From assembly GCF_016097555.1 (NCBI RefSeq), contig NC_054706.1:78921353-78985352 (forward strand): DNA of 64,000 bases. Direction: 5' to 3'. The position numbers and the translations under genes are program-made. The stretch is from Gigantopelta aegis (Eukaryota > Mollusca > Gastropoda > Neomphalida > Peltospiridae). Positions 1 to 64,000 of this stretch are shown here, one piece after another (position 1 is the first letter of the stretch; every line of letters begins with the position of its first letter). The notes beneath the pieces were generated by a model. It worked only from the letters and a program-made list of their open reading frames with translations. It was not told the DNA's origin and searched no databases.

Positions 1-119
1 AAAATGGTATGTATATATAACGGACACGACTGTAACACTCCTTGTGTAGTACCACATATTCTTTCTTTTTTTCACATCCTCAAAAAACTGATTTTTTTTC
101 TTTCTTTCTTTCTTATTTG

Positions 120-352
120 ATTTTCGTGTTTATATCCAATTAAGATGCAAGCACGCTGTCCTGGGCACACACCTGAGCTATCTGTCCAGGACAGTGGGTT
201 AGTGGTTAGTGAGAAAGAAGAGAGTGTAGTGGTCTGACACCTACCCATTGAGTTGTTAAAACTCGCTCTGGTTGGGAGCCGGTACCGGGCTGCGAACCCT
301 GTACCTACCAGCCTTATGTCCGATGGCTTAACCACGACACCACCGAGGCCAG
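120..352 (-). repeat. tRNA-derived SINE, family A
   Basis: On the minus strand the head reads GGCCTCGGTGGTGTCGTGG, followed by a B-box-like GGTTCGCAGCC, as in a tRNA-derived pol III promoter. The tail ends in a CTTAATTGGATATAA-type sequence. A near full-length plus-strand copy lies at 11661-11905, and the two align end to end by eye. This is not a functional tRNA gene, because no cloverleaf closes around the boxes. The TTTC-rich run at 60-117 lies next to the tail. Confidence 0.75.
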
Positions 353-561
353 TTACAAAAACTATTTACGGCCTTTGCGTTTCCAATTAACTCGTGCGTC
401 CTTGGGTAATCAGGTAATTTCAGGTTATTAGGCTACTAGTATTTACGTCAAAGAGTAATCAGTTTTGACCATGAGTGCGTTTTTCATTGGATGGTATATG
501 GTGTGGTGACCGGGTCATCACCTAGGAACACCCAATTGTATGTCTAAATTTAAATCGCTAT
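353..561. other. unannotated spacer left of LTR element
   Basis: I see no coding sequence and no recognisable repeat between the SINE and the target site duplication of the LTR element. Confidence 0.5.
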
Positions 562-566
562 CGCAC

Positions 567-1648
567 TGTCACAGGGATTCTATAATACCCGTAACTGAAT
601 GAAACACGATTGTCCAAATATCTCCCCTAACTGTATATATATTAGATCTCTCTGTAACGGGCGGTTATACCCGCTTGTGGCTCGTCTAGGTATGATCAGA
701 GATAAGATCTTATATAAAGTATATATTATTATAGCACGTTTAGTTCACTAGAAAACACAACAAAAACACAATACATTTTGGAATCTGTATTAACCTACGC
801 TGACAAATGTACTGCCGCAGTAGTTAATTAACAACAAATAATACAACCCAGAACTGATCACTTAATTAGTTAATCTCTAGGTGTCTAGTTTACACAATAT
901 GCTAATCACTTCACCGTGACACAACACTCACACGTGTGATAATTGAGAAACGCTTCCAGGAGAACTTAATTAATAAAGGAATTACAACTCTATTCCTAAC
1001 TGGTTAATTTTTAATTAACCCTAACTACTCATTCAATAACCTTGTAATACAGAATTAATACTGGTACCTATCACAATAAAAATAATAACCTACAGTTTAC
1101 CTAGGTCCTCTAGGATGACTGGCTAAGCTTTATATATATTGGTATAATATAGTATTAAAATATTTAAAGTCACATCAATCACATCAAGGTTATACAACAG
1201 AGCAGAAATGATATTTACCAAGCCCAAACGGACGAACGTTCCCTGGAAGCCTTCCTATGTTTCTCCCCGATATCTCTAAAACCCTAGCTATTTATTCAAA
1301 ACTCTCAGAGACAGCGAATATCGCCTGGAGGTACAAGGCGGTACCTCACGTATCATGTGGATTCTCCACAGCCACCACGCCGGCATATTTTTCTCTGATC
1401 GTCAGACTGGCTGTCGCCATTCCGCGAGCAATCCCCTGGTCATAAACAGCACTAGCGGAGTTATTAAGTAACTACTGGCCACATGGCCTCCACAACCGGA
1501 CTAAGTGCATATTGGAATGCACGGTCGCGCGAAGGTATTACGTAACAAAGTTGCCCACCTGGGCTAAGTGCATTTGGAACTGCACACGGCCTCTAAAACA
1601 ATTAATATCGCCACAGGCGAAAAGAAATTAAGAGCATGTACCGTCACA
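567..1648 (-). repeat. 3' LTR of the gypsy-type element
   Basis: This 1,082-bp repeat is about 98% alike to the repeat at 5194-6267. It starts TGTCAC and ends GTCACA on the plus strand. Because the internal genes read leftwards, this is the downstream (3') LTR. Confidence 0.92.
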
Positions 1649-1870
1649 CACCCCCACCTCAAAAAGGATATTTCCTCTACTCTAGGAATAGGGAAATATA
1701 CTACATTAAAACAAAAAGGTGCGTTAACCGACGCATACGGGCATTTATAACACATGTAATAATAAGGTGACTACCAGTAATCACACTGAGTCTCTGAGTC
1801 CCTGGTATACAAATATAATATATATAAAAACAAAACATAAATCAAGAATGTCAACACATTATCATAACGT

Positions 1871-3784
1871 TCAACTTCGGGACAGGGCATCAGCGATTAC
1901 ATTAGATGTGCCCTTGATATGTTCAATGGTAATTGGGTATTCCTGCAGAAGAAGACTCCATCTCAAAACTCTCTGGTTGGTGGCTTTCATTCTGTGAACG
2001 AAGGTAAGCGGATTATGATCAGTAAAGACCACCACTTGATGCACTGCCGATTTCACGTAGATCTGAAAATGCTTCAGAGCTTGTACCATGGCCAAAGCTT
2101 CCTTCTCTATAGTGGAATAGTTCACCTGGTGTTTGTCAAACGTTTTGGAGAAGAAACTTACAGGATGGTCTAGTCCATTTTTGTCTTCCTGGAACAGCAC
2201 AGCTCCAGCTCCCACGTAACTGGCATCCACAGCTAGCTTGAACGGCATTCGGTAGGCTGGTGCTGCCATCACGGGAGACGAGTAGCGCATCTGCTTGAGA
2301 CGGTTGAATGACTTCTCGCATTCATCTGACCACTGGCACTTCGTTTCTTTCTTTTTCAGTGTCGTACGTTTTCCAGGTTTTCTCCGATAGGCATACTGTC
2401 GAATCGGTGTAGCGTTGGGTTCCAAGCGCACATCCTGGCTTAAGGTATTGGTAACCGTTGAAAGGTCCTGACAAATGGAAGCATTGTCTTGTATCAGCGT
2501 AGTCAACTTTTCTCGCTGGGGGTTCAAGTCTGCTAGAATCTGGCTGTTGGTTAATTTGATCTCTGCAGTCTTGACGTCATCACAGGAAATTGAGTGACTC
2601 TCAATTTGGAACGGTAGTACTGGAACTATCGGCAGTCTGTCAAAATAACCTTTTAGCAAATTGATGTGACAATACCTACTTTTCCTAACCCTATCAGGAG
2701 TGTTTATCACATACCCTGTCTCATTAACCCGTTTGTGCACAACATAGGGACCGAAATACCTGTTCTGTAATGAACCCCGTTTAATGGGAAGGTACAGCAG
2801 CACTTTATCCCCTGGTTTAAATTCCCGACTCTTAGCCTTCCTATCAAACACTGATTTTATTTTGCTCTGGGCATGGCTCGGTTGCTTCCTATCTAGGTCG
2901 GTCGCCTGCCATCTCCTATCTCTAACTCTCTTATTCATCAATACTCCCTTGTCCATACAATAACCTGACTTCTGATCCTCCATCTCACCCTCAGTTAACA
3001 ACGTAGTGCGAGCTGCCAACAATTTTGGATCAGCCCCCTGCTCTAGAATTAACTCTTGTCTATTACAAGGTAAGTCCCCTCTATCAAACACAACTGGTTC
3101 ATTTACCCTTTGCGGGAGATCAACAGGTTCCACCACATTTAATTCCTCAGTTGACTTATCTACCATTTTACTGATAACCTCTTCCACTCCAATTTCATGG
3201 CTCACACACGTATCAGACAAATCACAAATATCCTCTGGGTATCGTGTTACCCTACTGGCCATAGCCCTAGTCTTTACACACGCAGGATATCTAATCTCAT
3301 CAACCTCACTCTCTTGTATTGGTAAAGGGCTGTCTTTAATTAACAACTGGTCGCATTTCGGCTGACAACACTGACTAGTCAAATCATTACCCAACAAAAC
3401 TCCTATGTTTTCAACAGGCAAGTCCTTTACAACACCCATAATGACTGGTCCCATCACAAACTTCGAACACAAGAAAACGTTATGTAACCGGACAACCATT
3501 TTTTCTCCAGTAACCGAGGTTAAGGCCAAACTACGTCCTGTATCTGAATTTTCAATACCAGCTAAACACTCCGACGTGATCAGCGACTGACTACACCCGG
3601 TATCTCGATAGATTGATATTGCCTTCGGACTCAATTCTTGTTTCACATCACAAACCATACCAGTGGACACATACGGGTTTACTTTCTCTGCCATGGGACT
3701 AACCATTAACTCTCTCGCTAACCGAGCTGACCTCACTAAACCGACCACTTGCGCATTATCGCGTTTCCTTTTAAAACAGTCCAC
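1871..3784 (-). pseudogene. pol-region fossil: protease, integrase C-terminus, RNase H
   Basis: This is a long open stretch of the LTR element. In order it shows an aspartic protease with the DTG triad (IYRDTGCSQSLITSE), then a GPY/F integrase C-terminal module (FKPGDKVLLYLP, then RYFGPYVV). An RT-leader-like segment ending PIRQYAYRR comes next. The end is a clear RNase H of the Ty3/gypsy kind (LAVDASYVGAGAVLFQ, FTDHNPL, NVIADALSRS). Having integrase material ahead of the RT/RNase H part differs from the standard gypsy order. It recalls the Gmr1 group of Ty3/gypsy elements. The pol set is incomplete and is not presumed functional. Confidence 0.8.
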
Positions 3785-5029
3785 GACAAGATGGTTATCC
3801 TTTTTACAGTAACTGCAATGTGGACGAAAAGTTCTTGCATTGGCTGATAATGCAGGCTTATCCTTACTTTGCCCACCAGGTGCATTCCTTGCCTGACTAG
3901 CTGACCAACTGATGACTCTCCCCGATAGTTACTTTCCCGGGAAAAACCTGGCTCAAATTTCTTCTTATCACCCTGTTGTATAGAGCTACCCTGTACTGCC
4001 TGAGCCTTGTGTATTAACACGTAGTCATCTGCCACTATGCCTGCCTCCTCTATCTTTTTGACATCACGATCCTCTAAATGAATACGTAAGCTAACTGGTA
4101 ATCCATTTTTAATGTCCTGTAAGATCAACAACTCCCGTAACTCGGTATATGACTCTACCTGATGAGACACCACCCATTTATCAAACATCCCTGCCTTCTT
4201 AGCCACAAACTCACTATAAGACTGACCCTGCGTTTTTCTCAACTCGCTATACCGTAAACGATAATCCTCAGGTCGTAATTCATAAGCCCTCAACACTGCA
4301 GCCTTCACTAGGTCGTACTGACTTGCTCGCTCATCACTCATTGAATTATAAGCTACACTAGCCTTCCCCTTAAACTTAGACACGGCTAACAATGTCCACT
4401 TAGACTGCGGCCAATTTAGCTGCTTAGCGGCCCGTTCAAATAGTTGGAAGAACATATCTACCTCCTGGTCATCAAATACAGGCACTGATCTATAAGCCTC
4501 CGACATGTTAAAACCATTTCTGGCTTCCCGTCTAACTTCTTCAGTATTCAACTTTAACTCATGTTCCACTTTTAATTTTGCTAACTGGAATTCTCTATCC
4601 CTCTCTTCTTTCTCTCTATCCCTATCTTCTCTTTCTCTCTCTCTATCCCTCTCTTCTCTCTCTCTCTCTCTTCCCTATCTCTATTTTCTCTATCTCTAGC
4701 TCTATCTTCTCTATCCCTTTCTTCTTCTTTTTTTTCTCTCTCTCTCTATCTAATGCACGTTCTTCTCTTTCGTACTCAAGCTTTTTAAAAGCTAATTGTT
4801 GTTCCACACTTAACTCATTTATCTCTATCTCTGGAACAATCTCACTGTCTTCCACAACAGGACTATCACCAAAAACTTCCTGGATAATAATTGTCCTTAT
4901 ATCACCTAAGGTTTTAGCTGATGTTAAATCAATTTCTCGCTCACCCGCGATTTCAACTAACTCGGCCTTACGCGCTCGCTTAATCTCCACTACACTGAGC
5001 GTAGGCCTATCCAGCAAATTCTTATCCAT
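3736..5029 (-). pseudogene. gag-region fossil of the LTR element
   Basis: Two neighbouring open stretches (4643-5029 and 3736-4569, minus strand) hold gag-type sequence. The first has an acidic N-terminal part that runs into a charged Arg/Glu/Lys tract encoded by CT-rich simple sequence (about 4580-4760). The second has a retroelement capsid-like helical region (FFQLFERAAKQLNWP, LLILQDIKNGLP). A CCHC zinc-knuckle-like piece lies near 3790-3840. The region belongs to the element at 567-6267 and is described only as a fossil. Confidence 0.72.
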
Positions 5030-5193
5030 GTTTAGATATGACGCACTTATTATTAATTAATTTTCTAGTGAACAACGTTGCTACTTCTAGTATTTGTAAA
5101 ATTAATTTATAAAGCCCCCATTTACAAACAATACTTTTTTAAATATGCATGTCCCGTTTCAGATCCGGGACGAGCGCCCCAATTTTCTACTCC

Positions 5194-6267
5194 TGTCACG
5201 GGGATTCTATAATACCCGTAACTGAATGAAACACGATTGTCCAAATATCTCTCCTAACTGTATATTTATTAGATCTCTCTGTAACGGGCGGTTATACCCG
5301 CTTGTGGCTCGTCTAGGTATGATCAGAGATAAGATCTTATATAAAGTATATATTATTATAGCACGTTTAGTTCACTAGAAAACACAACAAAAACACAATA
5401 CATTTTGGAATCTGTATTAACCTACGCTGACAAATGTACTGCCGCAGTAGTTAATTAACAACAACAAATAATACAACCCAGAACTGATCACTTAATTAGT
5501 TAATCTCTAGGTGTCTAGTTTACACAATATGCTAATCACTTCACCGTGACACAACGTGTGATAATTCAGAAACGCTTCCAGGAGAACTTAATTAATAAAG
5601 GAATTACAACTCTATTCCTAACTGGTTAATTTTTAATTAACCCTAACTACTAATTCAATAACCTTGTAATACAGAATTAATACTGGTACCTATCACAATA
5701 AAGATAATAACCTACAGTTTACCTAGGTCCTCTAGGATGACTGGTTAAGCTTTATATATATTGGTATAATACAGTATTAAAATATTTAAAGTCACATCAA
5801 TCACATCAAGGTTATACAACAGAGCAGAAATGATATTTACCAAGTCCAAACGGACGAACGTTCCCTGGAAGCCTTCCTATGTTTCTCCCCGATGTCTAAA
5901 ACCCTAGCTATTTATTCAAAACTCTCAGAGACAGCGAATATCGCCTGGGGGTACAAGGCGTACCTCACGTATAATGTGGATTCTCCACAGCCACCACGCT
6001 GGCATATTTTTCTCTGATCGTCAGACTGGCTGTCGCCATTCCGCGAGCAATCCCCTGGTCATAAACAGCACTATCGGAGTTATTACGTAACTACTGGCCA
6101 CATGGCCTCCACAGCTGGACTAAGTGCATATTGGAATGCACGGTCGCGCGAAGGTATTACATAACAAAGTTGCCCACCAGGGCTAAGTGCATTTGGAACT
6201 GCACACGGCCTCTAAAACAATTAATATCGCCACAGGCGAAAAGAAATTAAGAACATGTACCGTCACA
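5194..6267 (-). repeat. 5' LTR of the gypsy-type element
   Basis: This 1,074-bp partner of 567-1648 would carry the element's promoter, since it lies upstream of gag on the minus strand. The target duplication CGCAC follows at 6268-6272. Confidence 0.92.
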
Positions 6268-6747
6268 CGCACATATGTTTTATTAGTGTGTATTATCATA
6301 AATAATTATGTTCTTACCAATGGGTGTGTAAGAAAACAAAGTCGCATTAAGAGAACTATTTTAAATAACTTCCTGTGTCTATCTTAAGTAATTTTATAAT
6401 TAGTGTTGCGAATCGGTTGGAATTTCATCATCGATCATCTATTATAATCGGCTGGCACCAACCCATCAACTTTCGATTACTCATTCGGTTAGAATTATGT
6501 GAACATAGAAGGATTTGAATTATAAGGACGATGCAACTATTGTCGTGTTCACTGGGATCTAGGCTCTATAAATGACTGATTTTACCTAAATAATAACTAT
6601 TTATAGTCCTAACCATTCTCCATGAACATTGTTTGTTTTGTTTGGGGGTTTTTTGTAAATAATTTCAGTTTAATTTGCCATAAAAAGAAATGTAAAAGTG
6701 TTTTGAAAATGACACCACCCCTACCCCCTCCCCCCCCCCCCCCCAAA

Positions 6748-6965
6748 AAAAATGTTTGACGTTAAATACCTTTACATCGATCATTTTCGAGCTCCCTGAT
6801 AAAAAAATAAAATCATATTAATTACTGATACAAATTAACACTATAGGAAGAAATCCGTCAGTATATATGTATACGTATTTAACCGGAACATTATTGAAAG
6901 TGGGTGCTGTCGGGTTTCTTCCTGTAGTGAGTGTATTAGTGACTAATATATGTGATTTTATCGTT
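6748..6965. mobile_element. old, degenerate copy of the 9-bp-TSD foldback family
   Basis: The stretch 6754-6860 matches the left arm of the foldback element at 49308-50254 (shared landmarks TGTTTGACGT and CCTTTACATC). The stretch 6897-6963 matches its right arm (GTGGGTGCTGTCGGGTTTC). The arms are diverged and shortened, the ends are not clear, and I found no target duplication. A poly-C/poly-A run at 6728-6750 lies at its left side. Confidence 0.55.
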
Positions 6966-7312
6966 TGTGCCCGAATTCAATGATCTGCTTCAAAACAAAC
7001 CGGTCATTTGGTCCTTCCCCCATTATCGTCCGTTCATAGACGTACATACTCCCAATATTGTAAGGGAGGGGGGGGGGAGGAGAGGCTGATTTTTGCCCGA
7101 TTTAAACGAAAATGCCCGACATTTATTCATATTGTATTTACTGTATATTTACTGCGAAACAACTATGTAGGGTTGCAAATATACATACAAAAACCCACCA
7201 CCCGCTGTCATTATCGTCATCGTTATCACATTATTTGACCAAATGTGTGATGTTGATTCTTTTTTTCATTTGTATTTACATTTGTTTCAGTTTGGTTTGA
7301 TAACCGAGGGAA

Positions 7313-8075
7313 ACTGACAGGTCTACTGTAGACCAAGTCACGCTCTGCTGTCAGTCTTTCTGTGATCAGGAGAACACCTGACAGTCTTTCTGTGATCAGG
7401 AGAACACCTGGCAGGCCTACTGTAGACCAAGTCACGCTCTGCTGTCAGTCTTTCTGTGATCAGGGGAACACCTGACAGGTCTACTGTAGACCAAGTTACG
7501 CTTTGCTGTCAAGTCTTTCTGTGATCAGGGGAACACCTGGCAGGCCTACTGTAGACCAAGTCACGCTCTGCTGTCAGTCTTTCTGTGATCAGGGGAACAC
7601 CTGACAGGTCTACTGTAGACCAAGTTACGCTTTGCTGTCAAGTCTTTCTGTGATCAGGGGAACACCTGGCAGGCCTACTGTAGACCAAGTCACGCTCTGC
7701 TGTCAGTCTTTCTGTGATCAGAACACCTGATAGGCCTACTGTAGACCAAGTCACGCTCTGCTGTCAGTCTTTCTGTGATCAGAACACCTGATAGGCCTAC
7801 TGTAGACCAAGTCACGCTCTGCTGTCAGTCTTTCTGTGATCAGGGGAACACCTGACAGGTCTACTGTAGACCAAGTTACGCTTTGCTGTCAAGTCTTTCT
7901 GTGATCAGGGGAACACCTGGCAGGCCTACTGTAGACCAAGTCACGCTCTGCTGTCAGTCTTTCTGTGATCAGAACACCTGATAGGCCTACTGTAGACCAA
8001 GTCACGCTCTGCTGTCAGTCTTTCTGTGATCAGGGGAACACATGGCAGGTCACACTCTGCTGTCAGTCTTTCTGT
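7313..8075. repeat. 64-bp tandem repeat, about 12 copies
   Basis: The units contain CTACTGTAGACCAAGTCACG and TTTCTGTGATCAGGGG. Two variants tend to alternate: one with CAGGCCTACTG and GTCACGCTCTG, the other with CAGGTCTACTG and GTTACGCTTTG. This gives a dimer of about 129 bp as a higher-order period. Some units lack the GGGGA segment. No coding potential is evident. Confidence 0.9.
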
Positions 8076-8577
8076 CATCCCTTATTTTTTTCCACCAGTA
8101 TACATGTAGATAGCATATCTTCCGTCAAAGATTAAATTTTTAAAAACAACAACCCCCCCCTCCCCAGCAATAATCATGACTGGCTACATTTTACTTTATA
8201 CATAAAAATAATACAAATGTTTTGACAACGATACATAACCAGGCGCGTGTGTAGGGAGAAGAGTTTTGGGGATCGAAAACCCTCCATGCTCAAGTGAAAA
8301 TAAATCTTAATATATTTTCCGGGAGAGAATGACACGATAAATTCCTGTACAGGCGCCTGATAACTCTTGATAAAGACCTGCCTCCATTTCCCTAACACAC
8401 CGTTACGTATCCCGTGATCAGGCCCACAGGAATGATATCTGGAGGGAGGCACAATCTCCAGTGGAGGGGGTGGGGGAGAATACGCAAGATTTTTTTTATC
8501 TTTACACAACTGATATAATAGCATTGAAAGCCCAATAAAGCAGGAACAATTTAAAATTTTAAAAATCATTGCACAAA
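8076..8577. other. non-coding spacer
   Basis: Short poly-C and poly-T runs occur here, but I see no gene. A 131-codon minus-strand open frame (8174-8569) is not supported by any recognisable domain. Confidence 0.5.
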
Positions 8578-8581
8578 TTAA

Positions 8582-8967
8582 AGGGACATAAACAAGTTTT
8601 TAAACACTAAGGCATAATTTTCACCTAGACTCGTAAAAATGGACACTAAGTTTGGTTAATTTACAAACATGTAACAAATTTGGATACAACAGAGTGAAAC
8701 AAAGAGTCTGTGATGTTGAAATACCCTTAAAAATAGACTAAAATGGACTCTCATAACAGTTACTTCTCAGAGGCACGTGCGTTTGTTTTGGGGGGTTTTA
8801 AATGTATTTTGTGGTATTAGGAACACCAGGATAACCAGAAACACATCGGTTGTATGCAAATGGATAATCTAAACAATAAAATACAAGTAATGTTTGATTT
8901 CAGTGATCATAAACAGCTCTAATAGTGCAAAATATGTCTGAGTGTTTAAAAACTAGGGTATGTCCCT
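8582..8967. mobile_element. MITE with TTAA ends (possibly piggyBac-derived)
   Basis: This 386-bp element sits between two TTAA tetranucleotides (8578-8581 and 8968-8971). Its inverted ends read AGGGACATA and TATGTCCCT, and GTTTTTAAACAC / GTGTTTAAAAAC recurs just inside. A second, shortened copy in the opposite orientation lies at 34655-35010 and matches over most of its length. TTAA duplication is typical of piggyBac (and Kolobok) elements. No transposase is present. Confidence 0.72.
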
Positions 8968-9469
8968 TTAATATGTATAAAATACAAGTGTATAAGAGAA
9001 CACAATCGAACAAATCAACAAACTGATAGACAAAAATTATCTCACAAATTTATTGACTATAATAAATTTTCAATTGAACAATATATCCAAAAGGATCCAA
9101 CAAAGAACAGTCCCCTGGCTGTGGTTTTTCAAAGCTGGGAAGTTATAATTTATAGCAAGCAGAATGTATTTGTGAAATAGTGTTGATTTTTAGCCTAATA
9201 TTTCAAAACACCAAGTGTCAATTGGCAGGTTTCAAACCTAATGCACAGATTCGTGTGACATTTGAAAGTCCAACGTCCTATCCACTTGGTACATTTTGAA
9301 CACAAAATAGGTAAAAACACAATTTACTGCTGTAGAAGATTCATATACATGTATATATATTATTATTATTACTGAACAAAGGCAATGAATTTGGCAATAA
9401 GATGTACAAGACAACTTCACAACCATGTTTAAAATTTGTTTAATGCAGTACATGTTGTCTCATCATGAC

Positions 9470-9662
9470 TGAATATATCAAAGGCCATGGTATGTGCTGT
9501 TCTGTTTATATAGGAAAGTGAATATAAAAGATCCTTTGCAGCCAACATAAAAATGAAGCAGGTTTCCTCTTAAACTACATGTCAGAATTACCAAATGTTT
9601 GATATCCAATAGCTCATGATTAATAAATCAATCTGCTCTAGTGGTATCGTTAAATAATCAAA
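9470..9662 (+). repeat. SINE family B, head-truncated
   Basis: Body landmarks such as AAAAGATCCTTTGCAGCC and TACCAAATGTTTGATATCC are present. The tail CTCTAGTGGTATCGTTAAA matches the other family B copies. The tRNA-like head is missing. Confidence 0.75.
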
Positions 9663-9714
9663 TGAAAAACTACTTCTTCCATTATAGTGTCCCACCAGCT
9701 GTTGTTTATTTCAC

Positions 9715-9775
9715 TAAATGGCACTTTGTATAAAAATTAGCAATTGGCTAATTTAGCAATGGACAGGGTGAACCC
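9715..9775. repeat. short interspersed repeat, partner at 63845-63895
   Basis: The segment containing AAATTAGCAATTGGCTAATT and ATGGACAGGGTGA recurs in inverted orientation at 63845-63895, at the far end of the window. The family is unknown. Confidence 0.6.
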
Positions 9776-9779
9776 TGAA

Positions 9780-10685
9780 GAATTGTACGGTCTTAACTTT
9801 CACAGAGATAATGCTAGCGATATCAAAGCAGAAACCTTTGCTTTGTTCATGGCACATTGTTTGAAATTAGGAATTAGACAAATATAGAGTGATTTGTGCC
9901 ACAAATGTTGATTGTTGCCGACATTTATTACAGACCTTTATTACTGGCATAAATACAATACCACAAATTGTCATTTGCATGAGCAGAATTAGATTTTAAT
10001 GTATTATATAATTAACTCAGTAACCGAATAATCACAAACAATATTGTATAAACAAAAGAAATACTGCGCAAAGATAATTTTTATGTACAATACCAAAAGA
10101 AAATGATAAATATGTGCATATAAATAAGAATATAGAAATATATATAGAAATATATCTATCTATCTTTGTGTGCAATATATAAAATATAATAGCAAAATAA
10201 TTATAGGCAATTACAGTCAACAGTCGTTATTTCAGGAACAAATTTCACTAACACCTACCATACTATGTTTATCTTGAACCTATTACATCTTGAGCTATTT
10301 TGTTCGATCCCTTCAACATTGAGGTAATGAAGTTTGACTGATTCATAAAAAAAAAACCCAAAACCCAGCAATATGATGCAGAATATAAAATTTTGAAATA
10401 AAATATTTTTAGGTTTATTTATACTAGTAACACTTTTTAAATAAGTCCATACATGTATATATTAACTGTTTCACCAATAACAAAACATTTTTATAAAATG
10501 AATTCTAGTATTGTCATGCCACGTACATCCACTTAAGTTAAAAGTAAGCTAAGCTGGTTTTACCGTGATAGCACCCACAAATATTTAAGGCATGGCAACA
10601 TAACCATTCATTATGCGAATTACTGTCAAGATTACAATAAAGACCAGACAACTGTGTATAGACAGTGGTCTGTATCAATAAACAT
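9780..10685. other. AT-rich spacer
   Basis: I see no gene or clear repeat. A short ATATCTATC microsatellite-like tract lies near 10130-10165. Confidence 0.45.
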
Positions 10686-11024
10686 CAGGGCCCAATTTCA
10701 CAAAACATTGTAAGCCTAGTTTTGCATGTAAATGTAAATTTATGACTAATGCACAATTTTTATTACTATTATAGAACAAGTATAGTTTAAAATACAAGTA
10801 TTTCATTTTCTTTTGTCCTTAAAATGCTCCATCTTCTGTAATGATGTAATTTTCTGTGTGAAATAGATGGCAAACACATATAAATGTATGACCGGTATAA
10901 CCACTAGTCGCAGACGTAAACTAACAATGTTTTGTGAAATAGATGGCAAACACATATAAATGTATGACCGGTATAACCACTAGTCTCAGACATAAACTTA
11001 CAATGTTTTCTGAAATAGGCCCCT
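10686..11024. mobile_element. terminal-inverted-repeat MITE with internal duplication
   Basis: The ends are inverted. The left end begins CAGGGCCCAATTTCACAAAA, and the right end read on the other strand begins CAGGGGCCTATTTCAGAAAA. Inside, a segment of about 78 bp containing ATGACCGGTATAACCACTAG is present twice in tandem (about 10857-11010). No transposase is present. Confidence 0.65.
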
Positions 11025-11540
11025 GATTGCAAACTTTAGGACTTCTCTTAGCATACATTGAAATTTGAAAATTGAAATTTTAAGCTGTTGCCTATGTAAA
11101 TTCATTTAACACTAAGCTCCTAATCAACACTGTACTCAACCACTCATTTTGCTCATTATCGGTACATTCAATTCAAGCACAATTCCTGGAATAAAAGCCT
11201 GAAAAGTGTAATAACAGTATGATGACCTATTACAATATATAGACAACAAGCAATGGTCAACACACAGTTGGGTATAATTTTGATTACGACCGTGTCAATG
11301 AACTCTGAGGCATTACATCACGAGACAAATGAAAGAAACAAAATAGCAAAAGTAACCAACAAGAAGTATACCCGGTACCCTAAAAACAGGCACTGAAAAG
11401 TAATATCATCAAAATCATAAAAATTATGTGTAATTGCATCATGTTAATAATTATGTGATATATAATACAGATAGGAAGATTGCTAGGAATCACAGCTTGC
11501 CGATGAATTCCAGTAACTGAACTACACGTATAATTCCTCT

Positions 11541-12290
11541 TCAGTAGGGATGGGGCGGAGGGGCGCCAGGGTAATCTGAAACACAAACAGCATCAGAAAT
11601 TAGTTACCAGAGTAAAGAGCAAGCCAACTTTTTAAACAACTCATCACCAGCAACACACTACCGGCCTCGGTGGTGTCGTAGTTAAGCCATCAGACATAAG
11701 GCTGGTAGGTACTGGGTTCGCAGCCTGGTACCGGCTCCCACCCAGAGCAAGTTTAATGACTCATTGGGTACGGCACCGACTTCTCTCACACTAACCACTA
11801 ACAACTAACCCACTGTCCTGAACAGACAGCCCTAGAAAGCTGAAGAATGTGCCCAGGACAGCATGCTTGAACCTTAATTGGATATAAGCACGGAAATACG
11901 TAACAAAAACTAACGAACAAGTGAATGATCAACACACTGTTTGTTATAACCCAACCAACTCATAAACCATCTTGAAAGAATTCCATGAGCCCCATTCCAT
12001 GAAGTAATATTAGCACTAAGATCACGTTGACTGCATAGCTATTTTATGTACTTAAGGTAATATTAACGTTAAGATCGCTTCGTGGAACGGGGCCCTGGTC
12101 ATAACAGATTGAGTGACTGGTCCTCACACACCAAATACATTGACTCCAAGAGGTAAATGGCTTTAATCAGTAATCAGTAAGGAAGTTTTGATAAGCCTAC
12201 TTTATGTAAAAAGTGGTGCGGATTCCAAAAATAGCAGTCTTATTCACCCTACTTAAGATACAATTGCCATTTTGACAATTTTTTGGCCAA

Positions 12291-12321
<31 letters not shown>

Positions 12322-15300
12322 GATTGGTCTGACGTTACCACATGTCTAATAAGCCTCTGAATATTTTATAGTTATATTTTGTTGTCTAGAGCTCTCATCA
12401 ATGTAGCCACTTTTTGGCTACATTTGGCCCATGCATGGCCCAAAATGGTTATTTGCCTTCAGGGCTCACGTGAGGTCAAAATCATAGATCGAAGTCACTT
12501 CTCTTTGAAGCTTTAGAGAGGGTGAAGTTTTTAACAGCAGGGAGACTTGAATTTTTAATCCAAAAAATAAAATAGGCAAAAATAAGTTATCTTAATACAG
12601 GTGCAACTTTTACAATCTGTATTTTATTTTATTTTATTTTAATTTTTATTTATTTATTATTATTTTTTTATATTTTTTTTTACCATCTGTACTGCTAATT
12701 GATGGATATGTGCTCTATAGTTGTTGTTTTTTAAAAATTAAATCACCGTTCCACATGTCACCTTCTTTAGAAATAATTAAATGTAACTGAATAGCACTAA
12801 TTTAACCATTTAGAATTCATTCTCTCACAAGTTTGTCTTCTCATTTCATTTAATAACTATTCCATGCAGAGTATTAATCTATTAAGAGTATTAATCAGTA
12901 GATTAATCTACGGCAGTTAAGCTTAGATTATCCAGAGGCAATCAAATGCGTTCCAGAGTCAGTTTCTTAATTGATATACTGTGGAGTTGTCAGACTGAAT
13001 GGGTACTAGCATCCGTGAAGGTCTGAAAATTGCTTATTTGCTGCTGCACCTTGTCACTGTTGTTTAATATAAAAAAAAATGTTTTAGAATTTATGGTGGT
13101 CGCTTAACACAGGCACTTTAGTGACTTGGAGATCCAGTTTAGGTGGCCACTGGGTGTGTAGGACAGGTTACAGACTTGGACATCCAGTTTAGGTGGCCAC
13201 TGGGTGTGTAGGACAGGTTACCGTTTATTATGAGTGCATATACATTAAAACTCCACTAGGACAGGTTTGCTTGTATTATTTTATAATTTCAACATCTGTT
13301 TTGTATGTTGAATTTATTCATTATGACAAAGGGTACGTAAAACTAGTTAATTACACCCCGCTTTTTTTTTCAAGTTGAGGTCTGCTGCTACAAATGAATT
13401 TTTTTTTCCAATGTATTTTCCAGTGGAGCATGACCCAAACTCCCTAAAAAAATCATTCGCCATGGTCTAGATCCCCACCCATGTACAATTTTCAACACAT
13501 TCGCCTGACAATATACTTCAACAGTCAGAGTGCCAGACACGGGTGTTGTCTGAGCTAGACAGTTTACCGGTATCTTTAAGCCTGTTGCATGATTTTGTGG
13601 TGCCAGTCTCTCTTCAAACGCTCAGACACTTCACACTTAATTATTATCTATGAATAGGTGTTCCTCAAGTTTGTCACCATTCATCCGTGATGTGTACATT
13701 GCAAGTGATGGCTATTTTTAAAAAGGCGACACAGATTTCGCCTTACGGTGACTGGCACAGTGAAGTCAGGCTGGTCAGAGCAAAGTTTGGCTCACTTTGC
13801 CCCGGTCGCGTGACCCCTGGCCATAGAGATATTAATTATATTGTACTAGATATGAATAGTATGTAAAAAATCATTCTAAAAATCTCATTTATAAAGCCAA
13901 ATGCCAATGAAAATTACAATCTGACATTTTATGACTATCAGTGTTAAATCAGTCTTAAGTAGGGTCAATAAGACTGCTATTTTTGGAATCCGCACCACTT
14001 TTTACAATAAAGTGAAACCTTCCTTACCTAAAATTCTGATTAAAGCCATTTACCTCTTAGATTAATTATTGTGCTACATGCTGCATTATTGGGATTTCAC
14101 ACAAACAAAGTGTTCACGTTTGTGAAAATCTCCATTAGAAAAATCATTCTACCGCTTTCTGTACTGGTGGATTAATAGGTTACAATGAGCATTTATCATT
14201 ATGTCACAACAAACTGTTTTACCACTTATACAACATTTAAAAGACATTACACTATATATATAAATAAACAGATACAAATACATACATACACACACACATG
14301 CACACAGGTCTACACAGACACACACAGGTCTACACACACACACACACACACTCTACACAGGTCTACAGAAACAAAGAAATGTTTTATTTAACGACGCACT
14401 CAACACATTTTATTTACGGTTATATGGCGTCAGACATATGGTTAAGGACCACACAGATTTTGAGAGGAAACCCGCTGTCACCACATAGGCTACTCTTTTA
14501 CGACAGGCAGCAAGGGATCTTTTATTTGCGCTTCCCACAGGCAGGATTGCATAAACCATGGCCTTTGTTGAACCAGTTATGGATCACTGGTCGGTGCAAG
14601 TGGTTTACACCTACCCATTGAGCCTTGCGGAGCACTCACTCAGGGTTTGGAGTCGGTATCTAGATTAAAAACCCCATGCCTCGACTAGGATCCGAACCCA
14701 GTACCTACCGGCCTGTAGACCGATGGCCTGCCACGACGCCACCGAGGCCGGTACACAGGTCTACAGAGACACACACAGGTCTATACACACACACATACAC
14801 ACACACAGGTCTACAGAGACATCCATACAGACACACAGGTCTACAGAGACACCCATACTGACACACACTCACACACACACAGGTCTACAGACACCCATAC
14901 AGACACCCATACAGACACCCACACATACACACACACATCAGCAATAGTTAATAAGACAAGTGTAGCTCAGTCAAACATAATTATTATAAACACAGTGAAT
15001 GATAGGTGTTTAATATATCAGCTTAGTTAAGAAAACTTACTCGATGGATACCCGCCTTGTGGGGGTGGATACCCCCCTTGTGGTGGTGGATAGCCTCCTT
15101 GCTGTGGTGGGTATCCACCCTGTGGTGGTGGATAGGAACCAGGGGGTGGTGCTAAAAAACACATAATCAAGTTTGTGTATTATCAAAATCAAGATTAATA
15201 ACATTTAGCAATGGAATTTATTTTCATCTTTCCAAAATTAATTTTCATCTTTCCACTGCCAAACTCCAAACTTGAAAAGAATTTGTATTATGACAAACAA

Positions 15301-17824
15301 AAATTTATATCACCTACCAGGGCCCAACAAATTTTCACGGACCATAACTCTGTGAAAAATAAATAAATCGTCATGAAAGTCAAACCTGATCTGTAACAGT
15401 ACATGATAAAGGTAAAACCTAAATTTTAACTCAATATCTTGAAGTATTGTGAAAACAAAGTTAGAAAACCTATATGTGGGACAGAGAGACAGAAAGATGG
15501 AGACGAAACCTACGTTCCCCTCCAGTTGGACCGATACATCAAAGGCCGTGGTATGTTATCCTGTCTATATTTTTACAGCACTCGGTTAAAATGTTTACGA
15601 GATGTTCAGAAGGTTGTGCTGTATTCGCCACCCTTGAAGGAAACTGACTGGAACTAGAAATAGCCCAATGGGCCCACCAACGGGGATTGATCCCAGACCA
15701 ACCGTGCATCGTGCGAGCATTTTACCACTGGGCTACGTCCCGCCCCCAGCATGAGATATGAGGACGGTTTCCGATGGAGTGTGAAAAATGAAGACCGACG
15801 ACAGATTTTTCACACCATTATGGAAGTAAGATATAACACAACCATAAGCTAAATACCAGATGATATAATAATACAAAATTCTGTTTGTTGAAAATTACCT
15901 GTGATTATGGGAACATTTTAGAAGTTTTTATTTCATCTGCTAGATCCATGCATCTTTACATGGATTACAACTAATATAGTGGGTAGAATGATGGAAATAC
16001 CTGGTGAAAAGGTTTCAGGCAAGCTCATTTTGCCCAAATATCACTATCTACCTGAACTTGAGGATTTGCCCCCCTGCCTCTCCTCCCCCCATCCCCACCC
16101 CTGTCTCATATTACACGTATAGTTACTTTCATAATATCAATCACACAAACATCACATATTAATCAGAAGTCGAATTTGGCAAAGATATTTAATATAGTAA
16201 TAAATTCAAGAAGAAGATAATTTAAGAATTAGCCGTGTCAGAGAGACTGTCTGCTAAATTGTTTAGCTTAGCTTAGCAAATGACAGAGCATCAAATCTTA
16301 TGTACACAAAAACACAATACTAGTGTTGTACTGTTTGGATTTCAAAAATGTACAGCAACTGTTCCAGCATTAAAAATGGGGGATTTCCCTAAAAATAGAG
16401 TTTTAATCCTTTGTATGAACAATAAAAGAATCAGTGGCGGATCCTGAAAATCCATTTAGAGGGCCACAAATGTTCCCGGTGGGATATCTCAGATTCCCCA
16501 ATGTAAAAAAAATTAAATTAAAATATAACTGTTCCCAACATTTGGGGGGCATAAGCACCTGGGAACCCCTTACATGTAGTTCTACCACTGAGAATAATGT
16601 ACTGCTTGGATGTAACAATATTCCTATGTAAAATGGAAATGTAATACAAAATATATACATACCCTGTCCAGGGGCAGTGAAGCCTTGATGGGGGTGCTGC
16701 CCTGCAGGGTACACTCCTCCATGTGGTGGTGCACCAGCTGGATAGCCACCAGGGGGTGGGGCATAGCTACCAGGGGGTGGAGCATATCCAGGCTGTGGGT
16801 AAGAAGGGTTTGGTGGGGCGGGGTAGCCGGCTCCCGGGGGATATGCCATGCCTCCACCATGTTTCCCATGTTTTCCATGTTTATCGTGTTTATCATGCTT
16901 CCCACCATATGCTAGGTTAGGGTCTGGAAACCCAGGAACATAACCTTGCTGAAAAATAGGGTTTTTATAATATATAATAGTTAATAAACATGCATTATGT
17001 ATGTACTTTTTATATACTAAAAATCAAATTTAATAGTTAAAAAATTATAAAATACAACTTAGGACATCATGAGCATACCGAAATCAATGTGCTCTAGTGG
17101 TGTTGTTAAAAAACAAACTTTCATTAGGATACCATTTTGGCAATAATTAGGATGCTAAGCATCTAATCTTTAAACTATCTTTAATGCTTGACCAGGAAGT
17201 AATAGTGTTCATTACTGCAACAAGATACATTTCTTACTCTTTATATAATTTTTAAAATAAATACTTACAGGTCCAACACATCCTCGGTAATAGTGTCCCT
17301 AGAACAAACAAAAAAACCAGTTATTTTAAAATAAGAATACACATGTATATATATATATCAACTTTTAAGTTATTTTACATAAAACTTCTTTTCACAAGAC
17401 AATATATATATATATATATATATATATAGGCTTGTGAAAAGAAGTTTTATGTAAAATAACTTAAAAGTTGATACATATTGTAGGCACCAAGTTTAATGGT
17501 TTAGATAAAATGTGTTATTAAGACATTTAGAACATTTTAAATATTCCTGAAAATTCTCAAACATTCATGTACTTGCAGAATCTTTTAAATTTAAGTGTGT
17601 ACTTAAAACAATTTTTAACCATTTGTATATTTAAAGAATACATTATATGATACGTGCACATAGAGATTATTTTAAAATACAAAAGAATAAGAACAGATTG
17701 TGTATATTCTACTTACAGACTTCTTGGCTTTTTTCTTCAACTTCTTGAGGCGTTTCTTCTCTTTCTTGGGAAGGTGTTTCCACTCGTAATCGGACGAGTC
17801 AGAACTTGAACTGCTCTTCCCCAT
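11541..17824 (-). CDS. XYPPX-type glycine/proline-rich protein (GPRP-like)
   Basis: Five minus-strand exons join in phase with GT-AG introns: 17717-17824, 17269-17298, 16663-16948, 15041-15151 and 11541-11575 (stop included), giving 189 aa. Residues 1-36 hold a serine/aspartate patch with possible casein-kinase sites (SSSSSDSSDYEW), then a lysine-rich stretch. Next come a short GHYYRGCVGP exon, a His/Lys/Gly repeat (KHDKHDKHGKHGKHGG), and about 90 residues of Tyr-Pro-Pro-Gln/Gly-Gly repeats, which end in PGAPPPHPY. Low-complexity XYPPX tails are known in GPRP proteins, annexin A7/A11 N-termini and invertebrate rhodopsins, where they favour self-association. No annexin or membrane domain follows here. 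The function is unknown. A splice acceptor-like site near 17842 suggests an upstream 5'-UTR exon that I could not place. The last intron (about 3.5 kb) holds a SINE and several TIR elements. Confidence 0.85.
11661..11905 (+). repeat. tRNA-derived SINE, family A, near full length
   Basis: The head CCGGCCTCGGTGGTGTCGTA is followed by a B-box-like GGGTTCGCAGCC. The tail is CTTGAACCTTAATTGGATAT. It is the best-preserved family A copy in the window and lies in the last intron of the glycine/proline-rich gene. Confidence 0.82.
11989..12092. mobile_element. short foldback MITE
   Basis: The arms are inverted: GCCCCATTCCATGAAG on the left pairs with CTTCGTGGAACGGGGC on the right, each followed by matching TAATATTA-type and AAGATC segments. 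It is about 104 bp long and has no coding content. Confidence 0.65.
12148..14058. mobile_element. 1.9-kb element bounded by inverted repeats of about 100 bp
   Basis: The left arm (12148-12250) begins AAGAGGTAAATGGCTTTAAT and contains GTGGTGCGGATTCCAAAAAT. The right arm (about 13945-14058) contains the same landmarks in inverted orientation. The interior has an (AT)n run at 12292-12316, A/T-rich simple sequence and a tandem duplication of about 51 bp at 13120-13222. No transposase is recognisable. No convincing target duplication flanks the arms. Confidence 0.5.
14059..14353. repeat. spacer with CA-rich microsatellite
   Basis: From about 14278 the sequence becomes a (CA)n-type microsatellite mixed with ACACAGGTCTAC units. 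The same mixed repeat resumes at 14752, on the far side of an inserted SINE. I see no gene in the stretch before it. Confidence 0.7.
14370..14751 (-). repeat. SINE family C, near full length
   Basis: On the minus strand the head is tRNA-like (GGCCTCGGTGGCGTCGTGG, B-box-like GGGTTCGGATCC). The body contains CTCCGCAAGGCTCAATGGGT. The tail is GTTGAGTGCGTCGTTAAATA. A 16-bp direct repeat (TACACAGGTCTACAGA at 14354-14369 and 14752-14767) flanks it and may be the target duplication. The SINE lies inside a tandem tract built from the same motif, so the repeat could also just be two units of that tract. Confidence 0.8.
14752..14938. repeat. ACACAGGTCTACAGAGAC / CA microsatellite
   Basis: Irregular tandem units of CA dinucleotides mixed with CAGGTCTACAGAGACA and GACACCCATACA. 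The open frames across it are repeat artefacts. Confidence 0.8.
15152..16431. other. intron with SINE fragment, otherwise unassigned
   Basis: This is the intron between exons 3 and 4 of the glycine/proline-rich gene. It holds the SINE B fragment at 15525-15747 and the hAT-type MITE at 16432-16590. I see no other feature. Confidence 0.6.
15525..15747 (-). repeat. SINE family B, rearranged copy with intact head
   Basis: The minus-strand head GGGGGCGGGACGTAGCCCAG is complete, with an A-box-like AGCCCAGTGG and a B-box-like GGGATCAATCCC. The body breaks off after about 100 bp and resumes as an atypical sequence. The tail is not present. Confidence 0.7.
16432..16590. mobile_element. hAT-type MITE
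   Basis: The 159-bp unit begins CAGTGGCGGATCCTGA, a classic hAT terminus. It ends TTCTACCACTG, the inverse of CAGTGGTAGAA. The flanking 8-mers (AAAAGAAT and AGAATAAT) agree only in part, so the target duplication has decayed or is misplaced. Confidence 0.6.
17082..17130 (+). repeat. SINE family B tail fragment
   Basis: The fragment carries ATCAATGTGCTCTAGTGGTG and a TTGTTAAA(N)AACAAACTTT-like end, which matches the 3' tail of family B. Confidence 0.6.
17356..17473. repeat. perfect 43-bp inverted repeat around an (AT)n loop
   Basis: Arms 17356-17398 and 17431-17473 are exact reverse complements over 43 bp (arm starts TATCAACTTTTAAG). The 32-bp spacer is almost pure AT dinucleotide. It lies in an intron of the glycine/proline-rich gene. 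A perfect match suggests a recent origin or homogenisation. Confidence 0.9.
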
Positions 17825-17842
17825 TATCTGATGTCAGCTACT

Positions 17843-18572
17843 AGAAGAAAATATTGACTATATATCAACAAAATATCCAACAAGAATACACTGATGGCCA
17901 AAGTTATAAATCCTGTTCTTATTAAACACAGATGTTCATGTAAATGTATGTAGAACTGTAAGACAGAAACAGGTTCTTAAAAGAATTGTAATTTGCATTA
18001 CCAAGACAAACAGATTAGCACATTCAGCATTAGTCTTCTAAAACTGATATCTAAACCCACAACATAGCAGGGTGGGGGTACGTGGGAGTTGTTTTCTACC
18101 AGTAAATGGAATTATTTGGTTACAATTTTTTATAGGCATATTGCTGAAGGTATAAACTTTATGTTCCAAAGTAAAAATTAATAAATATTAATTGCGACTT
18201 TGACATAGCACCTTTAATGTAACCATGTATCATTGTTATGCAGTGTACATTCACCGATATGCCACAATCTTCTGTAACCAAAACATCATGAAATCCAGCA
18301 CATGGAGAGTAGGGTTTTCATGACTAGGCTACTGAAGTACCCGGGCACAGGCCGAGTCTAGTGAGACTCGAGTCCATTCTCATTTAATAAAAAAAATAAT
18401 GTTCGTCATTTTGCAATAAAATGGCATGATTTCACATCCATGTTCAGCACTGGAATTAAGATACATAATACATATAATGCTAGTTTACTTTATTCTTTAG
18501 TCTCATTGTCATCTAGTGTAACTGTAAGTGTCAGGTACTCGGGTCCGGGTCGAGTCTGACCTAAAAACAACC
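17843..18572. other. upstream spacer of the glycine/proline-rich gene
   Basis: This should hold the promoter or first intron of the minus-strand gene, but I can place no TATA box or 5' exon with confidence. No repeat is recognised. Confidence 0.4.
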
Positions 18573-18857
18573 AGAAGTTTCTTTTGTTTAACGACTCCAC
18601 TAGAGCACATTGATTAATTAATCATCAGCTATTGGATGTCAAACATTTGGTAATTCTGACTCATAGTCATCAGCAAGGGATCTTTTATATGCACTTTCCC
18701 ACAGACAGGAAAGTACATCTACCACAGCATTTGACCAGTTGTGGTGCACAGGCTGAAATGAGAAGAAAAAAAAATCAGCTGAATAGATACACCGAGGTGG
18801 TTCAATCATGCGATGTAAGCACCTCAAGCGACCACTGAGCTAAATCCCGCCCCCAGT
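18573..18857 (-). repeat. SINE family B, near full length
   Basis: The tail (plus-strand reading TTTGTTTAACGACTCCACTA) is at the left. The body has AAGGGATCTTTTATATGCAC. The tRNA-like head ends in GGGGGCGGGATTTAGCTCAG on the minus strand. Confidence 0.8.
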
Positions 18858-18961
18858 TTGACCTCATGTACTGAAGTCCACACACATCCTCAAAATTCAA
18901 AGTGACCCAAGAAATCTTTTTCTTCTTCAAATTACTAGTAATTCCTGTTACTCAACAGACT

Positions 18962-19156
18962 GAATTAAATCCCGCCCCGCTGTCAGTCTGAGATCGATCC
19001 CTGTTGGCAGGCCTATTGTGCTATTTCTCATCCTAGCCAGTGTACCACAACTATATCAAAGTTTGTGGTACATGTGTTAACCTCTCTGTGAGATGGTGCA
19101 TATAAAAAGATCCCTTGCTACTAGCGGAAAAATGTTTGACCATCCAATAGCCTAGT
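18962..19156 (+). repeat. SINE family B, 5' part, split by an hAT element
   Basis: The head and body read plus-strand (B-box-like GAGATCGATCCC, then GGTGCATATAAAAAGATCCC). The copy stops at an hAT terminus at 19157. Its tail (TGTCATTAAACAAAACAAAC) resumes at about 20638-20660, beyond the hAT element. Confidence 0.75.
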
Positions 19157-19645
19157 CAGTGGAGGATCTAGAGCTGTAATGAGGGGGTGTCTGAAATTGC
19201 AAGGCACGAAGCGCCTGAGCCTCTAGGGGGGTCCGAGGGCATGCCCCCCCCCCCGTAAAATTTTCAAATATAAAGGATAAAAAACGCTATTTCCTCGCAT
19301 CCGCGTAAAAGAAAATAAATAAATTGAAGGACGATTTTGGACAATTGCTAGGTGTTTGTTCATGTGTTAGAACGATTTTTATTTTTTAAATCTTTTAAAA
19401 TTCATGAATAAGTCATTATTTTTTGGGCGCCCGCATGTGTCTTCAATGGATATAAAACCGTTCGCAGAAGGCTACGTTCATTTAATAAACTATTATATTA
19501 TATGTTTCAATCATTTTGTAATTGTTCAGAGGAAAATCCGACAAAGGCAAATTACTTAATGTATTATTAACTCTAGTGTTTCGAGTTGGGTAGCATACGT
19601 CACTACGCTCACCGTATATAAATCACTGTACTGCTTGACGCAACT

Positions 19646-19850
19646 ACCGGCCTCTGTGGTGTATACGATACAGACTACAGTCTAGTAGGAACAGTGTTCG
19701 AATCCCGCTCGTGGATTTCACTTTCTGACTCCAACCCAGAGTGAGTGCTCCGCCAGGCTCAATGGGTAAGTGCAACCGATTTTTAATTCAGGGAATGATG
19801 CTCTACATAAGCGAGTGCTCCACAAGGCTCAATTGGTAGGTGTAACCATT
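19646..19850 (+). repeat. SINE family A/C fragment inside the hAT element
   Basis: A head CCGGCCTCTGTGGTGTATAC and a B-box-like GTTCGAATCCC are followed by GAGTGCTCCGCCAGGCTCAA, which recurs once more at about 19803 as a partial duplication. The copy is diverged. Confidence 0.65.
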
Positions 19851-19905
19851 TACACTGACCAGGGTCCCACTACACTACTACGAATGGGAGAATGACTGCC
19901 AAATT

Positions 19906-20571
19906 TCACTGGAGGATGTCAATGAGCTGCATGCGGCGGGGATGTAGCCGAGCAAACTGATTGATGATTTCATCAATGTCCACCTCACAACCATAATGGA
20001 TGTGCATCATAGCAAGCCCATTTATGCGATCCTCTATCATTGTGCTTCGCATGTATGTCTCAAGGCGACGAAGGGCACCGATTGTTCTCTCACATTCTGC
20101 ACTGGTGACACCGAAAGTACAGACCAATTTTAAACAAGTGTGGATGTTGGGGAAAAATGCTCTATCTGCAGATTTAAGGGACGCCGCTGCATCTTTGGGA
20201 ACAACACTGTCTGCTTCCGATTCCCAACGAGCCAGCCAGAAGTGAAGTTCTGCTTCCAAATTCTGTGGGATGGGGAGGTCGTGTGTATATTCGGCAGAAA
20301 ACGCGTTAACATTATCAATTACTTCGGCCTTTGGTGAAACCTTGATTACAGCGGGGACAAGATGTAATGCATTTGTGATTAATAGCTGGGGAGCACCAAA
20401 CCGGTCGTGCAGGCCCATTAACAGCTGACCGATTACTGGAATTGTTAGATTCAGTCTGTAGTACGACTCGATGTTATCAGCTGGTGTATTGGATCTATGC
20501 TGCTGCCGTCCACAATTACGAGGCCGTGCTGGTTCCGTTCTGTTTTGATGCTCATAAAAAATATTTTCCAC
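19906..20571 (-). pseudogene. hAT transposase C-terminal fragment (ZMYM/THAP-hAT type)
   Basis: The 221-residue open frame starts within the catalytic region and covers the C-terminal part of an hAT transposase. The end carries the hAT dimerisation signature (SAECERTIGALRRLETYMRS, then NGLAMMHIHY). The opening PRNCGRQQHR motif is familiar from ZMYM1/52-kDa-repressor-like hAT proteins. The N-terminal zinc finger and first catalytic parts are absent, so it cannot be a full transposase (those are usually over 600 aa). It lies inside the TIR-bounded element at 19157-20630. Confidence 0.8.
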
Positions 20572-20802
20572 AGAAATAAAGCTTAGGGGGTGTCTTCAGA
20601 CCCTTCAGACCCATCCTAGATCCGTTGCTGCTTGTGGTAGTGTCATTAAACAAAACAAACTTTAAGGCCTGCACCTCCCCCACCCCCTCTTATCTTATAA
20701 TAGTGAGGGTTCCCCTTTTAAACATGGCATCACCTGACTAAAAAAAACTTGCATCCACACCAAGGATTATGTTTATGATTAGAGTCTGCTTAGGGTTAGG
20801 GA

Positions 20803-20938
20803 AAAATATCCGTCCGGTCCCCCCTTCCCCAAACCCTAACCCCAGCCATAACCCCAGCCATAACCCCAACCCAACCCGAACCCTAACCCTCAACCCTAAC
20901 TAAAAATAATAATGGAGGGGACTGGGCGGATATTATAC
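20803..20938. repeat. foldback with telomere-like interior
   Basis: The ends are inverted: AATATCCGTCCGGTCCCC at the left pairs with GGGGACTGGGCGGATATT at the right. The interior is a degenerate CCCTAA tract (ACCCTAACCCTCAACCCTAA type) with CCCCAGCCATAA variants. CCCTAA/TTAGGG is the usual metazoan telomere repeat, so this is either a small interstitial telomere-like tract or MITE core simple sequence. Confidence 0.6.
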
Positions 20939-21490
20939 CTAAAGATGAACTGACAAACAGTTTTGGTATTTGCCTAAAAATTTCGTAACATCTACCAATA
21001 CTACCTGTTCAAGGAATGTGAGTCATAATATGCCGGCCTACACGATAAGCTTTCGTATCGACAAGTCCTAGATTAGTTCTAGATTAATCCCAGACATTTG
21101 AGCACCAATCTATTTTGACCCATACAACATAATGTATTATTGTATGGTCTAATTGTTTTACTAATAATTTATTGTTTAAAGTGTTTTGCTGTTGATCTTT
21201 AATAACATATAATAGAAATTTTGGTCTGTTTAAATAGCATTCATTAACCAATGTCTGCGGTCGAAACCGCTAGGGATGACATGGACCCGGTGCGGAAACA
21301 TGATTCAACTGTTCGGGGTTTTTTTTCGTTGTAAACGCGAGAAATGAATAAGGGAGATAACACAACCCGGAAATACCTTTAAAGCAAATGGCGGTTTCCA
21401 CGTAAGTGTTTTGGAACTGGAAAATAAAAAGATCGCGTGACACATGCTTTCAAATCCGGTTGTTGAGTATTACAAACAAAAGTACCTATT

Positions 21491-32428
<10,938 letters not shown>

Positions 32429-33748
32429 TAAATACATACAAGTGTGGATTATGTTTCAGACTAACGTAATAATTTGCATAAGTGCCAGATTCTGTCATCC
32501 CCCTCCCCCCAATATTAAAATTTATGGATTAGCCCCTCCAGTTAAAAGGCAAATTACTTTATAGTCTGCCTACAGTAACTTTTGCAACAAATAAATAATT
32601 AAACACAGTAAATTGGCCCTTCAACCAACAGCAATAATTTTGCCCAGCAGCAAAAAAATATGCCTACCATTGGTATAGTCTGTGTGAAAAGGTAACCGAT
32701 GAATTGATTTGTAACTCTATAATGAATAATGTTAAAATTCATATAAAAATATATAATTAAGCAAGTTTTAAACCCATGCCAACTCAAATTTAAAAATTTG
32801 AAAAAAGATTAAATGTAAATAAAAAGTTTCTTTACAAAATATCAAATTGCATAGACTAAATGTTATTTTACAGTGCAGGCATGAAGAACTGATGGAACAG
32901 CCAACGTAGAAAACGAATGGTTCTACCTTTAGTCTCGGTGTGCTGCATTATCGATTGTTTTCACCCCTGTATTAAAAATGAGATTAATCTATATAATTTG
33001 ATGGTAATTTGTTAAGAAACTTTTTTATTTAAACAGAATTTTTTAGTTAACTTTGTTTTTGAGTTGGTATGAGTTTAAAACTCAGTAATATATTTTAATA
33101 TAAGATTTAACATCATTCATTATAGAATAATATGCCAATTCATCGGTTCCCTTTTGATGCAAATGGACTATAATTCATATCAGAGCAATTGGTGCTGTCA
33201 TTAAGTTCTCAAGCCCTGTATTAACTCAAACTGGGTTTTACACTCGGTAATTTTGTAGGTATTGAACATATTAAGGGGTAAAATCCAGCTACCACAGGAA
33301 TTCTGGGACAACACATTGGATATACAGGTGTTGATATCTTAAGACTGAAAATGGAATATTTATTTTTACTTGTCATAAGGGATGTATTAGTGGAACAGAT
33401 GTTGAGAGATGATGAAGTAAGAAACGTCCCTTTAACTGGTTCCTTGGTATAACGGTAAATAATAAACCATCACTGTGAACTGAAGAAGGAAACGTGTGTA
33501 CATGTCTTATTGTAATGACCGGAGGCGTATCTAGGGTGGGGCAGGGACCTGGCCTGCCCCCCCCCCCCCTAAATTTTGCGAGTTCTAATTTTATTATATA
33601 TTAATTTTCATTTGTTTACAATCCCCTCCAAACTTAACAAAGAGTGTTGCTCAGATTTGTTTTTCTTTATTGAAAAAGAACACAAGTTAGAGTAAGTGGG
33701 TCTACCTTGTTACTTTTGTAAATCGATGATTTCTGGTTATAGGCAGAG
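32429..33748. other. FAM241B 3' region
   Basis: The 3' UTR probably ends near 32590-32600, where AATAAATAATTAAAC gives possible poly(A) signals. A CGGAGGCGTATCTAGGGTGG sequence at about 33525, followed by a poly-C run, looks like one end of an hAT-type MITE, but I did not find the other end. Confidence 0.45.
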
Positions 33749-33750
33749 TA

Positions 33751-34602
33751 CGAGGTGCGATCAAAAAGTTCCGAGACTGTTCCTGTTGCAAACAAATGGA
33801 ATGAATTAAACATTAACGACACCCCAGCAAAAAAAAATACATCGGCTATTGGTTGTCAGACGAACAGAGCGCGACATGGCCAAGCAGGAGCGAGCAGTGA
33901 CTTTTGTTATTCACTATGCCACGTGACGTCGCACGTTCAACATTGGGATCTGTGTTACACGCATTTTTGTGTGAAACTCAGGGAAATCAGCAACGGAGAC
34001 CCTCGAAATGCTTAAGCAAGCCTAGGGCAACGAAGCAATGAGTCAGACGAGGTATTTTGAGTGGCATTCTCGCTTTAAGAGGAGCAGAACTTCACTGGAG
34101 GATGACGAGAGGTCAGGGCGACCCTCTACGAGCAAAACCCCCTAAAATGTCAAAGAAATAGAATGAATTGTGCATCAGGATCGTTGGATCACCATCAAGG
34201 AAGTTGCTGACATCGTCAACGTGTCATTTTGAACAGTTCACGCAATCCTCACATCCAATTTGAACATGCGATGGCAATTGGGTGCTCTATCATGACAATG
34301 CAGCCCCTCACAGAGAGTTGAAAACACTCTAGTTTTTCGCCCGGACCAACATGATCGTCACATCTCACCCCCACTACTCGCCGGATTTGGCTCCCTGCGA
34401 CTTCTTTCTCTTCCCCAAGATGAAGTTCAATCTGAAGGGTGGCTGTTTTGACACCGTGGAGGCGATCCAGCGCGAATCGTAGATGGTTCTTGACTCGCTT
34501 AAAGAACATGACTTCCAAGGGGCATTCCAAGCATGGCAGAAGCGCTGAGGGCAGTGAATCGCTGCACAAGGTGACTACTTCACACCATTTGATCGCACCT
34601 TG
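33751..34602 (+). mobile_element. mariner (DD34D) remnant, internally deleted
   Basis: TA dinucleotides (33749-33750 and 34603-34604) flank inverted ends: CGAGGTGCGATCAAA on the left and CAAGGTGCGATCAAA on the other strand at the right. The 852-bp interior keeps pieces of a mariner transposase. The N-terminal HTH/GRPST region (EWHSRFKRSRTSLEDDERSG) is near 34060-34130. The catalytic block with HDNAAPHRELK and YSPDLAPCDFFLFPKMK is near 34290-34435, with 34 residues between its two aspartates. A central deletion removes the first catalytic aspartate, and several in-frame stops and frame changes remain. Intact mariners are about 1.3 kb. Confidence 0.82.
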
Positions 34603-34654
34603 TATATGTCACGTTATGTTTGTACATCTTTATGTATGCATCATGACAGACATT

Positions 34655-35010
34655 TAAAGTAACAGACCCTAGTTTTTAAACACTACAACATATTTGTTAC
34701 TATTAGAGCCATTTTTGATAACTCAAATCAAACATTTCTTAGATCTTGTTGTTTAGATTATCCATTTCCGTATATCCTAAGCATTTCTGGTCTTTTTGGT
34801 GTTTCTAATACCACGTAATGTATTTTTCATATTTTTACTTTTCTGATAAGTAACAGTTATGAAGATAAGCTCTAGTCTAAGTATTTCCCTGTTTTAGCAT
34901 CACAGACTCACTTCACTGTATTGTAAAAACTTTATCCAAATGTGTTACAGGTGTGTACATTAACCAAACTTGGTGTCCATTTTCATGGTTTGAAACTAGG
35001 GTCCACACCA
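34655..35010. mobile_element. second copy of the TTAA-type MITE, end-truncated
   Basis: It aligns over most of its length with the reverse complement of 8582-8967. Shared landmarks are CCCTAGTTTTTAAACACT, TTGTTTAGATTATCCATTT and ATTAACCAAACTTGGTGTCC. The right end is cut short after AACTAGGGTC. Confidence 0.68.
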
Positions 35011-35781
35011 CACATAGCAATCTGTGTGATGTTTACTCTACAATAAGACATGCAATGATTTTGAGGATCATGAACAATGATGCATTCCGCATTCTGTAAA
35101 AACAAGTCTTGTATTACTTGTCTTGGAATTCTTTATTTATTTCAATCAGATGTGTTTGAATAATAAATATCTTTGTTAATATGTTATACAGTTTTGTTTA
35201 CTGCAATTTAAAAACCAAACATTTCGACTATGAGTGTTTTAATATGAATACCCATCACTGAAAGTGAAATGAGAGATTCAACTTTTTCCATTCACCCAAC
35301 AGCTCTGATACAACAAAATCTTTTGAATCAGCGGTATTGTATGGGTAAGCTCCCTCCTCCAAATGTAAGGAATGCTACATTGCTATTTTATAACATCACA
35401 GCACACTTTACATTATCATTCTTTGGTGTCTAGTTATAATTTGAACAGCTGAGAGAAAGAACTGCTGTCATGTACACTACTCTTACAAGTCCACAACAAG
35501 GGGTCTTTTATATGCATTTTCCAGACAGGATAGTACATACCACAACATTTGTGGAGCAATACTGATAAACCTCATTTTCTTTGTCCTTTCTGGGTGCTGT
35601 CATATTAAGATGGATTTGTCTAGACACCTAAGCATTTCAAATGCTTTGATCCAATCAACAACTTTTCTTCTTGTTGCATCATTAAGTGGAAGTGTTAACT
35701 TGTAGATTTATATATTCTACACCTTTTGCAGGATTTACTTTCCAGATAAAATTAATCATGATGCTTGATAAAACAACGGTA
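35011..35781. other. intergenic, METTL23 3' side
   Basis: A diverged SINE B fragment (GGGGTCTTTTATATGCATTT) lies at about 35500-35570. No other feature is seen. The METTL23 3' UTR must extend into this stretch from the right, but I cannot fix its end. Confidence 0.45.
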
Positions 35782-38700
35782 TCACGTGACTCCCGATTTT
35801 CGTGTGATGACAAGCATGTGAACTGTGTGGTTGTGGGTCACCTCAACATCCGCGTCAAACGAAGAAAGTGGAACATGGACACACCTCAGTCCCCACTTCA
35901 ACAACAAATCTTCAACAGATCGATCAGCACTGCAAAAAAATAAAACAACAAAATGTTAGTCATTGAACTGTAGTGAACTGTTACAAACAAGATGACAAAA
36001 ACATTAAAGTTTGTTTTGTTTAACGACACCACTAGAGCACATCGATTTATTAATCGCTGGCTATTGAATGTCGGACATTTGGTAATTTTGACATATAGTC
36101 TTTGAGAGGAAACCCGCTACATTTTTCCATTAGTAGTAAGGGATCTTTTATATGCACCATCCCAGACTGGATATACAAGTCGTGGTGCACTGGTTGGAAC
36201 GACAAATGTCCCAATAATTCAATCCCAGCCATCTGTGGTGAGCTATTACAAACAAGATGACAAGAAATGCACTGAATATACACACAAATTGGTTTTCGGG
36301 TGTGATATATAAAATGCCAATTTAAATATTTTTACCTACATTGATGATTTTTTTTCAAGGTAATTTAGTATAATATTTAAATTAATAATAAAATAATGTA
36401 TACTAATAGATTTATGATAAAATACATAAATTATATTTTTTGACAGTAAATAATCATGATGAAATTCCAACACTACAAGTATCCTCTATTTTTTATTCAG
36501 GGGTGGGATCTAGATCAGTCTGAAAAGTGCTTGCGTTGTAGGATCAAACACCCCTGGCAGACATATTAGGTTTTCCCATCCCAACAAGTATTGTATATCA
36601 ACTGCTGCATATAAAAGATTCTTGCTGTTAATTAAAACAAATTAGCAGGTTTCCTTTGAAGTCTAAAATTATCAAATATTGACATTCAATAGCCAATGAT
36701 TCATTAATCATTGAGTCTACTCAGTAGTGGTATCATTAAACGAAGGAAATGTTTCATTTAACAACACACTCAAAACATTTTATTTACGGTTATATGTAGT
36801 CAGACATATGGTTAACGACCACACAGATATTGGGAGAGAAAACTGCTGTCACCACTTCATGGACTACTCTTTCAATTAGCAGCAAGGGATCTTTTATATG
36901 CACCATCCCACAGACAGGATAACACATACCACAGCCTTTGATACACCAGTCGTGGTGCACTGGCTGGAGCGAGAAATAGCTCAATGGGCCTACCTACAGG
37001 GATCGATCCCATACTGACCATGCATCAAGCGAACGCTTTACCACTAGGCTACGTCCCACCCCCAGGTATCATTAAACAGTCGTATTTAACGTTAAAGAGT
37101 TTTTGATTTAGAAAGACAAATTGTCATTACAGTTTTGAAATACCTTCTTTCCTGATAGGTGCTCCAAAACTCTGCATGTGGGCTTTTGTCCAGTAAAAAG
37201 CTGACGGTCACAATAATGTCTTCAAAATCTGAAAATAAAATACACGTGGTATAGCAGTAAATCCCACACAGTACAAATCTGCAAGCTGTATTACAAAGTA
37301 ATCATGTATTACCTGTATAAAAAAACAAAAAGGAACAGAATATTGGTTTCCCGGTAATACAAATTAAACTATATGGCTATTTGGTGTCTCACATGTAATT
37401 TTTTTAAGAGAGAAAGGAATTCCACTCCCACCATATAGACTACATCCACTGAAAAGCAGCACAGTGAATAAAGAAATAAAATATAAAAAATAAGCATCGA
37501 GTTTCCTGCTTTCATTAATGACAACATCAAATGACAAATTACTGCAAATAACAACATGCTGATTTTAAGCTTAAAAGCAACTATCTGGAGTTTCCGATGG
37601 TTGTTAAGATGATGTCGACCAACAGACTTGTTAACTGTAAATAATAAAATTTCCATTACATTCATTACAACATAATGTTATCCCATTGGTTCAGACGTAG
37701 TAACAGGAGTTTTTTCATTTCTCGATGGACGTAAAAATTACGTCGGGGAACGTCATTTTATATGGGAAGTTGTCTTTTTGAGCGTTATTGTTTATGGACT
37801 AAAAATTATTCAAAATAAAGTATGAACGTTTAACATTATTATTGGTATGTTATAAATTTAATTATAACGATTGTTATTTCTCTGCCGATTCACAGTTTGA
37901 TACCCCAATGAAAAAGGATGAATATAAAAGAAATAACAGACAATCCTTAATTACATGTTAAATATATTTTTCTTAATAAAATATTAGTGGTTGTTTGTTA
38001 AACATATTTCTGAATGTCCTATTTAATTCTTAATTATACCTTTTGTATCAAAGAAGCAATCTGATCCTAGAATAATGTCAAGTGGAGGCAACTCTAGCAA
38101 TGTTGGAGTGAACTCTCCCCAAGTGAGACCAACAATGTTGACGTCTGCTAACCCGTTCATCTGACAGCTCTTACGACAGTTCTGTAAACAGTCTGGATAT
38201 CGAGACGCGTCACTCAGTGTCACCTTCGCCCCACACTTCGCGGCCACAGTGCCAGGCAGCGAGGTCCCTGCACCCAGCTGAAATAAAACAATATTTTTGT
38301 TACATATGGCATTACATGTTCTTCATCCAAGTTGGCACAATGGAGGTGTGAGTGCCACAGATGGATAGCTCACAGCAGGATTATGGAGAGAGTCTTTGTG
38401 GGGATAACCCAGAATATTTTTAAATGGCACATGAAGATACAATTTCCTGGCATACGAGGGACAAACAGTGTAAAAAATAAAATATTGTTTATTTGAATGA
38501 CACCTCAAGAGCACGTTGACTATTGGATGTAAAACATTTGGTAATTTTTACAGTTTTAGAGAGGAAACTCGCTACCTTTTTCCATTAGTAGCAATATAAG
38601 ACCACAACCTTTGATATGCCAGTTGTGGGGCATTGGTTAGGATGGGAAGCCCAATGGGTCACTCAAGGAGGTTTCCAGAGAGAACAGCATGGTGCATTTG

Positions 38701-38951
38701 GAAGAGTTGTATGAATAATTAATCTTAACTGTACCAAGTCAAATATACAATGTGTGAAGAGTTAATGAACTACATTATCAAACAAAAGACAGTACATCAT
38801 TCTTGACACAGACACATTTGAAACCTAACTGAGCAAACCTGGTTACCTCCAAAACATTCTTATTTCTAACAAAGCTCCGTTTATTCCAGATGTACTGGGC
38901 CAGTACTGGTGCTGAAGGCCAGATGTACATTCCATAAGCTGGATCAGTGAC
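35782..38951 (-). CDS. METTL23: METTL23 homologue, histone-arginine methyltransferase (5' end missing)
   Basis: Four minus-strand exons join in phase: 38847-38951, 38040-38277, 37144-37228 and 35782-35929 (with stop), giving 191 aa. Exon A has TDPAYGMYIWPSAPVLAQYI. The A/B junction makes the SAM-binding motif I (VLELGAGTSLPG). Exon B goes on with KCGAKVTLSDAS, the QNCRKSCQMNGL segment and WGEFTP, then the PPLDIILGSDCFFD block. Exon C has EFWSTYQ, and exon D has LRCVHVPLSSFDAD and ends HTVHMLVITRK. All of these match vertebrate METTL23, a seven-beta-strand methyltransferase reported to methylate histone H3 arginine 17. The model begins at a splice acceptor (38952-38953). The first coding exon, expected to give a short N-terminal strand, was not found in 38955-39420. 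The gene is convergent with FAM241B and divergent from SIRT7. Confidence 0.9.
36004..36245 (-). repeat. SINE family B copy
   Basis: The tail (AAGTTTGTTTTGTTTAACGA in plus reading) and body (GGGATCTTTTATATGCACCA, GTCGTGGTGCACTGGTTGGA) are clear. The head end is degenerate. It lies in a METTL23 intron. Confidence 0.8.
36500..36741 (+). repeat. SINE family B copy, tail invaded by another SINE
   Basis: A diverged head (GGGTGGGATCTAGATCAGTC) and a body with GCATATAAAAGATTCTTGCT are followed by the tail AGTGGTATCATTAAAC. The next SINE is inserted here, and the tail's last bases recur on its far side. Confidence 0.75.
36742..37064 (-). repeat. chimeric SINE: family C tail, family B head
   Basis: The 13-bp target duplication GGTATCATTAAAC (36729-36741 and 37065-37077) fixes the ends. 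The left end (AGGAAATGTTTCATTTAACA, then CGGTTATATGTAGTCAGACA) is of the family C tail type. The right half (GATCTTTTATATGCACCATC, then GGGGGTGGGACGTAGCCTAG on the minus strand) is of the family B head type, with a B-box-like GGGATCGATCCC. Confidence 0.82.
38480..38690 (-). repeat. SINE family B, diverged
   Basis: Landmarks TGACACCTCAAGAGCACGTT, AAACATTTGGTAATTTTTAC and AGCCCAATGGGTCA are present; the head is missing. It lies in the METTL23 intron between exons A and B. Confidence 0.65.
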
Positions 38952-39471
38952 CTACAAAACATGAGAGAATCTTTATCACACTACAATCATAAGCTGTATT
39001 AGTGAGCTATAAAAATATGAGTTATTATCATATAATATCTTACATTTTCAGTGCAATCAAAGTATGTCATCTTTTTCAGATCACATACTTTAAGAATTTG
39101 ATAACTTTGAAAATTAGATGTAAACTAGTCGAGGTCTCGGCACTAGGTTTATTAACATTTAAGCAAACGTACTTGGGCGACACTCCATGATTGACGTATG
39201 CATTCACAGTCATCAAATAAAAACATTTCAATGGCAATTTGACACTGAAAGCTGTCCAGCATTCAGAAAACAAAAAACATTAGGCATAACTTTATTTGAT
39301 GTAAGGACATCCAAAATGATGTCATTCGAGTTTGACATCACTTCCATTCAAAAATACACCGCGCCACATATTCTTATGTCATTTGAATATCTAGTAATGG
39401 CGGACTGGAATTAAAGTTGCGTGTACAGTTTACAAAAACACGTTGTATTAAGCTGGAGCTTATATGATAAA

Positions 39472-39632
39472 GAGATTATTACCCTCGTGTATTTCGGTAT
39501 CGTCAATGTCATATATAACGAATAAAAATAATGTATTATGCTCACCAGTGGCTTGCATAATACAATTTTTATTCCTAATATATGATATTGACGATACCGA
39601 AAAACACTGGTAATAACCTCTATGTATCCAAA
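39472..39632. mobile_element. foldback MITE
   Basis: The arms pair: TTTCGGTATCGTCAATGTCA on the left against TGATATTGACGATACCGAAA on the right, with AATGTATTATGC / GCATAATACA near the centre. It lies on the 5' side of METTL23. Confidence 0.65.
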
Positions 39633-39702
39633 ATAGTATTAATGTTAAACTTAAAACTAAAAGATTAAAAAACATTACTATACCCAACCCAGTCCAGTCA
39701 CA

Positions 39703-40915
39703 CATGATTAAGTGATCACCCTCCACCAATATGTGATCACCCTCTACCAATACGTGATCACCCTCCATCATTAAGTGATCACCTTCCAGCAATATGTGAT
39801 CACCCTCCAGCAATACGTGATCACCCTCTACCAATACGTGATCACCCTCCCTCATTAAGTGATCACCTTCCACCATTAAGTGATCACCCTCCACCAATAT
39901 GTGATCACCCTCTACCAATAAGTGATCACCCTTCACCATTAAATGACACCCTCCACCTATACGTGATCACCCTCCACCAATACGTGATCACCCTCCACCA
40001 ATACGTGATCACCCTCCACCCATACGTGATCACCCTCCACCAATATGTGATCACCCTCCATCATTAATTGATCACCTTCCACCATTACGTGATCACCCTC
40101 CACCAATATGTGATCACCCTCTACCAATACTTGATCACCCTCCATCATTAAGTGATCACCTTCCACCAATACGTGATCACCTTCCACCAATATGTGATCA
40201 CCCTCCACTAATACATGATCACCCTCTACCAATACGTGATCACCCTCCATCATTAAGTGAACACCTTCCACCATTAAGTAGTCACCCTCCACCAATACGT
40301 GATCACCCTCTACCAATGTGATCACCCTCCATCATTAAGTGATCACCTTTCACCAATACGTGATCACTCTACCAATACGTGATCACCCTCCACACCCTCC
40401 ATCATTAAGTGATCACCTTCCACCATTAAGTGATCACCCCCCACCAATACGTGATCACCCTCTACCATTAAGTGATCACCTTCCATCATTATGTGATCAC
40501 CCTCCACCAATACGTGATCACCCTCCATCATTAAGTGACCACCTTCCACCATAAACTGATCACCTTCCACCGTTAAGTGATCACCCTCCACCATTACGTG
40601 ATCACCCTCCACCAATACATGATCACCCTCCATCATTAAGTTATCACCCACCAGCGTTAAGTAATCACCCTCCACCATTAAGTAATCACCCTCCACCATT
40701 TAGTGAACACCCTCCACCATTTAGTGATCACCCTCCACAATTAAGTGATCACCCACCACCATTAAGTGATCACCCTTCACCATTTAGTGATCACCCTCCA
40801 CCATTAAGTGATCACCCTCCACCATTAAGTGATCACCCTCCACCATTAAGTAAACACCCTCCACCATTAAGTGATCACCCTCCACCATTAAGTAATCACC
40901 AATGACCACCAAGTG
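39703..40915. repeat. 21-bp minisatellite, about 55 units
   Basis: Units read GTGATCACCCTCCACCAATAC with variation at the last six bases (CATTAA, AATACG, AATATG). The 21-bp length preserves frame, so the minus strand shows long Val-Glu-Gly-Asp-His repeats. I treat these as non-coding. A degenerate continuation with CACCATTAAGTGATCA units runs to about 41230, broken by an (AT)n run at 41081-41135. Confidence 0.93.
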
Positions 40916-41108
40916 ATTGCCATACATCATGTTATCACCATACACCATCAAGTGGTTTGTCAACACCATTAAGTGGCTATTATACACCATTAAGTGATCA
41001 TCATACACCATTATTGATCACCATACACCATTAAATGATCATTGCACCATTAAGTGATTACTATACATTAAAAAGTGATACTATATATATATATATATAT
41101 ATATAGAT

Positions 41109-41139
<31 letters not shown>

Positions 41140-41261
41140 CTACCATTAAGTGAGACTCGCCATACACCATCATTAAGTGATTACCTTGACCATTAAATGT
41201 GATCACTCTACACAACTGATCACGATGCACCACATAATGGGTGACAGACAGTCTATAGAAC

Positions 41262-41600
41262 TAAGGTATATGTATGTACCCAGAACAACATGCTTGAACC
41301 TTAATTGGCTGTAAAGTAAAGTTTGTTTTATTTAACGATGCCACTAGAGCACCTTGATTTTTTATCTTATCATCAGCTATTGGACGTCAAACATTTGGTC
41401 ATTATGACACTGTTTTTTAGAGGAAACCTGCTACTCTTTTACGACAGGCAGCAAGGGATCTTTTATTTGCGCTTCCCACAGGCAGTATAGCACAAACCAC
41501 AGCCTTTGTTGAACCAGTTATGGATCACTGGTCAGTGCAAGTGGTTTACACCTATTCACTGAGCCTTGCGGAGCTTAATTGGATGTAAGCAGGAAATAAC
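41262..41600 (+). repeat. SINE family A tail split by a nested SINE
   Basis: The left piece ends CATGCTTGAACCTTAATTGG and the right piece restarts CTTAATTGGATGTAAGC. They are parts of one family A tail. The 9-bp CTTAATTGG at 41300-41308 and 41574-41582 is the target duplication of the inserted SINE. Confidence 0.75.
41309..41573 (-). repeat. chimeric SINE: family B tail, family C body
   Basis: The left end (AAAGTTTGTTTTATTTAACG, CCACTAGAGCACCTTGATTT) is the family B tail. The right half (ACGACAGGCAGCAAGGGATC, GTGGTTTACACCTATTCACT, GCCTTGCGGAG) is family C body. This is the reciprocal of the chimera at 36742-37064. It lacks a tRNA-like head. Confidence 0.78.
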
Positions 41601-41612
41601 TATGAATACGAT

Positions 41613-41706
41613 TAGCCGGAGTACTCAGACTGTAAGAGAGCTAGAAACATTTGGATGGCTACGACGCTCTCCATCTAGCTCTCTTACAGTCAGAGTACTC
41701 GGGCTA
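41613..41706. mobile_element. 94-bp solo foldback, same ends as 49308-50254
   Basis: The ends TAGCCGGAGTACTCAGACTG and CAGTCAGAGTACTCGGGCTA are inverted and match the termini of the larger foldback. The flanks GAATACGAT (41604-41612) and GAATATGAT (41707-41715) agree at eight of nine positions, a 9-bp target duplication. Only about 30 bp separate the arms. Confidence 0.8.
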
Positions 41707-41814
41707 GAATATGATGAGCAAGATATTAATTATATTTGAATGTAAAAGGCTGTTTGAGATTTAAATAGGTGGCTATATTCGAGGCACATTTTGTTTTCAA
41801 AATCTTGATTAGCA

Positions 41815-42142
41815 ATATTTCTAGTCAATTAAAAATTGATTAGCAACTACGGTGTAATGTTTTAAAATTGTGTAGCGATCTCTAAAACTTTAGAATATTT
41901 AATTATGAAAATTTATTAGCAACTACTGTGTAATGTTTTAAAATTGTGTAGCGATCTCTAAAACTTTAGAATATTTAATTATGAAAATTGATTAGCAACT
42001 ACTGTTTAATGTTTTAAAATTGTGTAGCGATCTCTGAAACTTTAGAATATTTAATTATGAAAATTGATTAGCAACTACTGTTTAATGTTTTAAAATTGTG
42101 TAGCGATCTCTGAAACTTTAGAATATTTAATTATGAAAATTG
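41815..42142. repeat. 76-bp tandem repeat, four copies
   Basis: Units contain GATTAGCAACTACTGTTTAA and GTGTAGCGATCTCTGAAACT. The leading segment (41812-41862) also occurs inverted in a SIRT7 intron at about 53676-53729. Confidence 0.9.
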
Positions 42143-42289
42143 CAGTAAATTTTGCAAAAATCGTCACCTTTGATTGAACACTTCATCACATTTTACCGGG
42201 GGTGTTTGAGGCCAAGTTGGACGTCCCACTCAAACAAAGGTGATGACGTGCCACAACCAGCCAATCTCACCTTGGGGTAGCACTTCTGC

Positions 42290-43800
42290 ATGCACCATGC
42301 AAAATGGTTACTCAAATGCACAGATAGCAGTACCTATACATGGTCCCCCTGTTTATAACAAAACCTGCTGTCTGTACGACTGAGTCCATGGCGGTATATC
42401 TGGGATGAGGGCAGACCGGGCTCTTAGCTTTGGATAGCAGCCAGTCTAGGAGAAGGAAATCACTGACTCAAAAACCATTACTGCCTTGTGGTTAGTTCCC
42501 GCAAGAACAAAGGCTAAGAGAAGGACAACTCTGAATACAAAACTAGAAGGCTGAAGATGGAAGTACAGAGCCATGGGCGCCCTCTAGCAAATCACTGTAC
42601 TACGCACCTCAACGCATATGACTACACAAAATGATCTACACCAATATGGCATTCAGTCTCCGAGGTCCCTCCAGAGAGATACAGTGCCGGACTCCAGGCC
42701 TCGAAGGAGCCCACACTCTACTACTGGAGGTCCATGTAAACCAAAACCATTGTATCGCAAAAGACGAAGCAGCAAAGCTACTGCTAGTACTGAAGATGCC
42801 AAAAGCCTACAACCATTAATTCTCATGCACTGGAATGCTGAAGGAATTGGAAACAAGAAAACAGAACTCGAACACATACTGCAAGACCAAAACATAAACG
42901 TCTGCTGCATCCAGGAGACACACTTACAACAAAATAAGATCTTTAAAGTAAGAGGCTACCAGTGTTTCAGGTCTGACAGAACTGGCAGAACGAAAGGTGG
43001 GATCTTGACTCTAGTAAGGAACATCCACGCCGTCCAGACTAGTGTTCACATGGATGACTCTGAATACCAACTAATAAAAATAAAAACACCCAGATCAGAA
43101 TTACACATGGTAAACTTCTACTGTCCAAATTACAGACCACTTTCCTTGGACACTATAGATATGCAGAGTAAAAATCTACTCATAATTGGTGACTTCAACA
43201 GCCATTCAAAGCTGGGGCTATAGTGAAATGGACAACTGCAAAGAAGAAGTGGAAAACTGGAAGGATAATTATGGTCTGATCAACACACCTTCTGATACCC
43301 CAACCTTCTACTCCAGAAGGTGGCACACAACATCAACCCCTGATCTTGCATTTTGTACTGAAGACCTCCATGGCAGAATAACCAGAGAAGAAGGAGATCA
43401 ACTAGGTGGAAGTGACCATCGTCCCATATACCTACTACTGGAAGGAACAATTCGTGGTGAACAAACCACCCCAAGATGGAATTACAAAAAGGCCAACTGG
43501 GCTCTATACAGACATGTACCAGCATTCTTACCAAAGACATGAACGTACAGGACAGAGATATCAATCTGGTGGTAAAGGACTTCAATGACCGTATAATCAT
43601 GGCAGTCCATGAGACAATCCCGAGAAGTGCCCGCAAACACTACAAGCCATACTGGAGTAAAGAATTAGAACAACTGCATAACATTCTAACACAAGCCAGG
43701 GTGAAAGCAGAAGCTGAGCCATCACAAGAGAACAACATCAAACTGCAAAACGCAAAGGCCAAATTTACCCAACACAAAATACTAGCAAGAGCAATAAGGA
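42290..43800 (+). mobile_element. non-LTR retrotransposon (LINE), 5' part, broken
   Basis: A possible 5' region (about 42290-42617) leads into an endonuclease-coding frame. The coding part then runs directly into the 81-bp array, and the rest of RT and the 3' end are missing. The RT motif kept in the array (KSPGPDGISNEML) and the APE-type endonuclease place it among Jockey/CR1-like LINEs. I cannot settle the clade without a search. Confidence 0.78.
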
Positions 43801-43850
43801 AATTAAAACAACTAGAAAGTCGCCAAACAGGCACAAGCAGCATGCAGTAT
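42618..43850 (+). pseudogene. LINE endonuclease and pre-RT region, two frame changes
   Basis: The frame from 42618 starts MTTQNDLHQYGIQSPR and carries the APE endonuclease motifs: HWNAEGI, CCIQETHL, GGILTLVRN, then IIGDFNSHSK near residue 195. A frame change near 43200 moves coding to the frame with TPDLAFC and the closing GGSDHRPIYLLLE. A second near 43530 moves it to the frame with PYWSKELEQLHNIL and ARAIRKLKQLESR. The EN catalytic residues (N, E, D-N, D, H) are all recognisable, so the copy decayed late. The reverse transcriptase that should follow is replaced by the tandem array. Confidence 0.8.
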
Positions 43851-46800
43851 TTCCAACGAGATGCTCACCCACCTTGGAACTGCTGCAATAAGGAAATTAA
43901 AACCTAGAAAGTCGCCAGGACCAGATGGTATTTCCAACGAGATGCTCACCCACCTTGGAACTGCTGCAATAAGGAAATTAAAACCTAGAAAGTCGCCAGG
44001 ACCAGATGGTATTTCCAACGAGATGCTCACCCACCTTGGAACTGCTGCAATAAGGAAATTAAAACCTAGAAAGTCGCCAGGACCAGATGGTATTTCCAAC
44101 GAGATGCTCACCCACCTTGGAACTGCTGCAATAAGGAAATTAAAACCTAGAAAGTCGCCAGGACCAGATGGTATTTCCAACGAGATGCTCACCCACCTTG
44201 GAACTGCTGCAATAAGGAAATTAAAACCTAGAAAGTCGCCAGGACCAGATGGTATTTCCAACGAGATGCTCACCCACCTTGGAACTGCTGCAATAAGGAA
44301 ATTAAAACCTAGAAAGTCGCCAGGACCAGATGGTATTTCCAACGAGATGCTCACCCACCTTGGAACTGCTGCAATAAGGAAATTAAAACCTAGAAAGTCG
44401 CCAGGACCAGATGGTATTTCCAACGAGATGCTCACCCACCTTGGAACTGCTGCAATAAGGAAATTAAAACCTAGAAAGTCGCCAGGACCAGATGGTATTT
44501 CCAACGAGATGCTCACCCACCTTGGAACTGCTGCAATAAGGAAATTAAAACCTAGAAAGTCGCCAGGACCAGATGGTATTTCCAACGAGATGCTCACCCA
44601 CCTTGGAACTGCTGCAATAAGGAAATTAAAACCTAGAAAGTCGCCAGGACCAGATGGTATTTCCAACGAGATGCTCACCCACCTTGGAACTGCTGCAATA
44701 AGGAAATTAAAACCTAGAAAGTCGCCAGGACCAGATGGTATTTCCAACGAGATGCTCACCCACCTTGGAACTGCTGCAATAAGGAAATTAAAACCTAGAA
44801 AGTCGCCAGGACCAGATGGTATTTCCAACGAGATGCTCACCCACCTTGGAACTGCTGCAATAAGGAAATTAAAACCTAGAAAGTCGCCAGGACCAGATGG
44901 TATTTCCAACGAGATGCTCACCCACCTTGGAACTGCTGCAATAAGGAAATTAAAACCTAGAAAGTCGCCAGGACCAGATGGTATTTCCAACGAGATGCTC
45001 ACCCACCTTGGAACTGCTGCAATAAGGAAATTAAAACCTAGAAAGTCGCCAGGACCAGATGGTATTTCCAACGAGATGCTCACCCACCTTGGAACTGCTG
45101 CAATAAGGAAATTAAAACCTAGAAAGTCGCCAGGACCAGATGGTATTTCCAACGAGATGCTCACCCACCTTGGAACTGCTGCAATAAGGAAATTAAAACC
45201 TAGAAAGTCGCCAGGACCAGATGGTATTTCCAACGAGATGCTCACCCACCTTGGAACTGCTGCAATAAGGAAATTAAAACCTAGAAAGTCGCCAGGACCA
45301 GATGGTATTTCCAACGAGATGCTCACCCACCTTGGAACTGCTGCAATAAGGAAATTAAAACCTAGAAAGTCGCCAGGACCAGATGGTATTTCCAACGAGA
45401 TGCTCACCCACCTTGGAACTGCTGCAATAAGGAAATTAAAACCTAGAAAGTCGCCAGGACCAGATGGTATTTCCAACGAGATGCTCACCCACCTTGGAAC
45501 TGCTGCAATAAGGAAATTAAAACCTAGAAAGTCGCCAGGACCAGATGGTATTTCCAACGAGATGCTCACCCACCTTGGAACTGCTGCAATAAGGAAATTA
45601 AAACCTAGAAAGTCGCCAGGACCAGATGGTATTTCCAACGAGATGCTCACCCACCTTGGAACTGCTGCAATAAGGAAATTAAAACCTAGAAAGTCGCCAG
45701 GACCAGATGGTATTTCCAACGAGATGCTCACCCACCTTGGAACTGCTGCAATAAGGAAATTAAAACCTAGAAAGTCGCCAGGACCAGATGGTATTTCCAA
45801 CGAGATGCTCACCCACCTTGGAACTGCTGCAATAAGGAAATTAAAACCTAGAAAGTCGCCAGGACCAGATGGTATTTCCAACGAGATGCTCACCCACCTT
45901 GGAACTGCTGCAATAAGGAAATTAAAACCTAGAAAGTCGCCAGGACCAGATGGTATTTCCAACGAGATGCTCACCCACCTTGGAACTGCTGCAATAAGGA
46001 AATTAAAACCTAGAAAGTCGCCAGGACCAGATGGTATTTCCAACGAGATGCTCACCCACCTTGGAACTGCTGCAATAAGGAAATTAAAACCTAGAAAGTC
46101 GCCAGGACCAGATGGTATTTCCAACGAGATGCTCACCCACCTTGGAACTGCTGCAATAAGGAAATTAAAACCTAGAAAGTCGCCAGGACCAGATGGTATT
46201 TCCAACGAGATGCTCACCCACCTTGGAACTGCTGCAATAAGGAAATTAAAACCTAGAAAGTCGCCAGGACCAGATGGTATTTCCAACGAGATGCTCACCC
46301 ACCTTGGAACTGCTGCAATAAGGAAATTAAAACCTAGAAAGTCGCCAGGACCAGATGGTATTTCCAACGAGATGCTCACCCACCTTGGAACTGCTGCAAT
46401 AAGGAAATTAAAACCTAGAAAGTCGCCAGGACCAGATGGTATTTCCAACGAGATGCTCACCCACCTTGGAACTGCTGCAATAAGGAAATTAAAACCTAGA
46501 AAGTCGCCAGGACCAGATGGTATTTCCAACGAGATGCTCACCCACCTTGGAACTGCTGCAATAAGGAAATTAAAACCTAGAAAGTCGCCAGGACCAGATG
46601 GTATTTCCAACGAGATGCTCACCCACCTTGGAACTGCTGCAATAAGGAAATTAAAACCTAGAAAGTCGCCAGGACCAGATGGTATTTCCAACGAGATGCT
46701 CACCCACCTTGGAACTGCTGCAATAAGGAAATTAAAACCTAGAAAGTCGCCAGGACCAGATGGTATTTCCAACGAGATGCTCACCCACCTTGGAACTGCT

Positions 46801-49140
46801 GCAATAAGGAAATTAAAACCTAGAAAGTCGCCAGGACCAGATGGTATTTCCAACGAGATGCTCACCCACCTTGGAACTGCTGCAATAAGGAAATTAAAAC
46901 CTAGAAAGTCGCCAGGACCAGATGGTATTTCCAACGAGATGCTCACCCACCTTGGAACTGCTGCAATAAGGAAATTAAAACCTAGAAAGTCGCCAGGACC
47001 AGATGGTATTTCCAACGAGATGCTCACCCACCTTGGAACTGCTGCAATAAGGAAATTAAAACCTAGAAAGTCGCCAGGACCAGATGGTATTTCCAACGAG
47101 ATGCTCACCCACCTTGGAACTGCTGCAATAAGGAAATTAAAACCTAGAAAGTCGCCAGGACCAGATGGTATTTCCAACGAGATGCTCACCCACCTTGGAA
47201 CTGCTGCAATAAGGAAATTAAAACCTAGAAAGTCGCCAGGACCAGATGGTATTTCCAACGAGATGCTCACCCACCTTGGAACTGCTGCAATAAGGAAATT
47301 AAAACCTAGAAAGTCGCCAGGACCAGATGGTATTTCCAACGAGATGCTCACCCACCTTGGAACTGCTGCAATAAGGAAATTAAAACCTAGAAAGTCGCCA
47401 GGACCAGATGGTATTTCCAACGAGATGCTCACCCACCTTGGAACTGCTGCAATAAGGAAATTAAAACCTAGAAAGTCGCCAGGACCAGATGGTATTTCCA
47501 ACGAGATGCTCACCCACCTTGGAACTGCTGCAATAAGGAAATTAAAACCTAGAAAGTCGCCAGGACCAGATGGTATTTCCAACGAGATGCCCACCCACCT
47601 TGGAACTGCTGCAATAAGGAAATTAAAACCTAGAAAGTCGCCAGGACCAGATGGTATTTCCAACGAGATGCTCACCCACCTTGGAACTGCTGCAATAAGG
47701 AAATTAAAACCTAGAAAGTCGCCAGGACCAGATGGTATTTCCAACGAGATGCTCACCCACCTTGGAACTGCTGCAATAAGGAAATTAAAACCTAGAAAGT
47801 CGCCAGGACCAGATGGTATTTCCAACGAGATGCTCACCCACCTTGGAACTGCTGCAATAAGGAAATTAAAACCTAGAAAGTCGCCAGGACCAGATGGTAT
47901 TTCCAACGAGATGCTCACCCACCTTGGAACTGCTGCAATAAGGAAATTAAAACCTAGAAAGTCGCCAGGACCAGATGGTATTTCCAACGAGATGCTCACC
48001 CACCTTGGAACTGCTGCAATAAGGAAATTAAAACCTAGAAAGTCGCCAGGACCAGATGGTATTTCCAACGAGATGCTCACCCACCTTGGAACTGCTGCAA
48101 TAAGGAAATTAAAACCTAGAAAGTCGCCAGGACCAGATGGTATTTCCAACGAGATGCCGCACCCACCTTGGAACTGCTGCAATAAGGAAATTAAAACCTA
48201 GAAAGTCGCCAGGACCAAGATGGTATTTCCAACGAGATGCTCACCCACCTTGGAACTGCTGCAATAAGGAAATTAAAACCTAGAAAGTCGCGATGCTCTT
48301 CATCGTACGATCCAACGAGATGCTCACCCACCTTGGAACTGCTGCAATAAGGAAATTAAAACCTAGAAAGTCGCCAGACCAGATGGTATTTCCAACGAGA
48401 TGCTCACCCACCTTGGAACTGCTGCAATAAGGAAATTAAAACCTAGAAAGTCGCCAGGACCAGATGGTATTTCCAACGAGATGCTCACCCAGCCGTGGAA
48501 CTGCTGGAATAAGGAAATTAAAACCTAGAAAGTCGCCAGGACCAGATGGTATTTCCAACGAGATGCTCACCCACCTTGGAACTGCTGCAATAAGGAAATT
48601 AAAACCTAGAAAGTCGCCAGGACCAGATGGTATTTCCAACGAGATGCTCACCCACCTTGGAACTGCTGCAATAAGGAAATTAAAACCTAGAAAGTCGCCA
48701 GGACCAGATGGTATTTCCAACGAGATGCTCACCCACCTTGGAACTGCTGCAATAAGGATAAATTAGAGGCCAGACTGAACTTCCTTAACTTTATAAAATT
48801 AAAACCTAAATTACAAACCTAGGAAGTTTTAACGACTCATGGTATTTCCAACGAGATGCTTTATGTTTTGGAACTGCTGCAATAAGGAAATTAAAACCTA
48901 GAAAGTCGCCAGGACCAGATGGTATTTCCAACGAGATGCTCACCCACCTTGGAACTGCTGCAATAAGGAAATTAAAACCTAGAAAGTCGCCAGGACCAGA
49001 TGGTATTTCCAACGAGATGCTCACCCACCTTGGAACTGCTGCAATAAGGAAATTAAAACCTAGAAAGTCGCCAGGACCAGATGGTATTTCCAACGAGATG
49101 CTCACCCACCTTGGAACTGCTGCAATAAGGAAATTAAAAC
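43797..49140. repeat. 81-bp satellite built from a LINE RT motif, about 66 units
   Basis: The unit is 81 bp (27 codons). It includes GAGATGCTCACCCACCTTGG, AACTGCTGCAATAAGGAAAT and AGTCGCCAGGACCAGATGG. In the plus frame it codes for AAIRKLKPRKSPGPDGISNE followed by MLTHLGT, part of the LINE reverse transcriptase. From 43861 to about 48200 some 53 units are virtually identical; the visible exception is one T-to-C change near 47590. From 48200 to 49140 units are irregular, with indels and one AT-rich insertion at 48760-48870. Since 81 is divisible by three, the plus strand is open for 1,446 codons and the minus strand for 1,456 codons. I regard neither as a gene. Confidence 0.95.
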
Positions 49141-49142
49141 AG

Positions 49143-52100
49143 TTCCTTTTTACGATAAATATGACGGCTTAGACAGAAAAGCCAAAAGTCGAAATAGGTA
49201 TATATCACATGATCGAGTAAAACAAGAACAAAAAGTACGCTGTAAGAAGGTAATGTATATTATTTATCAATTTTATGTAGACAAAAAATCCACAAATCAT
49301 TACAACCTAGCCCGAGTACTCTGACTGTAAGAGAGCTAGACGGACATTTGGACATAAACACGCTCTCATTACAGTCGGAGACCAACCTATGTCTTTTTAT
49401 GGCAATTCCTGACTACCAAACGGTAGGGAACGAGTCCCGCTCTAATACCACAACAATCCTATGTTTGACGTCAAATACCTTTACATCAATCATTTTCGAG
49501 TTAAGTGATACCAAAAAATACACATATTAATCACTAATACACATACTACAGAAAGAAACCCGACAGCACCCACATTCAGCTACGCTTCGTGACACTCCGT
49601 CGCAACAATTACAAAGCTCGGCGATCTATTTCGAGACTGGGCGATTCCGCCTTGTGCAGCAGTTACAGGGGTCATCTCATAAGAGGTGGCAGTACGTAGC
49701 ACATACTTTTGCCGTATCCTGTCGATAACACCCCAAATGTATCCTTCAAATTTAAAATGGAATCAATAATGTGTAATTGTTTTGGTTTAATGACGTAATG
49801 AAATCCAAATTCATCCAAAACGGCATTAGCCAACTCTTCCATGTTGTAACTTCGCTTGATATGAGACGGCCCCTGTAACTGCTGCACAAGGCGGAATCGC
49901 CCAGTGCGCGATCACGTGGTCTACGTCTCGAAATAGATCGCCGAGCTTTGCAATTGTTGCGACGGAGTGTCACGAAGCGTACCTGAATGTGGGTGCTGTC
50001 GGGTTTCTTTCTGTAGTAAGTGTATTAGTGATTAATATGTGGATTTTTTTGTATCACTTAACTCGAAAATGATTGATGTAAAGGTATTTGACGTCAAACA
50101 TAGGATTGTTGTGGTATTAGAGCGGGACTCGTTGCCTACCGTTTGGTAGTCAGGAATTGCCAAAAAAAGACATAGGTTGGTCTCTGACTGTAATGAGAGC
50201 GTGTTTATGTCCAAATGTCCGTCTAGCTCTCTTACAGTCAGAGTACTCGGGCTAATTACAACCATGTCCGGTGTATAGGCGCGTCCGGTGATTCGGCGCA
50301 CTTGATATTTTGCTGAAGTATGCTTAGGAAGTTGTCATGTTGTTGGTGTTTTTAACAAATTAAAGTTCAATTTCTTTTTTATGGTTAATCAAGGATCAAC
50401 ATATTTATTGTTAAGGGTGTAATTAAATTTGTTTTAGAATTATCAATAATTATATCATAATTTCAAAATAAATAATTCACCTGTTTTCGTGTATATAAAC
50501 GCGAAGTAGGTCAGCCTTATTGATATTAAGAATGTTAAAACCAGTCTAAAAACACCTTTCCCGCATTTTAAAAATTATAGCAAACAGTATAAATGTAATT
50601 ATTTTTGTTCAGTTATTTTTATTTAAACTGAAAAGGAAAACACAGACAAATGCAAACAAAACGAAAATTTTACACCTTAATTGACAGTCATTCCAGTTCA
50701 CAATTATCACATTGTTGTAAAAAAATAAAAGCGAAATAAGATCCATGTGTGTGCACAATCTACCCGAGAAAAATAAAATCCATGTAGGCATCTTAGCCAT
50801 GCATGACAATGAACATGTATGCATCTGCAGTACTGTGCCACTCAAGAAAACATTTCCGAAACTGATCATGAGATGGGTCATGTGTGATCGTTAATTTTCA
50901 TAGTAATATAAAAAGAAGACAAAATAAAAAAGTACTAAAATAATTTTGGAATAATAGTGTAGCGTTTATGGGCTAAAACTGAGGTCATAGGCAGTCTGTA
51001 AATAGCGGGTCAACGATCCACATCTACTGCGCCGAATCACCAGACATGCAAATCGTTTTGGATACAAGGGGGTGCCTCTATTTATGCACCATTTTAAAAT
51101 GTTTATTTACTACAGACATAAAACAATTTGTGGTGTATTTTAGATTATGCACTGCTTCATTGGTGAAAGGCACATTTTATTAAGTATTTCACAGTGTTCA
51201 CATAGAAAATGGTCCTTGAATTCTTAGGTGCGCCGATACACCGGACAGCACTGTACATTACCAATACCAGCCTTTATAAAATACAAAAACCCTGTTATCC
51301 TGTAACTCAAACAACCATTTTAATCAAATTCTTTGCATTATTGTTTTGCACGGTAATGTATCTAATGTATTTTGTAAAAATATATCCACATGATCCCAAT
51401 AATAAGATATTTATGAAAGTAAGATTAATTAGCCTTTTTTCTTACATTCATCGCAGATCTGTTACTCATTTACTGAGATATTTTTTTTTAAATGCGATTT
51501 CACATGACAAAATTTCTCAATCCCATCATATTTACTGAAATTTCTCATTAATCCCATCATATTTACCAGAATTTCTCATTCCCATCATATTTACCGACAC
51601 TATATAACCATAAATAAAATGTGTTGAGTGCATCGTTAAATAAAACATTTCCTTCCTTCCATTTCCCATCATATAGACACTCAGTCTGTATATAGATTTT
51701 TCACCTTGTCATAAGAGCTCTCAATTAAACATCTGTTTCATCAGTAGACATTTTACTTATTATTATTATTGCTTTCTATTAATTAATACAGAGGTCATGA
51801 AAATGCTTAGTAAATAAGTGTGTGAATCCTGTTTTAGTTTTTAAATTAAAGTCAGAAACAATTGTTGCCATGTCAGGAATTTTATACCAACTTTATTCCT
51901 AGAATTCTATGTACAGTGTAATTTCACTTTATTGTGCATTGCCATAATTGAACAATACTAAACATTTCAGATAACAAAAGGAGATTCTTTGGAAATTAGG
52001 AAAAACATGGGAAATTTGTATTCAGTACAAAAATAGAGAATTGAGATAATTAAAAGACATGTTTCAGCTTGAATTTTTGGATTATAAAATTAGTCTAACC

Positions 52101-55100
52101 TTAATATATGTTCAGAAACTTTATAATGTGGTTTGCCATATAGGTGCAGTACTAACGAGGTAAGAGTAAGATCATTTTGTGTTGTTATTTGATTTATAGA
52201 TATCTAACATCTTGAAAAAGAATGAATGTCAGCGATCAACAGAAGAAGTATTGATGCTGGAATCATCACCAGAAATTGTTCAACTAGTACAGAAGAGAGC
52301 ACAGGTGCTTGTTAAAAAGAAACAACGGATTTTAGAGGTAAACAATGAAGCACTATTTTGAGAATAACTTTGTGCTATCTTATTATAAACATGTGTATGT
52401 ACATGTGTACAACAAAATGTAAGTTAAGGGTGTGTAGAACATGGCATTGTAAGACACTTGGTGCTTTATTAATTACATGATTTTGGATAATATTACTTGG
52501 CCTTTTCAAATATAGGCATATGTTTTTTGTGAAATTGCAAAATTCTGTAACAAGCAAAAATCAAAGGGCTTGTTTTCCCCCTCTATTCATGTACATGAGT
52601 ATGGTGTAAGTGCATCAGTGTAAGTGAGAGGAAGTGGAATTGTGTGTGATAAGTTCCATGCATGTGCAGTGATCATTGTCTTTGCCTGGTATTTACACTT
52701 TGACTGGTACCTAAGGGCTATATTCCTTTAAAAACATTTCTTCTGCATAACATATCCAAGTCGTGGGACATAGCCCCATGGTTTGGGATCGATCCCCGTT
52801 ATTGGACTATTTCTCATTCCAGCCAATGCACCATGACTAGTATATCAAAGACTGTGATATGTGCTATCCTGTCTGTGGGATGGTGCATATATAAAAGATC
52901 CCTTGTTAATAATGGAAAAATGTAGCAGATTTCCTCTCTGAGACATCCAATAGTCAGTGATTAATAATAAATATGCTCTAGTGATATCATTAAACAAAAC
53001 ATACCCAAGGATAGGTGACTGTTAACTAGAGATGTCTTCCTGAGAAGGGTTGACTGTATCATGTATGTTATAATATTATAAATACAGACTTGTGTTTAAA
53101 AGCCCAGTCAATAAGAAAGTAATTTAAACTATTTCACAAGTTAATTTAATATTTCTCTTTGGTATTTAAGGTTGAAGATGATGTTGATACCTTGTCTGCT
53201 AAATGTCAGCAGTTAGCAAATGCTATCAAATCATCCAAGAAAGTTGTTGTGTATACAGGTGCTGGAATTAGTACAGTAAGTTTTAACTAATTCATTTTAA
53301 GCATAACAAATACAGACATGTGTAGAGTGTATGCTGTCATTTGTTCATTTCATTCATCCATTTCAACTTATATTTTCATTCAAGTACAATATTTGTTATT
53401 GATAATTAATATTAAAGCTATTTTTGAAATATATTTTATAATATAGTTAATTGTTTTATTTCTTTGTTACTTTATCTAGTACTTGTTTTGATTTATGTCT
53501 CACTACTTTAATCCAGTTAACTTTGTGATGATTTATTTCTGTATGGTTATAAACACTTTTGATGCTATTTTAACTTCGAGATATTTATCTGGCAGGGGAA
53601 TTTCGTTTCAGTATCACATTGTGATTCACTGAACAAGTTTCATGGACCTCTATCCAATTTTAAATAAAAAAAGCAGTAGTTGCTAATCAATTTTGAATTG
53701 ATTAGAAATGTCACTAATCAATATTTTGAAATAAAATATTTCATGTCTGGTACTTGTTTTGTTTCATATTTCACTACTTTTAATTGAGTTAACTTTGTGG
53801 TTATATTTATACAGGCTGCTTCAATACCTGACTATCGCGGACCAAATGGGGTATGGACAATGTTGAAACAAGGAAGGGAGCTTGAGTATGTATTTTTATT
53901 GTCAGTTTATTGAAAAAGATTAATGTTTTCTTTAAAAAAGAGCATATATGATTAATGTTATTGTTAATTAAGTATCAAACTTTTTTAGTGTAATTTTATA
54001 TTTTTGTTGCAGTCTTTACCTGTATAGTGTCTTTTCAAACTGTTTTTAGGTTACAATACTTAATAAAACATGTAAAATATTTATCCCAACATTTTTTATT
54101 TAGCTGCAGTATTTAAATTGGCTGTTATTATAGTGGTTAATTTATTACATAAATATGATTACCATTAGTCGATAAATATGTGTATAAAAGAGCTTGAATT
54201 ATGGGATGAATGCTATGGTTCTTAGGCAGTTTGCCATTTTCAGCTAATTAATTATTTATTGCTTATAGAGATCAAGACCTTAGTGACGCAGAACCGACCT
54301 TCACCCACATGAGTATCACGAAGCTGTACACAGAAGGATACGTAAGTGTTTATGAGTGTTACAAAACTGTACACAGAAGGATATGTAAGTGTTTATGAGT
54401 ATTACAAAGCTGTGCACAGAAGTATATGTAAGTGTTTATGAGTATTACAAAGCTGTACACAGAAGGATACGTAAGTGTTTATGAGTATTACAAAGCTGTA
54501 CACAGAAGGATACGTGAGTGTTTATGAGTATTATGAAGCTGTACACAGAAAGATACATGAGTGTTTATGAATGTTACAAAGCTGTACACAGGATACTTAA
54601 GTGTTTATGAGTATTACAAAGCTGTGCACAGAAGGATACGTAAGTGTTTATGAGTATTACAAAGCTGTACACAGAAGGATACGTAAGTGTTTATGAGTAT
54701 TACAAAGCTGTACACAGAAGGATACGTAAGTGTTTATGAGTATTATGAAGCTGTACACAGAAAGATACATGAGTGTTTATGAATGTTACAAAGCTGTACA
54801 CAGGATACTTAAGTGTTTATGAGTATTACAAAGCTGTGCACAGAAGTATACGTAAGTGTTTATGAGTATTACAAAGCTGTACACAGAAGGATACATGAGT
54901 GTTTATGAGTGTTACGAAGCTGTACACAGAAGGATACGTAAGTGTTTATGAGTATTACAAAGCTGTGCACAGAAGTATACCTAAGAGTTTATGAGTGTTA
55001 CGAAGCTGTACACAGAAGGATACATGAGTGTTTATGAGTGTTACAAAGCTGTACACAGAAGGATACTTAAGTGTTTATGAGTATTACAAAGCTGTGCACA

Positions 55101-58100
55101 GAAGTATACGTAAGTGTTTATGAGTGTTACGAAGCTGTGCACAGAAAGATATGTAAGTGTTTATGAGTATTACAAAGCTGTACACAGAAGTGTATGTAAG
55201 TGTTTATGAGTATTACAAAGCTGTGCACAGAAGTATACGTAAGTGTTTATGAGTGTTACGAAGCTGTGCACAGAAAGATATGTAAGTGTTTATGAGTATT
55301 ACAAAGCTGTACACAGAAGTGTACGTAAGTGTTTATGAGTATTATAAAGTTGTACACAAAAGGATACATAAGTGTTTATGAGTGTTACAAATCTGTTTCT
55401 AATGTAATTTGTGATGAATCAAATTTTAAACCAATTAAATATTCCATTCCAGATAAAAATTCTTCAGACAGTTATGATTTCTTACTGGATAATGGCCCCT
55501 ACATGAACACTACACCATTGAACATTGACATTGGCCCTTTGTCAGTGATATTTAATTTTTAAAATCATTATTTTACTTTTATGTATGTACTTTTATATAT
55601 CAGTTGAGTTTGTTTCAGTTTCCGGTGTCAGTTTTGCTGTATCAGCTGTTGTGTTTAACATGTTTTTGTTTGTTGCAGGTCAACTATGTGGTATCTCAGA
55701 ACTGTGACGGTTTGCATGTACGGAGCAGTCTACCGAGGAATGTCATATCTGAGGTTCATGGCAACATGTATCTTGAGGTTTGTTTGTTGGGCTTTTCAGA
55801 ACTGTTAGATGTCTGAATATTGCAAGAACAGTCGTTTTGTTTGTATGTTGATCGTACAAGTCTGGTTTTGTGAACCCATTTTGTATTTACACATGATATG
55901 TAGGACATCCTTCACAGGGCTACGTAAAAGTGAAATGGGTTACTTGAATTTATCTTGACATAAGCCATAAATGGGTTGCGTAGTATGTCAGTGACTCAAA
56001 AGTTTATCTTGATTTTAAGTCAATGCTACACATGCTTTGTGATTTATCGAACACCCCAGTATGAAAAAGTAGATTGATTGTCAAGTGTCAAACAAAGGTA
56101 AGTATATGAATGAATGTTTTCATAACCCATGATATATTTGATTTATTAACTGTTAAATATTTTCATAACTCATTTGATTTATTAATTGTTAGATATTTAT
56201 GAATAACAATTGTTGCTTGGTGGTTCATACTGACTTTTGTTAAATTAAAATCTAATGTAATATAATAACTTAATTTAACAGAAGTGCATAGGAATCACCA
56301 AGCAAAAGTTACAAAAATGTTACACTTTGTTTTGTCAATTATGTAAAATAACGTTTGAAGGTTTGTCCAAACTGCAAGCCCCAGCAGGAGCTCTTCCGTC
56401 TGTTTGACGTGACGGAGAAGACAGGCGTGCGTCGCCACGTCACGGGCAGGAAGTGTCACCGCTGTAGCTCCGCGCTGAAGGACACCGTCGTGCACTTCGG
56501 CGAGAAGGGCGGGCTGCGATCTCCGTACTGGTGGAAGCGCGCCGTGAAGGCTGCCAACAACGCAGACCTCATTCTGTGTCTCGGATCCAGTCTCAAGGTA
56601 TCACAAAGTTGTTTACACTTCTGATTTTTTTATATATATATATAAATATAATCCATGTACTGTTGTGGTCCATGAGTGAACATTTGTTGTCCCATGAGTG
56701 AACATTTGTTGTTCGACATCAGTCCTTTATATCTGGGGTGTGACCACTTTTGCGCCCCCAAGCACACATTAATTGTGTATTGTTCACCTACAAAAATAAA
56801 TGGTACCAGCCTGCCTCTCGCTAGTTGTTGAATACAGGGTGTGTTATGCCCAGCTGGCTCTAGTATTTGACTATCATTATACTGATTCAGTGATTGCTCA
56901 GTTTGCGCCATTCAAAACTTCTTTGTGTCAATACTATGTGCAAGCTGTACTGAAGATTTTTCTTATGGAATGCAAATTCTGTAGCTTGTCAGGAAAGTGT
57001 TTTATAAGTTGCCTCAAATTTTCAAACATGAAGGACCGTGACACGTATCTTCCATACGGTGTGACATGGCACATGATCATGAAGGACCGTGACAGTTATC
57101 TTCCATACTGTGTGACATGGCACAGGATCATGAAGGACTGTGATGCATATCTTCCATACTGTGTGACATGGCACAGGATCATTGAGGACCGTGACACGTA
57201 TCTTCCATACTGTGTGACATGGCACAGGATCATGAAGGACCGTGACACGTATCTTCCATACTGTGTGACATGGCACAGGATCATGAAGGACCGTGACAGG
57301 TATCTTCCATACTGTGTGACATGGCACAGGATCATTGAGGATTGTGACACGTATCTTCCATACTTGTGACATGGCACAGGATCATGAAGGACTGTGACAC
57401 GTATCTTCCATACGGTGTGACATGGCACAGGATCATGAAGGACCGTGACACGTATCTTCCATACTGTGTAACATGGCACAGGATCATGAAGGACCGTGAC
57501 ACGTATCTTCCATACCGTGTGACATGGCACAGGATCATGAAGGACCGTGACACGTATCTTTCATACGGTGTGACATGGCACAGGATCATGAAGGACCGTG
57601 ACACGTATCTTCCATACGGTGTGACATGGCACAGGATCATGAAGGACCGTGACACGTATCTTCCATACTGTGTAACATGGCACAGGATCATGAAGGACCG
57701 TGACACGTATCTTCCATACTGTGTGACATGGCACAGGATCATGAAGGACCGTGACACGTATCTTCCATACTGTGTAACATGGCACAGGATCATGAAGGAC
57801 CGTGACACGTATCTTCCATACTGTGTGACATGGCACAGGATCATGAAGGACCGTGACACGTATCTTCCATACTGTGTGACATGGCACTGGATCATTAAGG
57901 ATTGTGACACGTATCTTCCATACTGTGTGACATGGCACAGGATCATTAAGAACTGTGAAACGTATCATCCATAATGTGTGACATGGCATCACACAGTTTG
58001 CGGATGATTTTTTGGGGGTTCATACCCCAATAAACGTAAAAGAAATCTGTCATCCCTACACCTTGATTTGTGAATCAGTGTAAAATGTCCCCATTGACTG

Positions 58101-60523
58101 TCACATTAGTATTTAAGGTAAGCATGAGAAGTAAGAGGTAGATTGCAGTGTATAATAATGAGATGTTGATATATTTGCAGGTTTTAAAAAAATACTCGTG
58201 TTTGTGGTGTATGGATAAAAAGGTACATCAACGACCAAAACTCTTCATCGTCAATTTGCAGTGGACACCAAAGGACGACAATGCTACCTTAAAAATTAAT
58301 GGTAAACTTTGTTCTGTATGACTGAATATTGCAGATTGACATCACAGTACATTACAGATGAAAGCACTACTTGGCAATGCTCAGCATTAGTAACATTAAT
58401 AATACTATTTTTAAAATGTTCCAATATATGCTACAATACAGTAAATACCAACATATTAAGAGTATGTGGATATATTAACTCTACATTATTCACCCTTGAG
58501 CATTGAAGTTAAAGTTTGTTTTGGTTAACGACTACACAGGAGCAAATTGCCTTATTGGATGTCAGACATTTTGTCTCTATAGTAAACAAAAAAACCACTA
58601 CATTTTTCAGTTAGCAGCAAGGGATCTTGTATATGCATTTTTTCCACAGACAAGACAGCACATACCACTACCTTAGATATACCAGTTGTGGAACATATTT
58701 GGTATGGGGAAATCCAAGTCGGAGAAATGTCCACCGAGGGTATTTGATCGTGTGACACAAGCACCTCAGGCGGTCACTCTACTGAGAACTAGATCCTGCC
58801 CCCAACCCCCATGTGGGCTAAGATAGGCAAGTGCAGCCCAGCTAGGTTGACCTGATTTGTTTGCTTTTTCACCAGGTTACTGTGACGACGTAATGATGCA
58901 AGTGATGAAGTACCTGTCTCTAACAGTAGAGCCGTATCAAAGGTTTGTATCAAACTTCTAGTCAGACACAAACGTGACATAATTGAATTGGTAGTTTACT
59001 TGAAAGTAATGATATATCCTTTGGAATAATTTCCATTATAAAAAAACTAAAATTGGTATACATAATTAATACAAAATATTCAAATCTTTAATCCCCATTC
59101 CTTTCTCACCTCTTTTCAACATCTTGTCAGTCAAGTTCACATCCGAGTTAATATCTCCATCTGATAACATGTTAACAGTTCATCTCCAAAAGCTATATAT
59201 CCATTTACGTCATTTTGAGAAAAATATTATGTAGTGTATGTCTCAGTGACAGGTGAGCAGTGTCTTGGCCTTACCTCACTCTTGCTCACAGATGGGAAGT
59301 CTTTCTGCACTCGGATGTTGCTTTATTTTACTTTGTTATTTATTATGATACTTGGAACTGCTCCAGGTTTCTCACCAGGTGCATTTGAAGTACATCTGTC
59401 ATGCTGGTACTGTCACTGTTTCAATATCTTATTTTACTTTTAATTCAGGATACAGGATCCAATTTTCCATATGTCGGTGCCTTTAAGAACGAATGAACTG
59501 AAAACTACCTCAAAGAAAATCCTTCAAGTGCCCAAAGATTACTCACCAAATGTCCGGTTAAATCGAAGAGACGTGGAGAGATACAGACATGCAACAGATG
59601 CAGACAAGAAACCGTGCCTAGGTGAACAACCGTTGCAGAAAACGTTTTCTGTCATTAAAACATTACTGAACTCACCAATATCTCAGGGAGAAGGTGGTGA
59701 AGCACTGCTGACACAAGTGATCTCATCAACGATGCCTCAAAGTATTAAGACGGACTTGTTGAACAGTTACGTCCACTTTTCAAGCTCGGTACCTGCAAAC
59801 TCAAAACATCCGTGCAGACTGGGTGGTGCATTTCCGCCAACGTTCCTCGTCATGAAGCCAATACACGACGCTCAGCTCGTCGGGAACTTCCAGCTGCAGG
59901 TAAATATTGCACACAGCCACAGCCACGGCCAGCATCAGGTGTCTGATAAAAGCTGTCTCAGTGTGAGGTGGAAGTGTCCCGGTACAGACGCAGGGTCCGA
60001 CTCGCACACGGGTGGTTGTAAAGCAGAACACGACAGTGACCTACAGGAACAGGCACTTGATCTCTCTACGACGGGATGCTCAACGACAGGCAGCTCTGGA
60101 TCTCTCGTGTCCAATAGTACGCACAATTCAGTGTCTGAGTCAGTACATGTGTCTCCTGTAGCTCAAGTTGACTCGGTGAAGACTGAAGCCAAACAGATAT
60201 TCCAAGACAGTAATGACCAATGCAGCCAAACTCGCGACTTACCGTCAACTGTTGCAGTTGTAGAAAGTGAATCTGTTTTGTTGTCAAATACTCAACCGAG
60301 TGGAGTTGCGTCTTCTACTGATGACCAGACTGTTGTAGAGTCGGACGACGCTGCGCACAAACCTGGGTCTTCCACAGATGAAACAGGAACGGAAATCTCT
60401 GCCAACTCGGATCATCAAGCAGTACTTAACAAACCGCCTGCACCTCACACAAAGAAACGGTCAGTGCCAGGATGGTTTGGAAAAGGACTGACGATCAAGA
60501 AGAAAAGAAAATTATGTTTATAA
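49143..60523 (+). CDS. SIRT7: SIRT7 homologue, nuclear sirtuin (start codon not found)
   Basis: Ten exons join in phase: 49143-49249, 52200-52337, 53171-53275, 53815-53885, 54269-54341, 55679-55777, 56361-56597, 58181-58301, 58876-58942 and 59449-60523. Exon 1 ([20 protein letters not shown]) and exon 2 ([18 protein letters not shown]) match the SIRT7 N-terminal helices. NAD-binding [20 protein letters not shown], then QNCDGLH, the catalytic-histidine block SEVHGNMY, zinc cysteines CPNC and [17 protein letters not shown] and [10 protein letters not shown] are all present. SIRT7 is an NAD-dependent deacylase of nucleoli and chromatin (H3K18ac, rDNA). The C-terminus is about 250 residues longer than in human SIRT7, low in complexity, and ends in the conserved [17 protein letters not shown] basic tail. 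Total length is at least 690 aa, against 400 in human. The 5' end abuts the 81-bp array and no in-frame ATG is visible. Confidence 0.92.
49308..50254. mobile_element. foldback (Mutator-like) element carrying a RecQ fragment
   Basis: The 947-bp element has inverted arms of about 375 and 398 bp (49308-49682 and 49857-50254) that start TAGCCCGAGTACTCTGACTG. A 9-bp target duplication, ATTACAACC, flanks it (49299-49307 and 50255-50263). Long arms and 9-bp duplications fit Mutator-like elements or their MITEs. The spacer of about 174 bp codes, on the minus strand, for a RecQ-type helicase fragment. It sits in SIRT7 intron 1. Relatives with the same ends or arms lie at 41613-41706 and 6748-6965. Confidence 0.85.
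49672..49887 (-). pseudogene. RecQ-like helicase fragment in the foldback spacer
   Basis: The 71-codon open frame contains a RecQ Q-motif-like [19 protein letters not shown] followed by a Walker A segment ([20 protein letters not shown]). It starts in the right arm and covers the spacer. Everything after motif I is absent, so it is not a helicase. It may be a captured host gene piece, or what remains of a helicase once carried by the autonomous relative of this element. Confidence 0.75.
50264..52199. other. SIRT7 intron 1, remaining part
   Basis: A CCGGTGTATAGGCGC motif at 50268 and a neighbouring CCGGTGATTCGGCGCA recur inverted at about 51225-51245 and 51028-51048. They may bound a TIR element of about 0.98 kb (50266-51245). 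A triplicate of about 31 bp (AATTTCTCATTCCCATCATA) lies at 51508-51597, followed by a SINE C tail at 51603-51650. No exon is recognised. Confidence 0.5.
51603..51650 (+). repeat. SINE family C tail
   Basis: GTTGAGTGCATCGTTAAATA followed by AAACATTTCCTTCCTTCC is the 3' end of the family C SINE. The body is absent. Confidence 0.7.
52765..53008 (+). repeat. SINE family B, near full length
   Basis: The head has GGGACATAGCCCCATGGTTT and a B-box GGGATCGATCCC. The body has GGTGCATATATAAAAGATCC. The tail is GCTCTAGTGATATCATTAAA. It lies in SIRT7 intron 2. Confidence 0.85.
53676..53729 (-). repeat. inverted relative of the 41.8-kb tandem repeat
   Basis: The reverse complement matches 41812-41862 (shared ATTGATTAGCAACTAC and AATTGATTAG-type landmarks). 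Here it is single-copy, in SIRT7 intron 3. Confidence 0.6.
54318..55396 (+). repeat. 43-bp minisatellite amplifying the SIRT7 exon 5 splice donor
   Basis: The repeat starts inside exon 5. Its unit holds the last coding bases (AAGCTGTACACAGAAGGATA), the donor (TACGTAAGTG) and the first intron bases (TTTATGAGTATTACA). About 25 copies follow the real donor at 54341/54342. Variants are CAGAAGTATA, CAGGATACTTAAG (shortened) and ATGAAGCTG. Many copies keep an intact GTAAGT. The 43-bp unit shifts frame from copy to copy, so extended read-through is not open. Confidence 0.93.
57030..57975. repeat. 51-bp minisatellite in SIRT7 intron 7, about 18 units
   Basis: Units contain GACCGTGACACGTATCTTCC and GTGTGACATGGCACAGGATC. 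Fifty-one bases keep frame, so two plus-strand and several minus-strand frames are open across the tract (about 116-204 codons). No splice signal or domain supports coding. Confidence 0.93.
58506..58806 (-). repeat. SINE family B, near full length
   Basis: The tail (AAAGTTTGTTTTGGTTAACG in plus reading), body (CAAGGGATCTTGTATATGCA) and a head ending in GGGGGCAGGATCTAGTTCTC on the minus strand are present. It lies in SIRT7 intron 8, 70 bp before exon 9. Confidence 0.78.
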
Positions 60524-61616
60524 TATATATTTATTCAGAACAAATTCAGGTTTCCTTTCAAATACTCAAAGAATTCCATGAGTAAACATACTGAATGTTT
60601 CTCTGTAACAGTATTGGTAAATACAGACAGATAGATAGGAAAGATAATGCTTGCCAGTTTTTGCATGTCTATCCGTCCAGAATGCTTGAATTTGACAATA
60701 TTGAAGCGTCTGTTTGCAGGGGTCGGAGTTCACTTTGTTTACCAGTACTCAAGGATATTCAGTAATACTGTTCCTTTAATGATACTGGAAATTCTAAAAC
60801 AAATACCTGTAGTAGTAGTAGTAGTAGTTTATTTGATGTAAAATAAAAACAGAGTTTATCTCGACTTTAGTTTTGTACCAGTTTCATCTGATAAATCATG
60901 TCTATTGTTTAAGAATTAATCAGAGATGTCACAGTTGCTGTGCAACTTCTGAAAAGGGAATTAAATTAAAACAGTAATCGCATACAGATTTAACTACATA
61001 TAGAATATTGGAACGTTTGTTTTATTTTTGTGTTTGAAGAAATCACTATTTACAGAAGAGTAGATTATATTTTGACACCTGGTGTATAGTCATCTAGTAT
61101 TCTGTGTTTGTATCAATATTAATGTTAGGTTGTATGAGACACCTTTCTTTATTCAGGTAAATCTTGTAAGAGGTAATGTAATATATTTTGCCCAAATCTT
61201 TTATCGCTATTTTCATACAAATTTTCAAACTAGTGCTTGTTAGGTACAAAAACTAGATTTGTGAAATTTCTATTTTTGAGCCTATAACACATTTAAATAT
61301 AGTAATGCATAAATTATGGGTTTTTAAAAAATAGTTTAGCATCTAATATTATCGTACCTTAATTTGACTCGATAAATGTGTAGTTTGCCCATTTTGTTCT
61401 ATGCATTTAGTTTTTTTTTACAATAATGGGACGAAATCTATTCTGGTAAAATAAACAGGGCAATCTGATATGGGGGCATTATTGAATGTAAAAGGTTTTG
61501 GCACAGTGGTTGGAATTCATATTACAAATATTCACATTCCTCATGCAGGTGGTTTTCTCTGTGCACACTTGTTGTCTCAACTTTATGAAGTAAAAAGGCG
61601 AGATAGGATATTAATT
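60524..61616. other. SIRT7 3' UTR and downstream
   Basis: An AATAAA-type poly(A) signal occurs at about 60842, after a (GTA)n run, and is the most likely 3' end. I see no further gene. Confidence 0.5.
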
Positions 61617-61762
61617 GGATATTAAACGAGCATCCATTTCGTATCATTTTTATGTCTCAAGTGAAATAATTTGCAGTTGTCATGAGCTTTAGCGAGTGAC
61701 AATGAAAATTATTTCACAAGGGACATAAAACATGATACATAATGGTAGCAAGTTTAATATCC
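61617..61762. mobile_element. foldback MITE
   Basis: GGATATTAAACGAGCATCCA and CTCAAGTGAAATAATTT on the left pair with AAATTATTTCACAAGGGACA and TAGCAAGTTTAATATCC on the right. About 146 bp. Confidence 0.68.
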
Positions 61763-62308
61763 GATTTATTATCCATAATCAATCTTAATTTAGATCACTC
61801 AACTCATTTGGTTGACATTCCTGTACGGTTGTAGTGTGCCAATCGATATTTTGATATGTACTAAGATATTTTTAACCATATGTGTAATAAATAGGTATTA
61901 TTTTTCCACTGCCAGTGACAGTGTAAATTTTTACATTAAAGTTTAACGTTAAAATTTTGCATTTAGATCAGTTTCTTACAAACTACAAGTTCTTGGTAGT
62001 CGAGACATTTAATTAGAATTCGTGTTGGCATAGTGCAGGCACAGCCTCTGTGGAAACACTGTTGTAAATAAGCACAGAATTGTTTGACGTAACGCCAAAA
62101 ACAGCACAACTGGAAAACAGCCCTTCATCCTGTTTGTGTGTTTTCTCTGACAACACCATGTTGCCTTTTCAATTTTAATCGATTCTCATGTCAAATTGTT
62201 TTTAAACAATTTATTTTGATTTTCATAACTTTACATAGAACAATCCATTCTTTGATTTCTAGACTGAAATCATATTTGTGTAAGCCATTTCCGTGTGTTA
62301 ATTATTTA
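61763..62308. other. unassigned AT-rich spacer
   Basis: I see no gene, named repeat or tandem structure. Confidence 0.45.
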
Positions 62309-62556
62309 CAGGTCCATACGCAGAAATTTATATAGGGGGTGCGTAATTGACGGCCCAAAGGGCCAGAGTTGCTAGGTAGTTCGGGGGCATGTCCCCCCGA
62401 AATGTTTTTTAATCTAGAATGCAGGAGATGTATTTTCCTGCATTCTGGGAAGTAAATTTGTCACATCGTCTGATGGACCTCGGCAGACTATGGGGGGTGC
62501 ATACGCACCTCTTGCACCCCCCCCCCCCCCCCCCCCCCCCCTTGCGTACGGGCCTG
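62309..62556. mobile_element. hAT-type MITE, 248 bp
   Basis: The ends CAGGTCCATACGCAGAAA and, on the other strand, CAGGCCCGTACGCAAG are hAT-like inverted repeats. The interior has GGGGGCATGTCCCCCCG and a poly-C run of about 24 bases near the right end. The flanking 8-mers agree only in part. Confidence 0.68.
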
Positions 62557-63136
62557 ATTTAACAGGTCATATATCAGATATGTAACATGGAAAAAGGGAC
62601 CATCATTTTTTAATCTTCATTCGATTTTGTCCTATACAATGATCATTAATTTTTTAAGTTTATATCTTAATTAATAATTGTGGCTTTTTTATTGACTTAA
62701 TGAATGCACAATGAAAGAGATAGTTTAGCTATTTTGTAATAACAAGCATCAAGACTATATTAGTTCTGATCTATAGTCATATTTAGTTTTTAATATACTT
62801 GTGGTAAATATGTATGCATACATACATACATACCATGTGTAATACAATTTATCCTATAACTTACCCATGATATCCATGTCATAAACCCATGTGATATTTT
62901 ACTTTATTAACCCGGTTAATAATGGTATGCAAATTTGCAAGGTTTCTAGGTTATGTGTTGCCATAGATGAGTCATTTGCTTACAAGCCAACAAGACCCGT
63001 GTACCTGAGCGTAACGTTTCCAAAGATTTGTTTAAAATGCGTGACGTCAAACTAATCTGCGTATTACCGATGGCGGCAACTTTAGTACTGTGATTTACTA
63101 AACAATTAATTAAAATGTTATTTTAGAAGTGTTATA
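62557..63136. other. unassigned spacer
   Basis: Only a short (CATA)n run at 62815-62832. No gene is seen. Confidence 0.45.
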
Positions 63137-63297
63137 GGATATATAGAATTCGCTACTCGTGTTTTTTAATATGTAAAATATCAACCTCGTCTAGTTAATC
63201 GGTATTTGTCTCAGCAGAGCCTCGACAAATACCAATTAACATAGACTTGGTTGATATTTTCCATATTAAAAAACACTCGTGACGAATCCTCTATGTA
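63137..63297. mobile_element. foldback MITE
   Basis: ACTCGTGTTTTTTAATATG and AATCGGTATTTGTC on the left are mirrored by GACAAATACCAATT and CATATTAAAAAACACTCGTG on the right. About 160 bp, no coding content. Confidence 0.72.
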
Positions 63298-64000
63298 TTA
63301 CAAATACATGTAGTTATTAATACAAACTGTAGTGTTCCATATGTATAATATTACAAATATTATATTAGATGAGTAGCTATACAGATCATGAGAGAAACTA
63401 ATATAATTATTGCTGAACTCTTAAGTTGTAGGATTTTTTCAAATAACAGTATTGTAGAATGACATTTATTACATTCAATGTACAAGTACAAATTTCTTTG
63501 TTTTTTTATTTATTCAGTTTATTTGACATGAATGAATGGTGTTTTCTTTTTGTTAGTGTGTGTGTGTATGTTATGTGCAGGAGATCTTAGAACAAAACTG
63601 GTTTGTAATCTTTTTCTTTCTTTCATTTTTTTTGTTTCTTATTTCTTTTTCTTTGTCCTTGATACATGTTGACATTTAATAAGCTGGACATTTCATCACC
63701 CAGAGTGATTTTCAGACATCATTGTTAATCAAATGAAATGTGGTGACAAATCTTCCTAAAAATAATATAATCTGTCCCTGCCAGCCGAAAACGTTTTTTT
63801 ATCAATAACATTAATTTGGCATGACACATGTTTTTACATGGCTCACCCTGTCCATTGCCAAATTAGCCAATTGCTAATTTTTATTCAAAGTGGCTACAAT
63901 ATTTAGTCTTTGGCGATTAAAAGGTTTTTTTTTTTTAATTAACCACATTTTAATCATTTGCAAGAAAATACTCTACATATCTGAAAATTGGCTGAACCAA
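63298..64000. other. unassigned right edge
   Basis: Contains the inverted partner of the 9.7-kb short repeat (63845-63895), T-rich tracts and a (GT)n run near 63560. No exon is recognised. Confidence 0.45.

Follow-up and report, generated by a model that had tools for sequence, protein, structure and literature searches.

A tandem array of an 81-bp unit, probably derived from LINE reverse-transcriptase coding sequence, beside a broken LINE fragment

Introduction

Parts of retrotransposons that have been described as sources of satellite DNA include the untranslated regions of LINEs as well as gag and pol domains from LTR elements (PMC12628747). ORF2 of LINE-1 is listed as the source of the satellites PROsat of Phodopus roborovskii and Pvc 20 of Phoca vitulina (PMC9659126). 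For oyster satellitomes, six rows give 0 to 6 retrotransposon-related satellites per species (PMC11136912). Among the human minisatellites and satellites with units longer than 20 bp, 7,276 of 31,472 were derived from transposable elements (TEs). Of these, 601 stemmed from L1 other than the L1PA subfamilies, which were treated separately, and the two established initiation models fitted only 6% of the TE-derived ones (PMC3389668). The model of Haber and Louis, which is also described in PMC3389668, places the birth of minisatellites between short direct repeats of 5–10 bp (PMC6947457).

Here we describe a tandem array of an 81-bp unit in a window of 64 kb, i.e. the whole stretch of DNA that was analysed. 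Like PROsat and Pvc 20, the array consists of tandem repeats, which are probably tied to the coding ORF2 of a LINE. In PROsat, 88% similarity concerns a small region of the repeat (PMC9659126), whereas here the whole unit of 27 codons reads as coding sequence; unlike PROsat and Pvc 20, the present array is known from one locus only. With the HinfI satellite of chicken it shares coding LINE sequence inside a tandem repeat, but the CR1 part of HinfI comprises the 3′ UTR and partial ORF2 (PMC9659126), while the present unit looks wholly coding-internal. The human TE-derived minisatellites were born inside TEs and expanded locally, as the present array probably was; they belong to another host and were collected from two units and 95% identity upwards (PMC3389668), in contrast to 65 units with a near-perfect core in our case. 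As in the model of Haber and Louis, the array starts and stops in one 19-bp word, as any array ending at that phase does; the parental word pair of the model would lie in an intact parent LINE. Satellites derived from coding LINE sequence and TE-derived minisatellites are already known, and the array fits that kind. It provides a readable, probable example of coding TE sequence becoming tandemly repeated; its left border, at the LINE fragment, is sharp and its core near-perfect.

Results

Extent and composition of the array

Unit borders were set by cutting the array at the fixed word AATAAGG, which gave 66 starts from 43791 to 49122, i.e. 65 complete units and a stub of 19 bp (43791–49140). 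This agrees with the approximately 66 copies given in a preliminary description of the locus, although the start had been placed at 43797. At period 81, TRF reported 60.6 copies with 99% matches at 43847–48758 and 3.7 copies with 96% matches at 48839–49140. The 65 complete units of 81 bp, arranged head to tail, lie within the unit length of 10–100 bp that characterises TE-derived minisatellites. No exact 13-bp match to the unit was found outside the array on either strand of the window. The array, the open frames within it and its two flanks are composed as follows.

42588–43790, plus strand: fragment of a broken LINE, comprising the APE-type endonuclease and some of the linker, from Pfam, solved structures and open frames
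43791–43884, plus strand: 94 bp, most likely unit 1; 13 bases inserted at six places of the 81-bp unit, no substitution
43816–48201, plus strand: open frame of 1,461 codons from stop to stop, LINE sense, (AIRKLKPRKSPGPDGISNEMLTHLGTA)n; passive by-product
43812–48197, minus strand: open frame of 1,461 codons from stop to stop; passive by-product
43885–48096, plus strand: block of 52 successive 81-bp units; a single substitution in 4,212 bp
48097–48878, plus strand: ragged part with six irregular units, two exact units and one disordered unit
48097–48586, plus strand: the six units of the ragged part with small indels, substitutions or a replaced stretch
48587–48748, plus strand: the two exact units inside the ragged part
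48749–48878, plus strand: the disordered unit of the ragged part, 130 bp
48879–49140, plus strand: three exact units and the terminal 19-bp stub GCAATAAGGAAATTAAAAC
49141–49307, no strand assigned: right flank up to an inverted-repeat element, with no LINE reverse-transcriptase motif seen in the motif scan

The 81-bp consensus was matched exactly by 56 of the 65 units, which form runs of 45, 6, 2 and 3. The near-identity described earlier is borne out by this sequence, and the number of about 53 essentially identical units was slightly low. The sole substitution of the 52-unit block falls into the unit at 47530–47610, and 45 successive units are free of any variant. Besides this unit, eight units are irregular, namely unit 1, six in 48097–48586 and the one at 48749–48878. 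All variants are private to one unit, and all but one base are located close to the ends of the array. Two stretches, at about 48292–48310 and at 48759–48838, are partly unlike the unit. The filler at about 48759–48838 includes the unit pieces AAATTAAAACCTA and AAACCTAG; templated end joining or long-read sequencing error could each give them.

Identity of the unit

In one frame the unit reads AIRKLKPRKSPGPDGISNEMLTHLGTA, i.e. 27 codons, and carries ...KSPGPDGISNEML..., a motif of the KSPGPDGI type. LINE reverse transcriptases have a conserved N-terminal segment, KSPGPDGI, and in Jockey-type elements RKLK- and RKLL-like words stand approximately 27 codons apart in this part of the enzyme. A Pfam search with three units gave no reverse-transcriptase match (best E = 0.065, below the cut-off), and two units had no match among the solved structures of the PDB. 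Rfam gave no match at gathering scores. Reverse-transcriptase motif patterns were found at five loci of viral contigs (L001–L005). Four of these (L001, L002, L004 and L005) were discarded, as their motif letters sit in frames broken by stops. In the fifth contig, L003, the encoded reverse transcriptase is akin to enzymes of the group II intron and retron types; SKTPGPDGIN occupies its residues 32–41, and the RVT_1 match begins at residue 70 of the same protein. Judged from the motif, the adjoining LINE endonuclease and the placement in L003, the unit is probably the N-terminal segment of a LINE reverse transcriptase. The earlier assignment of the unit to LINE reverse-transcriptase coding sequence thus appears likely from motif and neighbourhood, while the negative Pfam and PDB searches and the negative search for a parent LINE count against it.

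This latter search was performed with several parts of the locus. The unit protein fitted 11 stretches of viral contigs, none of them a relative, and no relative was found among phages. Endonuclease pieces fitted 2 and 3 stretches of viral contigs, again without a relative, and had no relative among plasmids; 27 stretches of genome contigs fitted the linker piece and none was a relative. The reverse-transcriptase motif patterns occurred 0 times in genome contigs, as did a further pattern in viral contigs. Because the parent LINE was not found in the viral, phage, plasmid and genome contig collections searched, we infer both the parental segment and the seeding homology. A literature search with three motif words, rather than with the full letters of the unit, returned nothing relevant by title or abstract.

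The LINE fragment and the flanks

The LINE endonuclease lies directly upstream of the array on the same strand, in a fragment which is open in three different frames (42588–43220, 43186–43539 and from 43461 onward). Pfam identified Exo_endo_phos in the first of these (E = 1.2e-6) and Exo_endo_phos_2 in the second (E = 3.7e-9). Among solved structures, a chain named LTX ranked first (2v0r; E = 2.2e-8); LINE-1 endonucleases and ORF2p came next, starting at E = 2.6e-8. By these similarities the LINE endonuclease noted previously is real, with matches far beyond chance.

Neither KAFD nor QGGxxSP reverse-transcriptase motifs were found in the six frames of the window outside the array, and none of the six [FY]xDD words of this six-frame scan stands beside one of them; as the Pfam scan covered selected frames only, a very decayed reverse-transcriptase remnant could have escaped. 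The first 40 bases past the array (49141–49180) are random-like when compared with the unit, since 1,954 of 2,000 shuffles equalled their score. The search for a target-site duplication gave as the longest word common to the left of the LINE and the right of the array one of 10 bp.

The left border

The stretch which starts at 43791 (GCAATAAGGAAATTAAAA) consists of a 19-bp word common with the unit, a 2-bp insertion and then 14 bp identical to the unit (CTAGAAAGTCGCCA). An alignment of 43791–43884 recovered all 81 bases of the unit in order, with zero substitutions and with insertions only, and from 43847 onward agreement with the unit is complete. Compared with the unit, the 37 bases that follow the 19-bp word had a local score of 14, which 1 of 5,000 shuffles also reached. 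The LINE sequence in front of this word, likewise 37 bases, appeared random-like (923 of 2,000 shuffles reached its score). By themselves, the 21 bases from the end of the 14-bp match to 43847 carry little weight. Beyond the 2-bp insertion the LINE frame reads QLESRQ and the unit frame PRKSPG, and this difference of frame suggests an edge copy of the unit rather than a separate coding word. On this alignment, the array most likely starts at 43791, with 43791–43884 as its first, damaged unit.

In the preliminary description, the AIRKLK word upstream was regarded as a second LINE site which had seeded the duplication. This word belongs most likely to unit 1, and such a second site is therefore not supported. 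The unit does begin and end in the same words, as had been pointed out, but this holds for any tandem array.

Open frames on both strands

The two frames of 1,461 codons agree with the more than 1,400 codons per strand reported before. Their openness follows from a unit length divisible by three (81 bp) and from the lack of stops in one frame of the unit per strand. When the codon order of the unit was shuffled, which keeps the plus frame open, the minus frame was left open in 14,829 of 20,000 cases, and among 20,000 base shuffles of the unit 35.5% were open on both strands. Sliding windows of 27 codons along the LINE's own frames would be minus-open in 265 of 360 cases if repeated. Among the other tandem arrays of the window, the open stretches of the 51-bp array cover 208 and 210 of 320 codons on the two strands, those of the 21-bp array 124 and 124 of 227, and in a 12-bp array all 24 codons are open on each strand. 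None of the 43-, 71- and 76-bp arrays is open beyond 68 codons, and the 129-bp and 333-bp repeats, although multiples of three, have only 42/45 and 73/46 open codons. These counts indicate that a period divisible by three is needed and that for short units it is often enough.

Openness on both strands, which had been called unusual, is ordinary and needs no special cause. It represents a pitfall in annotation, as short units with a length divisible by three are often open on both strands and long frames of an array are no sign of coding. The array probably codes for nothing. That it encodes a selected repeat protein is hardly credible: the 1,461 open codons per strand and a methionine codon in every unit of the plus frame would suit such a protein, but the codon-order shuffles and LINE windows lead one to expect this openness, the 51-bp and 21-bp arrays are likewise open over long stretches, and no relative of the repeated protein was found in the PDB, in viral contigs or in phages.

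Variant patterns

When the entire array was force-aligned to its repeated unit, this revealed 28 substitutions, all distinct and none common to two units, and 26 indel events (14 insertions and 12 deletions); both counts are inflated by the disordered units 48261–48343 and 48749–48878. Without these, 4 substitutions and 10 indels were counted in the printed alignments. The comparison took in the 51-, 43-, 76- and 71-bp arrays of the window. Variants occurring in more than one unit account for 22 of 34 substitutions in the 51-bp array (1 indel), for 60 of 67 in the 43-bp array (2 indels) and for 4 of 6 in the 76-bp array (0 indels), whereas none of the 4 substitutions of the 71-bp array is shared and 4 indels accompany them. 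Private, indel-rich variation sets the 81-bp array apart from three of the four arrays compared, but is not unique, as the 71-bp array demonstrates.

Discussion

We consider the array to be a minisatellite derived from a transposable element, a dead LINE, and amplified in a recent burst, with a probability of roughly 0.7. Slow unequal exchange should spread variants among neighbouring units, and none is shared; this favours a burst from one unit, with ends which are either repair scars or errors of assembly or consensus. The earlier view of a recently amplified or homogenised tandem array adjoining a LINE endonuclease region is upheld. Of the two routes of homogenisation named there, unequal exchange and rolling-circle amplification, the former is disfavoured in its slow form by the private nature of all variants. 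In the proposed course of events, a 27-codon piece from the N-terminal part of the LINE reverse transcriptase would first have undergone duplication through slippage or through end joining between short homologies, the simplest site being within the reverse-transcriptase segment. A single unit could then have been multiplied in a recent burst by rolling-circle or break-induced copying or by repeated slippage, and the ends of the array would carry break-repair scars or local sequencing error.

Part of this picture may be a product of the assembly, in which a shorter true array had its units multiplied or the edges consist of poorly corrected long-read sequence. Such an origin is possible, if rather unlikely. 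The variation at the ends is private and indel-heavy, unit 1 departs from the unit through insertions only, the stretches at about 48292–48310 and 48759–48838 are partly unlike the unit, and the exact 333-bp tandem duplication found at another place of the window might also be false. On the other hand, the 52-unit block bears a private substitution, shared substitutions with few indels are seen in three of the four arrays used for comparison, and break-repair scars would yield ends of the same kind. Growth and homogenisation by slow unequal exchange between sister chromatids, as in classical satellite evolution, we regard as unlikely. Unequal-exchange models predict divergence at array edges, which is where the divergent units are found, and three of the four other arrays do show shared variants; yet no substitution of the 81-bp array is common to two units, and its longest run of 45 units is free of variants.

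The start of the array might alternatively go back to recombination between a LINE site in the linker (AIRKLK before QLESR) and another in the reverse transcriptase. The 19-bp word common to the stretch at 43791 and the unit would be in line with this, as would the fact that the frame of the LINE fragment (43461–43907) stays open through this stretch. We find recombination of this kind improbable, as the identity continues for 14 bp past the 2-bp insertion in the other frame and nothing but insertions sets the stretch apart from the unit, as would hold for an edge copy. The recent burst may, in its strictest form, have been a single event which multiplied one reverse-transcriptase segment approximately 65-fold and left end scars with locally templated filler. 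This version is quite doubtful. If true, the locus would show a satellite just after its birth, with variants not yet spread and decay not yet begun, and it might point to a LINE lineage bearing a variable minisatellite within its coding region.

Other features of the window

The region of 64 kb looks eukaryotic and is rich in tandem growth. Further tandem arrays are located at 39707–41058 (21 bp), 54309–55396 (43 bp), 57027–57988 (51 bp), 27416–27935 (71 bp) and 7383–8049 (approximately 129 bp), and a 333-bp segment at 29261–29927 is present twice in tandem with 100% identity, which is either a very recent or a false assembly duplication. An open frame of 617 codons (24680–26530) contains three successive copies of a DNA-binding module of the Psq / Tc5 type, of transposase origin; the module copies measure 300 nt, and the second and third are 83% and 90% identical to the first.

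To the right of the array, an element of 947 bp (49308–50254) has inverted arms of 330 nt, which are 98% complementary, and a 9-bp direct repeat, ATTACAACC, on both flanks. It holds a minus-strand fragment similar to DEAD/DEAH-box helicases (Pfam E = 2e-5; 24.8 bits at a cut-off of 26). Elements with 9-bp flanking repeats are often Mutator-like, and this one may belong to that type and have captured a piece of a gene. An inverted-repeat element of 94 bp (41613–41706), flanked by GAATACGAT and GAATATGAT, has ends resembling those of the larger element and is a short relative of it. These neighbouring elements were considered as carriers of the array and rejected, since by eye each seems to own its 9-bp flanking repeat.

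On the minus strand, open frames at 1874–4674 include a retroelement-type RNase H domain (1874–3925) and a SCAN-like domain (3739–4671); they perhaps represent a second retroelement of the LTR type, separate from the LINE. ARAGORN predicted one tRNA-like gene without a clear anticodon (tRNA-???; 14677–14748, minus strand), which is possibly part of a short interspersed element. Among the selected frames searched with Pfam, the window also holds fragments matching the Sir2 and lysine-methyltransferase families.
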